A stretch of 64,000 bases of DNA from Desulfoferula mesophila. Lineage in GTDB: Bacteria; Desulfobacterota; Desulfarculia; Desulfarculales; Desulfarculaceae. Under the pieces are notes generated by a model that was not told the origin of the DNA, did no database searches, and worked only from the letters and a program-made list of their open reading frames with translations. Location: positions 573,501 through 637,500 of the forward strand of contig NZ_AP028679.1 in the NCBI RefSeq assembly GCF_037076455.1. The letters run 5' to 3'. This document shows, piece after piece, positions 1-64,000 of this stretch. Within the stretch, counting starts at the first letter, position 1; every line of letters begins with the position of its first letter. The position numbers were made by a program, and so were the translations under genes.

Positions 1-284
1 CTGGGAACCCCGAAGCCCGCGTCGTCGGTGATGATCAGCAGGATGTTGGGCGCCTTTTTGGGCGGCACGATGCGCGGCGCCCACCAGGGCTTGGAAGTGA
101 GCGCGTCATGCTTGATCACCCCGCCGAACTTGGGGGCGGGAGCCGGCAGTTGCTTGCCGCTGATGGTGGTGGTTGCATCCGGCGCTCCGGGGGTGCCGGT
201 GGTCTCCAGGGCCATGGCCGAGGAGCCCACCAATCCCATGGCGATCAGCGCCAGGTAGATAAATGATTTCTTGATGCGGTTCAT
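1..284 (-). CDS. Arylsulfatase-family protein, N-terminal part
   Basis: This is the first 94 codons of a gene that continues beyond the left edge. The product starts with a basic n-region, a hydrophobic stretch and an Ala-x-Ala-like cleavage area, so it should be exported. About 75 residues in, the segment PNILLIITDDAGFG is the metal-binding start of sulfatase domains, where the paired Asp residues bind the active-site cation. The maturation motif (Cys/Ser-x-Pro-x-Arg) lies outside the window, so activity cannot be judged. The ATG has an AAGGAG ribosome site six bases upstream. It is the last visible gene of a minus-strand envelope cluster. Confidence 0.8.
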   Translation of the reverse strand, partial: MNRIKKSFIYLALIAMGLVGSSAMALETTGTPGAPDATTTISGKQLPAPAPKFGGVIKHDALTSKPWWAPRIVPPKKAPNILLIITDDAGFGVP

Positions 285-461
285 CTCTCTTCTCCTTGGG
301 GTCATTTTCAAACGCTTTTGGCAAAGGCTTGGACGGGTAGTGCCGATGCGAGTTGATGGCGCGGCTCCGGCCTGCTTGCCTTCCAGGCGCTTGCTCTTTT
401 CACCTTGGGCAGGGTAGGGCGAAAAAGGGCTCGCCTTTTATTTCGTCGGGGCGGGCTCCAA

Positions 462-965
462 TTAGGGCTTCGTGGTCACGTAGACCAAGCTGTTGCCCTG
501 GAACACCGCCCGGTAATAGTTGCCGCCACAGTGGTAGTATTCGATGCCGTTGATCGCTTGCGCGGCGCATCCCGGGGGAAGCGCCGACACCACCGAGCCC
601 AACGGAAGGGTCGCGCCCGCCGGGGGCGGTGGGGGCGTCGGCGCCGCGGCGGGCGCGGGGGCCGGAGCCGCGGCGGGCGCCGCCGCCTGCTGCCTGGCCG
701 CCGCCGCCTGTTGCTCGGCCGCCGCCGCCTGTTGCTGGGCCGTCACGGCCTGCTGTTGGGCCACCGCCGCCCGGTTGTTGGCCGCGGCCACCTCGGCCGA
801 GGCCGCGCCGCCCACTATGACCGCAGTTCTAAAGGCGGTCCGGCGCCGGACGCCGAAGATGGCCTGGGCGTCGGGCACCAGTTGCATGGGTAAAAGCGGT
901 ATGTCGGCCAGCAGCATCGCCAGCAGGGCCGCGCTTATCGAAAAAATCTTTATCGTCGCCTTCAT
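462..965 (-). CDS. Exported Ala/Gln-rich protein with C-terminal surface-type domain
   Basis: The 167-residue product has an N-terminal signal sequence, then an Ala/Gln-rich stretch (about residues 55-95) built of short repeats such as QQAAAA, a Pro/Ala linker (about 95-120), and a compact end containing GCAAQAINGIEYYHCGG and two Tyr pairs. That end resembles the small DUF6515-like module of periplasmic proteins, but I cannot confirm it. The repeat region could be helical or coiled coil. AAGGAA lies upstream of the ATG. It sits 19 bp downstream of the DUF2092 gene and probably shares its transcript. Function is unknown; an envelope or cell-surface role is inferred. Confidence 0.7.
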   Translation of the reverse strand: MKATIKIFSISAALLAMLLADIPLLPMQLVPDAQAIFGVRRRTAFRTAVIVGGAASAEVAAANNRAAVAQQQAVTAQQQAAAAEQQAAAARQQAAAPAAAPAPAPAAAPTPPPPPAGATLPLGSVVSALPPGCAAQAINGIEYYHCGGNYYRAVFQGNSLVYVTTKP

Positions 966-984
966 GGCCTGCTTCCTTTCGTCC

Positions 985-1770
985 TCAGCGGCCGGCCCCG
1001 CCGGTGGTGTTGACGGGCATGAAATCTATCTTCTTGACGCCCTTGGGCGCGCTGAAGCCGAACCGGACCTTCTTCAGGTTCGGCTTGGTGTTCCACCCGA
1101 TCATGTAGGTGGTGAAGCTCATCAGCGCGGGGGAGCTGGTGTCGGTCACCACATACTTGTAAGGCAGCGGGTCGCCCTTGTCGGCGATCCACACCTGGAA
1201 GTCCACTCCCGGGCGGCTGAACAGCAGATGGTCGCAACTGACGCCGTTGATCACCGTCTTGCCGAGGTCCGCGGCCATGGTCACGCCCTGCATCAACAAA
1301 TTGAAGTTGTTTTGGTAGATCAGGTCTGAGGCGGGGATGGTGATCCCCAGGGTTTGCTGCGCGAAACCCAGCGCGGTCTCGATGGTGCCCGGCAGGGCTT
1401 CCACCGCGTAGACCTTGTCGGCGGGGTTGTAGAGGGTCAGCGTCTTACCGTTGTAGGTGAAGACCTGGTCGGTCCGGCGGCTGCCCTTGCGCTCGGCCCG
1501 GAGCATGTTGGGCCGCTTGATGATCACGTCCGCCGAAACGTCGATATCGACCTTGTGCCCGGAGGGCAGCAGGTCTTCCATGGTGTTTTGGGTGCGCACG
1601 CTAAACGCCTGCAAATGGTTCATGAAATCCGTCAGCTTTTTCAGCTTCTGGATCGCGACGGGATTCATCTGCGCATTGAACGGCGCCGCCTGGGCGTCGA
1701 TGAACGACACCAACAGCAGCGCCGCCAGCGCGATGATCGTTGCGCCCATAGCCCCCTTCAGTAGCTTCAT
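985..1770 (-). CDS. DUF2092-family periplasmic protein
   Basis: The 261-residue product begins with a signal peptide ending near AQA. The rest matches what I recall of DUF2092 proteins: an early helix around KKLTDFMNHLQ, the segment VFTYNGKTLTLYNPADKVYA, and the later GVSCDHLLFSRPGVDFQVW followed by PLPYKYVVTD. The fold is probably related to LolA/LppX-type lipid or lipoprotein carriers, but no biochemical role is established. The start has a strong AAGGAGG site eight bases upstream. It lies between an outer-membrane barrel gene and an Ala-rich exported protein, which suggests a common envelope function. Confidence 0.8.
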   Translation of the reverse strand: MKLLKGAMGATIIALAALLLVSFIDAQAAPFNAQMNPVAIQKLKKLTDFMNHLQAFSVRTQNTMEDLLPSGHKVDIDVSADVIIKRPNMLRAERKGSRRTDQVFTYNGKTLTLYNPADKVYAVEALPGTIETALGFAQQTLGITIPASDLIYQNNFNLLMQGVTMAADLGKTVINGVSCDHLLFSRPGVDFQVWIADKGDPLPYKYVVTDTSSPALMSFTTYMIGWNTKPNLKKVRFGFSAPKGVKKIDFMPVNTTGGAGR

Positions 1771-1809
1771 CCCGATACCTCCTTTCGGGTGTTCACGTAG
1801 AGCCCGAGA

Positions 1810-2646
1810 TTAAAAGTAGAAAGTCAGACCCAGCCAAGGTCCCTGAAGGGTGCCGTCAAAGGCAAAGGCATCGGGTCCGGAAGTGTCGTTGTTGTAGTCG
1901 GTGTAGTACCACTGGTAGCCGAGCTTGAGAGAAGCCCAGTCCACGAAGAGCCAGTCCACCCCCGCGGCTATCTGCCAGCTGAGATCCGCGCAGTTGCTGA
2001 TGCCGAAGCCGCCGATATCGCCGCGCGCCCCCAGCCGCCAGGTCCGGGTCAACAGAACCTCGATCCGGGCTCCGATCATGGGGTCGATCCAGGAGTCGCT
2101 GTTGCCCACGGTCTTGCCCTGCTCGGCGCCCTGCAGCTCCAACTCTTGGTTGAAATAATTGTAGCGCCCGCCCAGGTAGGGCTGGATGATCACCTGGGGG
2201 TGACTTTCTGAACTGCTGCGATAAGCCTCGTAGGCCACGGCCATTTCCACGAAGCTGATCTTGAAGTCCGGCTTGGCGGTCACGTCGCCCAATCCTTGGG
2301 TCTGGACCGTCTGGTCGGTGGATATTTTGGAATAGGTGCCGTCGACCATGAAGCCCCAGTCACCGTGCCAGGCCTCGAAACGCCCCGCCAAGGCCACCAC
2401 CTGGTCGAAGTTGTCCCAGATGTCGCTGAACGAGGCGTCCACGCTGGCGTTCAAAGCTCCGACGGTGATGTCGGAGTTGATGGCGGTAAGCCAGATGTAG
2501 GGGGTGAACTGGAAACGCCAGCCCGGCTTTTCGGCCGCGGAGGCAGGCATCACCCCCAGGGGAGTGACAAGCAGCAAAAAGACGATTGCGGTTAGTATTT
2601 TCTTGGCCACGTTTTTAGCCCTCTCTTGGGGATGGGTCATTGCCAT
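1810..2646 (-). CDS. Outer-membrane beta-barrel protein
   Basis: The product (278 residues from this ATG) has a hydrophobic signal followed by ASAAE, then alternating polar and aromatic strands such as FQFTPYIWLTAI and GFMVDGTYSKI, and ends in WLGLTFYF. A C-terminal Phe after aromatic alternation is typical of barrels inserted by the Bam machinery. The start is ambiguous: a GTG at 2610 has a better GAGAGG ribosome site and gives a tidier signal peptide. It follows the monooxygenase-like gene by 5 bp. The substrate or partner is not visible. Confidence 0.75.
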   Translation of the reverse strand: MAMTHPQERAKNVAKKILTAIVFLLLVTPLGVMPASAAEKPGWRFQFTPYIWLTAINSDITVGALNASVDASFSDIWDNFDQVVALAGRFEAWHGDWGFMVDGTYSKISTDQTVQTQGLGDVTAKPDFKISFVEMAVAYEAYRSSSESHPQVIIQPYLGGRYNYFNQELELQGAEQGKTVGNSDSWIDPMIGARIEVLLTRTWRLGARGDIGGFGISNCADLSWQIAAGVDWLFVDWASLKLGYQWYYTDYNNDTSGPDAFAFDGTLQGPWLGLTFYF

Positions 2647-2651
2647 GGTTG

Positions 2652-3020
2652 TCAGCTTTCGTCCGCAATTCTGGCCTTCTTGATGACCTCGATTCCGCTG
2701 GATTGGGCAATGGTGTCAAAACGTATATCCGGCGGTTCTATGGCCATTTCCAGAACGAGCAAAATGCGGCGGTAATCGTCTGAGCGCAAATGCTGGAGGA
2801 TGCCCTCGGGGCATTGCCAGAACTCTTCGAGCATGATGGTGCCGGCATCGTCCAGGCAGCGGTATATGCCCGTGCTTAAACAGCGAGTATCCGCCTGAAT
2901 ACGCGCGGCTACGGAGGCAAGGATTTCAATGGCCTCGTTTTGGCTGGCCGGGGGTATGCGCATCCTTATGCAGGAGCGAATCCCCCCCCTTGCACGGGTT
3001 TTTTTTGGCGACGCGATCAT
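2652..3020 (-). CDS. Small antibiotic-biosynthesis-monooxygenase-like (ABM-fold) protein
   Basis: The 122-residue product resembles dimeric alpha/beta-barrel ABM-type proteins: an opening strand IRSCIRMRIPP, a helix beginning near NEAIEILASVAARIQADT, the strand TIMLEEFWQCPEGILQHL, and a closing strand near PPDIRFDTI. Such proteins include quinol monooxygenases, but also many of unknown role. The frame is open to 3161, but I chose the ATG at 3020. It has GAGGTG eight bases upstream, and the longer form would begin upstream of the candidate sigma-54 promoter at 3052-3068. First gene of the envelope cluster. Specific function unknown. Confidence 0.6.
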   Translation of the reverse strand: MIASPKKTRARGGIRSCIRMRIPPASQNEAIEILASVAARIQADTRCLSTGIYRCLDDAGTIMLEEFWQCPEGILQHLRSDDYRRILLVLEMAIEPPDIRFDTIAQSSGIEVIKKARIADES

Positions 3021-3037
3021 AAGCACAACACCTCTAA

Positions 3038-3055
3038 GGCTATTAAACAATAGCC
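3038..3055. promoter_or_regulatory. Perfect 7-bp inverted repeat at the promoter
   Basis: The sequence GGCTATT, four spacer bases, AATAGCC forms a perfect dyad that overlaps the -12 side of the candidate sigma-54 promoter and would lie near the transcript start. It may be an operator or a 5' mRNA hairpin; the sequence alone does not decide. Confidence 0.4.
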
Positions 3056-3068
3056 AAAAACATGCCAA
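3052..3068 (-). promoter_or_regulatory. Candidate sigma-54 (-24/-12) promoter
   Basis: On the minus strand the sequence TTGGCATGTTTTTGGCT has GG and GC separated by exactly ten bases and matches the RpoN consensus TGGCAC-N5-TTGC at most positions. It points toward the ABM-like gene about 30 bp downstream and lies just past the end of the sigma-54 activator gene, whose product is the obvious candidate activator. Confidence 0.55.
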
Positions 3069-3155
3069 CCAAGCCCAGGGGCGGTTTTTAGGGAAAAGGT
3101 CTTTGCTTACTATGGGTTGTCGTGCTTGGGCACCCGCGGGGCGGCGGAGGGGGTA

Positions 3156-3189
3156 CGGCATTATTGCCTAAGTTTAGTCAATAGTGCCG
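3156..3189. promoter_or_regulatory. Candidate upstream activator site (11-bp-arm dyad)
   Basis: CGGCATTATTG and CAATAGTGCCG form an inverted repeat with 10 of 11 pairs matching and 12 bases between the arms. It lies just after the stop codon of the sigma-54 activator gene and roughly 90-135 bp upstream of the candidate -24/-12 promoter, a usual distance for an enhancer. No T-run follows it on the minus strand, which argues against an intrinsic terminator. Confidence 0.45.
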
Positions 3190-3193
3190 TCAT

Positions 3194-5164
3194 TTAGGCA
3201 TCGGCCTGAGGACGCCGGATAGCCAGTTTCTTCATTTTGGATTGCAGGGTGGTTCGCTTGAGCCCGAGTATCTCGGCGGCCCCGCCTTGGCCGGAGATGC
3301 GCCAGCCGGTTTGCTCCAGAACGCTGATGATGTGGTTTCGCTCGGTGTCCTGAAGGGTCGGGGCCTCGACGCCAAGCTGATCCTGAAAGCCTGGTGGAAG
3401 GTCGATGTTCAGGGTCCGGCCGGCGCAAACGATCATGGCCCGCTCGACCAGGTTGCGGAGCTCCCGCACGTTGCCGGGCCAATTGTGCCGCTGCAACCGT
3501 TCCATGCAAGCCTGCGGGATGTTATCGATGCGCTTGCCCATTTTTTCTTCGTACTGTTTGACAAAGGCCCAGACCAGGGCCGGGATGTCCTCGGCGCGCT
3601 GTCGCAGGGCCGGCACCTCAACGCTGAATACGTTGAGCCGGTAAAAGAGGTCCTTGCGGAATTTGCCCTCGTTGACCAGCTGCTCCAAATCCTGGTTGGA
3701 GGCGGCGATTATCCTGACGTCCACCTGCACCGTTTTGCTCGATCCCAGGCGCTCGAAGCTCCCTTCCTCCAACACCCGCAGCAACTTGGCCTGGATTTCC
3801 AGGGGCAGCTCACTGATTTCATCCAGGAAAAGGGTGGTTTCATGGGCGGCCTCGAAGCGGCCGATCATCCGGGTCATGGCCCCGGTGTAGGCGCCCTTTT
3901 CCCGGCCGAACAGCTCCGATTCCACCAAGGTGGGGGGCAGGGAGGCGCAGTTGACCACGAACAGGGGCCGGTTTTTGCGCGTGCTGAGCCGATGCACCGC
4001 CCGGGCGATGAGCTCCTTGCCCACCCCGGTTTCCCCCCCTATGAGCACGGTGGCGTCCGTGGGCGCCACCAACTCCACCTTGTCCAAGACCGTTTTTATC
4101 TCGGGGCTGCGCCCCACGATGTTGCCCCGCGCGTCCCTGCTTTGGATCTCTTTCTGAAGGACCAGGTTTTCCTTCTCCAGCGCCTTCTTAAGAACCTCTA
4201 TTTCCTGCATGCGCTCGCGCAGTTGCCTTTCGGTTCGCTTGCGCTCGCTTATGTCGATGGACACGCCCAGGACGCGCTCCGGCTCTCCCGCCGAGTTGCG
4301 ATAGGGCCGGCCGCTGGATGAAATCCACTTTTGGACGCCGTCCGCGGTGGTTATGCGGTAATCGATGAACAGGGGCTCGTTTTTGGTGATGGACGCCTTG
4401 ATGGCCTGGCGCAGACGGGGGAGGTCGTCAGGGTGCACCGAGGATTCAACCATATCCATGGTGATGTCCGCGCCCATGGGATATTGGAAAATGCTTCTGG
4501 CCCGCTCCGTGACCCAGAATGTTTGGTCGGTTATATTGAGTTCCCACAGGCCCGCCTGGGCCGAATCCGCGGCCAAGCTCAGGCGCTCTTCGCTGAGCAG
4601 CAAGGCCCGCTCGGAGCGTTTCCGCTCCAGGGCGTTGGTGAATACCTGGGCCAGCAACTTCAGGCGTTGCACCATGTCTTGGGCCCAGGCCCTCTCCCGG
4701 CTGAGCATGTTGAAGGATACGGCGCCCAAAAAAGGCCCCTGGCCGGCGCGGAAGGGGAGGACCACCGTGGACTTGACGCCAAAGTGCCTGAAGCTGTCTT
4801 GGTCGCGCTGGGCTTCGGAGGGCAGCTCTTCGGTGGAAAAGCAGAGCGTCTCGCCGTTGACCAATTTCCCATAGGTCCAGGGGAATTCTTCGAGGCCGTT
4901 GATGCCGTAGGGATGCTCCGGCCCCCAGGGCGGGGTGAAAATATGGGTCAGGGTCAAAAATTGAGGCGAATCCTCGGTCCACTGCCACAAGGCCGAAAAC
5001 TCCAGGCCGAGACATTCGCAGATACGGCGCTGCGAGTCTTCGATGGCGCTGTCCACCATGCTGGCCGGTAAGTTAACGAAGCGGGCGGAGATGTCGGCCA
5101 GCAATATCTCAAAGCGCAAGCGCTCTTCAAGTTCGCCCTGCAGCTTGTTGTCCTCGCGCGTCAT
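3194..5164 (-). CDS. Sigma-54-dependent activator with GAF and PAS sensor domains
   Basis: The product (656 residues from the ATG at 5164) has an N-terminal GAF-like domain (about 40-185), a PAS domain with its PAC end (about 200-310, ending ISERKR), a coiled-coil linker, an AAA+ sigma-54 interaction domain with Walker A GETGVGKE, and a Fis-type helix-turn-helix near the C-terminus. The sigma-54 contact loop reads GAYTGA instead of GAFTGA, a conservative change. No response-regulator receiver domain is present, so the signal is probably a small ligand sensed by GAF or PAS. An AGGGA site precedes the chosen ATG; a TTG at 5182 is possible. It likely controls the envelope genes downstream. Confidence 0.9.
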   Translation of the reverse strand: MTREDNKLQGELEERLRFEILLADISARFVNLPASMVDSAIEDSQRRICECLGLEFSALWQWTEDSPQFLTLTHIFTPPWGPEHPYGINGLEEFPWTYGKLVNGETLCFSTEELPSEAQRDQDSFRHFGVKSTVVLPFRAGQGPFLGAVSFNMLSRERAWAQDMVQRLKLLAQVFTNALERKRSERALLLSEERLSLAADSAQAGLWELNITDQTFWVTERARSIFQYPMGADITMDMVESSVHPDDLPRLRQAIKASITKNEPLFIDYRITTADGVQKWISSSGRPYRNSAGEPERVLGVSIDISERKRTERQLRERMQEIEVLKKALEKENLVLQKEIQSRDARGNIVGRSPEIKTVLDKVELVAPTDATVLIGGETGVGKELIARAVHRLSTRKNRPLFVVNCASLPPTLVESELFGREKGAYTGAMTRMIGRFEAAHETTLFLDEISELPLEIQAKLLRVLEEGSFERLGSSKTVQVDVRIIAASNQDLEQLVNEGKFRKDLFYRLNVFSVEVPALRQRAEDIPALVWAFVKQYEEKMGKRIDNIPQACMERLQRHNWPGNVRELRNLVERAMIVCAGRTLNIDLPPGFQDQLGVEAPTLQDTERNHIISVLEQTGWRISGQGGAAEILGLKRTTLQSKMKKLAIRRPQADA

Positions 5165-5550
5165 GCAAAAATCCCTGGTCAAGGCCCTGGCGAATGTTCA
5201 ACTCCCCAAGTGGGGGGCCGGAAAAGCGTAGAGCCCTGGAACGTTTTCATCGAAAACCAGGGCTTTGTCGCACCCTGCCGCCGCTATCCGGCAACGCCTT
5301 TGCACGCTACGAGATAGTCTATTTTGGGCAGGGGTATGAAAACATTCTATAAATTACAATGGTAATGCTTATCGAATGCTTTGGTCAACCCCGCCGGCAT
5401 TACAATGGTGTGAAACGGCCGGGGGCGCCCAACGCCCCGGCCTGAAGGCAAATTTGGCCCTGCCGGGGTGAGCGGGCCGCTCCCGGACGCTTTGTTTGGC
5501 CAAACACGGTCTCGCTCCTGCGGGCCCTGCCGGCGGCGGCCAAATATATA
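5165..5550. other. Intergenic region with hairpins and repeated decamer
   Basis: No convincing gene. It holds a hairpin at 5232-5264 (AGCCCTGG / CCAGGGCT with an inner TTTTC / GAAAA stem and a four-base bulge), a GC hairpin near 5417-5443 (GGCCGGGG / CCCCGGCC), and two copies of TTACAATGGT at 5354-5363 and 5400-5409. The first copy lies within an ATTAC-N4-GTAAT palindrome. AT-rich stretches near 5345 suggest promoters for one or both flanking genes. Confidence 0.5.
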
Positions 5551-5579
5551 TTGACTGGAGGGATTTAGTTATCTACAAA
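5551..5579 (+). promoter_or_regulatory. Sigma-70-type promoter for the small exported peptide
   Basis: TTGACT, a 17-base spacer, then TACAAA, preceded by an AT-rich tract (AAATATATA). It points to the short open frame at 5665, leaving a leader of about 80 bases. Confidence 0.5.
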
Positions 5580-5664
5580 TGATTACTGATAAAGATGGTC
5601 CGCCGGCGCCGACTTCCACCTGGGAGAGGGCGCGATCCTCAATCGCTCTCGTGAGTAGGTGATT

Positions 5665-5820
5665 ATGAAAGAGGCAATCGCAATGACGTTGGCGGTCCTG
5701 TTCTTGTTCGCCTACCTGGCCCAGGCCTCCGGCGGCAAAAACCAGGGAGACATAGGTCAAGGCGACCCCGATCCCAGCCGCGACCCCATGCCCATCGACT
5801 GGCCGGGGATCGACTGGTAG
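5665..5820 (+). CDS. 51-residue exported peptide, unknown function
   Basis: A short frame encodes MKEAIAMTLAVLFLFAYLAQ, then a signal-peptidase-like ASGG, and a mature part of about 30 residues rich in Gly, Asp and Pro, ending PIDWPGIDW. A good -35/-10 pair lies about 85 bp upstream and an AGGTGA-like site just before the ATG, although its spacing is short. It converges on the OmpA-type gene. I do not recognise a family. The clear signal-like segment and the promoter support it as a real gene, but its size leaves doubt. Confidence 0.5.
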   Translation: MKEAIAMTLAVLFLFAYLAQASGGKNQGDIGQGDPDPSRDPMPIDWPGIDW

Positions 5821-5886
5821 TCTGCCCCCCCCAGCCTTGACGGCCCGCCGGCCCCTCAGGTACACCAGGCGCCGGCGGGCAAACAC

Positions 5887-6711
5887 CTACATCTTGCGCA
5901 ACTCCACTCGGCGGTTCAGGGCCTGGCCCGCCGCGGTGGCGTTGTCGGCCACCGGCTTTTGCTCACCCCAGCCCTTGGCCTGCAAACGCGAAGCGGCGAC
6001 TCCCTTGGCGGTAAGGGCCGCGACCACCGCCTGGGCCCGCGCCTCGGACAGCTTCTGGTTGGCCTGGGGGCTGCCCACGTTGTCGGTGTAGCCTTCCACC
6101 GACACCTTTAACTCTGGGTGTTGCTTGAGCATCCCCGCCACCTGGTCGATCAGGGGGTAGGACTCCGGCTTGATGATCGCCTTGGCCGTGTCGAAGTGCA
6201 CGTCGATGACCATGAAACCCTTTTGGCTCAACTGATCGAATATGGCCTTGGAGCTGATGGACTGCTTCATGGCCTTTTTTTCTACGATGATCAGGGTATA
6301 ACGGCCCTGGATCGAGTCGACCTTGGCCCATATCTCCTGGCCGTCCTTGATCAGGCGCAGCGTGGTGATGTGGTTGTTGTCGTCATAGAGCACCTCGCCG
6401 CCGATCTGGGTGATCGCCGCTTGGTGGTTGCGCACGATTTCCAGGGCGCTGGCCCGGGGCTGGCCCTTTTTGGTCTGATACTCGATGAGGAAGAACTTTC
6501 CCTCCACCCGCTCTTTGCCCCGGTTGGGCAGGGTGAAGGTGTAGGCGTCAAAATTGACCTGGCGATACCCCATGATGTAGGTGTCAGGCATGCGGGTGAA
6601 CAACGGATGGTCCTTGCTGCCCTTGCGGTCGGTTTCGGCCCCCACCAGACCGGGCCATAGCAGCAGCATCAACAACAGGAAACCGAAGAAGCGCACAGCC
6701 ATTTTTGACAT
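5887..6711 (-). CDS. OmpA-family protein with C-terminal peptidoglycan-binding domain
   Basis: The product (274 residues) has a signal peptide (residues 1 to about 24) and a middle domain with repeated strand-like segments (DTYIMGYRQVNFDAYTF, VLYDDNNHITTLRL). The last 120 residues form an OmpA-like domain: VHFDTAKAIIKPES, VSVEGYTDNVGS, QKLSEARAQAVV and NRRVELRK. These are the diaminopimelate-binding elements that hold such proteins to peptidoglycan. The middle region resembles OmpA-family proteins with a DUF4892-type part, not confirmed. The frame opens further upstream, but the ATG at 6711 has GAGGGG four bases before it and starts the signal sequence. Confidence 0.85.
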   Translation of the reverse strand: MSKMAVRFFGFLLLMLLLWPGLVGAETDRKGSKDHPLFTRMPDTYIMGYRQVNFDAYTFTLPNRGKERVEGKFFLIEYQTKKGQPRASALEIVRNHQAAITQIGGEVLYDDNNHITTLRLIKDGQEIWAKVDSIQGRYTLIIVEKKAMKQSISSKAIFDQLSQKGFMVIDVHFDTAKAIIKPESYPLIDQVAGMLKQHPELKVSVEGYTDNVGSPQANQKLSEARAQAVVAALTAKGVAASRLQAKGWGEQKPVADNATAAGQALNRRVELRKM

Positions 6712-6996
6712 GGTACCCCTCAATTCACCGGTTTTTATATGCGCGGACCGTTTGATCGCCGCGGGCGCTGCCTGGCGTAAGCCTGCCACCTCGCGGCCCT
6801 CGAGCGGCGAGGACGGCAGAGTATGGATGTTTTTTCCGTCGGCGTCTAGAGGGAATATGGCATGCCGATGACCCATGAATAGCGGTCCCGCCGTTGGGAA
6901 ATACGCCGGGGAGCGCCGTCTAGCGGGGCAGGGTTGATCCAACCGGGTCAAGTGATCGCCGAAAAGGCCTTGGGCGTATTGCGCCTGGGAATGCGG

Positions 6997-7851
6997 CTAA
7001 AAATCGAGCCCGTGGGGATAGGTGTCTCGTGGCCGGAACCCCAACAATCTTTTGGCCGGTTTCATGTCGTAAATCTCGGGCTCCTGCTTGCTGAAGGCGT
7101 AGACCACGTCAAAGGGCGTGGGCCGGGCATACAGGCTGCACCGAAATAATTCCCTTAAATCGTCGTGGCTTAAAAACAGCGGCCTGCCTTCGGCCGAGGT
7201 GGCCATGTTTTCGAACTCCGCCGGCGAGTTGACCGCCCAACCCAGGCGCACAGCCAGGACGGACAAGCCGTAGCGGCGGGAATACAGTTGGCCCATTTCC
7301 TCCCCCCACAGCTTGGTGAGGCCATAGTGGCCTAGGGGGGAGCGGTCATTGACCCTGACGCGTTTTTGTTTTTCATGCAAAAAGGCCGCCTGGCAACTGC
7401 TCGCCAGGATGATTCGCTTCACGCCAGCCAGCCGGGCGGCTTCCAGGATGTTGTGAAGCCCCAAGACGTTGGATGGCACCAATTGGCTCTCAAAATCGGC
7501 GAAATGGGGGGAAGCGGCCAAATGAATTATGCAATCGGCCCCTTGGGCCGCGTGGCTGAGCGTGGTGAAATCCAGCAGGTCCCCTTGAATGAATTCCTCC
7601 GGGCCGGCCGCCGGTTCGCGGTCATAGCCTCTCAGGCTGAAACCGCATTGGCTCAGATAAGGGGTTATGGTCCTGCCAATGAAGCCACTGGATCCGGTGA
7701 CAAGGATTTTGGCAAAGGGAACAACGGAGCTTTGGGCAAAATGACGCTGGTGGCGAAATCTATAATAGCTTTCCAACATTTCCCGGGATAACAGTGGCTT
7801 GATAAAATTTTTTATGTGCCTGATTATATCTTCCACTTGATGGTCTCCCAT
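6997..7851 (-). CDS. NAD-dependent epimerase/dehydratase (extended SDR)
   Basis: The product shows the Rossmann glycine motif TGSSGFIG about 40 residues in, an acidic residue after strand 2 (YDRE), the IHLAA segment, the catalytic Ser cluster ILASSCQAAF, and YGLTK as the YxxxK pair. Most such enzymes act on nucleotide sugars; the substrate here is not predictable. The chosen ATG at 7851 follows AGGA; a longer form starts at 7884. The C-terminus, with LGFRPRDTYPHG, is typical of the family. It stands at the edge of the glycan/peptide-modification locus and is divergent from the nucleotidyltransferase gene. Confidence 0.85.
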   Translation of the reverse strand: MGDHQVEDIIRHIKNFIKPLLSREMLESYYRFRHQRHFAQSSVVPFAKILVTGSSGFIGRTITPYLSQCGFSLRGYDREPAAGPEEFIQGDLLDFTTLSHAAQGADCIIHLAASPHFADFESQLVPSNVLGLHNILEAARLAGVKRIILASSCQAAFLHEKQKRVRVNDRSPLGHYGLTKLWGEEMGQLYSRRYGLSVLAVRLGWAVNSPAEFENMATSAEGRPLFLSHDDLRELFRCSLYARPTPFDVVYAFSKQEPEIYDMKPAKRLLGFRPRDTYPHGLDF

Positions 7852-8137
7852 GGCGAAAATTGTCCTGCCCTCCCTCAACCGCATTGGTTGGGAGCAACAA
7901 TCATAAGGACGTCAACTTCTTTGCATCTGGCTTGGTAAGATGATAGCGCCGTAAAGATTTGTTGATAAGGGATTTTCTACGCGGCAACCAGTTGGGGCCT
8001 ACGGGCATGACCGCGGGTTTTGGCCTGCCGCGCCTTCAGGTCCGCGACAACTCGAAAGAGCTTTGGCCCAAAAAATGGTACATTGGACGGCAACGGAAGA
8101 TTGAACGCACACCAAAAGCCAACGAGGCCGGAATCAC

Positions 8138-9286
8138 TTGACGCCAACCGATGATCTGCTGTCCCTTTGCCGCGCCTGGTTGCATAACGGCGAGGCCCCC
8201 GTAGCCCGGATTCAAGACTGGGCCGCCTTGCGCGGCCTGGCCGCCCCCCACCGGCTGCATCCCCTGATCTATCGCCAACTCGCGGTCCAGGCCGAGGAGG
8301 TGCCCGCGATCGAGTTGGCTTGGTGGGCCCAAAAGGCCCGCATGATCACCCTGGACAATCTCAAAAGAACCGCTGAGCTGGTGCGGGTGGTGCTGCTCAT
8401 GCGGGAGCGGGGCCTCGAGCCGGTGCCGGTAAAGGGCCCTTGCCTGTCCCTGGAGCTATACCGCGACGTCTCCTTTAGGGAGTTCAGCGATCTCGACCTG
8501 TTGATTCCCCAGGACCAGGCGTTGCCGGCCCTCGCCTGTCTGCACGAGGCGGGTTATGTGATCGACGACGGGACGGATCATCCGCCTGAGGCCCAGCAAT
8601 GGCCCGCTTACCTCACGGGGCAACGCGGCGAAATTCCCCTGGTCAACCGGGACAACCTGATCCAGGTCGACCTCCACTGGCGCATGCTGTCGTTGATCGC
8701 CGGAGGCGACGACGACTGGTCCCTCCGGCTCAGCCCGGAGCCTCTCCAATTGGCCGGGCATGCAATCCCCCGGCTCGCCACCGACTACCTCCTGGTCTAC
8801 CTGGCCCTGCATGGTTTCAAGCACGGCTGGAATCGCCTGGCCTGGCTGGTGGATCTGGCAATGCTGCTTGTCCGGGCCCCGGACTGGGATCTGGCCGCCC
8901 TGCGCGGCTCTTTCTTGGGTGACACCCAGAACATGCTGATTTTCCTGTCATGTCTGTGCCTGGTCGAGTCTCTTTTGGGAGTGCCGCTCAACCCGGGGCT
9001 GCAAGAGGATGCCCTCTGCCGAGAGTTGATGCCCAAGGCGCGGGAGTTGGCCCAGGCCGTGGGCCAGGGCATCTACGAAAGCCGGGGGCGCGAACCCGGC
9101 CAGGCCAGCCTGCTGAAATATCAACTCATGGCCTGCCCCAACCTGGGGGCCAAGGCGCAATGCCTGATGAGGCTGGCCAACGCCGTGGGATTCGAGGAGG
9201 TGCGCACCCTGGGCTTGCCCAAGGGGCTGCGCCTATTGTATTACCCCTATCGCTGGTGCCGCCTGATCGCCAAGCCGTTGCGATAA
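8138..9286 (+). CDS. PF14907-type nucleotidyltransferase-family protein
   Basis: The 382-residue product matches the uncharacterised nucleotidyltransferase family: after an N-terminal helical part comes VPVKGPCLSLELYRDVS and, near residues 115-122, EFSDLDLLIP, where the DLD acidic pair is the expected metal site. Later segments (QVDLHWRM; a helical part with HGFKHGWNRLAWLVDL) are typical. Members occur in RiPP clusters such as paeninodin-type lasso peptides and in glycan loci, usually beside HprK-like and PqqD-like genes as here. Translation begins at TTG, with GAGG ten bases upstream; no ATG fits. Donor and acceptor are unknown. Confidence 0.8.
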   Translation: MTPTDDLLSLCRAWLHNGEAPVARIQDWAALRGLAAPHRLHPLIYRQLAVQAEEVPAIELAWWAQKARMITLDNLKRTAELVRVVLLMRERGLEPVPVKGPCLSLELYRDVSFREFSDLDLLIPQDQALPALACLHEAGYVIDDGTDHPPEAQQWPAYLTGQRGEIPLVNRDNLIQVDLHWRMLSLIAGGDDDWSLRLSPEPLQLAGHAIPRLATDYLLVYLALHGFKHGWNRLAWLVDLAMLLVRAPDWDLAALRGSFLGDTQNMLIFLSCLCLVESLLGVPLNPGLQEDALCRELMPKARELAQAVGQGIYESRGREPGQASLLKYQLMACPNLGAKAQCLMRLANAVGFEEVRTLGLPKGLRLLYYPYRWCRLIAKPLR

Positions 9287-9340
9287 GCGCTCGGCCCGGC
9301 GTATTGGGGCCCGGCATCACCTCCTCCGCGGATATTGGCC

Positions 9341-10219
9341 ATGCATGGAGCCATCCTAGTAGGCACATACCATAAAACCGGTACCGTGTGGCTGCTCTGC
9401 GTGTTCAGGGAGTTGGCCCGCAAGCTTTCGGTTCCGTTTTATGATGTCTCCAGCGATTTCATGCCCTCCGAGGAGCAATTGGCGCAAGCGCTCCGTAAGA
9501 TCGGGGCGGAGCGGATTCCCTGCATTGTTTTCGACGGCCATTGCCGCTTCGTTCCCGGGTCCATCGACGCCGGATGGTTCAAGGGGATCAGGATGATCCG
9601 CGACCCCCGGGACGTGGTGGTCTCCAGCGCCAGATATCACGCTTGGTCACGGGAAGAATGGCTCCACCGGCCCAAGGACTCTTTCGGGGGCTTGTCTTAC
9701 CAGCAACAGCTGAATTCCTATCGGGAGCTGGATGACAAGCTCTTGTTCGAGATGAGGCATTCAGCCAAACACACCATCTTGCAGATGCTCAATTTCCGGG
9801 GGGGCGGGGTGTTCGCCACCGTGAGGTACGAGGATCTGATCACCGACTACCGCCTGGAGTTGTGGCACCGGGTGCTGGCCCATCTCGGGCTGAGCGGAGA
9901 CCTGGTGCCCTTGGCGGACCAGGCCTTTCTGGACAACACCATCTTCGGCAACCAGGGTTTGCTCGAGCAAGAGCACGTGCAAAACGGCAAGCCCCGGCAG
10001 TACGAGAAGGTTTTCAGCCAGGCGGTGGCCAAGCGGTTCGCCCAAAGGTTTCCCGGCGTGGCCGCCGACCTGGGCTATCCGGCGCAAGAGGAGCCCTTGA
10101 GCCTGGCGGCGCGTTACTACAAGTATGCCAACCGCCACTACTACGACCTGAGCAGGCTGAAGGCTCTCGGGTGGAAGCTGCTGAAAAAGGCGAACCATTG
10201 CACTCGGCCCCGCTATTGA
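9341..10219 (+). CDS. Sulfotransferase-domain protein
   Basis: The 292-residue product contains the PAPS-binding signatures of the PF00685 superfamily: the 5'-phosphosulfate loop GTYHKTGTVWL right at the N-terminus, and the 3'-phosphate motif RMIRDPRDVVVSSARYHAW about residues 85-103. The late segment around GKPRQYEKVFSQ fits the second PAPS contact. It should transfer sulfate from PAPS to a hydroxyl or amine of a glycan, lipid or peptide. The ATG at 9341 has no strong ribosome site; an in-frame TTG two codons earlier is possible. It converges with the HprK-like gene. Confidence 0.85.
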   Translation: MHGAILVGTYHKTGTVWLLCVFRELARKLSVPFYDVSSDFMPSEEQLAQALRKIGAERIPCIVFDGHCRFVPGSIDAGWFKGIRMIRDPRDVVVSSARYHAWSREEWLHRPKDSFGGLSYQQQLNSYRELDDKLLFEMRHSAKHTILQMLNFRGGGVFATVRYEDLITDYRLELWHRVLAHLGLSGDLVPLADQAFLDNTIFGNQGLLEQEHVQNGKPRQYEKVFSQAVAKRFAQRFPGVAADLGYPAQEEPLSLAARYYKYANRHYYDLSRLKALGWKLLKKANHCTRPRY

Positions 10220-10246
10220 GCCGCCCGCTTCGTCCGGCACGCCCGG

Positions 10247-11368
10247 TTAAGAACTATTGGCTATAAAGCGCCGGATCGTCTCGGCCACCCCGGCCAGGTC
10301 GCGGCCCAGCCGCAAGCTGTAACAAGGCACCCTTTGCACCAACTCGGCTATGTTGCGCAGGGACTGTCGGCCGGAACCCGGCAGTTGGAAAATGGTGCTG
10401 GGAGCCAGGGCGGCCAAACCGGCGGCTGGGCCGGCAGGCAAGATTTTGGTGTGCTCCTGGTCCATCACCACGGGGATCAGGATCGCCTTGAGGGGGCTCT
10501 GGGCAATGATTTGGCCATCGAAATCGCCGTGCAGGAAAAGCATGGCCTTTTCGCTGTCCAGGCGCTCGGCGTTGACCAGGTGGGGCGTCAACTGGGGGAA
10601 CCTGGCCAAGTCGGCGGGACCCTTGAGCTTGGCCGTATTGTATAGGCTGAACACCCGCGGTTCTTCGCGCGTGTCGATGAGGGTGTAGTCGTCCCCCAAA
10701 TACTGCAAGCCGGCGTTGAGGCAGGCCAGGCAGGTGGTGGATTTGCCGCTGCCCCCCTTGCCCACGATCAAAACGGACTTGCCGTCCACGCCCACCGCCC
10801 CGCCGTGGGCGAACTGATAGCCCTGGCTGGCGGTCCACCAACTCAGGATGCTGCGCATGGGAGAGCCGGTTTCGTGCCAGGGAACCTCGGCGGCGTCGTT
10901 GGCCCAATAGATGGCGCGCCGGTTTTTCACGTCTAGCAGACTGAAAATGTTGGGCCCGGGATGGAACGCGGCCATGAAGTCGTCTTCCAGCAGGCCTTTC
11001 AACTCGCCGCGCGAGTTCAGGTAGTAGTACCAATGCCAGCTGAAGGTGCGCATCAGGCCTTCCAGGGCCACCATGGGCCGGCTGGTGAGCGACTTCAAGT
11101 CCCAGGCCATGATGGTCAATTCCGGCTGGTCCACCGGCGCCACGGCCAGATGTTCCAAGGCCGGGGTGATGAGCGGCTGCAAGGCGTCCCCGGCGAAACA
11201 CAGCTTGAGCTGGTCCCGGCCGATGGCATAGTGGTGCTCCACCACGCCACGTTCCTCCCGCAGGGCCTCAAAGCCCGCCAGCGCCAGGGCGAACAGCGCG
11301 TCGAATTCGTTTTTGGATGAAGCCGCCACCGGATCAGCTAGTTGGCGTCCGAGCCCTTGTTGGGCCAT
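10247..11368 (-). CDS. HprK-related kinase-like ATP-binding protein
   Basis: The C-terminal half carries a P-loop like that of HPr kinase: HGGAVGVDGKSVLIVGKGGSGKST near residues 190-208 has Walker A GKGGSGKST, followed by YLGDDYTLID, where the paired Asp is the catalytic/metal motif. The first 180 residues are unlike HPrK and may bind the substrate. Relatives in lasso clusters phosphorylate the precursor peptide; others belong to HPr-related systems with a PqqD partner. The gene overlaps the end of the PqqD-like gene by 31 bp, so the two are surely co-expressed. A GTG at 11326 is an alternative start. Confidence 0.75.
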   Translation of the reverse strand: MAQQGLGRQLADPVAASSKNEFDALFALALAGFEALREERGVVEHHYAIGRDQLKLCFAGDALQPLITPALEHLAVAPVDQPELTIMAWDLKSLTSRPMVALEGLMRTFSWHWYYYLNSRGELKGLLEDDFMAAFHPGPNIFSLLDVKNRRAIYWANDAAEVPWHETGSPMRSILSWWTASQGYQFAHGGAVGVDGKSVLIVGKGGSGKSTTCLACLNAGLQYLGDDYTLIDTREEPRVFSLYNTAKLKGPADLARFPQLTPHLVNAERLDSEKAMLFLHGDFDGQIIAQSPLKAILIPVVMDQEHTKILPAGPAAGLAALAPSTIFQLPGSGRQSLRNIAELVQRVPCYSLRLGRDLAGVAETIRRFIANSS

Positions 11369-11775
11369 CCGGTGTCATCGACTTCGTGCACCGGATCGAT
11401 CAACAACAACTCTTGCATGTCGCTGTAGGTCTCTATGGTCGGGGGAGCATAGGCGCTTTCCAGGGACTGGGTGTCCAACGCGAGGCCCGCCGCGTCCTGC
11501 CCCGCCTGGCCGTCCTCTATCAGCTCCTCCATGCGCAACCTGGCTATGAAATCGCCAACGTCTTTTTTAAGCTCTTCCACGGACCGGCCATAATGCTCGG
11601 CGAGACATTGGGTTATCCGCTCTTCGCCGGCGCCCGTTTCGATTAGCTTCCAGATGGCGGTGCCCACGCCCCGTAGGCTGTAATAATTGCCGGTGGCCAG
11701 ATGCACGATCACGGTCTCACCGGCGATAGTTTCCGAATGAACGTCGAATCCTTTGATCTGCAAGCTCATAGACAT
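11338..11775 (-). CDS. PqqD-like peptide-binding protein with leader-like C-terminal tail
   Basis: Residues 1 to about 88 form a PqqD/RRE-like domain: TVIVHLATGNYYSLRGVGTAIW, then helices with a LIE..A motif and the VEELKKDVGDFIARL helix. RREs bind RiPP leader peptides. Residues 89-145 are extra: a linker, Y109-x-x-P112-x-I114, then YSDMQELLLIDPVHEVDD and GWP near the end. Y-x-x-P-x-L is the recognition motif of lasso-peptide leaders, so this tail could be a fused leader or core, or an intramolecular regulator. The ATG at 11775 has AAAGGA upstream. It overlaps the HprK-like gene. Substrate peptide not found nearby. Confidence 0.75.
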   Translation of the reverse strand: MSMSLQIKGFDVHSETIAGETVIVHLATGNYYSLRGVGTAIWKLIETGAGEERITQCLAEHYGRSVEELKKDVGDFIARLRMEELIEDGQAGQDAAGLALDTQSLESAYAPPTIETYSDMQELLLIDPVHEVDDTGWPNKGSDAN

Positions 11776-12137
11776 GGGGCATCCTTTTGAAACGTTGTCC
11801 AACTGCGTTGCATGGCCCGGCGTCGCTGCCGGGCGGAGCATGGCAACAATCCAGTGTCCACGCCCTCCAATCCGTCAAACGGTTGGGCGGCTCGGAGGCT
11901 GATTGGGCAGGCAGATTATCCGCTACGCGGCGAGACGCCAGCTATGCCTCTAAATCGGCCTTGTCGGAAAACAACGGGCCTAAAGGAGGCGGACCAGTAG
12001 CCATAATCACTATCAGAATACTTTAGTCGCGCCGGGTTATCCAGAAAAACCGATAGGCTTGTGTAGTGAGGAGCGCCATAAATTGCAGGCTTGGGTGGAG
12101 CGCCTTGGCGGTCGGGGATTTTTGCCGCGGGCGGAAC
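11776..12137. other. Intergenic region upstream of the PqqD-like gene
   Basis: No gene with supporting features. I looked on both strands for a short precursor-like frame. The only candidate is a 20-codon minus-strand frame, MATGPPPLGPLFSDKADLEA, near 11940-12002. It has no ribosome site and is not convincing. A promoter for the PqqD/HprK pair should lie here, but no clear -35/-10 pair stands out. Confidence 0.4.
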
Positions 12138-13310
12138 TCAACCGGCGAGGCAATCGTCCAATTTGGCCAGGATGATGCGCCAGTCGTAGCGCTGCTCCAC
12201 CAACTCGCGCCCGCCGTGACGTAGGGCCTCCCGCCTGGGGCGGTCGTCCAGCAGCTCGAGCACCGCCCGGGCAAAGGCCTCCGGCTGATCCTCCACCAGC
12301 AAATGCCGCCCGTGGGCCACCTGTAACCCGGCGCAACCCAGGCTGGTGCTCACTACCGGCAGGCCCATGGCCATGGCGTGCAGGATTTTCAGACGGGTTC
12401 CGCCCCCCAGGCGCAAGGGCACGACGGTCAGGGCGCATTGTTCGGCCACGCGTTCCATGCTGGGCGGGTTGGAAACCACTTGGATGCCGGGGGCGCCGTG
12501 CAAGCGCCTGATCTCCGGCGTGGGGTCGCGGCCCGCGATGATTAACCGCACCCGGCTGTCGGCTTGATGGATAAGGGGCAGGATGCGCTCGGAAAAATAC
12601 AGGGCCGCGTCGACGTTGGGAAAGTAGCTCATCGAGCCCATGAACAGGATGTCGCGGGAGTTGGCTTGCTCGATCAGCGGGATGGATTCCACGGAGACGC
12701 CGTTTTCGATCACCACGGTTTTGCCGCGTTGGCAACGTTCGTCGATTACGGATTTATCCTCCCGGCTTACCGTTAAGCGCAGCGGAAATCTTGGCCAAAC
12801 CTTATCTTCATAGGCGGCCATATGCATCTTGGCCGCGTATAGTTTCCAGTCAACTATCTTTTGGGGTTTGCCTGTAATATCCGGTGGTGAAACCGCGGCT
12901 TGTCCCATGATTTCCGACTCGATATTGTGCTCGGCCAAAACGCTGGGGCCGGCATCGAAAAGCGGCTGATATTGCGAGGTGTATATGTGCTCGAACATTA
13001 TCGCGTCGTAGGTGTTTTTGGCCGCCCGCACCAAGGCCCTTTCCAGGGACCGGGAACAGTGGTGCAGAACCAGCACCGGCAGGTTGGCATTCTCGCCGGG
13101 GGGCGGCTGAAACACCGAACGTACAATTAGGTTAACTTCGCGGCAGTACTTTTGTATACTATCGGCATGCTCGGCTTCGGCGGGCTCGGACAAACAGACC
13201 AGGTCCAAATCGTGCCGTTGCCCCAGGTAGCGTATCTCCTCCCACATCCTTATTCTGCCGCCCGAATTGGGAGGATAAGGCAAATAGGGGGCTATCATTA
13301 ATATTTTCAT
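12138..13310 (-). CDS. Glycosyltransferase, GT4-like fold
   Basis: The 390-residue product opens with MKILMIAPYLPYPPNSGGR, the usual N-terminal strand and glycine-rich turn of GT-B enzymes that extend surface glycans. The donor-binding half has DILFMGSMSYFPNVDAALYF, VRLIIAGRDPTPEI and VVPLRLGGGTRLKILHAMAMGLPVVS, the latter being the nucleotide-sugar site. It resembles the sugar transferases seen in exopolysaccharide loci. The ATG faces the TPR-glycosyltransferase gene on the other strand only 24 bp away. Sugar and acceptor are not predictable. Confidence 0.85.
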   Translation of the reverse strand: MKILMIAPYLPYPPNSGGRIRMWEEIRYLGQRHDLDLVCLSEPAEAEHADSIQKYCREVNLIVRSVFQPPPGENANLPVLVLHHCSRSLERALVRAAKNTYDAIMFEHIYTSQYQPLFDAGPSVLAEHNIESEIMGQAAVSPPDITGKPQKIVDWKLYAAKMHMAAYEDKVWPRFPLRLTVSREDKSVIDERCQRGKTVVIENGVSVESIPLIEQANSRDILFMGSMSYFPNVDAALYFSERILPLIHQADSRVRLIIAGRDPTPEIRRLHGAPGIQVVSNPPSMERVAEQCALTVVPLRLGGGTRLKILHAMAMGLPVVSTSLGCAGLQVAHGRHLLVEDQPEAFARAVLELLDDRPRREALRHGGRELVEQRYDWRIILAKLDDCLAG

Positions 13311-13334
13311 TTAACGGTCTTGGATGTCTAGCGC

Positions 13335-14729
13335 ATGACGGAGCACAGCAAACGGCCGGACACAATTGAGCACTTATATCACCTCGGCAACATATGGCGT
13401 CTGAAGGGAAACATCGCTAACGCGGAGTTGAATTACCAACAGATACTAGCACAGGACCCCACCTTTGTTAAGGCGTATGAAAGGCTGGGTTTGCTGATGC
13501 TGGTAAGCGGCCAGGTAAAAAAAGCTCGGGAATATTATGCCCGAGCCCTGGAGTTGGACCCTCAGGATTTTATCGTAAGCAAATATCTCGAATATGTCGA
13601 CAGCCTGTTGCAATCGAGCCAAGCCAACTCGCAAATGCCCACGGTCACCGGCGGCCGGGAAGACTCACCCAGCAACCCCGCGGGCAAGATATGCCTGGAT
13701 CAGCGCATTTCCTGGTCCCATCACCGTAGCGGCTGGGGGCCGGCCGTCAAGGCGCTCAGCCCTTTGCACAATGCCAAAGGGGTGATGTTGGACACGGCCA
13801 TCGAGGCCAATTTCGGTCACAGCCAATGGAAGGATTGGGTGAATCCGCCAGAGGTGCTGGAGCAGATGAAAAAGGACGGCACCTTCCAGGCCCTGGCCAC
13901 CTCCGAGGAAAAGGGCCTGGTGCCCTACACCGAGCCGTGGGTCGGTTTCATCCACGATCCCCATGAAATGCCCGAGTGGTATGAATATCAATTGGCTCCC
14001 CAGAGTATTTTCAAAAAGCCGGTTTGGCGAAAAAGCCTGGACCACTGCCGGGGGCTGTTCACCCTTTCGAGCCATCTGAAAGGCTGGGTCCAACAACAGA
14101 CCGGCAAACCGGTCTCCAGCCTGTTGCACCCCACCGAGACGCCCGAGGTCCGCTTCGATTTCGGGCGCTTCATGGACAACCGGCAAAAGCTGGTGGTGCA
14201 GATCGGCAACTGGCTGCGCAGCCACGTGGCCATCCGGCGCCTGCCGCTAATAAAGGGCAATCCCCTGGGCTACGGGAAAGCCTTCCTGGAGCCGTCGCCC
14301 GGTTTTCTGGCCGCCATCGAGGAAATAGTGCGGCGGGAAAAGGCGCATTATGGCGTGGAGATCGAACCGGAGTACGCGGCCAACACCCAGGCCCTGCGGC
14401 CCCTGCCCAATGCCGAATACGACGAGCTGCTGGCACAAAACCTGGTGTTTCTCTATCTGTTCGATAGCGCGGCCAACAACACCATAGTAGAGTGCATAGC
14501 CCGGGCCACGCCCCTGCTGGTAAACCCCTTGCCGGCGGTGCGGGAGTATCTGGGGGACGCTTATCCGCTGTACTACGACACCCTGGAAGAGGCGGCCCAA
14601 AAGGCGCTCGACCTGGAGCTCGTAAAAAAGGCGCACGACTATCTGGCGCACAGCGGGGTGCAAGACAAGATCACCTGGGATTACTTCCTGGACAGCTTTA
14701 AAAACAGCGCGGTATACAGGTCGTTATAG
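13335..14729 (+). CDS. TPR protein with C-terminal glycosyltransferase-like domain
   Basis: The 464-residue product starts with about 95 residues of TPR-type helices (HLYHLGNIWRLKGNIANAELNYQQIL; AYERLGLLMLVSGQVKKAREYYARALELDP). A linker leads to a GT-B-like domain whose end, FDSAANNTIVECIARATPLLVNPLPAVREYLG, resembles the donor site of group 1 glycosyltransferases. The segment WVGFIHDPHEMPEWYEY suggests an acceptor-side pocket. TPR-glycosyltransferase fusions often modify proteins. The start codon is fixed by the TPR beginning at once. Likely first gene of a plus-strand set with the GT2 and ABC genes. Confidence 0.7.
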   Translation: MTEHSKRPDTIEHLYHLGNIWRLKGNIANAELNYQQILAQDPTFVKAYERLGLLMLVSGQVKKAREYYARALELDPQDFIVSKYLEYVDSLLQSSQANSQMPTVTGGREDSPSNPAGKICLDQRISWSHHRSGWGPAVKALSPLHNAKGVMLDTAIEANFGHSQWKDWVNPPEVLEQMKKDGTFQALATSEEKGLVPYTEPWVGFIHDPHEMPEWYEYQLAPQSIFKKPVWRKSLDHCRGLFTLSSHLKGWVQQQTGKPVSSLLHPTETPEVRFDFGRFMDNRQKLVVQIGNWLRSHVAIRRLPLIKGNPLGYGKAFLEPSPGFLAAIEEIVRREKAHYGVEIEPEYAANTQALRPLPNAEYDELLAQNLVFLYLFDSAANNTIVECIARATPLLVNPLPAVREYLGDAYPLYYDTLEEAAQKALDLELVKKAHDYLAHSGVQDKITWDYFLDSFKNSAVYRSL

Positions 14730-14731
14730 CC

Positions 14732-15448
14732 ATGCCTTCCCTAGCTCCTCTCCATGACACCAGCGTGATCATCCCCGCCTACAACGCCGGGAAATACCTG
14801 GCCGAGGCCATCGAGAGCGTTCTGGCGCAACAGCCACCGCCCCGGGAGATCATCGTGGTGAACGACGGCTCCACCGACGACACCGCCGCGGTGGCCCGGG
14901 GTTTCGAGCAAGTGACCTGCCTCCAGCAGGCCAATCAGGGCATCGCCGGGGCTCGCAACACGGGCATCGGAGCGGCCTCGGGGGAATTCCTGGCCTTTTT
15001 GGACGCCGACGACCTCTGGACCTCCGGCAAGCTGCAAGCCCAGTTCGCGGTGCTGGAGCAAAGGCCGGAGGTGGACATGGTCTTCGGCCTGGCGGAGCAG
15101 TTCTACAGCCCGGAGATGAGCCAGGTGCCGCAGGAGCCGCCGCCCATACAAAAAGGCATGGTGGCCGGCACCTGCCTGATCCGGCGCGCATCCTTCGAAA
15201 AGGTGGGGCTTTTCGACACCAGCTACGACGTGGGCGAGTTCATCGACTGGTACGCCAGGGCCCAGGAGCTGGGCTTGGTCAGCCACCTGGTGCCCCGGGT
15301 GCTTTTGCGGCGCCGCCTGCATACCACCAACACCGGCATCTTGCAGGGCGGCAAGCGCGCCGACTACGCGCGCCTGTTGAAGGCCGCCCTGGACCGCCGC
15401 CGGGCCCAAGCCGGCGGGCCGGCAACCTCCGACCCGGAAAAGGCTTAG
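14732..15448 (+). CDS. GT2-family glycosyltransferase
   Basis: The 238-residue product is a compact GT-A enzyme: VIIPAYNAGKYLAEAIESVL at the start, REIIVVNDGSTDDT for the nucleotide pocket, NQGIAGARNTGI, and FLAFLDADDLW containing the DxD metal motif. After the catalytic core come GTCLIRRASFEKVGLFDTSY and a short tail, with no membrane segment. It begins two bases after the TPR-glycosyltransferase gene and ends 13 bp before the ABC exporter, so the three are probably one unit. The sugar is unknown. Confidence 0.9.
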   Translation: MPSLAPLHDTSVIIPAYNAGKYLAEAIESVLAQQPPPREIIVVNDGSTDDTAAVARGFEQVTCLQQANQGIAGARNTGIGAASGEFLAFLDADDLWTSGKLQAQFAVLEQRPEVDMVFGLAEQFYSPEMSQVPQEPPPIQKGMVAGTCLIRRASFEKVGLFDTSYDVGEFIDWYARAQELGLVSHLVPRVLLRRRLHTTNTGILQGGKRADYARLLKAALDRRRAQAGGPATSDPEKA

Positions 15449-15461
15449 GGCCCGAAACACC

Positions 15462-17276
15462 ATGAACCAACCCGAAGCACAACCCGAGACGCGCAGCATC
15501 AAGAGCGCGGTGCTCTGGGCCCTGCGCCGCACCCGGGGCATCGACAAAAGGCTGCTCCTGCTGGTGCTGACCACCGGCCTGGTGCGCAGCCTCATCCCAC
15601 TGGGCCTGGCCCTGGCCGGGCGGGAGCTCATCAACGCCGTGGCCGCCGGTTCCCTGGAGCGGGCTTGGCCCTGGCTGGTGTTGAGCATGCTCCTGACCAT
15701 GGTCATGGCGTTAATGGTCTCGGTGTTCAATTTTTGCAGCCAATTGCTCAAGGACAAGCTGGACCTGGAGATCGTCTCCGACGTATTGCGCCGGGTGTCG
15801 CTCCTGGAGTTCGCCCTGCTGGAAAACAGGCAGTTCCAGGATGTGCTGCACCAGGTCCGCCAGAGCGCCGGGCTGCATTTTTCCATCTTCATCAACAACA
15901 CCATCCGGGTGGCCAGCAACGCCTTGATCGCCCTGGGCTTCGTGGTCATCATCACGGCCATCGCCCCGGTCTTTTTCCTGGTGGCGCTGCCGGTGGCCGT
16001 GGCCTACCTGTTGTTCAACCTGGTCCTGGCCCGCCGGGGATATCAGGAGGAAAAGGCCAACGTCTCCAAGTGGCGCTGGTCCCACTACTACGTGCGCATG
16101 CTGACCGAAGCCTCCTCCGCCTCGGAGATCAGGCTCCTGTCCCTGGGCCGCCTGTGCATCGATCGCTTCCGCGAGCTGGTGCTGGACATCATTGGGCGGC
16201 GCAAAGCGGTCTTGCGCCTCCAGTTGATCGGCGAGTTGGGGTTCACAGCCATCTTGGTAGCCGTGGTGTACTACTTCTTGTGGGACGTGGTGCAATACGC
16301 CCTGAAGGGCCGCCTCACCATCGGAGACCTGGTTATCTTCGCCGGGGCCGTGACCCAGGTGCGCACGCTGATGCAGGCCTCCATGAGCGGCGTGGGCGAA
16401 ATGCGCAAGAGCCTCTTCCATATTTCCGCCCTCATGTCCCTGTACGACTACGATCTGAAGCAGGAACCGGACGGCGGCCAGGTTCCGGAGCGCCGCACCG
16501 GGCGCATCGAGGTGCAGGGGGTGAGCTTCACCTATCCCGGCGGGGAGCGCCCGGCCCTCTGCGATATCAGCCTGAGCGTAGAACCGGGAGAGACCCTGGC
16601 CCTGGTGGGCGAGAACGGTACGGGCAAGTCCACCCTGGTCAAGCTGCTGGGCCGCTTGTACTCACCGGACCAGGGGCGCATCCTGGTGGACGGCCTGGAC
16701 CTGCGGCTTTGGCGAAGGGACGCGCTGCATCAACGCTTCTCCTTCGCCTTGCAATATTTCGGCCGCTACGAGGCCAGCGCCGCTGAGAACATCGCCTTTG
16801 GCAACTGGCTGGAGCTGGGCGGCAACCCCGAGAGGATCGAGCGGGTGGCCCGGGAAACCGGCATCCACGACATGCTCACCAGCCTGCCCAACGGCTACGA
16901 CACCAAGCTGGGTTGGCTGTTCGGCGAATACTCCCTGTCCGGCGGCCAGTGGCAGCAGATAGCCCTGGCCCGGGCCTTTTGCCGCCAGGACGCCATCCTG
17001 GTCTTGGACGAGCCCACCGCCCACCTCGACGCCATGACCGAATACCATATCTTCCAGCGCTTCAGCGAGATGGCCCGCAATCAGACCACCATCTTGATCT
17101 CCCACCGCTTCACCACGGTCAGCATGGCCGACCGGATCGCGGTTATGGAGCAGGGACGCATCGTGGAGCTGGGCGGCCACCGGGAGTTGCTGGCCCTGGG
17201 CGGGCGCTACGCCCGGATGTACAACCTGCAGGCGTCCCGGTTCATGCAGGACCCCCAGCCTGGGACCCCGGCCTAG
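15462..17276 (+). CDS. ABC exporter, fused membrane and ATPase domains
   Basis: The 604-residue product has an N-terminal exporter domain of about six transmembrane helices (residues about 25-320) and a C-terminal ATPase: Walker A GENGTGKST near 385, LSGGQWQQIALARAF near 492, Walker B ILVLDEPTAHLD near 512, and a switch His in ISHRF. No peptidase C39 domain is present, so any leader removal would need another protein. Lasso and other RiPP clusters carry a similar half-transporter. It runs directly into the next gene (stop and ATG adjacent). Substrate unknown; genes around it suggest a modified peptide or glycolipid. Confidence 0.9.
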   Translation: MNQPEAQPETRSIKSAVLWALRRTRGIDKRLLLLVLTTGLVRSLIPLGLALAGRELINAVAAGSLERAWPWLVLSMLLTMVMALMVSVFNFCSQLLKDKLDLEIVSDVLRRVSLLEFALLENRQFQDVLHQVRQSAGLHFSIFINNTIRVASNALIALGFVVIITAIAPVFFLVALPVAVAYLLFNLVLARRGYQEEKANVSKWRWSHYYVRMLTEASSASEIRLLSLGRLCIDRFRELVLDIIGRRKAVLRLQLIGELGFTAILVAVVYYFLWDVVQYALKGRLTIGDLVIFAGAVTQVRTLMQASMSGVGEMRKSLFHISALMSLYDYDLKQEPDGGQVPERRTGRIEVQGVSFTYPGGERPALCDISLSVEPGETLALVGENGTGKSTLVKLLGRLYSPDQGRILVDGLDLRLWRRDALHQRFSFALQYFGRYEASAAENIAFGNWLELGGNPERIERVARETGIHDMLTSLPNGYDTKLGWLFGEYSLSGGQWQQIALARAFCRQDAILVLDEPTAHLDAMTEYHIFQRFSEMARNQTTILISHRFTTVSMADRIAVMEQGRIVELGGHRELLALGGRYARMYNLQASRFMQDPQPGTPA

Positions 17277-18362
17277 ATGCACGGGCGGGGCGCTTCGCCG
17301 GCGGCGCGGTTGGGGCTCAGCCCCACCCAGGCGCTGCTGCTCCAGGCCTCGCTCCTGACCGGCGACCCGGCCTTGCGGGCCTGGCAAGGCTGGCGCGAGG
17401 CGGCCGACATCGAGGTGCTGGAGCCCGGCGCCTATGCGCTGATGCCCAGCCTGTACCAGAACCTGACCCGCCTGGGGGTGGACGACCCTCTGGTATCCAT
17501 ACTCAAGGGGGTTTACAAGAGGACCTGGCTGGTCAACCAGATGGCCTGCAAACGGCTGGGGCAAATCGTGCAGGCCTTCGCCGCCAAGGGCGTGACCGCG
17601 CTGCCCCTGGGCGGCCTGGCTGCGCTGCTGACGGCCTACCAAGACCCGGGCCTGCGCCCCCTGAACCGCATGGTCTTGGCCGTGCGGCCTTCCCAACTGC
17701 GGGCCGCCGCCCAGGCGGCGCAAGAGCTGGGCTGGCAGCCTCTGAACCAGATCCCCGCAAATTTGCGCTACGGCGGTTCGCTGCAGTTCAAGATGCGCCA
17801 AGACCCGGGCCTGGAGTTGCGGTGGCGCTTACTGCCCCATGTTTTTCAGGAAGAGCCGTGCCGGCCGTTGTGGCAAGACGCGCTGCCCCTGGATTTCCAG
17901 GGAATGCGTCTAACGGTCATGCAGCACGGCGACGCCTTGTTCCTGGCCCTGGCGGACGGTGGCTGGCGCCGGGACGGGGAGCCGCTGGCCTGGCTGGCCG
18001 ATGCCTTCCACATGCTCCGTCAAGGCTCCATCGACTGGGAACGGGTGCTGGCCCGGGCCCGGGCCCTCCATTCGGCCAACGCCCTGCGGCCGCCCCTGGA
18101 GGGCCTTTGCGATCTTCTGGCGGCTCCGGTGCCCGGCGCGCTCTCGCGGCGGCTGGCTGCCTTGTCTTCGCGGCCATTGGACAAGATTTACTACCAGGCC
18201 TACGGCGCCCCGGCCGCGGCCCATGGCGACGAGCGCGGTTTCCGGGAGGTTTTTCTGGGCAAGGTCCGTTTGCACCAGAACCGCCCGCTGTGGTTCGTCT
18301 TGCTGACCGCGCTGCGCCAATACGCGCGGAACCTGTGGGCGGGGGCCAAGCGGGGGCGCTGA
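17277..18362 (+). CDS. Nucleotidyltransferase-like protein lacking the acidic motif
   Basis: The 361-residue product follows the PF14907 layout: helical N-terminus, then a segment LPLGGLAALLTAYQDPGLRP near residues 107-126, a region rich in Trp and Arg (LELRWRLLPHVF), and a C-terminal helical domain. Where catalytic members read DIDLLV or DLDLLI, this one reads NRMVLAV, so the metal-binding Asp pair is gone. It may be a non-catalytic partner of the intact copy at 8138-9286, or a divergent family. Its ATG follows the ABC stop codon immediately, implying translational coupling. Confidence 0.6.
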   Translation: MHGRGASPAARLGLSPTQALLLQASLLTGDPALRAWQGWREAADIEVLEPGAYALMPSLYQNLTRLGVDDPLVSILKGVYKRTWLVNQMACKRLGQIVQAFAAKGVTALPLGGLAALLTAYQDPGLRPLNRMVLAVRPSQLRAAAQAAQELGWQPLNQIPANLRYGGSLQFKMRQDPGLELRWRLLPHVFQEEPCRPLWQDALPLDFQGMRLTVMQHGDALFLALADGGWRRDGEPLAWLADAFHMLRQGSIDWERVLARARALHSANALRPPLEGLCDLLAAPVPGALSRRLAALSSRPLDKIYYQAYGAPAAAHGDERGFREVFLGKVRLHQNRPLWFVLLTALRQYARNLWAGAKRGR

Positions 18363-18406
18363 AACAGGGGCGGCGCGATAAGCGCTTGGGATGGCCTTTG
18401 GAGGGG

Positions 18407-19756
18407 ATGATAACGACTATGCCGTGGTTGGAGCAAAACCGGCTGGAGTGGAAAAAGCCGGAGTGGATTTTATTTTTATTCACGTTTTTGATTCTGCTCT
18501 GGTTCCCCTTGATGAACGGCTACCCCTTTGTCTACTACGACTCCTGGGGCTATGCCGGGGGGTATCCCGGCACGTCCCGAAGCCCGGTGCTGGGCCTGCT
18601 CATGCGTCCGGCGGTGGTGTTGGGCGGCCCTTGGGGATACGCCCTGGTTCAGACCGCCGTCACCGCCTTCGCCCTGGTGTTTTTGGCCAACGTTGTCCTG
18701 GGCGGAAAATACAAATACTCCTATTACGCGGCGCTGGTCGTTTCGGGGGTGGGCTTTATCTCCGGCTATCTGATGGCGGACGTGTGGGCCCTGATCGGCT
18801 TCATCTGCTTGTTCGCCATGGCCACGGGATTAAGCTATCCCGTCATCGTCGTTTTATTCGCAATCGCCTGTTCGGCGCATTACGGCAACTTCCCCATCTT
18901 CCTGGCCACGGCCGGGCTCTTTTTGTTTTTCGCGCGGCAAAAGCTGAAATTCATCACCCTGGTCGCCTGTTGCCTGGTAGGGGCCCTGGCCCTGATATAT
19001 GCCGGCAACCTGGCCGCCGGCCAGGGGAAAATCAGACCGAGACTGACGGGGTGGATGACGTTGGCCGCCAGAATTTCGACGGACATGCCCGAGCTGATAG
19101 ATGAAAAATGCGCGCGAGATCCGGACTTCGCGTTTTGCCGGCTAACGAATGAAATCCATGGCTGGAGTGAAAAGAAACGTTACGCCCGGCTGATCTGGGA
19201 TGGGCGCGAGCAGTTGAACCTGTCCTGGGGAGAGTTTGATCAGGCCTGCAAGGAATTCGTTTTATTCAGCTTGCGAGGCCATTACGGCGATCAGCTTGCC
19301 GCGATCGCCCAAGACACCTTTCGCCTGCTTTCCCATTACGACCTGCGCCGCGGGTTGTACCCCAACGAGGGCGCCTGGTTTTTCGAAGCGTTCAAGAAGC
19401 ACGCGCCGGACGGTTTGCCGCAATATATGAGCTCCTGGCAGCAGACCGGCAAGTTCCTGCCGATTTTCAATAGGCTTAAAAAACCCCTGGCCCTGACCTT
19501 CGCGGGTTCCATGTTGCTTTGCCTGGCCTATGTGGTGCGGTATTGGAAAAGACGTGAGCAGGATATAGTCGTCAAACTGGCGGCCTTCGCCCTTATCGCC
19601 ATCTTGATCAACGCCCTGTTCATAGCCACCGTCAACGGGCCCTTTGTCAGGTTCCAGGCCAGGATCGGGTTCTTGATGTTCTTTCCGGCCGCGATAGTGG
19701 CGGCCAAGGCCCTGGCCGGCCTCAGAGCGTTCAAGCTGTTCAAGCGGGCCGGCTGA
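18407..19756 (+). CDS. Polytopic membrane protein, unknown
   Basis: The product (449 residues) has about ten hydrophobic helices, starting near EWILFLFTFLILLWFPLMNG. Between helices lies a soluble stretch (about residues 215-355) with Cys-containing segments such as DEKCARDPDFAFCRL. The N-terminal NGYPFVYYDSWGYAGGYP resembles the first outer loop of GT-C type glycosyltransferases, but no clear catalytic motif was found. GGAGGGG lies at the first ATG; the ATG at 18419 would be better spaced. It follows the nucleotidyltransferase-like gene by 44 bp and closes the locus. Confidence 0.65.
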   Translation: MITTMPWLEQNRLEWKKPEWILFLFTFLILLWFPLMNGYPFVYYDSWGYAGGYPGTSRSPVLGLLMRPAVVLGGPWGYALVQTAVTAFALVFLANVVLGGKYKYSYYAALVVSGVGFISGYLMADVWALIGFICLFAMATGLSYPVIVVLFAIACSAHYGNFPIFLATAGLFLFFARQKLKFITLVACCLVGALALIYAGNLAAGQGKIRPRLTGWMTLAARISTDMPELIDEKCARDPDFAFCRLTNEIHGWSEKKRYARLIWDGREQLNLSWGEFDQACKEFVLFSLRGHYGDQLAAIAQDTFRLLSHYDLRRGLYPNEGAWFFEAFKKHAPDGLPQYMSSWQQTGKFLPIFNRLKKPLALTFAGSMLLCLAYVVRYWKRREQDIVVKLAAFALIAILINALFIATVNGPFVRFQARIGFLMFFPAAIVAAKALAGLRAFKLFKRAG

Positions 19757-19810
19757 ACCGAGCCTCGCGGCGCGGCCGGAGGGAGGCCGGGGCCCCAACC
19801 TGATATTCGG

Positions 19811-20263
19811 CTACACGCTCCTCTCCAGGTTGATGGTCTGGGAGGGGCCGAAACCGTTAGCGCTGAAGAAATGGAGCAGGCCCGAGTCGTTCCAGCGCAC
19901 CAGGGTGTGCACCTTTTCCACCCCCAGGCTCTTCATGTGCTCCATGAACTCGCGCATCAGGCGCTCTCCCACGCCCTGTTGCTGGAAGTCGGGGTCCACC
20001 CCGATGGTGTCCAGGGTGGCCTCCTCCTGCAGGATGCCGTACTCGCCCAGGTACAGCTCGCCCATGACAAAGCCCGCCACCGTGCCGTCGGCGTTTTCGG
20101 CTACCAGGGAGGCGGGCACGTAGTCCTTGGACTTGAACAGCTTGTCGAACTTAAGTTGGTAATATTCCGGACGGGCGGTGCGCATGATCTTGCGGTCTAT
20201 CTCCACCACGGCGTCGAAATCCTCGGCCCGCATCAACCGAATGCTTAAGGCGTCCTGCTGCAT
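19811..20263 (-). CDS. GNAT-family N-acetyltransferase
   Basis: The 150-residue product is a single GNAT domain: IRLMRAEDFDAVVEIDRKI opening, ATLDTIGVDPDFQQQGVGERLM with the acetyl-CoA pyrophosphate loop QQQGVG, and VHTLVRWNDSGLLHFFSANGF, the usual strand-helix close of RimI-like enzymes. The substrate could be a protein amine or a small molecule. The ATG at 20263 has AAAGGA six bases before it; an in-frame GTG five codons earlier is less likely. No co-transcribed neighbour. Confidence 0.85.
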   Translation of the reverse strand: MQQDALSIRLMRAEDFDAVVEIDRKIMRTARPEYYQLKFDKLFKSKDYVPASLVAENADGTVAGFVMGELYLGEYGILQEEATLDTIGVDPDFQQQGVGERLMREFMEHMKSLGVEKVHTLVRWNDSGLLHFFSANGFGPSQTINLERSV

Positions 20264-20575
20264 GAGACATCCTTTCACCAGAGGCTGGGCTCACGCCCTG
20301 CCGGGGATTGGGGACGCGACAACTTCTGCACGGCCTTTGTTTAATTCTCCCGGTTTTCAAAAATCGATGTCAACGGTCAAGCGCGCAAGGCCTCCACGCG
20401 CGGGGGCAGCTCGCACCCAGACGCATGGCCCGGGCTTTTGGCGGGTAAAAGGTGGAGAGGGCCTTAAGGGGGTTGATCTTTGAGCCTGGTTCAACTAAAT
20501 ACCATTGTAACGTTGGCTTAATCGATCATCCCGGTCCGTCTTACCGGCCAGAACCGACAATCCGGAGTCGTTAAA
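20264..20575. other. Intergenic region between GNAT and an exported protein gene
   Basis: Divergent promoter region without a gene. At 20501-20510 it holds ACCATTGTAA, the reverse complement of the TTACAATGGT decamer found twice near 5.4 kb, about 70 bp upstream of the exported protein start. No clean -35/-10 pair was recognised. Confidence 0.4.
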
Positions 20576-21043
20576 ATGAAGAGATTTTCCTTGGCCCTAG
20601 GTTTGCTTGCCATTTTTTGCCTTGTCGCCATCGGCGCGGCCGGCACCGCCTTTGCCGGGACCTCCATCAAGGTGGTCAACAACACTACCTACTCCGACAT
20701 CAACTTCGGTTTTGCCAGCTACAAGATCGTCAACGGCTCCAGCACCCGCCAGGGCAGCGGCGCCACCACCGACATCGGCGCCAGCGGGGTCTACACCGAC
20801 TTCCCGCCGCTGGGCAAAGGCGATCATTTCTACCTGGACCGGGGGCTCAGGATCACCAGCCCGGATCGCTACATGACCTCCGACGGCAGCGACACCTGCA
20901 ACGCCTCAGGGTTCTCCCAGGGCCTTTCCTCGGTGCTCGGCCGCAACTACATGCAAGCGGGCGACAGCATCACCGTGACCGTTACCCGCAAGAAGGGGGT
21001 CATCCCGGGCATCTACGACGCCATTTGCGCCTATTCCCGCTAA
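20576..21043 (+). CDS. Exported beta-rich protein, unknown
   Basis: The 155-residue product begins with a strong signal peptide (MKRFSLALGLLAIFC onward, cleavage near AFA-GT). The mature part has regular short strands (SIKVVNNTTYSDINFGFASY, DSITVTVTRK), two Cys residues that could pair (in DTCNAS and DAICAYS), and no catalytic motif I recognise. It is probably a periplasmic or secreted structural or binding protein. It is monocistronic: a strong hairpin follows about 40 bp after the stop. Confidence 0.65.
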   Translation: MKRFSLALGLLAIFCLVAIGAAGTAFAGTSIKVVNNTTYSDINFGFASYKIVNGSSTRQGSGATTDIGASGVYTDFPPLGKGDHFYLDRGLRITSPDRYMTSDGSDTCNASGFSQGLSSVLGRNYMQAGDSITVTVTRKKGVIPGIYDAICAYSR

Positions 21044-21083
21044 TCACTTTTGCCCCCGGCCGTTGGCCCCGGGCCGCCCTTGG

Positions 21084-21137
21084 GAGCCGGGAACGGGCGA
21101 TGCAGGCCGGTGCGCCGCCATCGCCCGCTCCCGGCTC
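21084..21137. repeat. Long near-perfect hairpin (19-bp stem)
   Basis: Arms 21084-21102 and 21119-21137 pair at 18 of 19 positions (one A-C mismatch at 93/128) around a 16-base loop. It follows the exported protein gene and precedes the first deaminase. There is no T-run after it, so it is not a standard terminator; it could limit read-through, protect mRNA ends, or be a repeated palindromic element. Confidence 0.7.
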
Positions 21138-21186
21138 TTGTGCTACCTTATAGGGCCAGCCAATCTTGCAAGCGGGAGCCGGGCAG

Positions 21187-22506
21187 GTGGAAGAACTTTG
21201 CATTACGGGCGGCACCGTCCTGACCATGGACGAGGCGGGCTCGCTCATCCCGGACGGCGCGCTGCTCATCCGACAGGGGCGCATCGCCTATTGCGGCCCC
21301 ACCGCCGCGCTGCCGCCCGCCGCCGACTCGACGCGGCGGGTCTTGCGGGCCCGCGGCGGGCTGATCATGCCGGGGCTCATCAACGCCCACACCCACGCGG
21401 CCATGACCCTGATGCGCGGCCTGGCCGACGACCTGCCCCTGGACACCTGGCTTAACGAGCACATCTTCCCGGCCGAGAAGAACCTCACCCCCCAGGCGGT
21501 GTACTGGGGAGCCATGCTGGGGTGCCTGGAGATGATCCGCTCGGGCATCACCGCCTTTTGCGACATGTACCTATTCGCCCGTCAGGTGGCCCGGGCGGCC
21601 GACGACGCGGGACTCAGGGCGGTGCTGGGCGAGGTGCTCTACGACTTCGACTCCCCCTCCTACGGCCAAATCGACAACGGCCTGGCCCTCACCCGGGATT
21701 TCATCGCCGAACTGGCCCCCCACCCCCGCCTGAGCGCTGCGGTGATGCCCCACGCGCTCTACACCTGCTCGCGCGGGCTGATGGAGCGGGCCGGGGCCCT
21801 CAGCGCCGAGACCGGGGCCTGCCTGGACATCCACCTGGCCGAAAACCGGGAGGAGACCGCCCAGGTGCAAAAGATGTGGGGCGCCCGGCCCCTGGCGGTT
21901 TTGGAAGACCTGGGGCTGGTCAACGAGCGCCTGTGGATCGACCATGGGGTGGATCTGAACCAGGCGGAGATTGAGCGCCTGGCCCAGGCCGGGGCCCGGG
22001 TGGCTCATTGCCCCGAGTCCAACATGAAGCTGGCCAGCGGGGTGGCCCCCTTGCCGGCCATGCTGGCCGCCGGGGTCAAGGTGGGCCTGGGCACCGACGG
22101 CTGCGCCAGCAACAACGACCAGGACCTTTTCGGGGAGATGGACTCCTGCGCCAAGCTGGCCAAGGCCGCCAACCTGGACCCCACCGCGGCCCCGGCCGAG
22201 GCGGTGGTGGGCCTGTGCACCAGCCGGGGCGCGGTCGCCTTCGGCCTGCCCGGCGAGCTGGGGGTGCTGCGGCCCGGCGCCCTGGCCGACGTCATCGTGC
22301 TGGACACCGACCGCCCCCATCTCACCCCCATGTACAACCCGCTGAGCCACCTGGTCTACGCGGCGCGCGGCTCCGACGTCGTGCACACTGTGTGTCACGG
22401 ACGGGTGCTCATGGCCGAGGGGGTGGTGGAGGTCATGGACCAAGAGGAGGTGGTGGCCAAGGCCAGGCAGCAAGCGATGGCCCTCACCGGGCGGGAGGTG
22501 CTGTGA
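21187..22506 (+). CDS. Amidohydrolase, SAH/MTA deaminase type
   Basis: The product (439 residues from GTG) belongs to the TRZ/ATZ-type amidohydrolases. It shows LIMPGLINAHTHAAMTLMRGLADD (the HxH metal pair), LDIHLAENREE, and VGLGTDGCASNNDQDLFGEM with the metal-binding Asp. These match 5-methylthioadenosine / S-adenosylhomocysteine deaminases, which convert adenine nucleoside thioethers to inosine forms. The exact substrate is inferred. GTG at 21187 has GGGAG eight bases upstream; a TTG at 21166 is possible. The stop overlaps the next gene start by one base. Confidence 0.8.
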   Translation: MEELCITGGTVLTMDEAGSLIPDGALLIRQGRIAYCGPTAALPPAADSTRRVLRARGGLIMPGLINAHTHAAMTLMRGLADDLPLDTWLNEHIFPAEKNLTPQAVYWGAMLGCLEMIRSGITAFCDMYLFARQVARAADDAGLRAVLGEVLYDFDSPSYGQIDNGLALTRDFIAELAPHPRLSAAVMPHALYTCSRGLMERAGALSAETGACLDIHLAENREETAQVQKMWGARPLAVLEDLGLVNERLWIDHGVDLNQAEIERLAQAGARVAHCPESNMKLASGVAPLPAMLAAGVKVGLGTDGCASNNDQDLFGEMDSCAKLAKAANLDPTAAPAEAVVGLCTSRGAVAFGLPGELGVLRPGALADVIVLDTDRPHLTPMYNPLSHLVYAARGSDVVHTVCHGRVLMAEGVVEVMDQEEVVAKARQQAMALTGREVL

Positions 22507-23816
22507 TGCCCGCCGAGCTGGTCATCACCGGCGGGCCCCTGTGGGCCGGGCCGGGGCGCTTTTGGCCCCAGGGCGCGGTGGTGGCCGTGGATGGGGTGAT
22601 CGTCTACGCCGGCCCGGCCGAGGCCGCGCCCGCGCCACCGGGGGCCCGGGTGGTGGCGGCCCAGGGCGGGCTGATCCTGCCCGGCCTGGTCAACGCCCAC
22701 TGCCACGGGGCCATGGTGCTGTTTCGCGGACTGGCCGACGACCTGCCCCTGCGCGTCTGGCTTCAGGAACACATGTTCCCGGCCGAGGCCCGCTGGGTGA
22801 GCCAGGAGATGACCGAGCTGTGCTCCCGCCTGGCCGCGGCCGAGATGCTGCTCTCGGGCACCACCACGGTGGGCGACTCCTACTTCTGCCTGGACGGCGC
22901 GGCCCAGGCCTACGCGGCGGCGGGCATCCGGGCGGCCCTTTATCAGGGGGTCATCGACTTCCCCGCCCCCGGCGTGCCCGATCCGGCGGACAACCTGGCC
23001 ACGGCCCGGCGCTTCGTGGAGCGCTGGCAGGGTCACGGCCCCCTCATCAGCGCGGGCGTCTTCGCCCACAGCACCTACACCTGCTCCGAGGCCACGCTAA
23101 GGGGAGTGGCCGAGGCGGCCCGGGAGCTGGGCTGCCTGTGGCACACCCATCTGGCCGAGACCTCCGAGGAGGTGGCCAACTGCGTTCAGGCCCACGGCGT
23201 CTCGCCCGTGGCCTATCTGGAGCGGCTGGGTTTGCTGGAGCGCCTGGGCACGGCGGTGCACGCGGTGTGGCTGCAACCGGGCGAGGCCGAACTGCTGGCC
23301 CGGCGCGGCGTGGCCGTGGCCGCCTGCCCCGGCTCCAACAGCAAGCTGGGTTCGGGCTGGGCCGATGTGCCCGCCCTGTTGGCCGCCGGGACGGCGGTGG
23401 GCCTGGGCACCGACGGCGCGGCCTCCAACAACAACCTGGATCTCTTTGGTGAGATCGGCCTGGCCGCCCGTTTGGCCAAGGTGAAAACCGGCGATCCCGC
23501 CGCCCTGCCCGCCGAGGCGGCCCTGGACCTGGCCCTGCGCGGCGGGGCCGCCTGCCTGGGGCTGACGGGCGTGGTGGGCCGCCTGGAGCCGGGCTATGCC
23601 TGCGACGCGGTGGTAATGGATCTGGGCGACCCCCGCCTTACCCCCTGCTATGACGCCGCCAGCCATTTGGTGTACGCGGCCAGCGGCGGCGAGGTGCGCC
23701 AGGTGGTGGTGAACGGCCGCCAGGTGGTGGGGGACGGCGAGCTGCTCACCCTGGACGTGGCCGAGGTGATGGCCAAGGTGCGGGAGCTGGCGGCCCGGGT
23801 GGGGGCGGCCGTCTGA
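22506..23816 (+). CDS. Second amidohydrolase, paralogue of the upstream gene
   Basis: The 436-residue product is clearly related to the preceding protein: LILPGLVNAHCHGAMVLFRGLADDLPL near residue 60, WHTHLAETSEEVANC, and VGLGTDGAASNNNLDLFGE. The metal ligands are kept. Tandem copies with the same active site suggest two related substrates (for example SAH, MTA, 5'-deoxyadenosine or a pterin/guanine analogue). The ATG overlaps the TGA of gene one, so the two are translationally coupled. It ends one base from the converging MscS gene. Confidence 0.8.
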   Translation: MPAELVITGGPLWAGPGRFWPQGAVVAVDGVIVYAGPAEAAPAPPGARVVAAQGGLILPGLVNAHCHGAMVLFRGLADDLPLRVWLQEHMFPAEARWVSQEMTELCSRLAAAEMLLSGTTTVGDSYFCLDGAAQAYAAAGIRAALYQGVIDFPAPGVPDPADNLATARRFVERWQGHGPLISAGVFAHSTYTCSEATLRGVAEAARELGCLWHTHLAETSEEVANCVQAHGVSPVAYLERLGLLERLGTAVHAVWLQPGEAELLARRGVAVAACPGSNSKLGSGWADVPALLAAGTAVGLGTDGAASNNNLDLFGEIGLAARLAKVKTGDPAALPAEAALDLALRGGAACLGLTGVVGRLEPGYACDAVVMDLGDPRLTPCYDAASHLVYAASGGEVRQVVVNGRQVVGDGELLTLDVAEVMAKVRELAARVGAAV

Positions 23817-23817
23817 G

Positions 23818-25164
23818 CTAGGACGCCTCTTCCGCCGCCCGACTCTTGATACGCACCTCTTGCTGGGGCATGGGAATCTCCACCCCGTTTTTCTCGAAAA
23901 GCTTGAGCACCCTTTTGAGCACCTCGGTGGTGACGTTGGACACGCCGTGCTCGGGGTCGGTTATCCAAAAGCGCAACGACAGGTTGATGGCGAATTCTCC
24001 CAGGCCCACCAGGCGGCAGCCCGGGGGCGGGCTTTTCAGGATGCGCGGCACGTCGGCCGCCGCCTGCTCGGCCAGGGACATGGCCAAATCCACGTCGCTG
24101 CCAAAGGCGATGCCGATGGGCACCTTGATGCGCACCTCCCGCGAGGAGTAGGAGCAGTTGATCACCTGGCGGGAGATGAGATCTTCGTTGGGGATCAGGA
24201 ATTCCTGGCCGTCGCGGGTGACCACCGAGGCGTAGCGGGCCCTAAGCGAGGTGACCTCGCCGAACACCTCGCCCACCCAGATGACGTCGCCCGGCCGGAT
24301 GGACTTGTCCACCATGATGATCACCCCGCTGATCAGGTTGCTGAACACGGTGCGCAGCCCGATGCCCAGGCCGAAGCCCAGGGCCCCGGAGAACACCGTG
24401 AGCATGTCCATGTCCACCCCGATGATCTCCAGGGACAGGATGCCCACCACCAGCACCAGCACGGTCTTGCCCAACAGGCCGATCAGGGCCCGGGTGGAGG
24501 CCTCCAGCTCGCCGCTGGCCGCCAGGCGATTCTCCATGAAGGTGCCCGCCCGGATGCCCAGGCGCAAGAGGATGGTGAAGAACAGCAGGGACTCCAAGAG
24601 ATCCAGCAGGGAGAGCTTGAGGCTGCCCACGGTCATCTTCATGGCGTCCAGCAGCCGCACCACCTCGCCCAGCAGGCCGAAGATGCTCAGCGCTGCGATG
24701 GCCCAGATGAACATGGCGAAAACGCGGGCCCAGAACGGCTTGAACAGGGCGGTGGTCACCAGGCGGATGAGCACCCAGGCCCCTACCGCGTTGGCGAACA
24801 GGGTCAACAGGTCGTTGTCCATGCCCGCGGCGGAGGACAGGAGGTACAGGGGCCACAGGAAGACCAGGGAGATGACCGGGTCCAGCAAGCGCAACAGGTC
24901 GCGCCGCCATTGGGCCCGGCGGCCGCCCCGCTCCATGACCTCGGCCCAGCGCGGGGCCAGCACGGCGCGCAGCCGGCGAGCCAGGAGCCAGGAAACCCCG
25001 AAGACCGCGGCCAGCACCGCCAGCTCGTAAAGGGTGTCCACCTCCAGCAGGTCCTGGGTCACCCAGTCGCGCGATTTTTCCCAAACCAGCTTGAGCTTGT
25101 CGAACAGGTGCAGCTTGGCCAGGATCAGATCCCAGTCGTCCTGGGTGTTGTGCGCATTGGTCAT
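23818..25164 (-). CDS. MscS-family mechanosensitive channel
   Basis: The product (448 residues from the ATG at 25164) has about five or six N-terminal helices, then the MscS pore helix and beta domain: GALGFGLGIGLRTVFSNLISG, VDKSIRPGDVIWVGEVFGEV and DGQEFLIPNEDLISRQVINC. It should release osmolytes under membrane tension. It is longer than E. coli MscS because of extra N-terminal helices. GAGG lies eight bases upstream of the chosen ATG. Last gene of the minus-strand run starting with the DsbD-like gene. Confidence 0.9.
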   Translation of the reverse strand: MTNAHNTQDDWDLILAKLHLFDKLKLVWEKSRDWVTQDLLEVDTLYELAVLAAVFGVSWLLARRLRAVLAPRWAEVMERGGRRAQWRRDLLRLLDPVISLVFLWPLYLLSSAAGMDNDLLTLFANAVGAWVLIRLVTTALFKPFWARVFAMFIWAIAALSIFGLLGEVVRLLDAMKMTVGSLKLSLLDLLESLLFFTILLRLGIRAGTFMENRLAASGELEASTRALIGLLGKTVLVLVVGILSLEIIGVDMDMLTVFSGALGFGLGIGLRTVFSNLISGVIIMVDKSIRPGDVIWVGEVFGEVTSLRARYASVVTRDGQEFLIPNEDLISRQVINCSYSSREVRIKVPIGIAFGSDVDLAMSLAEQAAADVPRILKSPPPGCRLVGLGEFAINLSLRFWITDPEHGVSNVTTEVLKRVLKLFEKNGVEIPMPQQEVRIKSRAAEEAS

Positions 25165-25247
25165 GGCGGCGGCCTCGTGTGAATGAAAAACCGCCGTCAG
25201 CATGGCACGAAAGGCGGGGCCTCGTCAACGAGGCCGCCGGGGCGGGG

Positions 25248-25709
25248 CTAGGCGGCCGTCAACTCCAGGATCATGCCCACCGCCTGCTCGGGGCTTTCGG
25301 CTTGGGGCACTCCCGCCACCTCCCAGGAGCCCAGGCTCACCACCGGGCGGCCCGCCTTGAGGGCGTGGCCGATCTCGCTCAGGGTGCCGCCCCCGCCGCC
25401 CACGGCGATGGCCCCTTGCCCGGCCAACACCACCAGGGCGTTGCGCGCCTGGCCCAGGCCGGTGGGCAGGATCACTTGCACCCAGGGGTTGGCCGCCTGG
25501 CGCTCGGTGCCGGGCAGCAGCCCCACGGTGAGGCCCCCGGCCGAGGCGCAGCCCCGGCAGGCCTCGGCCATCACCCCGGACAGCCCGCCGCACACCACTC
25601 CCCAACCGGCGCGGGCCAATAGCTCGCCCACCCGAAAGGCGTGTTCCTTTTGCCTCTGGTCGGCCTGCCCGGCCCCGATCACGCTGATGAGCCGGGCCGC
25701 CTCTACCAT
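25248..25709 (-). CDS. TIGR00725-family (LOG-like) protein
   Basis: The 153-residue product has a Rossmann-like nucleotide fold: ISVIGAGQADQRQKEHAF, then GWGVVCGGLSGVMAEACRG, and IAVGGGGGTLSEIGHAL, which parallels the PGGxGTxxE active site of LOG/LDcluster proteins. Function is not established; LOG-type members hydrolyse nucleotides. The ATG overlaps the last codons of the Pcm gene by 7 bp, implying coupling. The frame extends further upstream but that part is the Pcm sequence read in another frame. Confidence 0.8.
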   Translation of the reverse strand: MVEAARLISVIGAGQADQRQKEHAFRVGELLARAGWGVVCGGLSGVMAEACRGCASAGGLTVGLLPGTERQAANPWVQVILPTGLGQARNALVVLAGQGAIAVGGGGGTLSEIGHALKAGRPVVSLGSWEVAGVPQAESPEQAVGMILELTAA

Positions 25710-26350
25710 CCGTATTCCCCCACCAGGTCCACGAAGCGGCAACCGCCCAGGTCTTCCTGAAGCACCTTGTCGCCCCGGCGGGTGAGGCGCAGGAGGCTTT
25801 GCTCCCCCCGCTGGCCCACCGGCACCACCAGGCGGCCGCCTTCGGTCAACTGCTCCACCAGGGGGCGGGGGGTCACCGGGGCCCCGGCGGTGACGATGAT
25901 GGCGTCGTAGGGGGCCTCCTCGGGCCAGCCCTTGGTGCCGTCGCCCACGAGGAGGTTCACGTTGAAGATCTTGAGCTCCTCCAGCACCGTCTGGGCCTTG
26001 CGGCTCAGCTCGGGCAGGCGCTCCACCGAGAAAACCCAGTCGGCCAGCTTGGCCAGGATGGCGGTCTGATAGCCGCTGCCCGTGCCGATTTCCAACACCT
26101 TTTCGCGGCCGGTGAGCCCCAGGGCGTCGGTCATCAGGGCCACTATGAAGGGCTGGCTGATGGTCTGGCCGCCGCCGATGGGCAGGGGATGGTCTTCGTA
26201 GGCCCGCCGCCACAGCGCCTGCTCCATGAACAGGTGCCGGGGAATCTCCTGCATCACCGTGAGCAGGCGCTGGTCCCGCACCCCCCGCGCGGCGATCTGG
26301 TCCTGCACCATGCGGCGGCGGCGCACCGCGAAGTCGTTAACTCCAGCCAA
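25703..26350 (-). CDS. pcm: Protein-L-isoaspartate O-methyltransferase
   Basis: The 215-residue product has the Pcm layout: RRRMVQDQIAARGVRD at the start, IPRHLFMEQALWRRAY, the SAM-binding VLEIGTGSGYQTAILA, VERLPELSRKAQ and YDAIIVTAGAPVTPRPLVEQL. It methylates isoaspartyl residues of aged proteins so they can be repaired. Translation probably starts at TTG (26350), because a near-perfect GGAGGT lies seven bases before it. It sits between a phosphoesterase and the TIGR00725 gene. Confidence 0.9.
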   Translation of the reverse strand: MAGVNDFAVRRRRMVQDQIAARGVRDQRLLTVMQEIPRHLFMEQALWRRAYEDHPLPIGGGQTISQPFIVALMTDALGLTGREKVLEIGTGSGYQTAILAKLADWVFSVERLPELSRKAQTVLEELKIFNVNLLVGDGTKGWPEEAPYDAIIVTAGAPVTPRPLVEQLTEGGRLVVPVGQRGEQSLLRLTRRGDKVLQEDLGGCRFVDLVGEYGW

Positions 26351-26405
26351 TAGTCTGACCTCCGATGGCTCAATCTAGCAAAAATCGTGGGTGTTCGGCC
26401 ATGGC

Positions 26406-27638
26406 CTAGGGCCGGGGCTGCGCGGGAGGGGTGATGACCACCTGGCCGAGCTCCAGGCTCCAGCCCGCCGGGCCGCGCCGCAGCGCGCCGCGCATATAGG
26501 CCGGGGGAAAGCCGATCGGCCCGTAGTTCATGTCCCCCTGCCACCAGCGGCCGCACAGGGCCGGGGCGCCCCACAGGGGCACCGTTGCTTGGCGCCCCAA
26601 GAGGGCCGAGCGGTTGGCGGCGTGCAGATGGCCGCTGAGCAGGCCCACCAGGGGCCGGGCGGCCAACAGGGTCATGGCCCGCACCCCGTTCTGGTCCACG
26701 TTGCGCAGGCCCAGGCCGGTGGGGCCGGGGGCTCGCACCAAGGAGCCCTTGCGCAGGGGGTTGACCCCGGCCAGGGGTGAGGCCAGGGGATAGTGGCTGC
26801 CCACCAAAAGGGGAGTTTCGGGGGGCAGCAGGGCCAGCGCCGCCTTGAGCCAGTCCAGGGCCTCCTGGGGCAGGATGCCGCAGGGGCGGGGGGTGCCGTC
26901 CTGGCGGGTGGAGATGCCGGTATTGTCCAGAAGCAGCACGGCCACCGGCCCCGCGAAACTCAGGCTGCGCACCGGGCCCAGGAACTCGCGCCACAGGGAG
27001 TAGTCCACCCCATGGGGGCCGTAGCGCACGTCGTGGTTGCCGGGGCAGGCCCGCCAGGGAGCGGGCAGCAAGGCCGCCGCCCGCCGGGCCAGGCCCATCT
27101 GGGCGCGGCCGTAGGCAGGCTGGCCCTTTTCGGCGTCCATGGCCAGATCGCCCAGCACCAGGGTAAGGGCCGGGCGCAGGGCCTTTAGCTCGGCCATGGT
27201 CTTTTGCCAGGCCCGCAGGGGCACGGTGGGGTCCAACTTGCCCGACCAGGTGGGCGCGGCCGAGGCGTCGTAGAGATGGGGATCGCTGAGCACCACCAGG
27301 GGCAGGCTCTCCGCGCCGCCGGGCTTGGCGGGCCCCAAACGGAACTCGCCGATTTGGGCCGCCTGTTCGGCGGGCCACCACCAGCGGGGGCCGTCGCCGT
27401 GGCCCGGCGGGGCGGTGAGGGCCACCACCCGGCCCGCCTGACTTTCCAGGAGGAAGGCGCCGTCCGGGGCGCTTTGGGTGATGCCCACCCCGTCGCTGAC
27501 ATAGGCCCCGGCCAGGGGATGTCCCCCGGCGTCCAAGACCCGGCCCCGCACGGTAAGGGCTTCGACGGGCGCGGCGGCCGCCAGGAGCAGCAGCAGGGCC
27601 AGGAGCGGCCCCAGGGTCCGGCCGGGCCTCAGGCGCAT
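26406..27638 (-). CDS. Exported calcineurin-like metallophosphoesterase
   Basis: The 410-residue product has a signal peptide (ending near VEA), an N-terminal carboxypeptidase-regulatory-like beta domain (TVRGRVLDAGGHPLAGAYV), then a metallophosphoesterase core: VVLSDPHLYD, LVLGDLAMD, PGNHDVRYG, GSHYPLA and LSGHLHAANR, all expected metal ligands. The substrate is unknown; the exported location suggests a periplasmic phosphate ester. The ATG overlaps the end of the adenine deaminase gene by 10 bp. The frame continues upstream into that gene but with shadow sequence only. Confidence 0.85.
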   Translation of the reverse strand: MRLRPGRTLGPLLALLLLLAAAAPVEALTVRGRVLDAGGHPLAGAYVSDGVGITQSAPDGAFLLESQAGRVVALTAPPGHGDGPRWWWPAEQAAQIGEFRLGPAKPGGAESLPLVVLSDPHLYDASAAPTWSGKLDPTVPLRAWQKTMAELKALRPALTLVLGDLAMDAEKGQPAYGRAQMGLARRAAALLPAPWRACPGNHDVRYGPHGVDYSLWREFLGPVRSLSFAGPVAVLLLDNTGISTRQDGTPRPCGILPQEALDWLKAALALLPPETPLLVGSHYPLASPLAGVNPLRKGSLVRAPGPTGLGLRNVDQNGVRAMTLLAARPLVGLLSGHLHAANRSALLGRQATVPLWGAPALCGRWWQGDMNYGPIGFPPAYMRGALRRGPAGWSLELGQVVITPPAQPRP

Positions 27639-29404
27639 GATTTGACCACCTCCACGAAGGCGCCGCCCCGAATGTCCACCAGGCCCTTGTCGGTGAGGCG
27701 GATGAAGGGCAGACCGGTGAAGCAAAAGGTCTGGGCGGTCAAAAAGGGCCGGGCCAGGGGGCAGCCCAGCCGCTTGAGCGCCGCGCGGCAGGCGTCGGCC
27801 TGGCGTTCGATCTCGGCAAAGGGCTCGGTGGAGAGGATGCCCGCCACCGGCAGGGGCAGGGCGGCCACCACCTCGTCGCCCTGGGCCACGGCCCAGCCGC
27901 CGCCCATGGCCCGCACCGCCTCGGCGGCCACGGCCATCTCGGTTTCGCTGGCCCCGGCCACGAAGAGGTTGGTGGTGTCCCAGATGATGGTGCTGGCCAG
28001 GGCCCCCTGGGTGAGCCCCCATCCGCTGGCAAAGCCCACGGACATCTTGAGTTCGGAGCTCTGGCGGTTGATGTGGGCGATTTTTATCACCCCCTGGGCC
28101 GGGTCGGGCCGCACGTTGCCCTGCTCGATGGGCAGAGTGGCCTCGCCTTCCCGGGTGATGGTGGCGTTCTGGGCCTCCACCACCCGCACCACCGCTTGCC
28201 TGCCCTGGGCGCTTACCGCGAAGTCGGCGGGGGTCAGGGCGGGGCAGCGCATGGTGCGCCGCGCCTCGGGGGGATAGGCGAAGGCGGGGGCGGGCACGGT
28301 CAGCTTGCCCTCGCGGGCCACCAGGAGACCCTCCAGCCACACCGCGTGAGCCCTAAATTCCCGGAGGTCGTTCACCAGCACCAGGTCGGCCACCCAGCCG
28401 GGGGCCACCGCGCCCAAACGGTCCAGGCCGAAGTAGCGGGCCGGGTTGAGGCTGCACCAGGCCACGGCCCGGGCGGGCTCCACCCCCAGGGCCACCGCCC
28501 GCGACAGCAGGGGGTTCATGGCCCCCCAGGTCATCAGCTCATTGAAATCGGCCAGGTCGGTGACCAGCATCACCTGGCCGCTCTCGGGCAGCGCGGCCAG
28601 GGTGGGCACCACCTCGGCCATCTCCTTGCGCACGAAGCCCTCGCGCACCTGCACCGCCAGGCCCAGGGCCAGGCGCTCGGCCGCGTCCTCGCCGGTGACC
28701 GATTCGTGGCAACTGGTGGTGCCGGCGGCGGCGTAGGCCATGAGCTTGGCCCCCCGCGCCCCGGCGGCGTGGCCCTCCAGGCGCTTGTGCCGGGCCATGG
28801 CCTGGGCGTAGTTGGTGGCGGCCCGCTCTTCGCCCCCGGTTATGGCTGGCCAATAGGTCTCGCCCACCCCCAGACAGGCGGGGTGGTCCAGGACCTCGCT
28901 GAAGCCTTGCCGGTCCAACCCGGCGCTGGTCTCCCATTGGGGGAAGGGCGGGGACAGGGGCGGCACGGTGAGGAAAATCCGCTGGGGCGAGGCCTGGGCG
29001 GCCTGGATGAAGTGCCTGATTCCCTCGATGCCCCAGGCCCCGGCCATCATGCCCATCTCGCTGACGGCGGTGGTGTTGCCGCCGGCCAGGGCCAGCTCGG
29101 CAAAGGGCCCCAGCTCGAAGATGGAGTCCAGGTGAGTGTGGGCGTCCACCAGGCCGGGGATCAGGTAGCGCTCCTCGGCGTCGAACACCTGGGTGTCCGG
29201 CCCCAGCCAGGCGGGGGCTTCCTCGCCCAGGGCGGTCACCCGTCCCTGGGCCAGGGCCACGCTCAGGGGTTCGCTGATGCTGTAATCAAAGACGTTGACC
29301 ACCCTGGCGCGGCGAATGATGGTGTCCGCCGGTTGTTTTCCCAAGGCCACCTGGGCCAGGCGGATCACCTCGGCGGGCTCCAGCTCTCGCGGGTGGAAGG
29401 CCAT
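27629..29404 (-). CDS. ade: Adenine deaminase
   Basis: The 591-residue product matches Ade-type adenine deaminases in length and layout: PADTIIRRARVVNVFDYSI, YLIPGLVDAHTHLDSIFE with the first metal His pair, CHESVTGEDAAERLALGL, a central amidohydrolase part, and the C-terminal domain with VGFASGWGLTQGALASTIIWDTTN. It converts adenine to hypoxanthine for purine salvage. The start lies 3 bp after the DsbD-like stop. With the two plus-strand deaminases nearby the region is rich in purine-related hydrolases. Confidence 0.85.
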   Translation of the reverse strand: MAFHPRELEPAEVIRLAQVALGKQPADTIIRRARVVNVFDYSISEPLSVALAQGRVTALGEEAPAWLGPDTQVFDAEERYLIPGLVDAHTHLDSIFELGPFAELALAGGNTTAVSEMGMMAGAWGIEGIRHFIQAAQASPQRIFLTVPPLSPPFPQWETSAGLDRQGFSEVLDHPACLGVGETYWPAITGGEERAATNYAQAMARHKRLEGHAAGARGAKLMAYAAAGTTSCHESVTGEDAAERLALGLAVQVREGFVRKEMAEVVPTLAALPESGQVMLVTDLADFNELMTWGAMNPLLSRAVALGVEPARAVAWCSLNPARYFGLDRLGAVAPGWVADLVLVNDLREFRAHAVWLEGLLVAREGKLTVPAPAFAYPPEARRTMRCPALTPADFAVSAQGRQAVVRVVEAQNATITREGEATLPIEQGNVRPDPAQGVIKIAHINRQSSELKMSVGFASGWGLTQGALASTIIWDTTNLFVAGASETEMAVAAEAVRAMGGGWAVAQGDEVVAALPLPVAGILSTEPFAEIERQADACRAALKRLGCPLARPFLTAQTFCFTGLPFIRLTDKGLVDIRGGAFVEVVKSCA

Positions 29405-29407
29405 GGA

Positions 29408-30733
29408 TTATTTCCCCGATGCGGTTGAGGTGCGGGCCACCGCCATCTTGATCAGGGGCAGGAAGCGGTTGGGGGGCAAAAATCCCACCACCCGGCTTTC
29501 GGTTATCTCCTGGCCCCGTCCGTCCATGAAGATCATGGTGGGCACTCCGCGCACCCGGTATTGGCGCATGAAGCTCTGGGCCTCGGGGCCGGGGGCCTTG
29601 GTGACGTCGGCCTTGACGGGCACGAAATGCTTAAGAAGCTCCTGCACCTCGGGCCGGGGCAGGGTTTCGCTCTTGAGCTGTTTGCAGGGGTTGCACCAGT
29701 CGGCGGTGAAGAACACCACCACCGGCTTGTTGGAGGCCTTGGCTTCCTCGAGCACCTGGGGACTGAAATGCACCCAGGCGGTCTTGTCTTGCCCGCCGCC
29801 GCCGGGGGCCCAGAACCACCAGAAGGCGGCGGCCGTCGCCAGGATCACTATGCCCGCCACGTGTTTGAATTTCACGAAAGCTCCTTTGCCGCTCTTTTCC
29901 ATAAAGCCCAGGTAGATGCCCCCGACCAGGCCCACCAGGATCATCAGCCAGCGAGCCAGGCCCGCGCCGAGCAGCGGCTCGGCGATGTTCACGGCCATGA
30001 TGATCAGCACCAGGCCGAAGAATTTGCGCACCCAGATCATCCACTCGCCCGCGCCGGGCAGGCTCTGGATGCTGCCGCTGAAGGCGGCCAGCACCGCCAA
30101 GGGCAGGCCCAGCCCGGCGGCCAGGACGAAGAACACCAGCAGGCCGTAGCCCACCGACGCCTCTTTGGCCACGTGGGCCATGAGACCCACCACGAAGGGC
30201 CCGACGCAGGGCGCGGCCAAAAGCCCCAGGGTCAGGCCCATGATCAGCGCGCCCAACACCCCGGTCCGGTTGGAGGAAGCCAGCCGGTTCAGTGAGGCGG
30301 GCAGGCGCAGCTCCCACAGGCCGAACATGCTGGCGGCCATGAACAACAGCACCGCCGCCAGGAACAAAATCACCGCCGGATGGCTGAGGGCCTGGCCCAA
30401 AAAGGCCCCGCCCAGGGCCACCAGGCTGCCCAGCGCGGCATACATGATGGCCATGCCCAGCCAATAGGCCAAGGCGTCGGCGATCAGGCCGCCCCGGCTG
30501 GAGGAGCGCCCGCCGAAGTAGCTGATAGTAATGGGGATAAGCGGGTATACGCAGGGGGTGAGGTTGAGCCCCAGGCCGCCGGCGAACACCAAAACCAGCA
30601 CCCACCAGAAGCTCTGGCCGGCAAAAGGATCGGCGGCGGCGGCGGTACCGGCGGCCAGGGCCGCGGTGGGGCAAACCACCGTGATAACGGCCAAGGCCGC
30701 ACCAAGCCGCTTGCAAAGTGCATATGTGGTCAT
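29408..30733 (-). CDS. DsbD/CcdA-type transmembrane reductase with thioredoxin domain
   Basis: The product (441 residues) has an N-terminal signal or helix, a membrane domain of about eight helices with the paired-Cys segments NLTPCVYPLIPIT and AAPCVGPFVVG, and a C-terminal thioredoxin domain with CNPC (VVVFFTADWCNPCKQL) and the cis-Pro RGVPTMIF. It should pass electrons across the membrane to periplasmic thiol partners. It lacks the DsbD alpha (N-terminal immunoglobulin-like) domain, so the partner differs from classic DsbD. An alternative GTG start lies at 30772. Confidence 0.85.
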   Translation of the reverse strand: MTTYALCKRLGAALAVITVVCPTAALAAGTAAAADPFAGQSFWWVLVLVFAGGLGLNLTPCVYPLIPITISYFGGRSSSRGGLIADALAYWLGMAIMYAALGSLVALGGAFLGQALSHPAVILFLAAVLLFMAASMFGLWELRLPASLNRLASSNRTGVLGALIMGLTLGLLAAPCVGPFVVGLMAHVAKEASVGYGLLVFFVLAAGLGLPLAVLAAFSGSIQSLPGAGEWMIWVRKFFGLVLIIMAVNIAEPLLGAGLARWLMILVGLVGGIYLGFMEKSGKGAFVKFKHVAGIVILATAAAFWWFWAPGGGGQDKTAWVHFSPQVLEEAKASNKPVVVFFTADWCNPCKQLKSETLPRPEVQELLKHFVPVKADVTKAPGPEAQSFMRQYRVRGVPTMIFMDGRGQEITESRVVGFLPPNRFLPLIKMAVARTSTASGK

Positions 30734-30866
30734 TTGGTTGAAATCGGCTCCCGGGAAGGATGTGATCGTCACCCCCTCGCGTTTAAAAAATACCCGAGGC
30801 CGGGCTAGGGGTCAAACCATTAATCAGGGCCGGGCGGGGGGCGCAACCGTTTATTTAAACAGGCAC

Positions 30867-30895
30867 TTTACACCCAGGTTGGGTTCTGCTATCTT
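30867..30895 (+). promoter_or_regulatory. Sigma-70-type promoter of the mltD-like gene
   Basis: TTTACA, a 17-base spacer, then TATCTT. The predicted start of transcription is about 40 bases before the MltD ATG. Confidence 0.5.
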
Positions 30896-30944
30896 AGCCC
30901 AAATATGTTTGGGCGTATTAACGTGCGCTCCAGCGGATGGATGT

Positions 30945-32558
30945 ATGCATTTTAAGCCAATTCTCGCCGTAGCCTGTTTGGCCCTACTGGCCGCCGCCGG
31001 TTGTGCCACCACTTCCTCCCAAACCAGCCAGACCGGTCCCTCCCAGCCGGTGGTGCTGACCGCCAAGCCGGTCAAGCCGCCCCAGGAGGAGATCAACGCC
31101 AAGGTGGCCCAGGAACTGAAAGACCTGGGCGAAAATGAGATGGTTACCGAGAAGGCGGGCCAGGCCGGCCATCCCAGCCAGCAGGAAGCCGTCACCTACG
31201 ACATTCCCATCGTCATCAACTCCCGGGTGGAGTTTTTCATAGACTATTTCCAGACCCGGATGCCCAAGCGCTTTCGCATTTGGCTGGCCCGCTCCGGCCG
31301 CTATTTGCCCATGATGCGGGCCATACTCAAAGAGCACGGCCTGCCCGAGGACCTGGTCTATCTGGCCCTCATCGAGAGCGGCTTCTCTTGCCAAGCCTAT
31401 TCCCGGGCCCACGCGGTGGGCCCCTGGCAGTTCATCCAGGGCACCGGCAGGCGCTACGGCCTGGTGATCAACTACTGGGTGGATGAGCGGCGCGATCCGG
31501 TGAAGTCCACCCACGCCGCCGCCAAATACCTCAAGGATCTGCACGAGGAGTTCGGCTCCTGGTATCTGGCCGCCGCGGCCTACAACGCCGGGGAAGGCAA
31601 GATCCGCCGGGCGCTCAAGCGCTACGACGCCGACGACTTCTGGTCCATCAGCCAGGGGCGGCGCTATTACCTGAAACAAGAGACCCGCCAATACGTGCCC
31701 AAGATGATCGCCGCGGCGCTCATCGCCAAGGAGCCGGACAAGTACGGCTTTACGGACATAGTTTATGAGCAGCCTCTGGCCTACGAGGTGGTGGAGGTGC
31801 ACCCGGGAACCTCCCTGGGCGTGGCGGCCAAGCTGGCGGGCATCAAGCCCAACGAGCTCAACGATCTGAACCCGGAGCTGCGCCGCTGGGCGGTTCCGCC
31901 AACCGGGGGCATGTACGATCTGCGCATCCCGCCGGGGACCAAGGCCACTTTCGAGATAGCCTACGCCAAGCTGCCGTTGGCGGAGCGCAAGGCCAGGGTG
32001 GGCATGGTCACCGTGCGCGTGCACCGGGGAGACACCCTGGGGCGCATCGCCAGGACCCACGGCGTCAGCCTAAACGAGCTGATGGCCATGAACCCCCGCA
32101 TCAACCCGCGTAGATTGGCCATCGGCCAAAAGGTGGTGGTGCCTCCCAAGGGCGGCGCTCCCGCGACGCTGGTCGCCAGCTCCTCCGGCTCGCGTTCCCA
32201 CCGCTCCCTGGCCGGCAGCCCCAAGGGGACCCGCAAGATTCACCACACCGTCAAGAGCGGGGACACCCTTTGGCACATCGCCCGCACCTACAACATCGAA
32301 TGGCGAGACATCCCGCGCTGGAACGGGCACAACACCAGCCGCCTGAAGGTCGGCCAGCACCTGGTGCTCTACGTGCCCAGCGCCAAGGCCGAAGGCAAGG
32401 TGGACACCAAGGTCGAGCAGGTCTACGTGGTGCGGCGCGGCGACAACCTGTGGACCATCGGCCGCCGCTATGGCGTGACCCCCAATCAGCTCAAGCGCTG
32501 GAACAACCTGAGCTCCAGCGCCATCTCTCCAGGCGACAAGCTGACCGTCAAGCGCTAG
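30945..32558 (+). CDS. mltD: Membrane-bound lytic murein transglycosylase D-like lipoprotein
   Basis: The 537-residue product starts with a lipoprotein signal (lipobox around AAAGC), then a soluble lytic transglycosylase domain with the catalytic Glu in LVYLALIESGFSC and VGPWQFIQGTGRRYGL, WYLAAAAYNAGEGKIRRALKRY, and a C-terminal part with three LysM repeats (near RVHRGDTLGRIA, HTVKSGDTLWHIA, YVVRRGDNLWTIG) plus one degenerate repeat before them. It cleaves peptidoglycan with formation of 1,6-anhydro ends. It has its own promoter and terminator and faces away from the DsbD-like gene. Confidence 0.92.
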   Translation: MHFKPILAVACLALLAAAGCATTSSQTSQTGPSQPVVLTAKPVKPPQEEINAKVAQELKDLGENEMVTEKAGQAGHPSQQEAVTYDIPIVINSRVEFFIDYFQTRMPKRFRIWLARSGRYLPMMRAILKEHGLPEDLVYLALIESGFSCQAYSRAHAVGPWQFIQGTGRRYGLVINYWVDERRDPVKSTHAAAKYLKDLHEEFGSWYLAAAAYNAGEGKIRRALKRYDADDFWSISQGRRYYLKQETRQYVPKMIAAALIAKEPDKYGFTDIVYEQPLAYEVVEVHPGTSLGVAAKLAGIKPNELNDLNPELRRWAVPPTGGMYDLRIPPGTKATFEIAYAKLPLAERKARVGMVTVRVHRGDTLGRIARTHGVSLNELMAMNPRINPRRLAIGQKVVVPPKGGAPATLVASSSGSRSHRSLAGSPKGTRKIHHTVKSGDTLWHIARTYNIEWRDIPRWNGHNTSRLKVGQHLVLYVPSAKAEGKVDTKVEQVYVVRRGDNLWTIGRRYGVTPNQLKRWNNLSSSAISPGDKLTVKR

Positions 32559-32581
32559 CCGAGTTTTTCCAAGCAGCACCG

Positions 32582-32611
32582 GGCCGCCCCTTCACGGGGG
32601 CGGCCTTTTTT
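32582..32611 (+). terminator. Intrinsic terminator after the mltD-like gene
   Basis: GGCCGCCCC and GGGGCGGCC pair over nine bases with a six-base loop, followed by six T residues. Confidence 0.9.
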
Positions 32612-32700
32612 GCGGGCCCTTCGCCGGGCAAATGCCCGGAGGGGAATTCTCCGACGATGGGCTCACCCCCCAAGGCGCGCCGCGTCCCCAGCGGCAAACG

Positions 32701-32729
32701 AAACGCCCGCCGGGTCTCCCCGGCGGGCG
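32701..32729 (-). terminator. Intrinsic terminator of the TRAP operon
   Basis: A perfect 11-bp GC stem with a four-base loop. On the minus strand it is followed by TTT and another short T-run. It lies 28 bp past the stop of the large permease gene. Confidence 0.8.
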
Positions 32730-32756
32730 CGCATTTGCTTGGTCGATGGCGCCGGG

Positions 32757-34055
32757 CTAGTCGACGTTCCAGCCCATGGCGCGGGGCAGCCACAGCACCG
32801 CGTCGGGCCAGTAGGTCATGAGCAGCAGCACCGCGATCTGGATGGCCACCCAGGGGGCCACCGCCCGTGACACGTAAAGTAAATCTCGGTTCACCAAGGC
32901 TCCGGTGATGTACAGGCTCACTCCCAGGGGCGGGGTGCAGTAGCCGATGCCTAGGTTCACGGTCATCAACAGCCCGAAGTGCACCGGGTTGATCCCGTAG
33001 CTCGCCAGCATGGGCAGAAAGATGGGGCCCAGGATCAAGGTGGCGCTGATGATGTCCATGAACATGCCGATGATCAAAAGCAGGATGTTCACGGTGAGCA
33101 GGAATATCCAAGGCTGGGTGATGGAGCTGACCACCGCCTCGGAGATCTTGCTGGGTATGGCCTCCATGGTCAGGTAGCGGCCGAAGCAGGTGGCCCCGGC
33201 CACGATGATCAGCAGGGTGGCGCTGGTCACCGCCGAGTTGACCATGACCTTCTTGACCGTGGAGAACTTCATATCTCGGTGGATGAACAGCTCCACGATG
33301 AGGGCGTAAACGCAGGCCACCACCGCGGCCTCGTTGGCGGTGAAGGCCCCGCTGAAGATGCCGCCGAAGATGATCACCGGCAGCATCAGCGACCAGAAGC
33401 CCTCCTTGAAGGAGTGCCAGGCTTCGCTCCAGGTGGGCTTGGGGGCCCTGATGAAGCCGGGGTTGCGCACCGCCCAGAAGTAGGAATAACCGCACATGCC
33501 GGCCATGATCAGGATGCCCGGCACGAACCCGGTGAGGAACAGGCCCTCCAGGCTCACCGCGCTGATCATGGAATAGAGGATCATGCTGATGGAGGGGGGG
33601 ATGATCACCCCCAGGTTGGGCGCGGTGGTCATGACCCCCACGCTGAAGCGCATGTTGTATTTGTTGTCGATCAGCGCGGGAATCATGAACCCGCCGATGG
33701 CCACCACCGTGGCCACGGTGGAGCCGCTGATGGCGCCGAACAGGCCGCAGGCCAGGATGCCGGCCATGGCCAGGCCCCCGGGCAGCCAGCCCACTATCAC
33801 GTTGGCAAAGCGAATCAGCTTGTTCACGATGGAGCCGCTGGTCATGATGTTGCCGCAGAGAATGAAGAACAGCACCACCACCAGGGCGAAATTGTCCATT
33901 GATCGGAATAGGCTTTGGGCCAGCACCAACAGGGGCAGGTCGGTGAAGAGCGTAAAACCCGCCACCGCAGTGAAGAACAGGCAAAGGAACACGGGCACCG
34001 TGGCGGCCATGGCCCCCAACAGCACCAGGATGATGATGATATAGCTGGTTTCCAT
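32757..34055 (-). CDS. dctM: TRAP transporter large permease (DctM)
   Basis: The 432-residue product is a 12-helix TRAP permease, with the early LVLLGAMAATVPVFLCLFFTA, GLFGAISGSTVATVVAIGGFMIPAL, the TTAPNLGVIIPPSISMILYSM motif typical of DctM, and a mirrored C-terminal repeat. It imports an organic acid driven by a Na+ or H+ gradient together with DctQ and DctP. It follows the small permease by 9 bp and ends at a perfect terminator hairpin. The C-terminus ends in WNVD. Confidence 0.9.
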   Translation of the reverse strand: METSYIIIILVLLGAMAATVPVFLCLFFTAVAGFTLFTDLPLLVLAQSLFRSMDNFALVVVLFFILCGNIMTSGSIVNKLIRFANVIVGWLPGGLAMAGILACGLFGAISGSTVATVVAIGGFMIPALIDNKYNMRFSVGVMTTAPNLGVIIPPSISMILYSMISAVSLEGLFLTGFVPGILIMAGMCGYSYFWAVRNPGFIRAPKPTWSEAWHSFKEGFWSLMLPVIIFGGIFSGAFTANEAAVVACVYALIVELFIHRDMKFSTVKKVMVNSAVTSATLLIIVAGATCFGRYLTMEAIPSKISEAVVSSITQPWIFLLTVNILLLIIGMFMDIISATLILGPIFLPMLASYGINPVHFGLLMTVNLGIGYCTPPLGVSLYITGALVNRDLLYVSRAVAPWVAIQIAVLLLMTYWPDAVLWLPRAMGWNVD

Positions 34056-34064
34056 CTGCGCCCC

Positions 34065-34727
34065 CTAGCCCGCGGATTCCTTCTTGGCCTTGCCCTCCTG
34101 ATAGTCCCACCAAAGCACCTGGATGGTGCGCACCCCCATGGTGACTCCCATGAGGGGCAAAATTAGGTAGAGGACGACCAGGGGAAACTCCAAGATGATG
34201 GTTTTCTGGGAGGTCCGCTCCTGCATCAGGGCCATGTCTATGCCCATCTTGGTGATAAGCACCGCGAAGGACAGCACGGCCAAGTGGCTGAAGTAGGTAA
34301 GCGGAGCGCGCAGCCGGGGCACGATTTGCACCAGGGCGTCGATGGTTATCATGGAACGGTTTTTGATGGCCGGGGCCAGGCCCACGAAGGTGGTGAGGAT
34401 GATGATCTCGCGGATCAGCTCCTCGGACCAGGACATGGAGTAGGAAAACACGTAGCGCAGGATCACGTTGATGAACAGGGAGATGAGCCCCACCATCACC
34501 GCCAGGTACAGGGTCCACTCCTCGAAAAAGGAGAGCCCCTTGTCCTGAAAGCGCAGGAAACGGTCCCAGTTGCCGGTGAAGGCGGCGAGGAGCATGAACA
34601 GGCCCCAGGTGGCGATGGCCCCCCAGGTGAGCCCCTTGAGGTGCAGGAACCAATATCCCAGCACGGCGACCGCCACTATGCAGAGAAAGGCCACCCAGCC
34701 GAAAAGGTATGTCCGCCCTTGTGCCAT
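34065..34727 (-). CDS. dctQ: TRAP transporter small permease (DctQ)
   Basis: The 220-residue product has four main transmembrane helices typical of DctQ, preceded by two extra N-terminal helices (LFGWVAFLCIVAVAVLGYWFL and an additional segment). The conserved-type segment SYSMSWSEELIREIIIL and FVGLAPAIKNRSMITIDALVQ are DctQ features. The added N-terminal pair makes it larger than the usual 160-180 residues. AAAGGA lies upstream of the ATG. Placed between DctP and DctM. Confidence 0.85.
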   Translation of the reverse strand: MAQGRTYLFGWVAFLCIVAVAVLGYWFLHLKGLTWGAIATWGLFMLLAAFTGNWDRFLRFQDKGLSFFEEWTLYLAVMVGLISLFINVILRYVFSYSMSWSEELIREIIILTTFVGLAPAIKNRSMITIDALVQIVPRLRAPLTYFSHLAVLSFAVLITKMGIDMALMQERTSQKTIILEFPLVVLYLILPLMGVTMGVRTIQVLWWDYQEGKAKKESAG

Positions 34728-34782
34728 GTGTCGCGGTTTCCTTTGTGGCGCATAGCGCGCCGTCGATTCACAGGTGGGAACG

Positions 34783-34810
34783 GCGGGCCGGGGGGTTGGC
34801 CCCGGCCCGC
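34783..34810 (-). repeat. Intercistronic hairpin between dctP and dctQ
   Basis: An 11-bp perfect GC stem (GCGGGCCGGGG / CCCCGGCCCGC) with a six-base loop. Without a T-run, it more likely protects or shortens the dctP mRNA so that the binding protein outnumbers the permease. Confidence 0.6.
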
Positions 34811-34829
34811 GGTTATTGCGTGATTTTGG

Positions 34830-35909
34830 CTATTTCTTGGCGCCCATGTCCCGGGTGATCTTGTAACCCAGGAGCTTCTGGACTTCGCCAAGGTACTGGG
34901 GACCGATTTCCTTGGCGAACTGCTGGTGAACCACGTTGCCCTGGACGCGCAGGGTTTCCAGGTCAGCCGCGGAAAGATCCCAGAACTTCACGCCGGACTT
35001 TTCCATGGCGCCCTTCTTGGCCGCGGCTTCCTGAGCCTTGCACTCGTTGCGGTAGATGGCGCACTGCTCGTTGACCACCTTCTTGAAGGTGGTCTGCAGG
35101 TCTGCCGGCAGGGACTTGAACCACTTTTGGTTGAAGATCCAGATGAACAGGCCCTGGGCGTAGTTGACGGGGGTGAAGTTCTTGGCGACCTCGAACTTCT
35201 TGGTCAGGTAGCACACGATCAAGGTGTGGTCCAGGCCGGTGATGACGCCCTGCTTGAGGGCGGTGGGCACGTCCGGCCAGGGCATGACCACGGGGTTGAA
35301 GCCCCAGGCCTTGTAGAGCAGCTTGTTGACCGCCGCCTCGGCGATGCGGAACTTCACCTTCTTGGCGTCGGCGATGTTCTTAACCGGGATGGTGGTGGCC
35401 CAGCCGTAGCGACCGTAGGCGGTCACGTCCAGGCCCATGATCCCCTGGTGCTCCATGCCGTCCAAAAAGTGCTGGAACAGCTTTTTATTGGCGATGAACT
35501 TGTCGAGCTTCTCGTAGGAGTTGACCAGGAAAGGCAGGTTGACCAGTCCCATGCGGGGGCCCAGGTTGGTGCTGGCCACCGAGGAGACGGCCATGCCCTG
35601 GATGGCGCCCATCTGGAGCTGGTTGAGCACCTCCACCTCGCCGCCCAGCATGGAGAAGGGCAGATACTCGAAATAGATTTGGCCGTTGGTGGCCTTCCAC
35701 AGGGCATCGCGGATGGCGAAACCGGCGTAGACGCCCTTGATGGCCGGGTGCGAGACGTTGGAAACCTTTATCTTGTACTTGGCCTTGGAATAGTCAAAGG
35801 CCGGCTTCCACTTATCCACGGACGGTTTCGCGGCCATGGCCGCCGGAGCCACCAAGGCAAACGCCACCAAGGCCACTACCAGCGCCAGCAAGACTTTGGA
35901 AAATCGCAT
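34830..35909 (-). CDS. dctP: TRAP transporter substrate-binding protein (DctP)
   Basis: The product (359 residues) has a signal peptide ending near AMAAK, then a DctP-type fold: KIKVSNVSHPAIKGVY, GQIYFEYLPFSMLGGEVEVLNQLQMGAIQG, and KKVKFRIAEAAVNKLLYKAWGFNPVVMPWPDVPTAL, in which the Arg after KVKF is the expected carboxylate-binding residue. It captures an organic acid in the periplasm for DctQM. The chosen ATG has GGGAGGGG two bases upstream; a longer frame to 35942 lacks one. The ligand is unknown. Confidence 0.9.
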   Translation of the reverse strand: MRFSKVLLALVVALVAFALVAPAAMAAKPSVDKWKPAFDYSKAKYKIKVSNVSHPAIKGVYAGFAIRDALWKATNGQIYFEYLPFSMLGGEVEVLNQLQMGAIQGMAVSSVASTNLGPRMGLVNLPFLVNSYEKLDKFIANKKLFQHFLDGMEHQGIMGLDVTAYGRYGWATTIPVKNIADAKKVKFRIAEAAVNKLLYKAWGFNPVVMPWPDVPTALKQGVITGLDHTLIVCYLTKKFEVAKNFTPVNYAQGLFIWIFNQKWFKSLPADLQTTFKKVVNEQCAIYRNECKAQEAAAKKGAMEKSGVKFWDLSAADLETLRVQGNVVHQQFAKEIGPQYLGEVQKLLGYKITRDMGAKK

Positions 35910-36105
35910 AACCCCTCCCTTTAGATTGCTTGGCGAGTACACACAACGTTTGCTTTCTCAAAGCAGGCCGCGCGGGCCGGGACGCGCCGCTTGGCCGGAA
36001 GCCGCCCATGAACCCATGGAGCCGGCCCCCGCCCCTGCCTCCTCCTTTCCCGGGGCGTCCTAGTGCTTCGAGTGTCTTTGAAAAGCCGCTTCGCCGGGCC
36101 GGGGC

Positions 36106-36597
36106 CTAGCGAGGCAATAGCTCACCCTGAGCCAGTTTTTTACGTTGTTCCTCAAGCTGCTGCTGGCTGTGTTTAACCAGAAGGATAGGCGTCTTGCATT
36201 TCCATAGGACGTTGTGAACCACACTACCGCCTAAAATCTCTTCCAATTCGCTGAATCCGCTTTGGGGCAGGATGACCATGTCATATCCGCCCTCTTCCGC
36301 CTCACGGCAGATGACCACCGCCGGTTGGCCCTCCTCGATGCGGATATCGTATTCGATGTCGGCTTTTTGGAATGGCTCGGCCGCCGCCTGCAATACCTTT
36401 TCGGCGCGGCGGCGCATGGAATCCTTGATGCGCTGTTGATCGTCGGGACTGATGCCGTGCTGCTCCAGTCGCTTGGTGTTCAGGACGTTTAGCAGGGTGA
36501 CCGTCAGGGGCATGCGCCAACTGAGCTTTATGGCGTGCTCTTCGGCGGTGAGGGAGTTGCGGGCGGTGTCCACGGGAATGAGAACCTTGCTTTTCAT
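36106..36597 (-). CDS. Universal stress protein (UspA family)
   Basis: The 163-residue product has the Usp fold: KVLIPVDTARNS at the start, a helix EEHAIKLSW, YDIRIEEGQPAVVICREAEE, and the C-terminal ATP-site-like LPQSGFSELEEILGGSVVHNVLWKCKTPILLVK. The G-2X-G-9X-G(S/T) pattern is only partly kept, so nucleotide binding is uncertain. Usp proteins near TRAP operons can regulate the transporter (as TeaD does for TeaABC), and this one lies about 200 bp upstream of dctP on the same strand. ATG at 36597 with GAGG upstream. Confidence 0.85.
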   Translation of the reverse strand: MKSKVLIPVDTARNSLTAEEHAIKLSWRMPLTVTLLNVLNTKRLEQHGISPDDQQRIKDSMRRRAEKVLQAAAEPFQKADIEYDIRIEEGQPAVVICREAEEGGYDMVILPQSGFSELEEILGGSVVHNVLWKCKTPILLVKHSQQQLEEQRKKLAQGELLPR

Positions 36598-36916
36598 GGT
36601 CACCCTCGAAAATGCGTTTGCGCTAAGCGAAACTAATCAATACTGCCTTTTTTTCACCCTAGATTGCAAGCCCCGCCGGCGTTTGGGCCAGTGGGCATGG
36701 GGCATGGAAGGGAGCGGGACCGCGCCGGGCGGGCAAACAACCCCGCGCCGGTGCGGGAGCCGAAACTCGTACGCCACCGGTGAGGGTCATCATCAGGCTT
36801 GCGGACCATGCATCACCTTTCGCCGGGAAATGCCTGGACAGGATAGCTATATTGAAGCTACTTACAAAATTGACGCTATCAAAGCGTTATCCGCAGTGTC
36901 AAGGCAAAAAGGCGCG
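36598..36916. other. Intergenic region, no gene seen
   Basis: About 320 bp between the stress-protein start and the MBL gene end. GC hairpin potential near 36740-36800 (CCGGTGCGGG-like repeats) and AT-rich sequence near 36840-36900. No promoter, RNA or coding feature could be supported. Confidence 0.4.
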
Positions 36917-37732
36917 TTAATCCCTGGGAAACCTTGCCCTATTCGGCACAAACCCCCGCGGCGCCCGCCCCTGGGAGGTCAACTCCAGGCGCAGTCCGTC
37001 AAAAGCGGCCCACACCGGACCCGTAAAACGGGCCGCCGCCGAGGCCGTGGCCTTTTGGGGGTCCACCACCCGGTAGAAGTGGCTGAGCAGCAAGGAGCCG
37101 ACCCCCGCCCGGGCGGCCAACTCCCCGCAGGCGGCGGGGTAGAGGTGGCCCTTTTTGGGCTCCTGGTCTGTGCCCGCGCAGTGGCAGATCATCAGGTCCG
37201 CGCCCTGGGCGAAGCGCGCCAACTCCTCACCGGCCTCGCTGTCGCCCAAATACACCAGGCTGTGGCCCCCGTGCTCCAGCCGCCAGGCCAGGCTGTGGGC
37301 GTGGTGGGTGGCCGGGGCGGTGACGATGCTCACCTCGCCCACCTGGGTACGTTCGCCGGGTCGCAGCCAGCGCCGGGTGAGCGCCCGGCCGGGAGGGTCC
37401 AGCCAGCCGCCCCAGGCCTGGTTCAGGGAGGCCAGCAGGGGCTCCAGCCCGGCGTGGGCCAACAGGGTCATGCGGGCGGTGGCCGCCAGCTCGGGGTCGT
37501 ATTTCAGGGCGAAGAGCAGGGGGATCAGATCGGCCATGTGGTCTGGGTGGGGGTGGCTGATGATCACCGCGTCCACCTGGTCGGCCCGGAAGCCGCTCTC
37601 CAGCAGGCGCCGCCAGGCCCCTTGCCCCAGGTCCAGCATGATGCCTTTGCCCCCGGCCTGCAGCCAATAGGCCGGGCTGGAGCGCTCGGGGCGCAGCTCG
37701 CAGGTGCCCGAGCCCAATACGGTTAGGCGCAT
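36917..37732 (-). CDS. MBL-fold hydrolase, RNase Z-like
   Basis: The 271-residue product begins MRLTVLGSGTCELRPERSSP, a start typical of RNase Z/ElaC-like and related phosphodiesterases, and carries HPHPDH (His60-Asp64-His65) as the main metal motif, further His in THHAHS, and SLVYLGDSE with the bridging Asp. The late HFYR segment gives another ligand. It could process tRNA or another phosphodiester; the short length and missing exosite leave the substrate open. Downstream of the PHP gene on the same strand. Confidence 0.8.
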   Translation of the reverse strand: MRLTVLGSGTCELRPERSSPAYWLQAGGKGIMLDLGQGAWRRLLESGFRADQVDAVIISHPHPDHMADLIPLLFALKYDPELAATARMTLLAHAGLEPLLASLNQAWGGWLDPPGRALTRRWLRPGERTQVGEVSIVTAPATHHAHSLAWRLEHGGHSLVYLGDSEAGEELARFAQGADLMICHCAGTDQEPKKGHLYPAACGELAARAGVGSLLLSHFYRVVDPQKATASAAARFTGPVWAAFDGLRLELTSQGRAPRGFVPNRARFPRD

Positions 37733-37830
37733 GTTTGCCTCCCAAGGTTGGCCATGATTTTATATAACCGCGCCCGGACGGGGCAAGGCCGTAGGTGTCG
37801 CGAGAAGCGTCTGGCAGGGAAGGGCAGGGC

Positions 37831-38688
37831 CTAGCGGGCCCCGGCGTCGCGGGCCTGCTTGAGCCCGGCCAACAGGGAGGCGGGCACCCGCAGGGTTCCC
37901 TTGCCCGCGCCCAGGCGGATGCCCGGCTTGTTGAAGCCGTGGAAGTCGCTTCCTCCGCTCACCGCCAGGCCCAAACGGGCGGCCATCTCCTTGAGGCTGC
38001 GCTCCTGGGCCGGGTTGTGTTCGGAGTAATAGGCCTCGATGGCCATGAGCCCCTGTTCCATTAGCCGGGCGGCCAGCTTTTCCAGGGCCGCCGGGTGCAG
38101 CTCCAGCAGGCCGGGGTGGGCCAGCACGCTGACCCCGCCCGCCCCCCGGATCAGAGCCATGGCCTGTTCGGGGGTGAGGCGCTGTTTTTCCACGTAGGCC
38201 GGGGCGCCCCGTTTGAGGTAGCGGCCAAAGGCCTCGCCCGGCCCCCCCACCATCCCCTTGTCCACCAGCACCTGGGCGAAATGGGGCCGCCCCACCTGGC
38301 CCCCCCCGGCCGCGGCGGCCACCTCCTCCAGGGAGACGTCCAGGCCCAGCTCGCGCAGGCGGGCCGCGATCTTGGGGTTGCGCTCCAGCCGGGCGTTCTG
38401 CACCCGCTCGAGGCCCTCTTTGAACCGGGGCTCTTCGGGGTCCACCCACAGCCCCACTAGGTGCAGGGAGCCGCCGTCTGGCCGGTCCACGCTGAGCTCC
38501 ACGCCGGGCACCAGCTCCGGGCCGCCGGGCGCGGCCGCGGCCAGGAATTCGGCCAGACCCTGGGTGGTGTCGTGGTCGGTGAGGGCCACTGCGGCCAGGC
38601 CGGCCTCGGCCGCCGCCGCCGCCACCTGGGCCGGGGCCAGGGTGCCGTCGCTGGCCGTGGAATGGGTGTGCAGATCGATGAGTTCCAT
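37831..38688 (-). CDS. PHP-domain phosphoesterase
   Basis: The 285-residue product has the PHP motifs DLHTHSTASDGTL, ALTDHDTTQGL, PGVELSVD, VLAHPGLL and GGSDFHGFNKPG in the expected order. It resembles the YciV/RNase AM group, which acts on 3',5'-bisphosphonucleosides and RNA 5' ends. The insertion between residues about 110 and 175 (NPKIAARLRELGLDVSLEEV) is a normal helical cap. It is divergent from the dodecin gene and precedes the MBL gene by about 100 bp. Confidence 0.85.
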   Translation of the reverse strand: MELIDLHTHSTASDGTLAPAQVAAAAAEAGLAAVALTDHDTTQGLAEFLAAAAPGGPELVPGVELSVDRPDGGSLHLVGLWVDPEEPRFKEGLERVQNARLERNPKIAARLRELGLDVSLEEVAAAAGGGQVGRPHFAQVLVDKGMVGGPGEAFGRYLKRGAPAYVEKQRLTPEQAMALIRGAGGVSVLAHPGLLELHPAALEKLAARLMEQGLMAIEAYYSEHNPAQERSLKEMAARLGLAVSGGSDFHGFNKPGIRLGAGKGTLRVPASLLAGLKQARDAGAR

Positions 38689-38869
38689 GGGTTAAAAACT
38701 AACTCCCAGCGCCCCCCTTGGCAACCGGCGTACGCGCCCCAGGCGCGAAGGGCCTTGTTCGTCAAAATTTGGGCGTGTTACCCTGGAACAAAGACCCATC
38801 CAAACATGGCATCCTGATTATACGCAACGGCGAACCATTTATTGCCCCGTCAGGGGTCGGAGGGAAGTC

Positions 38870-39082
38870 ATGGCCGAAAAGAGAGTCGCCCGCGTAACCG
38901 AGATCATTGCCGGAAGCCCCACCAGTTTCGACGACGCCGTGGCCGTGGGCATCAGCCGGGCCAACGCCACCTTGCGCGGCATCACCGGGTTCAAGATCCA
39001 GGAGCAGAACGTCTCCGTGGTGGACGGCCAGGTGCTGGAGTACCGGGTGCGCATGGAAGTGATTTTCGTCCTGGAGTCCTAG
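38870..39082 (+). CDS. Dodecin-family flavin-binding protein
   Basis: The 70-residue product matches dodecins in size and layout: VARVTEIIAGSPTSFDDAVAVGISRANATLRGITGFKIQEQ, with a helix followed by strands ending VRMEVIFVLES. Dodecins form hollow 12-mers that store flavin or CoA. GGAGGG precedes the ATG. It stands alone, converging with the lon gene; a shared hairpin lies after the stop. Confidence 0.9.
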   Translation: MAEKRVARVTEIIAGSPTSFDDAVAVGISRANATLRGITGFKIQEQNVSVVDGQVLEYRVRMEVIFVLES

Positions 39083-39091
39083 CCGCCGGCT

Positions 39092-39121
39092 AAAAAAGAC
39101 CGCCCCCGATTGGGGGCGGTC
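39092..39121 (-). terminator. Intrinsic terminator, lon side
   Basis: GACCGCCCCC and GGGGGCGGTC pair fully over ten bases around GATT. On the minus strand a run of six T follows; on the plus strand it lies just after the dodecin gene and may serve both. Confidence 0.85.
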
Positions 39122-39168
39122 CCTGGTCCTTGATCAGCGCCGCCGCTGGGCGGGGCGTTAGCTTGCGT

Positions 39169-41721
<2,553 letters not shown>

Positions 41722-41744
41722 GATCTACTCGCTTGGCAAAAAAT

Positions 41745-42167
41745 TTAGACAGCCTGGACCTCGACGCTGGAGGCGCGGGAGCGTTTGGGCAGCACTATCC
41801 TTAGCAGGCCGTCGGACAGGCTGGCCTCCACCCGGTTGGGCGCGATGGGCACCGTTACCCGGAAGGAGCGCACGAATTCGCCGGTCTCGATTTCCATGCG
41901 GTGATAGCGGGCCCCGGCCACCCGGAGGGTGGGCTCGCGGCGTCCGTACAGGCGCACCACCTGGTCGTCCACCATGATCTTGAGATCCTTACGCGAAACC
42001 CCGGCCAGGTCGGCGATGATTATGATCGCCTCGGTGGTCTCCACGATGTCCACCGCCGGGGCCCAGGCCCCTTCGTCGCTGCCCATGTCGGGACGCTCCA
42101 GGTTATGCAAAAGCCTGCGCATTTGGGCCCTGAGGGCGTCACCGGGGGCGGAATAGTCTCGGCTCAT
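41745..42167 (-). CDS. Small heat-shock protein (Hsp20 family)
   Basis: The 140-residue product has the alpha-crystallin domain (AVDIVETTEAIIIIADLAGV, VVRLYGRREP, SFRVTVPIAPNRVEASLSDGLLRIVLPK), ending in a short tail without an obvious I-x-I motif. These proteins hold unfolding clients for refolding by DnaK. AGGAGA precedes the ATG. It lies upstream of lon in one unit and is divergent from dnaK; both share a promoter-like element. Confidence 0.9.
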   Translation of the reverse strand: MSRDYSAPGDALRAQMRRLLHNLERPDMGSDEGAWAPAVDIVETTEAIIIIADLAGVSRKDLKIMVDDQVVRLYGRREPTLRVAGARYHRMEIETGEFVRSFRVTVPIAPNRVEASLSDGLLRIVLPKRSRASSVEVQAV

Positions 42168-42238
42168 GGCTGTAACTCTCCTGAAAGCTCGGGAACGCTC
42201 CGCCGGGGCCGCTTCGACCCCGAGAACGTCATTTAGAA

Positions 42239-42269
42239 ATTAAGGTAAGTACAATTCCACTATAAGCAA
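42239..42269 (-). promoter_or_regulatory. Promoter-like element of the hsp20-lon unit
   Basis: On the minus strand TTGCTT, 13 bases, then ACTTACCTTAAT, about 70 bp before the Hsp20 ATG. The same arrangement precedes dnaK at 42321-42351. Confidence 0.45.
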
Positions 42270-42320
42270 ATGGGCGGGGTGTAAAAAAGCCTTTTGGCGC
42301 ATTTATCCGCCCGCCAAGCC

Positions 42321-42351
42321 TTGACTATGGCCGAGGGGGACTTACCTTGAT
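42321..42351 (+). promoter_or_regulatory. Promoter-like element of dnaK
   Basis: TTGACT, 13 bases, then ACTTACCTTGAT; it matches the hsp20 element in 11 of 12 core bases and in spacing. The -10 side is not sigma-70 like and does not match the usual RpoH CCCCAT. Confidence 0.45.
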
Positions 42352-42410
42352 GTATGTGAAATGGAATTAGGACGCTTTTCATAGCGATTTGTCAAAGTTA
42401 GAGAAAGATT

Positions 42411-42431
42411 AGGCCCCCCGGCGGGGGGCTT
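42411..42431 (+). promoter_or_regulatory. dnaK leader hairpin
   Basis: GCCCCCC-GGC-GGGGGGC gives a seven-pair stem with a three-base loop, extendable by two pairs. It lies about 35 bases before the dnaK ATG, ahead of the AGGAGGT ribosome site. Confidence 0.5.
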
Positions 42432-42465
42432 CGAGATATCAATATCCAGGAGGTACGAAGTAACC

Positions 42466-44379
<1,914 letters not shown>

Positions 44380-44408
44380 GCAGCAAGCGAGAGACACCCG
44401 GCATAGGC

Positions 44409-44462
44409 AACCAGAAGCGAACATCGAGCACGGAACAACCAGCAGCGAACATCCGGCACGAG
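44409..44462. repeat. Imperfect 28-bp direct repeat
   Basis: Two copies of an AACCAG-AGCGAACATC-GGCACG-like unit, period 28, with a third partial copy near 44470. It lies between dnaK and its terminator. No coding role is evident. Confidence 0.5.
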
Positions 44463-44531
44463 ACAACAGGCACCGAGCAGCGTGAGATAGACAACCAGTA
44501 TCGACAACGGATTAGCGACCACAAACACCGA

Positions 44532-44564
44532 GGCCGGCTCCCAGACGGGGGCCGGCCTTTTTTT
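44532..44564 (+). terminator. Intrinsic terminator after dnaK
   Basis: GGCCGGC and GCCGGCC arms with a 12-base loop, followed by seven T residues. Confidence 0.85.
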
Positions 44565-44581
44565 ATGAGCCGCGCGGCGGC

Positions 44582-45508
44582 TTACCAGGGAGTGGCCCGG
44601 CCGATGCGCTGGCCGCTCACCTCCAGGGTGTCGCTGACCACCACGAAGGCGTCCGGGTCCAGGGAGTTGACCAGGGCCTTGAGCCGCCCCAGCTCTCGAA
44701 GGTTGACCACCGTGTAGATCATGGGCTCGTCCTGGCCGCTGAAGGCGCCCTTGGCCGGGACCAGGGTGGCCCCCGCCCGGCTGTCGGCGACGATGGCCTG
44801 GGCCAGCTCGGCCCAGTGGGGGCTGATGATGGTCACCGCCTTGCGCTGGCTGAGCCCGTTGAACACCAGGTTGGTCACCTGGGCGGCCACGAAGATCATG
44901 GCCAGGGTGTACATGATCTTGGTAAGGGGGAACAACAGGGCTCCCAAGCCCAGGACCAGCACGTTGAAGGCCAGCAGGGTGGTGCCCAGGCGCACGCTGA
45001 AGCGCTGCATCAGGATCACCGAGAGGATGTCCAAGCCCCCGGCCGAGCCCTGGCTCCGGAGCACCAGGCCGCCGCCGCCGCCGATGAGAATGCCCGCCAG
45101 CAGGGCCCCGGCCACCGGGTCCATGAGGATCACCGGCACCTTGACCACCTGCAGGGCCAGGCTGAGCATGCCCATGCCCACCAGGCTCCACCAGAAAAAG
45201 CGCCGCCCCACCATGCGCCAGCCCAACACGAAGATGGGCACGTTGAGCACCAGATACCACAGGCTCACCGGCAGGTTGGGGGGCAGGTAGTACAACAGCA
45301 GGGCCAGACCGGTGAAGCCGCCGGAGAGAAAGCCCTGGGGCACCAGGATGCCGTTGACCGCCACCGCGGCGCACAGGTTGCCCCCCAGCATGAGCAACAG
45401 GTTCAACCCGGCGCGCCCCACCGGGCCCATGCTGCCGGGGCGGGGAGGCGGCTCAGGGGGAGGGCCGTTGTCCGCCGCGGGGGACTCTATGTCTTCCAAG
45501 TTGGCCAT
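44582..45508 (-). CDS. YitT-family membrane protein
   Basis: The 308-residue product has five or six N-terminal helices with the family segments VNGILVPQGFLSGGFTGLALL and AGILIGGGGGLVLRSQGSAGGLDIL, and a C-terminal DUF2179 domain (AVTIISPHWAELAQAIV, IYTVVNLRELGRLKALV). It is an inner-membrane protein of unknown transport or sensing role. The chosen ATG at 45508 lacks a strong ribosome site; a TTG at 45544 would extend it by 12 codons. Confidence 0.85.
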   Translation of the reverse strand: MANLEDIESPAADNGPPPEPPPRPGSMGPVGRAGLNLLLMLGGNLCAAVAVNGILVPQGFLSGGFTGLALLLYYLPPNLPVSLWYLVLNVPIFVLGWRMVGRRFFWWSLVGMGMLSLALQVVKVPVILMDPVAGALLAGILIGGGGGLVLRSQGSAGGLDILSVILMQRFSVRLGTTLLAFNVLVLGLGALLFPLTKIMYTLAMIFVAAQVTNLVFNGLSQRKAVTIISPHWAELAQAIVADSRAGATLVPAKGAFSGQDEPMIYTVVNLRELGRLKALVNSLDPDAFVVVSDTLEVSGQRIGRATPW

Positions 45509-45711
45509 GGCGAGCAGTGTACCAAAGGTCGCTCCCCCGGCCAAACCGTGAACGGCGGCGCGGCGAGAGGCCCATTAATCTCGTTGCTTAGTGAGCCCGT
45601 TTTTGTCAAGATTCCCCCGAGCTTTCGCTCAATGGGCCCTTTAGCCTGACCCTGGACAAAAGTTACCCGGCACACCTCGGGCGGTTGTGGCCGGTATAGA
45701 GGCTTCAACTT

Positions 45712-47352
45712 ATGGCGAACAGCCGGCAGCCGCCTTCGCGCGTCTCGGCGCCTTGGGCATGGCTGGAGTTGGTTATATTGGTGGCGGCCTGGGCGGGCAT
45801 CACCGCGATCACCGCGCAGTGGCTCGGACAAAACCACGCCCCCCTGTCCTTCGACCAGTCGCACCATTTTCTCCTGGCCCTGGGCTACCGCGACATCCTG
45901 GCCCACCCCGGGCAATGGGCGCGCCTGCTCTCCTACGCCATCTACTATCCGCCCCTGTTTCACACCTCCCTGGCCGCCATGATGCTTCTCGGTGGGGTGA
46001 GTCTGCAATACGCCCCTCTTATCAACAGCTTTTGGCTGCTCATGCTCATGGTGCCCACCTGGCTGCTGGGCCGCAAGGCCTTTGGCCGGGCCGCCGGGCT
46101 GGCCGGAGCCCTGCTGGTGGCCCTCATCCCCGCCTCGGCCGGCCTGGCCCGCGAGGTGCTCATGGAGCTCTGCCTGGCGGCCATGGTGGCCTGGACGGTG
46201 TGGGCCCTGGAGCGCAGCCAAGGCCTGTCCCGCCGGCGCTGGCTGCTGGCCCTGGGGGCCTTGGCCGGGCTGGGCATGCTGGCCAAGTGGACCCTGGTGC
46301 TCTACCTGCTGGGCCCCCTGGCCTGGTGCCTTGTTTCCGGCCGCCGCCAGGGCCGGGTGGTGGACTGGCCGGGGGTGGCCTGGGGCCTGCTCATCGCCGG
46401 GGCGGTGTGCCTGCCCTGGTATCTGCACTCTCCGGCCACCCTCATCAAGAACATGCTCATCAACGCCGGGCCGGTGGCCCTGCGCGAAGGCGACCCGGCG
46501 GTGTTCTCCCTGGCCGGCCTGCTCTACTACCCCCTATCGCTGGTCAATCACCAGATGTTCCTGCCCCTGGCGCTGTTGGTGGCGGTGGGCCTGGCCACGG
46601 TCCTTACCCGGCGGCGAGAGGCCGGGGCCATGGCGCTGGTCTGGTTCCTGAGCGGCCTAGTGCTCATAACCCTGCTCAGGAACAAGGACTCCCGCTACCT
46701 CTATCCCCTGCTGGCCCCGGCCTGCCTGTTGGCCGTAGGCTGGGCCGGGATGCTGGGCCGCCGCTGGCTGCGCTGGGCCGCTCTGGCCGGGGTGCTGGCC
46801 TTGGCCGCCTTGCACTTCGGCGCAGTGAGTTACGCCTGGGGACCCCTGGCCCGGGAGAGGGTGTGGCGGGTGGCGGGCCAGCCCCTGCGCCTCAGCGGCC
46901 CCAAGGCGGTCTACGCCCGGCCCCCCAGCCCCGCCGATTGGCAAATGGCGGCCATCCTGGGAGCCGCGCGGGCCGACTGGTCCCGGCCGGGCCGTCCGCC
47001 CCGCCTGGGGGTGCTGGCCTCGCTCACCTATTTCAACAAGATGGCCCTGGAGTCCTGGGCCGCGGCCCACGGCGGGGGGGTGTGCGTGGTTTCCGTGGTG
47101 AAGCCCACCCATTGGCGGCCCGGCCAGGTGGAGCGGGATATGATCCACGGCCTGCTGGGCCCGGACTACCTGGTCACCAAGACCGGCGGCCTGGGCCTGG
47201 ATCCGGACTTCGGGCGGGTGTTGCGGGAGGCCAGAAAAGCGGTGTTGCCCCAGGCGCGCCTGGTGGCGGCCTTCCCCCTGCCGGACGGCAGCCGAGCCGA
47301 GCTCTGGCGGCTGGGAAACGACCCCGCCCGGGTGGTTCCTCCCTGTAATTAG
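45712..47352 (+). CDS. Membrane glycosyltransferase, GT39/ArnT-like
   Basis: The 546-residue product has 11 or so transmembrane helices. The first outer loop, SFDQSHHFLLALGYRDIL, has the acidic residue position of GT-C enzymes; the second outer loop has YYPPLFHTSLAAMMLLGG, also typical of PMT/ArnT-like proteins. The C-terminal 150 residues are periplasmic-type soluble sequence. It should move a sugar from a polyprenyl carrier to a lipid or protein outside the membrane. It overlaps the converging MBL gene by 4 bp. Confidence 0.75.
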   Translation: MANSRQPPSRVSAPWAWLELVILVAAWAGITAITAQWLGQNHAPLSFDQSHHFLLALGYRDILAHPGQWARLLSYAIYYPPLFHTSLAAMMLLGGVSLQYAPLINSFWLLMLMVPTWLLGRKAFGRAAGLAGALLVALIPASAGLAREVLMELCLAAMVAWTVWALERSQGLSRRRWLLALGALAGLGMLAKWTLVLYLLGPLAWCLVSGRRQGRVVDWPGVAWGLLIAGAVCLPWYLHSPATLIKNMLINAGPVALREGDPAVFSLAGLLYYPLSLVNHQMFLPLALLVAVGLATVLTRRREAGAMALVWFLSGLVLITLLRNKDSRYLYPLLAPACLLAVGWAGMLGRRWLRWAALAGVLALAALHFGAVSYAWGPLARERVWRVAGQPLRLSGPKAVYARPPSPADWQMAAILGAARADWSRPGRPPRLGVLASLTYFNKMALESWAAAHGGGVCVVSVVKPTHWRPGQVERDMIHGLLGPDYLVTKTGGLGLDPDFGRVLREARKAVLPQARLVAAFPLPDGSRAELWRLGNDPARVVPPCN

Positions 47353-48269
47353 CCGGCCAAGCCCTCGAACTGCAGGGAGCGCTTGACCAACAGGTCGCAG
47401 CAATAGCCGATGTTGGCCGGGCTGTAGATGGTCAACTCGTCGCGATAGAAGCTGTCGAACAGCCAGGCGCCGACCTCGCGGGCGTCCCGGCAGTGGCGGA
47501 AGCGGGCCGCGATTTTCCGGTGCCAGTCCGCCAGGTGCTCCTGGGTGTCTTGCAGATAGCGGGCGGCCTGGTCGCCGGGCAAGGCGCCCTGGTGGCCCAG
47601 GCCCAGCACCGTGGGCCGCCGGGCGGCGATGTCCGCCAGGGTGGCCAGGTAGTCGGGGTAGGATACGAAATACAGGGGAAAGCCGGGCCGGTCCGGGTGG
47701 TGGAACCCGGCCGAGTCCGAGGCCAGCAAGGCCCCCGTATCCGGCAACCAGGCCAAGAGCCCGCCGGGGACGTGGCCCCGGGAGGGCAACAACTCCACCC
47801 GCTGGCCTCCCACCGTCAGGCTCTCGCCCGCTTCCAAAATCTCCAGGCGCTGGGCGGGCAGGGGCTCCAGGGCGGGCCAGGCCCGGGGCTCGGCCAAGCC
47901 GGCCCGGCGGATCACCTCGGCGCTGCTGAAGTCGTCGTCCGCGCTGAAGCGGCCCAGGGTGCTGGCTCGGCCCAGCAGCTCGCTGGACTTGGCGGTGAGC
48001 ACCAGGCGCGCCTGGGGCAGGCCTTCCAGCAACCCCCTGGCCCCGGCGCTGTGGTCGCTGTGGGCGTGGGAGAGGATCACCCGGCCCACCTGCTCGGGGG
48101 CCAGGCCCAGGCGGGCCAGCTGGGTCAGCACCAGGGGGGTGGTGCAGCTCATGCCCACCTCGAAAAGGGCGGCTTCTTCGCCGTCCCGTATCAGGTACAG
48201 GCTCAGATGGTGCTCGCCCAAAAGCCATAGATGGGGGCTCAGTTGTCGCGGCGGAATGAAGCCGGTCAT
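47349..48269 (-). CDS. MBL-fold metallo-hydrolase
   Basis: The 306-residue product has the glyoxalase II-like set: ILSHAHSDHSAG (His68, His70, Asp72, His73), SRGHVPGGLLAWL with the next His, LLASDSAGF, and VLGLGHQGALPG near the end. The substrate is unknown; the long C-terminal helical part is common in such hydrolases. The ATG at 48269 has GGGGAG five bases upstream. It is divergent from the exported hydratase gene. Confidence 0.85.
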   Translation of the reverse strand: MTGFIPPRQLSPHLWLLGEHHLSLYLIRDGEEAALFEVGMSCTTPLVLTQLARLGLAPEQVGRVILSHAHSDHSAGARGLLEGLPQARLVLTAKSSELLGRASTLGRFSADDDFSSAEVIRRAGLAEPRAWPALEPLPAQRLEILEAGESLTVGGQRVELLPSRGHVPGGLLAWLPDTGALLASDSAGFHHPDRPGFPLYFVSYPDYLATLADIAARRPTVLGLGHQGALPGDQAARYLQDTQEHLADWHRKIAARFRHCRDAREVGAWLFDSFYRDELTIYSPANIGYCCDLLVKRSLQFEGLAG

Positions 48270-48433
48270 GATATCTCCCCCCAATGCCTAAGGTGCGGCC
48301 AGGCCCCAATATTTCACAAAGCGCCGGGCCGGGCAAGGCCCCCGAAACGGAGGTTGTCGCTCCCCGGAGCCTGTGTCAGGATTACGGCCCATGGCCGGGA
48401 GGTTTCACCCGGACCGTTTCAGGAGGATGGGTG

Positions 48434-49270
48434 ATGAACAAATTGCTGGCCGGGCTGAGCGCGGCCGTTATCTCGTTGGCCCTGGCCTTGCCGGCCCTGG
48501 CCCAAAGCGACCGCGAGGTGGCCCTGGCCATCTACAAGAACTTCCAGGCGGGCCAGGCCCTGCCCCTGGCCTCCAAGATGAGGCCGGGTCTGACCCTGGC
48601 CCAGGCCTACGGGGTGCAGACCGCCCTGGTGGCGCTGTTCCGCTCCCACGAGGACCAGGTGGCCGGCTACAAGGCCGGGCTCACCAGCCAGGCGGTGCAG
48701 CAGCGCTTCGGGGCCAAGGGGCCGGCCCTGGGGGTGCTCATGGCCTCCATGCGCCGCTACAAGGTGGTCAGGCGCGCCGACTTCCGCAACCTGGCCCTGG
48801 AGGTGGAGATCGCCTATCTGCTGGGCAAGCCCATCAGCCGGCCGGTGACCCACCGCACGGTGCGCGAGTACGTGCTGGGCATCGCCCCGGCGGTGGAGTT
48901 GCCCGACTTGGCCTATGCCGACATGTCGGCCGTGACCCTGCCCGACATCGTGGCCGCCAACGTCGTCTGCCGCGGGTTCATCCTGGGGCCGATGGTGCGG
49001 GCGGACAAGCTGGACCCCAACGTCACCCAGGGCCAGCTCTGGCGGGGCGGCAAGCCCCTGACCCCGGCGGTGGGCGCCAAGGCGGCGCTGGGCTCCCAGT
49101 GGGAGGCCCTGGCCTGGAGTGTGAACCAGGCCCTGGCCATGTACGGCCCCTTGTCCGAGGGCTCGGTGATCCTCACCGGCTCCCTGGGGCCCATGTTCCC
49201 CGGCGAGCCCGGCTCCTACGAGGCGGTGTTCAGCGGCGGATTGGGCCGGGTGGCCTTTGAGGTGAAATAA
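48434..49270 (+). CDS. Exported 2-keto-4-pentenoate hydratase-like protein
   Basis: The 278-residue product has a clear signal peptide ([18 protein letters not shown] then LPALAQ). The rest matches the MhpD/FAH-type hydratase fold: [33 protein letters not shown] and PAVELPD carrying the expected metal-binding Glu residues, and [16 protein letters not shown]. Cytoplasmic relatives hydrate 2-hydroxypenta-2,4-dienoate in catechol breakdown. Export of such an enzyme is unusual. AGGAGG lies seven bases before the ATG. The frame continues upstream to 48284 but only as leader. Confidence 0.8.
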
Positions 49271-49368
49271 AAAACCTCCACGCCGACGCAACGCTTCGCC
49301 CCTGGCCGGAGCGGGGGCGAAGACCGGCTTGACAGGCGTCTCCCCAGGGACTACACCAATAAGAGCTT

Positions 49369-49513
49369 ATTCTCGGGGCGGGGTGCGATTCCCCACCGGC
49401 GGTATCCCGGCCAAGGCCGGGGAGCCCGCGAGCGCCCCTTCGTGCGCGAAGGGGGTCAGCAGATCTGGTGAGAGGCCAGAGCCGACGGTGACAGTCCGGA
49501 TGAGAGAGGATAA
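49369..49513 (+). ncRNA. FMN riboswitch (RFN element)
   Basis: The conserved blocks are in order: TTCTCGGGGCGGGGTG, ATTCCCCACCGGCGGT, GGAGCCCGCGAGCGCC, GTCAGCAGATCTGGTGAGA, CCAGAGCCGACGGTGACAG and CGGATGAGAGAGGATAA. It should bind FMN and lower ribB expression when flavin is plentiful. About 115 bases separate it from the ribB start; they include a GC hairpin and a small GCGCC-GGA-GGCGC stem next to the ribosome site, possible expression platforms. Confidence 0.95.
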
Positions 49514-49634
49514 GACAGTCCGCATCCCTCGGGGTGCCGGTGGGCCGTTTCGCGGCGCGCCCGGCGCCGCGCGCATGCCCGTTCTGTCTCCCCGCCCATA
49601 CCATCAACCGCGCCGGAGGCGCAGGAGTATGCAC

Positions 49635-50276
49635 ATGGGCGAAGCACTATTGGAGCAGTTCGGCAATCAGGAGCAACGGGTCCAGCGGGCCCTGGAGGCG
49701 GTGCGCCAGGGACGGGGAGTCTTGGTCACCGACGACGAGGACCGGGAAAACGAGGGCGACCTCATCTTTGCGGCCCAATCGCTAACCACCGAACAGATGG
49801 CGGCCCTCATCCGCGAGTGCAGCGGCATCGTCTGCCTGTGCCTGCCTTCGGACAAGGTGAAGAGCCTGGACCTGCCCCCCATGACCCCCGCCAACTCCAG
49901 CCGCTATCAGACCGCTTTCACCGTATCCATCGAGGCGGCCCAAGGGGTGACCACCGGGGTGTCGGCCGCGGACCGCCTCGCCACGGTGCGGGCGGCCATC
50001 GCCGAGGACGCCACCCCCGCCGACCTCAACCGGCCGGGCCACGTCTTCCCCCTGCAGGCCCGCGACGGCGGGGTCTTGGAGCGCCGGGGGCACACCGAGG
50101 CCACGGTGGACCTCATGCGCCTGGCCGGGCTCGCGCCCTACGGGGTGCTCTGTGAGCTGACCAACCCCGACGGCTCCATGGCCCGTTTGCCACGCATCGT
50201 GGATTTTGCCCGGAGCAGCGGCTATCCGGTGGTGACCGTGGAGGATTTGGCGGCCTATCGGGTGGGACAAGCCTGA
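49635..50276 (+). CDS. ribB: 3,4-dihydroxy-2-butanone 4-phosphate synthase
   Basis: The 213-residue product is close in layout to E. coli Rib[21 protein letters not shown] with the catalytic Asp/Glu cluster, [48 protein letters not shown] and [16 protein letters not shown]. It makes the four-carbon unit of riboflavin from ribulose 5-phosphate. No GTP cyclohydrolase II domain is fused. AGGAG lies seven bases before the ATG at 49635; an ATG two codons earlier is too close. Controlled by the upstream FMN riboswitch. Confidence 0.93.
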
Positions 50277-50279
50277 GGA

Positions 50280-50491
50280 AAGGGCGGCTGCGCCAGGCGA
50301 CGCTATGCTGCGTTACGGGCATCGCCCGCCCGAAGCCTTGCCTAGCCCCACCTGGCTGTGCCGCAAGTAAGGGCGGCTGCGCCAGTCGTCCGTGGGCTGG
50401 GTTGCCGGAATCGCTTGGACCTCGGTGTATTGGCATATACGCCTGCGGTCTGCGCTCACCGGTGCCTGGCCCACGAACCCCTGGCTGTGCC
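50280..50491. repeat. Intergenic region with dispersed short repeats
   Basis: AAGGGCGGCTGCGCCAG occurs at 50280-50296 and 50369-50385 (period 89), and CCTGGCTGTGCC at 50351-50362 and 50480-50491. No gene is seen between ribB and lexA. The pattern suggests a partly duplicated, decaying repeat element. Confidence 0.6.
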
Positions 50492-50536
50492 ACGGGGATG
50501 GGGGCCGCTCGGGCAGCCATCCAGGCAATAGCGTAG

Positions 50537-50570
50537 GTTGGGTAGAGGGCTTGCCAGCCCGAAACCCAAC
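50537..50570. repeat. Palindromic intergenic element (GTTGGGT type)
   Basis: GTTGGGT and ACCCAAC enclose an inner stem GGGCT-TGCC-AGCCC. Similar GTTGGGTTTCG-like palindromes recur between genes in many bacteria. It lies downstream of lexA. Confidence 0.6.
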
Positions 50571-50612
50571 GATTCTCATGCGGAAAAGGACGTGGACGGA
50601 CGGCGAAGCCGC

Positions 50613-51212
50613 CTAATTCTTGCGGACCAGGCCCACCATGACCCCCAAAACCCGGGGGGGATCGTCTTCCGGGCCCACCATGATGCTCTTGACCGCCGGG
50701 TTGGCCGCCCTGAGCTCCAGGCCCTGGGCGTGGGGCACGAAATGCTTCAGGGTGACCTCGTCGCCCAACAGCACCGCAGCCACCTCTCCGGCGCGGGCGT
50801 CTTCCTGGGCCCGGATGATCACCAGGTCGCCCTCGGCGATGTGGTCGCCGACCATGGAGTCGCCCCGCACCCTGAGGGCAAAGAAGCGGCCCGAGCCGAA
50901 GAAGCCCGGCTCCAGGCCCAGCACCTCCTCGGCGTCTTCCACGGCCAGGATGGGCTGGCCGGCGGCGATCCGGCCCAACACCGGGATGCCCCTGCGGCTA
51001 TGCAACACCTCCAGGGCCCGCGGTCTTCCGGCCCGGGAGCGCATATAGCCCTTTTTTTCCAGGGCCTTCATGTGGTCGTGGGCCGCGCGGGGGGAGCGGA
51101 AGCCGAAATGAGAAGCCACCTCGCGCACCGTGGGAGGATATCCCTGGCTGCTGGTGAACTCTTCGATGAACTCCAGGACCTGGGCCTGGCGTTGGGTCAA
51201 CCCACGAGTCAT
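50613..51212 (-). CDS. lexA: SOS repressor LexA
   Basis: The 199-residue product has an N-terminal winged helix (GYPPTVREVASHFGFRSPRAAHDHMKAL), the cleavage site Ala84-Gly85 in GRIAAGQP, the catalytic Ser119 in RGDSM and Lys156 in DEVTLKHF. It represses SOS genes and cuts itself when RecA is activated. The gene has its own promoter with an overlapping dyad that may be its operator. Confidence 0.95.
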   Translation of the reverse strand: MTRGLTQRQAQVLEFIEEFTSSQGYPPTVREVASHFGFRSPRAAHDHMKALEKKGYMRSRAGRPRALEVLHSRRGIPVLGRIAAGQPILAVEDAEEVLGLEPGFFGSGRFFALRVRGDSMVGDHIAEGDLVIIRAQEDARAGEVAAVLLGDEVTLKHFVPHAQGLELRAANPAVKSIMVGPEDDPPRVLGVMVGLVRKN

Positions 51213-51242
51213 AAGCTTCCTCCACCCTTAGCGGATGCCTTC

Positions 51243-51271
51243 ATACTATACGCGGGTCTAGTTTTAGTCAA
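51243..51271 (-). promoter_or_regulatory. lexA promoter with overlapping dyad (candidate SOS box)
   Basis: On the minus strand TTGACT (51266-51271) and a -10-like TAGTAT (17-base spacer) precede lexA by about 30 bp. The -10 overlaps a dyad at 51245-51262, ACTA-n-AC-n4-GT-n-TAGT. It differs from the CTGT-n8-ACAG, GAAC-n4-GTTC and Geobacter-type boxes I know. Confidence 0.5.
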
Positions 51272-51298
51272 GGCAAAAGCGATGGCGCGGGGTAGGTT

Positions 51299-53224
51299 TT
51301 ATGGAAGGGGCGCGGCCCCCAGCACCAGGCCCCAGGCGGCCAGGCCCAGGAGTAGAAGCAGGAGCAGGACCTCGTTGGCCTTTACCGGGATCGCGGCCGC
51401 GGCGGGGGCCGGCAGGCGCCAGGTGCACACGGCGTAGAAGACGGCCAGGGACAGGGCCAGGCAGGTGGTGGGCAGAATCTCGGGCAAGGTGCCGAACCCG
51501 CTGGGCAGCGACCGGGTCAGGTTGAGGCCCAGGCGGCCGCCCAGGCTGAGGATCAGGGGGTTGGGCGCTCCGGGCAGGGCCAGGCGCAGCCAGGGCAGCA
51601 AGGTCAGCAACCAGGTGTAGGCCAGCCCCAGGGCGGCGGGCAACCACCAGGCCAGCCGCCACCAGGGGCGGCTGAGGGCCTCCAGCACCGGGGCCAACAA
51701 CAGGGCCGCCGGGGGCAGGAGCACCACGGCCAAAAGGCCGGGCGGGGCGCTGCCGCCGTGCCAGCGGTACCAGCCGGTGAAGCACATGGCCGCCAGGTGC
51801 AGCCCGGCGGGCAACAGATACTGCAGGCTGGGGGCCGGACGCCGCCGCAGGCTCAGCGGCAAGCCGCCCAGGGCCACCAGCAGGATGGGGGCGGCGGGCA
51901 ACAGGCCATAGGCCTGGTCCAGGAACAGGCCGCCGGAAAAGGCGGCCAGAGGGGTCCACCAATACAGGGCCTGTTGCCACCAGCCCAGGTTTTCCTGCAC
52001 CGCCGGGCCCAGGATCGGGGGCCAGGACTCCCAAGGGCCGAATAGCGTAGCGGCCAACACCAGCGCCGGGGCCGAGGCCAGGGCTCCGGCTGCCCAGGGC
52101 CCCAGGGGGCGGCGCAGCAACTCGAAAAGGCCCATGAGCAACAACCCCCCGGCCAGCGCGAAATAGCGCAGGTCCAGGCCCAGCAGCAGCAGGCAGGCGA
52201 CCGTGAGCAGGGGCAGGGCGCTCCAGGGGCTGGTGCGGGCCCAGGTAAGCAGACGCAGGGCGCACAGGGCCAGCAAAATGGCCGGGGCCTCGGGCAGGGC
52301 CATGCCCCCGGCGATGAACACCGGCGCCGCGCCAAGGCCCAAGACGGTGGCCACGGCGGCGGGTCCGGCCCGCACCCCCACCGCCCTAAGCCAGCTGAGC
52401 AGCACCGCCGCGCTCAAGGCCATGAAAACGGCTTGCTGCAATAGCACCGCCAAACGCCCGCCCACCGCATAGGCCGGGGAGATGATCAGGGCGAACAGGG
52501 GGATCAGGCTGCCGCCGGGGCGGTCGGGGTCTTCCGGGGCCTCGGAGTTCCAATAGAAGCCGCGGTGTTCCGGGCCGGGGGCGTTGGGTTCCAGGGACAG
52601 GGGCTGTCCGGCAGCCACGGCGTGGGCTTGCACGAGATAGGCGCTTTCGCCGCTGCTGGCGCTGAAGGTCTGGGCCAGCCAGGGGGCGGGCAGGCTGAAG
52701 ACCACCAGGGCGCTCAAAAGCACCGCCGCCAGGCCCTTGCGGCCCAGGGGGCGCTCACCCTCCGGGGTGGGGGCCAGAAAGGCCCGCCATACCAGGCGCA
52801 GGAGGATGGCCGTCTTGGCCGCGGCCAGGCCCAGATAGATGAGCCCCAGGGCCAGGGTGCCGTTGCCCAGCACGTTGTACACCAGCACCAGCACCACCCC
52901 GGCGGCCAAGAGCAGGTAGGTGTAGGCGTCCAGGCGCTGGGCCCGGCGGCACTCCTCCAGCGCCTCGGGGTCCGCCCCGGAGAGCAGATAGGCGAGCAGC
53001 CCCAGCACCAGGGTGGGCAACACCGCCGCGGCGGGCAGGGCCAGGGAGACGAAGAGCTGAAGACCCGCCGGACGCACCAGATCGCCCCAGGCCACCGGGC
53101 CGGGCCGTTCGGGCAGGCCGAACATCTGCCAAAATGCGTGCAGCAGCAGGGCGGCCATCACCCCGGCGGCCAGACCCAGGAGCATCTGCAGCCAGATATA
53201 TCGGGTGCTCTTGGGCGCGGGCAT
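51299..53224 (-). CDS. Polytopic membrane protein, GT-C-like, unknown
   Basis: The 641-residue product has about 15 hydrophobic helices. A soluble loop between about residues 195 and 245 holds SASSGESAYLVQAHAVAAGQ and RGFYWNSEAPEDPDRPGGSL, with several acidic residues in positions suggestive of GT-C enzymes, but there is no clear match. GGGAGGGG precedes the ATG. It is the last gene of the long run from sucC, 46 bp after the sirtuin, and may act on the cell surface together with the GT4 gene. Confidence 0.6.
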   Translation of the reverse strand: MPAPKSTRYIWLQMLLGLAAGVMAALLLHAFWQMFGLPERPGPVAWGDLVRPAGLQLFVSLALPAAAVLPTLVLGLLAYLLSGADPEALEECRRAQRLDAYTYLLLAAGVVLVLVYNVLGNGTLALGLIYLGLAAAKTAILLRLVWRAFLAPTPEGERPLGRKGLAAVLLSALVVFSLPAPWLAQTFSASSGESAYLVQAHAVAAGQPLSLEPNAPGPEHRGFYWNSEAPEDPDRPGGSLIPLFALIISPAYAVGGRLAVLLQQAVFMALSAAVLLSWLRAVGVRAGPAAVATVLGLGAAPVFIAGGMALPEAPAILLALCALRLLTWARTSPWSALPLLTVACLLLLGLDLRYFALAGGLLLMGLFELLRRPLGPWAAGALASAPALVLAATLFGPWESWPPILGPAVQENLGWWQQALYWWTPLAAFSGGLFLDQAYGLLPAAPILLVALGGLPLSLRRRPAPSLQYLLPAGLHLAAMCFTGWYRWHGGSAPPGLLAVVLLPPAALLLAPVLEALSRPWWRLAWWLPAALGLAYTWLLTLLPWLRLALPGAPNPLILSLGGRLGLNLTRSLPSGFGTLPEILPTTCLALSLAVFYAVCTWRLPAPAAAAIPVKANEVLLLLLLLGLAAWGLVLGAAPLP

Positions 53225-53270
53225 CACCCCTCCCTGGGCAAGGTGCTACATAGTCGCACAGCCCCGGCGC

Positions 53271-54047
53271 TCAGGCAAGGTCGCCTTGGTTCGCGGCCGC
53301 CATCCCTTTGAGGCGGCCCACCATCTCTACCAGGACGGGCAAGACCTCCGAGCCGTCGGCCCTGATGCTCACGTCGGCCACCCGGCCGGTGAGGGGAGTG
53401 GGCTCCAGGTTGATCTCTATGACCGTGGCCCCGGCGGATTGGGCCAGGATGGGCAGGTGGCTGGCCGGGGCCACCACCGCGCTGGTGCCCACCACCAGCA
53501 TGGCCGAGCAGCCCTGGGCCGCGGCCATGGCCGCCAAGAGGGCCCGCTGGGGTATGGGCTCGCCGAAAAACACCACGTCCGGCTTGATGAGGCCGCCGCA
53601 GGCGCAGCGAGGGGGCAGGGTGTCCATGGACATTTCATTGCGCCCCAGCACTTGGCCGCAATCCAGGCAAACCAGCCGGCGGCTGGAGCCGTGGAACTCC
53701 ACCACCGCCCGGGAGCCGGCCTCTTGGTGCAGGCCGTCGATGTTCTGGGTGACCACGATATCCAAGGCCCCCAGGGCCTCCAACTGGGTCAGGGCCCGGT
53801 GGGCCCGGTTGGGCCGGGCCGTGAGAACCAGTTCGTCCAGCTCGTTGAGCATGGCCCAGACCCGCACCGGATCGCGTTGAAAAGCGTCTATGCTGGCGTA
53901 TTCCATGGGGTCGTATTTGCCCCACAGGCCTTGGGAGCCGCGGAAAGCGGGGATGCCGCTGTCCACGCTGATGCCCGCGCCGGTGAGCGCCACCGTGCTG
54001 GGGCTGGCGGCCAAAATTTCGGCTATTTTTTCAAGTTGCTCCAACAC
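53271..54047 (-). CDS. Sirtuin (NAD-dependent protein deacylase)
   Basis: The 258-residue product has GAGISVDSGIPAFRG (residues 23-37), TQNIDGLH (100-107), catalytic His119 in EFHGS, zinc Cys at 127, 130, 148 and 150, and VVGTSAVVAPAS. It removes acyl groups from lysine using NAD+. The Tyr-x-x-Arg pair of succinyl-specific sirtuins is absent (the region reads AMLNELDEL), so deacetylation is more likely. GTG start with GAGG seven bases upstream. Nine base pairs after the GT4 gene. Confidence 0.92.
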   Translation of the reverse strand: MLEQLEKIAEILAASPSTVALTGAGISVDSGIPAFRGSQGLWGKYDPMEYASIDAFQRDPVRVWAMLNELDELVLTARPNRAHRALTQLEALGALDIVVTQNIDGLHQEAGSRAVVEFHGSSRRLVCLDCGQVLGRNEMSMDTLPPRCACGGLIKPDVVFFGEPIPQRALLAAMAAAQGCSAMLVVGTSAVVAPASHLPILAQSAGATVIEINLEPTPLTGRVADVSIRADGSEVLPVLVEMVGRLKGMAAANQGDLA

Positions 54048-54056
54048 CGCGTATCC

Positions 54057-55310
54057 TCAGTTCCGCACCTGGCCGTAGAGTGCGGCCATGTCGCCGGCCA
54101 GGCGCGCTTTAGCATGATTTTGCCATACATATAGTTGCAGCGCCTCCCCCAGGCGCTTGGCTCGGTCGCCCTGGTCCAAAAGCAGGGCCAGGCCCCGGGC
54201 CAGGGCCAGGGCGTCGCCCGCCGGGGCGGTGATTCCCCTGGCGCGCTCGACCAACCCCCCATCCAGCTTTTGTTCGGCGGGTCCCAGAAGGTCGGGCACC
54301 CCCCCCACCCCGGTGGATACCACCGGCAGGCCGCAGGCTCCCCCCTCCAGGATGGCCAGGGGGGTTCCCTCATTGTTGCTGGTCATCAGCAAAAGGTCCA
54401 GCCCCGGGAAAAAGGCCTCCCGGTCCGCCCGGCTGCCCAAAAAGCGCACCCGCTCCTCCAGCCCCAGCTCTCGGGCCTGCCGCCGCAGGGCGGCCATCTG
54501 CGCTTCGTCGCCTCCGCCGACCAGCACGAAGCGGCAGCGGGCGAAAAGCTCCGGACGCGCCTGGCGTAGGGCGGCGGCGGTGCTGAGGAACAGGCCGTAG
54601 TTCTTGACCGGGGCCACCCGGCCCACCGCGCCCACCAGCCGCTCATCGTCGGGCACCCCCAGCTCGGCCCGGAAGCGCCGCCGCCCGGCCTCGGGACTGG
54701 CAAAGGGCTCCAAATCCACGCCCAGGGGCACCAGCACGGTTTTCCAGTCCGGGCTCACCCGGTAGGTCTCCACCAGCTCGCGCCGCTGCCGGGGGCTCAG
54801 CGTCACCACCCGCCAGGTGGCCCAGCGGGCCAGGAAGCGCTCCAAGCCCAGGAACAGGCGGGCCTTGGCCGGGCCGAAATAGGAATGGAAGGTGTGGCCG
54901 TGGAAGGTGTGCACGCAACGCGGGCGCGGCCATCCGGCCAGGGCGGCCAAGGGGCGGTAGATCAGCACGGCGCTACGGCCCAGCATGCCGGCCTTGGCCC
55001 CGTGGCTGCACACCACGTGGGGTTTGGTTTCCACCAGCAGGCGCAATACCTCCCCCAAGGCGGCCAGGTCGTCCCGCGGGTTTATGGGCCGCCCCAGGCG
55101 GGGCAAATCGCGCCAGGTCAGGCCCTGGGCTTTTAGCTCCGGCCCCAGGTCGTCCTCTCCGGGCGGCACCCGTCCGGCGGCCAGGGTCTGGGCGAAACGG
55201 GCCGGGTCCAGCTCCTGGTGCAGCCAGGCCACGTGGCGGGCCGGGCCGCCCACGTTGAGACGGGTGATGAGCCGGAACACCCGGCGAGGTGGCTGGGGAG
55301 AGGCCTTCAT
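54057..55310 (-). CDS. GT4-family glycosyltransferase
   Basis: The 417-residue product has the N-terminal RLITRLNVGGPARHVAWL start of GT4 enzymes, a middle SPRQRRELVETYRV, and the donor site RFVLVGGGDEAQMAAL and MTSNNEGTPLAILEGGACGLPVVST with the conserved Glu. It likely adds a sugar to a lipid-linked glycan. It lies inside the acetylation gene run, between the GNAT/HDAC fusion and the sirtuin, with no obvious link to them. Confidence 0.9.
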   Translation of the reverse strand: MKASPQPPRRVFRLITRLNVGGPARHVAWLHQELDPARFAQTLAAGRVPPGEDDLGPELKAQGLTWRDLPRLGRPINPRDDLAALGEVLRLLVETKPHVVCSHGAKAGMLGRSAVLIYRPLAALAGWPRPRCVHTFHGHTFHSYFGPAKARLFLGLERFLARWATWRVVTLSPRQRRELVETYRVSPDWKTVLVPLGVDLEPFASPEAGRRRFRAELGVPDDERLVGAVGRVAPVKNYGLFLSTAAALRQARPELFARCRFVLVGGGDEAQMAALRRQARELGLEERVRFLGSRADREAFFPGLDLLLMTSNNEGTPLAILEGGACGLPVVSTGVGGVPDLLGPAEQKLDGGLVERARGITAPAGDALALARGLALLLDQGDRAKRLGEALQLYVWQNHAKARLAGDMAALYGQVRN

Positions 55311-55357
55311 AGTCTAGCGATTGTACCGCATGGGACCTGACGGCCAAAGCCCTTGGC

Positions 55358-57097
<1,740 letters not shown>

Positions 57098-57131
57098 GAG
57101 CCTGACTCCCAGGAGGACGCTCGAGGGGCCT

Positions 57132-57764
57132 CTAGTCCTCGCCCATGCCGAAAAGCAGGTTGTGGAAAGCCTTGACCGTTTCCTTGGTGATCGCCTGGCC
57201 CACCCGGGCCATGAACAGGTTCTCGGGCCGAAGGCTGATGTTGGGCTCGTTGGTGGGGTATTGCTTGAAGCCCAAGGGCCCCAGCAGGTGGATCAAGGTG
57301 TCGCGGTATTCCTGCAGCGATTTCTTGGTGTGGTCCAAATCCCAGGTCCAGGAATAGCCGACAATATATAGTATGCGCTCGTCGTTGGCCTGGTCGTCCA
57401 CCAACATTTCCAGCATGGGGCGCATCAGCTTGTGATCGCGCCAGCCCCGGGCGGTCTCCCCGAACAGCTCGAAGAGCACCGGCGGCCTGAGCCGGGTCCA
57501 GCGCTCGCCCTCCTGGGGGGGGCGCAGCACGCAATAGCCCACGATGCGCTTGTCCTCGGCCAGGGCCAGGCACAGATTCACCTGGGGCTGGGCGGCCACG
57601 CTGGTCAGGCTGGCCTTGCTGGTGAGAATGGAACGGTAGGCGCTGAACACCCCGATGCCCGGGTCCAACTCCAAGGAGGCCATTTCCTCGGCGCTGACCC
57701 GGTCGCGCAAGAGCACCTCTCCACGGGGAGTGTCGATGATGCGCTGGCGGGGTGTGATGCTCAA
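57132..57764 (-). CDS. AcuA-like GNAT protein acetyltransferase
   Basis: The 210-residue product has the length and layout of Bacillus AcuA: the C-terminal part YSWTWDLDHTKKSLQEYRD and TNEPNISLRPENLFMARVG parallel AcuA closely, as does the IVGYCVLRPP strand. AcuA acetylates acetyl-CoA synthetase to switch it off. The start is TTG; the ribosome site is weak. It lies between a GNAT and the GNAT/HDAC fusion, all with gaps under 40 bp. The acs gene is not in view. Confidence 0.8.
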   Translation of the reverse strand: MSITPRQRIIDTPRGEVLLRDRVSAEEMASLELDPGIGVFSAYRSILTSKASLTSVAAQPQVNLCLALAEDKRIVGYCVLRPPQEGERWTRLRPPVLFELFGETARGWRDHKLMRPMLEMLVDDQANDERILYIVGYSWTWDLDHTKKSLQEYRDTLIHLLGPLGFKQYPTNEPNISLRPENLFMARVGQAITKETVKAFHNLLFGMGED

Positions 57765-57782
57765 GATTGTTTCCGCTGTCGG

Positions 57783-58358
57783 TTAGAAGTCGTCGTATCC
57801 CCGGTGGATGCGCTTGACCATTACCACCAGGTCGTAGCGGTTGCCCCGCGAATCCTTGGCGTATTCCGGCAACACCGCCTGCTCGAAAAAATCCAGGCGC
57901 CGGGCCGCCCGGATGGCGTTGTCTTCGATGCCCTTGATGAACTCGGCGGTAAGCACCCTTAGCCCCAGGTTCACCGCCAACTGGATCAGATCCAGCAGCA
58001 GGTAGGTGCCCAGGCGCTGGTTGCGGTAAAAGGGCTGCACCACCACCCGCACCCGCCCGATGTGCCCCCGCGCCCCCTTGGGCCGGCGCTCCAGGGTTGC
58101 CAGGGCCACGATCTGCTCCTTGGCGTTGGTGGCCACCACGGGCAGGATCTTGTTGGGATCGTAGTTGATGAAGTTGTAACGCACCGTCTCCGGGTCGTTC
58201 GCGTCGAAGTCCAGGTACCAGCGGTCCTCGGCGCTCAGACGCCCCAAAAAGGCGAATACCTCCTTGTCGTCCTCCTCGGGCCGCACCGGGCGCAGCCAGA
58301 CCTCCTCGCCGCTCTTGAGGATCAGGGGTCGCGGGTAGCCGTGCTTGCTGAAGGGCAT
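57783..58358 (-). CDS. GNAT-family acetyltransferase
   Basis: The 191-residue product is a GNAT domain: EVWLRPVRPEEDDKEVFAF, ALATLERRPKGARGHIGRVRVVV, the CoA loop FYRNQRLGTYLLLDLIQLA, and VLTAEFIKGIEDNAIRAARRLDF. It is similar in layout to the acetyltransferase part of Pat enzymes, without the NDP-forming CoA ligase part. GGAGG lies six bases before the ATG. First of three acetyltransferase genes after the GAPDH-like gene. Confidence 0.85.
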   Translation of the reverse strand: MPFSKHGYPRPLILKSGEEVWLRPVRPEEDDKEVFAFLGRLSAEDRWYLDFDANDPETVRYNFINYDPNKILPVVATNAKEQIVALATLERRPKGARGHIGRVRVVVQPFYRNQRLGTYLLLDLIQLAVNLGLRVLTAEFIKGIEDNAIRAARRLDFFEQAVLPEYAKDSRGNRYDLVVMVKRIHRGYDDF

Positions 58359-58381
58359 CAAGGGCCTCCAGTGCCGGCGGA

Positions 58382-59422
58382 TTAAAGCCGGCTCAGGATT
58401 AACTCCAAGGTGTCGGCCACGCGGCAGCAATAGGCGTACTCGTTGTCGTGCCAAAGGTGGATGCGCAAAAGCTCGCCGCTGAGGGCCAGCCAATTAAGGT
58501 CGATTAGGGATGAATGAGGGTCGCCCTGGAAATCGGCGGCCATCCGGGGGCGCCCCATTATGCCCCGCTCCAGGGCGGCCACCCCGGCCAGGGGGCCGTT
58601 CATTACCGCCCGCTCCAGCAGCGATTCCACCTCGCCCAGCTCCGAGGGGGGCTTCTCCAACACCAGGTCGGCCAGCAGGGCGTTGACCACCGTGGTGGGC
58701 ACCCTGAGGCTCATGGCCGTGAGGCGGCCGGCCAGATCGGGCAGGGCCTGGCCCACGGTGCGGGCCACCTGACTGGTGACCGCCCGCACCCCCAGGGCGC
58801 TGCGCCCGGCGGCGAACTCGCGGGCCGGGGCGTCCAGCATGCGGTCGCCGGAAAGGGCCGGGTGCACCGATACGATGGAGCCCCGGCGCACCTTGTAGGC
58901 GCCGTGCAACACGCTGAGCACCGGGGCCAGGGCGTTGGCGGTGCAGGTGGAGCAGGAGATCAGGCGGTGGGCCGAGGAATCGTAGGCGTCCAGGTTCAGG
59001 CCCCGGATGAGGGTAACGTCGGCGGTGGCCGCAGAGCGGGTGAACAATACCTTGTCCACCCCCTGGCCCAACAATCCCCGCGCCTCGGCGGCGGCCTGGG
59101 GGTCGCCGCTGGCCTCCACCACCACGGTGGCCCCCTGTCCGGCCCAGTCCACCTGTTGGGGGTGGGGGTTGTAGTGCACCGGGACGCTTTGGCCGTCCAG
59201 CACCAGAGAAACGCCGTCCGTGGCCACCGGCACCGGGAAGGGGCCGTAGGTGGAGTCGGCGGCCAAAAGGTAAGCCAGGTTTTCGGTGAGCACGCGGTTG
59301 TCGCGTCCGCCGGGGTTCAGTTCGGCGATGGCCCGCACCGAGCCCAACAGGCCCCGGGAGGCCAGGACGCGCAAAAGGCAGCGCCCCACCCTTCCCAGAC
59401 CTATGATCCCGATGCCGGCCAT
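58382..59422 (-). CDS. Divergent glyceraldehyde-3-phosphate dehydrogenase-like protein
   Basis: The 346-residue product has the GAPDH start GIGIIGLGRVGRCLLRVL, the catalytic region ISCSTCTANALAPVL (Cys in CTAN where most have CTTN), SVHPALSGDRMLD with the His, and a C-terminal LWHDNEYAYCCRVAD. The sequence after the catalytic loop differs from glycolytic GAPDH, so phosphorylating activity and substrate are uncertain. AAGGA lies before the ATG. It begins 15 bp after sucD. Confidence 0.8.
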   Translation of the reverse strand: MAGIGIIGLGRVGRCLLRVLASRGLLGSVRAIAELNPGGRDNRVLTENLAYLLAADSTYGPFPVPVATDGVSLVLDGQSVPVHYNPHPQQVDWAGQGATVVVEASGDPQAAAEARGLLGQGVDKVLFTRSAATADVTLIRGLNLDAYDSSAHRLISCSTCTANALAPVLSVLHGAYKVRRGSIVSVHPALSGDRMLDAPAREFAAGRSALGVRAVTSQVARTVGQALPDLAGRLTAMSLRVPTTVVNALLADLVLEKPPSELGEVESLLERAVMNGPLAGVAALERGIMGRPRMAADFQGDPHSSLIDLNWLALSGELLRIHLWHDNEYAYCCRVADTLELILSRL

Positions 59423-59437
59423 GCCGAACTTCCTTGG

Positions 59438-60307
59438 CTACTTGAGGGTCTGGGCCACGGTGGCCCCGAACTCGCCCAGGGCCCGCACCACGGTGATGCC
59501 CGCGGCTTCCATGGCGGCCAGCTTGTCCTGGGCCCGTCCCTTGGAGCCGCTGATGATGGCCCCGGCGTGGCCCATGCGCTTGCCCGGAGGGGCGGTGAGC
59601 CCGGCCACGAAGCCGAACACCGGCTTGGGATAACCGGCGGCCACCACGGCGGCCGCCTTTTCCTCGGCGTCGCCGCCGATCTCGCCGATGAGGCAGACCG
59701 CCTCGGTGCCGGGATCGTCGCGGAACAGCTCCAACAGCTGCACGAAGTTAAGGCCGATGATGGGGTCGCCGCCGATGCCGATGCAGGTGCTCTGGCCCAG
59801 ACCGGCGGAGGTGATCTGGTGCACCACCTCGTAGGTCAGGGTGCCGGAGCGGCTGACCAGGCCCACGGTGCCGGGCTTGTGGATGTAGCCGGGCTGGATG
59901 CCGATCTTGCACTCGCCGGGGGTGATGATGCCCGGGCAGTTGGGGCCCACCATCTTCACGCCGCGCGCGTTCAAATAGGCCTTGGCCCGGATCATGTCCA
60001 TCACCGGGATGTGCTCGCTGATGACCACCACCAGGTCCACGCCCGCGTCGGCCGCTTCGCAGGCCGAGTCGGCCGCGAAGGCGGCGGGCACGAACACCAG
60101 GCTGGCGTTGGCCCCGGTTTCCTTTACCGCCTCGGCCACGGTGTTGAATACCGGCACGCCCAAAGCACTTTGGCCGCCCTTGCCCGGAGTGACCCCGGCC
60201 ACCACCTTGGTGCCGTAGGCGATCATCTGCTCGGCGTGGAACATGCCCTCCTTGCCGGTGAGGCCCTGCACCACCACGCGGGTGTCTTTGTTTACCAGGA
60301 TGCTCAT
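59438..60307 (-). CDS. sucD: Succinate-CoA ligase, alpha subunit
   Basis: The 289-residue product has the CoA-binding start [20 protein letters not shown], the segment [50 protein letters not shown], and the phosphorylated His in [12 protein letters not shown]. With SucC it interconverts succinyl-CoA and succinate with ATP or GTP. The ATG overlaps the sucC stop (ATGA). The GAPDH-like gene follows. Confidence 0.96.
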
Positions 60308-61473
60308 TTTTGACCTCCCAACACCGAGGCGACCTTGGCGGCGGCTTCGCTCATGGAACCGGCCACCTCGAAGGCCAGGCCACTTTCCTCGAGGATCTTG
60401 CGGCCCTCGGCCACGTTGGTGCCCTCCAGGCGCACCACCAGGGGCACCTTGAGGTCGATCTTCTTGGCCGCGCTGACCACGCCGGCGGCCAGCACGTCGC
60501 ACCTGAGGATGCCGCCGAAGATGTTGATGAGGATGGCTTCCACGTGGGGATCGTTCAGGATGATCTCAAAGCCCTTGCCGATCATCTCCTCGTTGGCTCC
60601 GCCGCCCACGTCCAGGAAGTTGGCCGGCTTGGCGCCCGCCATGTTGACCACGTCCATGGTGGCCATGGCCAGGCCCGCGCCGTTGACCATGGTGCCCACG
60701 TTGCCGTCCAGGCGGATGTAGTTGAGGCCCAACTCGGTGGCCTCCAGCTCCAGGGGATCGGTCTCGGTGGGGTCCTTGAGCTCGGCGATGTCGGGATGGC
60801 GCCTCAGGCCGCTGTCGTCAAAGTTGATCTTGCCGTCCAGGGCGATGAGGTCGCCCGCGCCGGTGATGGCCAGGGGGTTGATCTCCACCAGGGTGGCGTC
60901 CTTGGCCATGGCCATCTTGACCAGGCCCTGGATGAGCTTGGTGCCCTGGCGCACCTGGGCGGGGTTGAGGCCGCAGCCGAAAAGGAGCTGGCGGCACTGG
61001 AAGTCCCAGATGGGCTGGCCCGGCTCCATGCGGGTGGAAAAAATCAACTCGGGGGTTTCCTCGGCCACCTTTTCGATGTCCATGCCGCCCGAGGGGCTGG
61101 CCATCACCGCCAGGCGCTCGGCCCCGCGGTCCAGGACCACCGCCGCGTACAGCTCGCTGGCGATGTCGGTGCCTTCCTCGACCCACACCATGAGTACTTT
61201 TTTGCCCTCGGGGCCGGTCTGATGGGTGACAAGCTGCATGCCCAGGATGGCGGCAGCCGCGTGCTTTACTTCTTCCAGGGTGCGGCATACCTTGACGCCG
61301 CCGCCCTTGCCCCGCCCCCCAGCGTGGATTTGAGCCTTTACCACAAAGACATCGCCGGACAGTTCCCGGGCGACATCCACTGCTTCTTCAGCAGTTTGGG
61401 CCAGGCCGCCCTTGGGAACCGGGACCCCGAACTGGGCCATCAGTTCCTTGGCCTGGTACTCGTGAACATTCAT
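60304..61473 (-). CDS. sucC: Succinate-CoA ligase, beta subunit
   Basis: The 389-residue product has the ATP-grasp layout: [63 protein letters not shown], and the C-terminal [20 protein letters not shown] and [16 protein letters not shown]. It binds nucleotide and passes phosphate to SucD. First gene of the acylation run. AAAGGG lies before the ATG in the loop of a short hairpin. Confidence 0.96.
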
Positions 61474-61498
61474 AATTAAACACCCTTTGTTTAGTTAA
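61473..61498 (-). promoter_or_regulatory. Hairpin around the sucC ribosome site
   Basis: AT-rich arms (GTTTAATTAT / ATTAACTAAAC, one wobble) form a stem of about nine pairs that places AAAGGGT in the loop just before the AUG. It could expose the ribosome site or respond to temperature or a factor. Confidence 0.35.
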
Positions 61499-61574
61499 TA
61501 ATTTCTTGGTCGTGCGGACCTAAGAATCCTATCCCAGGCCGCCAGGGGACGCAACCCTCCCCAGGCGCCCTCGG

Positions 61575-61603
61575 TTGACAGGAACAGGGCCAGCCGGTAT
61601 ATT
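61575..61603 (+). promoter_or_regulatory. Consensus promoter of the initiator tRNA
   Basis: TTGACA, a 17-base spacer, then TATATT. Transcription would begin about 10 bases before the tRNA. Confidence 0.85.
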
Positions 61604-61618
61604 CACTTCCACATTTGT

Positions 61619-61695
<77 letters not shown>

Positions 61696-61701
61696 ATAAA
61701 A

Positions 61702-62265
61702 TCAAAAGGTTAGGGGTCGCCGCCAGGTGGCCCCTTTCTCTTTGGTGTCCATATAGGTGCCCACAGCCCCTGCTTGGCCAGTCTCATCGTGCCACTTAAC
61801 CTGACTCAGCTCGTCCTCGGTCACAAGGTTATAGCGCTTGAACACACTCGGTGAAGTCAGCGATGCTGGCAGCCTCACAGGCCGATTTGAAAGACCGCTT
61901 GCAGTCATCGAATGGCCTGCCATTTAACAGGAATACCCGGTCCGTGTGGATGGCGCGCGGCAAAGAACTAAACATTCCCGTCAGACGCGGATGAAGTGGA
62001 ACTGAACGGGTTGATTGGGTCTTGGTGCGCTCCCGCCGCAGTCTGATGAAACCATCACTAAGGTCTAGTTAGCTCCAGCGAGGATGGTTTTAAGGCAAAT
62101 GACCTCCTTGTTCACGGTCGCTGGGCGGATATTCTCATCCGGGTGGCGGGGTGAGGGCTATGGGAGACGCTGGCGCTGATACGACTCGACTTTGCCGGGT
62201 GTCAGTTCGGAGATTCTGCTGCTCCCTCCCAGCAGTCGCACTAGGTGTCGAATAAACTCGGTGTC
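61702..62265 (-). pseudogene. Decayed tyrosine integrase beside tRNA-fMet
   Basis: Pieces of a phage-type integrase lie in order on the minus strand. First FIRHLVRLLGGSSRISELTP up to ESYQRQRL, then a TAG, and in the same frame PATVNKEVICLKTILAGAN (core-binding domain), then a second stop. After a frame change comes RRERTKTQSTRSVPLHPRLT to RSFKSACEAASIADFTE (start of the catalytic domain), and, after loss of the R-H-R-H part, SVFKRYNLVTEDEL (the C-terminal end). So the active site is deleted and two stops plus shifts are present. It abuts the tRNA, its probable attachment site. Confidence 0.8.
61712..61744 (+). terminator. Intrinsic terminator after tRNA-fMet
   Basis: AGGGGTCGCC and GGTGGCCCCT pair over ten bases (two G-T) with a four-base loop, followed by TTTCTCTTT. 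It overlaps the last codons of the integrase relic. Confidence 0.75.
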
Positions 62266-62479
62266 GCGGCTGACCCGCCCCCCTGCGCCGTCGGGGGGCC
62301 GGGGCCGTTTATATCCAGACGCCGGCCACGGATACGTCGGCCGGGCTTGAATAAAAGAGCCTTTGAAAGCACCTGGGCGGCTCCCAGCGCGCCATAAAAG
62401 GGTTGGGGGCAAGCTTAGCCTCAGCTCCTGATCGTCAGGCCGCCCAATTAGGTCGTCCTGGCCGTCCGCCGGGGAGGCG
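62266..62479. other. Remainder of the island scar, no gene seen
   Basis: Between the visible integrase N-terminal fragment and the sugar enzyme. The minus frame stays open here, but I found no integrase-like or other recognisable sequence; it may be further decayed integrase. Confidence 0.35.
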
Positions 62480-64000
62480 TCACTCCCGCTCCACCAGGCC
62501 CTCCTCGGCTTCCCGGTACTTTTTGCCGCAGGCGCGACATTGCATTTTAGGGTCAAGCCGCTCCCCGCAGGCGCAAATCCAGCCAATTTGCTTTGCCGGG
62601 TTGCCCACCACCAGGGCGTGGTCCTTCACGTCCTTGGTGACCACGGCCCCGGCTCCCACCATGGCGTAGCGGCCCACGTCATGCCCGCACACTATGGTGC
62701 AGTTGGCCCCCAGGGAAGCCCCGGTCTTGATCAAGGTGGGCAGGAGTTCGTCCATGCGGCGAATGCCCGCCCGGGGATTGATCACGTTGGTGAAAACCAT
62801 GGAGGGGCCGCAAAAGACCTCGTCCTCCAGGGTGACGCCCTTGTACACGCTGACGTTGTTCTGAATCTTGCAACCCCGGCCGATGCTCACCTCGGGGCCG
62901 ATGACCACGTTTTGCCCCACATTGCAGTCTTCACCCACCTGCGAGCCCTTGAGCACATGGGAAAAGTGCCAGATCTTGCTGCCCGACCCCACCCGGGCGC
63001 CCTCGTCGAGCACCGCGGTGGGATGCAGGAAGTAATCGGTTTGCTGCTCCGCATTGGCGGCCGGGGGCAGGGGCGCGCCATTGCCGTTGGTGCGCTTGCG
63101 ATCCAGGGAGGCCTGGCTGGCGTTGAGCACCTCCAGCACGGTCAAGCCTTCCTGGCCGTCCGTCAGCGGTTGCTCGCCTGTGGTGATGCAGCTCAAGAAA
63201 TGCTCGCACTCGCAGCGCAGAGGCTCGGTTTGCTGCAGAGGCACCATCTCGGCATCGGCTTTTTCCGCCAGGGGCAGGTGATTCTGCCAGTTGATCTTGT
63301 GGGGGTACAGGGACAGCTTTTCATCCCAGGGCAGGGTGTCGTTGAATACCGCCATTTTGGCGTCACCCACCACGATCAGCTTCTGCTCCTTAAAAGGGTG
63401 CAGCCACGAGACGAAGATGTGGGCCATGAGGCCGGAAGGAAATTCCAAATGGGTGGTGGTCACGTCGGCGATTTCCTGGTGCAGATAGTAGCCGCCCGTG
63501 GCCGTGACCTTGCAGGGCGGCTCGCCGGCCAGGGTCAGGATCATGGAGATGTCGTGGGGAGCGAAGGACCAGAGGATATTCTCCTCCCGCCTGAACTTGC
63601 CCAGGTTGAGGCGGTTGGAGTAGATGTAGTGTATGCGGCCCAATTCGCCGGCTTGGATGATCTCCTTCAGTTTGATGAACGCCGGGTGGTACTGCAAAAG
63701 GTGCCCCACCATCAGGACTAGCCCGCGCTGTTGGGCCAGTTCGATCAGCTCGCGTCCTTCATCCGCGTCCAGCACCAGGGGCTTTTCCACGTAAACGTGT
63801 TTGCCCGCTTCCAGGGCGGCCTTGGCCAGGCCGTAGTGGGTCCCCGCCGGCGTGGCGATTACCACCCCAGAAACCTGCCCGTGCTCAAAGGCGTCCCGGG
63901 GGTTGTTGGATACTTCAATGCCGGGATAGGTTTCCTGAATGGCGCCCAGCAGTTCCGAGTCGCTGTCGCAGACCAGGGCCAGAGCCCCGAGTTCATGGTA
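62480..64000 (-). CDS. Bifunctional sugar oxidoreductase/N-acetyltransferase (WlbA-WlbB-like fusion), partial
   Basis: The gene runs off the right edge. The visible first part is a Gfo/Idh/MocA oxidoreductase (GVVIATPAGTHYGLAKAALE, HVYVEKPLVLD). The second part, from about HPTAVLDEGARVGSGSKIWHF, is a left-handed beta-helix acetyltransferase like WlbB/WbpD (GASLGANCTIVCGHDVGRYA, VGAGAVVTKDVKDHALVVGNPAK), ending in a Cys-rich tail CACGERL..CRACGKKY that may bind zinc. Such enzymes act on UDP-GlcNAcA to make diacetylated uronic sugars for surface glycans; the aminotransferase is not in view. Confidence 0.88.
   Translation of the reverse strand, partial: YHELGALALVCDSDSELLGAIQETYPGIEVSNNPRDAFEHGQVSGVVIATPAGTHYGLAKAALEAGKHVYVEKPLVLDADEGRELIELAQQRGLVLMVGHLLQYHPAFIKLKEIIQAGELGRIHYIYSNRLNLGKFRREENILWSFAPHDISMILTLAGEPPCKVTATGGYYLHQEIADVTTTHLEFPSGLMAHIFVSWLHPFKEQKLIVVGDAKMAVFNDTLPWDEKLSLYPHKINWQNHLPLAEKADAEMVPLQQTEPLRCECEHFLSCITTGEQPLTDGQEGLTVLEVLNASQASLDRKRTNGNGAPLPPAANAEQQTDYFLHPTAVLDEGARVGSGSKIWHFSHVLKGSQVGEDCNVGQNVVIGPEVSIGRGCKIQNNVSVYKGVTLEDEVFCGPSMVFTNVINPRAGIRRMDELLPTLIKTGASLGANCTIVCGHDVGRYAMVGAGAVVTKDVKDHALVVGNPAKQIGWICACGERLDPKMQCRACGKKYREAEEGLVERE

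Follow-up and report, generated by a model that had tools for sequence, protein, structure and literature searches.

A conserved leader-like tail fused to lasso-B1-type RRE domains and a recurrent gene module around it in several bacterial phyla

Architecture of the RRE protein

The window, that is, the whole 64,000-nucleotide stretch of DNA that was analysed, encodes on its minus strand a 145-residue RRE protein extended by a C-terminal tail. The stop of its gene overlaps the start of an ORF for an HprK-like kinase on the same strand, by as much as 31 bp if translation of the latter starts at its first ATG. The protein and its parts are listed below.

11338..11775, minus strand: RRE protein with fused tail, 145 aa (ORF; PF05402 on residues 20-86, E 7e-16)
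11509..11763, minus strand: RRE domain of the lasso-B1 type, residues 5-89 (PDB profile matches; predicted-fold match)
11560..11562, minus strand: codon of D72, the counterpart of LppB D70 (alignment with PDB relatives; covariation)
11452..11508, minus strand: unconserved linker, residues 90-108 (alignment; pLDDT mostly <50 there in the model of the L003 homologue)
11425..11451, minus strand: putative built-in leader motif Y109-x-x-P112-x-I114-x-x-Y117 (kept in about 49 homologues; predicted strand)
11362..11424, minus strand: distal segment S118-DMQELLLIDPVHEVDDTGWP138 (near-invariant in type-A tails; short helix, then disorder in both models)

The tail elements read in the earlier note, Y109-x-x-P112-x-I114, D119-M120-Q121, D127-P128-V-H130-E-V and G136-W137-P138, are all present at these positions. 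Its label "PqqD-like" stands as far as the Pfam PqqD family covers the domain, but the closest relatives are lasso-B1 RREs. In a profile search of the RRE against the PDB the best matches were TbiB1 (5v1u, E 7e-17) and PbaB1 (9x90, 2e-15), followed by TfuB1 and LppB (9x8z, 3e-6), with PqqD (3g2b) reaching only 0.1. The predicted fold matches 5v1u_A with a Z-score of 12.1 and an rmsd of 1.5 A over 84 residues. Judged by predicted fold and sequence, the window protein is an RRE, and it is well supported that its domain folds as the lasso B1 type, the kind that binds YxxPx[LIV] leaders. A PqqD of PQQ biosynthesis was rejected, the TIGR03859 score of 21 bits being below the equivalog cut-off of 46. 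In scans of the window protein no NCBIfam or Pfam model spans the tail; the tail gave nothing meaningful against the PDB (a tektin match is weak) and no match in PHROGs.

Conservation and taxonomic distribution of the tail

Searches with a tail profile recover fused tails from other genomes, with E-values down to 1e-21. The collection comprises about 49 distinct tailed proteins, from the phylum of the window and from records labelled Nitrospirota, Chloroflexota and Cyanobacteriota; the recurrence of the same fused tail in other genomes confirms that it is not a chance extension. The homologue alignment yields the tail consensus [FY]xxPx[LI]xKYxDMQDLLLLDPIHEVDxxGWP. Conservation across the tailed proteins comprises the motif [FYW]xxPx[LIVF] and the segment DMxxLLxxDPIHxVxxxGWP, and the linker before the tail varies in both sequence and length. 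The earlier note had proposed looking for the tail in other PqqD-like proteins and their neighbours, and had expected its idea to fail if homologues with the same domain and neighbours carried an unconserved tail; the search produced the opposite, a conserved tail and recurring neighbours.

A profile restricted to the tail, run on 395 genomes from the phylum of the window, matched 7, its own genome included and one weak match representing a type-B tail (see below), and always behind an RRE domain. A full-length profile was run on about 300 genomes from the phylum to which locus L003 belongs (record titled Nitrospiraceae) and on 400 from that of L004 (titled Chloroflexi). In both phyla its matches fell into two clear groups: tailed proteins, which score from about 96 bits upwards with alignments running beyond position 130, and ordinary RREs, for which the alignment mostly ends near position 100. 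Further classes searched added more tailed proteins. Six-frame searches detected no stand-alone tails, every clear match being fused to an RRE. The plasmid search revealed one tailed RRE, on pCRI9333.04 of the cyanobacterium Crinalium epipsammum PCC 9333 (WP_232229449.1), and none on any other plasmid; viral contigs and phages contained no relative of the tailed RRE. Seven genomes of the same genus as the window lack a tailed RRE, which fits patchy, horizontally moved modules.

The distal segments were classified into two types. Type A was defined partly by D127, P128 and H130, so the presence of these residues in 41/41 tails reflects the selection of the group. Beyond them, type-A tails have D at the D119 position (40 of 41), L or I at -3 and V or I at +5 (all 41), and GW (39 of 41). 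Type-B tails, with the pattern DPPxPGxxDxxW, occur in eight proteins that belong to a supported clade. They share the Y-motif and the DM segment with type A, always combine Tyr with Asp72, and keep the D and mostly the W, not the H, of the type-A distal segment. Type-B examples are L101 (RRE near 9540-9997), L102 (9400-9830), L135, L136, L137, L139, L145 and L146. One further tailed RRE (L143) ends at YEAPRLTKFGELEKLILSGE, is lasso-leader-like and has no DPIH segment; this may be an intermediate form.

Recurrent gene module around the tailed RREs

The following genes surround the RRE gene in the window.

8138..9286, plus strand: PF14907 nucleotidyltransferase 1 (E 2.5e-43; recurrent neighbour)
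9335..10219, plus strand: sulfotransferase, a local accessory (PF00685, E 1.1e-6)
10247..11368, minus strand: HprK-like P-loop kinase (HprK_rel_A 36.5 bits, cut-off 200; GGSGKST, DDY, K)
12138..13310, minus strand: family-4 glycosyltransferase (PF13692; also in L003, L020 and L091)
13335..14729, plus strand: TPR protein (Pfam; homologue in L025, the Crinalium plasmid cluster)
14732..15448, plus strand: family-2 glycosyltransferase (GT2), a type that accompanies most tailed RREs (PF00535, E 1.5e-33; recurrent)
15462..17276, plus strand: MsbA-like ABC exporter (PF00005 and MsbA-type NCBIfam matches)
17277..18362, plus strand: PF14907 nucleotidyltransferase 2 (E 4.7e-27)

The PF14907 nucleotidyltransferase, sulfotransferase and exporter that the first reading had placed near the RRE were all recovered by Pfam. 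As it had also stated, there is no lasso cyclase among the ten proteins around the window RRE in a Pfam scan, which equally detected no macrolactam synthetase or B2 peptidase among them. The HprK-like kinase proposed there is present as an ORF, and ten homologues keep its P-loop GGSGKST, its DDY and the His and Lys, but it scores under the curated cut-offs for HPr kinase/phosphorylase, an identity that was therefore rejected (PF07475 22.9 against 33.3 bits, TIGR00679 27.9 against 240, TIGR04352 36.5 against 200).

Recurrence was scored with profiles built on the window and on related loci: the HprK-like kinase, GT2 and PF14907 enzymes recur beside the tailed RRE, often with the family-4 glycosyltransferase and in some loci with the exporter or another ABC gene. 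The MsbA-like exporter has a close homologue in the Crinalium plasmid cluster and more distant ones elsewhere. The sulfotransferase, matched at no tailed locus except the window, was rejected as a module member. Kinase and GT2 are fused in one protein near a tailed RRE in three loci (L018:5025-6812, L022:156-1952, L089:8013-9830). Among 155 genomes of one class, counted on strong full-length matches to the HprK subfamily, 11 possess both the tail and the kinase, 1 the tail only, 1 the kinase only and 142 neither (Fisher 7e-15), and both exceptions come from incomplete genomes (72% complete for the tail-only and 67% for the kinase-only genome). In three loci (L093, L094, L098) a tail is present but HprK is not among the neighbours, and two (L090, L100) run into contig ends. 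By sequence similarity, the genes around the tailed RRE are assigned to a putative sugar- and phosphate-transferring module that recurs across several phyla.

On the Crinalium plasmid, predicted to be mobilizable, the module (5896-17248) comprises both nucleotidyltransferases, the kinase, glycosyltransferases, the TPR protein and the ABC exporter. Two clusters contain two different tailed RREs each, 11-15 kb apart (L096/L097 in genome G994, L098/L099 in G1001). G994 has HprK; G1001 has no HprK match beside the tailed RRE, and its nucleotidyltransferase and ABC gene lie about 120 bp apart.

Predicted docking of the tail on its own RRE

LppB holds the leader Tyr by a hydrogen bond from its D70 side chain (PMC13381572), and profile alignment places D72 of the window protein at this position. 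Across 45 tailed proteins, position 72 is occupied by D (12) or H (2) in all 14 with a Tyr tail and in 0 of the 31 with a Phe tail (Fisher 6e-12); untailed RREs in the same data almost always have D there. This is the strongest Tyr/Phe association among the 85 RRE columns, and it remains first-ranked both after thinning of similar sequences (7e-9, the next column 8e-4) and after removal of the type-B clade. In a tree built without column 72 both traits change five times and agree fully in the pairs tested; this phylogenetic control is weak, since five changes are too few and the branches are well supported for just one independent pair, which leaves a sign test without power.

The structure prediction of the tail together with the RRE, suggested in the earlier note, returned the leader part as an ordered strand and the distal segment as a short helix followed by disorder. 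AlphaFold predicts the strand at residues 113-117 in the window protein (block pLDDT 82) and at 117-121 in the L003 homologue (block pLDDT 91), where the linker and the DPIHEVDDTGWP end are disordered; in both models the DPIHEVDxxGWP that follows the leader strand is disordered. Both were built from the same three-sequence alignment and are thus not independent. In the PbaB1-PbaA crystal, residues E-9 to L-7 of PbaA pair with Y38-N40 of PbaB1 and extend its sheet (PMC13381572), and the predicted tail strand falls at the equivalent of E-9 to L-7. Secondary structure, model confidence and covariation together make it highly probable that the tail docks on its own kind of RRE, either in the same chain or in a partner chain. 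Of the proposal that the binding domain is fused to its own substrate, the fusion of the leader is upheld, with occupancy of the groove indicated by the covariation and the two predictions; the substrate role stays a candidate.

Possible roles of the distal segment

The module encodes the same enzymes as pathways that act on RRE-presented peptides, but here RRE and leader are one protein and an invariant segment comes after the leader. From this combination we propose a self-leadered RRE, whose tail would occupy its own groove and whose distal segment would be presented and modified, a reading to which we give an even chance. As its first and well-supported step, the RRE would fold as a lasso-type B1 domain. 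In the second, which is well supported but not proven, Y109xxPxI would lie in the groove of its own RRE, in the same or a partner chain, at the site that takes up a separate precursor in lasso and LPP systems, with Tyr in the D72-lined pocket and residues 113-117 as an extra strand of the RRE sheet. Such docking may then keep the invariant distal segment DMQELLLIDPVHEVDDTGWP next to the RRE and accessible to the products of the neighbouring genes, namely the HprK-like kinase, family-2 glycosyltransferases and the PF14907 nucleotidyltransferase. In the fourth step, for which the chances are close to even, the distal segment would be the acceptor, so that the RRE carries its own substrate; a sugar or sugar-phosphate would be transferred to one invariant non-hydroxyl residue, D127, H130 or W137, and the product would serve the surrounding polysaccharide/export locus. 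The retention of the tail across phyla, the unconserved linker, the lasso-RRE-type domain, the covariation, the strand predicted at the leader motif, the recurrence of the module and the near-exclusive pairing of tail and HprK subfamily speak for this reading. Against it, the substrate cores of most RiPPs vary, and the tail segment is invariant.

The balance between a distal segment that is modified and one that is only gripped is close to even. Modification is favoured by the enzyme families, the exposure of the segment and the exporter, and disfavoured by the lack of a conserved hydroxyl after DP, the lack of a peptidase and the loci without HprK. Type-A tails have no conserved Ser, Thr or Tyr after D127-P128; within 12 residues after DP, 9 of 41 are without S/T and 5 without any hydroxyl residue. 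Ser/Thr phosphorylation in the manner of LPP or paeninodin was hence rejected as the conserved function. Modification of the tail by the kinase, nucleotidyltransferase and sulfotransferase, as suggested in the earlier note, was not supported, given the absence of a conserved hydroxyl, the three loci with a tail and no HprK, and the local occurrence of the sulfotransferase. The S/T/D/E that precedes D119 fits a helix N-cap. If the tail is modified, D127, H130 or W137 would be the candidate acceptor residues in type A. From its likeness to GDPH or NPTH sites, the DP-H of the tail might be a site of autocleavage.

The same observations bear on a second explanation, in which the leader-mimic tail keeps the RRE permanently loaded and the distal segment, never itself modified, serves as a docking handle: through it the kinase, glycosyltransferase and nucleotidyltransferase would be recruited or activated, their target being a sugar or another protein. 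A segment that is strictly invariant from phylum to phylum and has no conserved hydroxyl suits a binding motif, no peptidase, variable core or separate precursor was found, and RRE occupancy can potentiate enzymes in RiPP pathways (PMC12710340). However, there is no universal partner, HprK, PF14907 and GT2 each being absent from at least one locus (contig ends explain some of these cases), and we found no natural system working that way. We regard this adaptor role as a tentative but serious candidate.

The tail could also act as a gate that blocks the RRE until it is displaced by a precursor encoded elsewhere, in an otherwise LPP- or lasso-like pathway. Its leader part does resemble separate lasso and LPP leaders, and the window genome has a second, untailed RRE beside a transglutaminase-like protein. 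Yet scanning the small ORFs of 17 loci for the motif turned up only scattered unrelated matches, none of them common to the tailed loci or convincing as a precursor, no lasso cyclase or LPP peptidase was seen in the module (a TIGR02228 search of 19 genomes or records gave no match close to a tailed RRE), and a gate would not need the invariant distal segment, all of which makes it improbable. Strongly disfavoured, and very improbable in our estimate, is an ordinary structural extension of a PqqD-like protein unrelated to leader binding: the low-confidence tail end in the models suits it, but the covariation of Tyr/Phe with position 72, the identity of the lasso-leader motif and the confinement of conservation to this motif and the distal segment do not.

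Comparison with known systems

In the paeninodin, pseudomycoidin and LPP pathways an RRE presents the precursor and an HprK-like kinase phosphorylates a Ser; in pseudomycoidin a nucleotidyltransferase-like enzyme adds hexoses, and LPP and many paeninodin clusters are located in polysaccharide loci (PMC9266682, PMC13381572). The LPP of Bacillota (Popov et al. 2026, PMC13381572) are similar to the tailed module in having an RRE for YxxP-type ligands, an HprK-like kinase, an NTP transferase and an MsbA-like transporter, and in their polysaccharide loci with glycosyltransferases. The LPP set of HprK-like kinase, NTP transferase and MsbA-like exporter is found together in the window and on the Crinalium plasmid, and most tailed loci have the kinase and nucleotidyltransferase, some also the exporter. 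In contrast to LPP, the tailed module has the leader fused to the RRE, no SpI-like peptidase nearby, no separate precursor found and no conserved phosphorylatable Ser, occurs in other phyla and includes HprK-GT2 fusions. As for a separate precursor like that of LPP, with its YxxPxVLxHQ leader, six-frame searches detected no stand-alone tail and the small-ORF motif scan of the tailed loci gave no shared candidate. Since the peptidase, the separate precursor and the conserved core Ser were all missing, we did not classify the tailed module as LPP.

The paeninodin and pseudomycoidin systems (PadeK; PsmK and PsmN; PMC9266682) likewise combine a discrete B1 RRE with an HprK-like kinase and a nucleotidyltransferase, enzymes that phosphorylate a peptide and add hexoses to it; the window differs in a tail without a C-terminal Ser and in a module where no lasso cyclase or B2 peptidase was seen. 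The discrete lasso RREs TbiB1, TfuB1 and PbaB1 share the fold, the groove residues and YxxPxL-type recognition, but they bind a separate precursor, and those with solved structures are without a tail. Borosin precursors are fused to the methyltransferase that modifies them. The window protein would resemble borosins in uniting modifier and substrate peptide in one chain, provided that the tail is a substrate, although its fused part is a recognition domain and not a catalytic one.

In the open literature we found no account of the tail, of an RRE-precursor fusion or of a PqqD/HprK/nucleotidyltransferase module, though a description elsewhere is possible; as far as we could find, a self-leadered RRE family is undescribed. 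In the sections of PMC12710340 covered here the tail is not described. This recent survey reports that PF05402-only proteins above the size of a discrete RRE and without other annotation make up 21% of PF05402 matches, a fraction that leaves room for such a family and likely includes tailed RREs, which consist of an RRE and an unannotated extension. The tailed subfamily may thus explain some of these long proteins. RiPP discovery by RREs assumes a separate precursor as the ligand, a rule that a widespread ligand fused in cis would break. Tailed RREs would also come with binder and leader already joined covalently, which suits them to measurements of RRE-leader recognition, and the joint role of HprK-like kinases, PF14907 enzymes and GT2 in polysaccharide loci, left open by the LPP authors, becomes testable. 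It is possible, though on balance unlikely, that the tailed proteins represent a RiPP-like class with recognition domain, leader and invariant core in one polypeptide, in which glycosyl or phosphoglycosyl transfer at a conserved Asp, His or Trp would turn the protein into a carrier of a primer or adaptor for surface polysaccharide, and this in several phyla.

Untailed RREs in genomes with a tailed RRE

The second RRE of the window's own genome (L002), untailed and 96 aa long, lies outside the window at about 1.105-1.108 Mb of contig 1, flanked by a radical SAM protein with a B12-binding-like region and by a Transglut_core3 (PF13471) protein; this locus is either lasso-B2-like or an unclassified RiPP locus. 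In genome G637, contig 9 (105471 and 108036) has an SpI-like peptidase match, the only one of the TIGR02228 search over the cut-off, about 2.3 kb from an untailed PqqD-type RRE and on another contig than the tailed RRE of this genome; the site is possibly an LPP-like locus.
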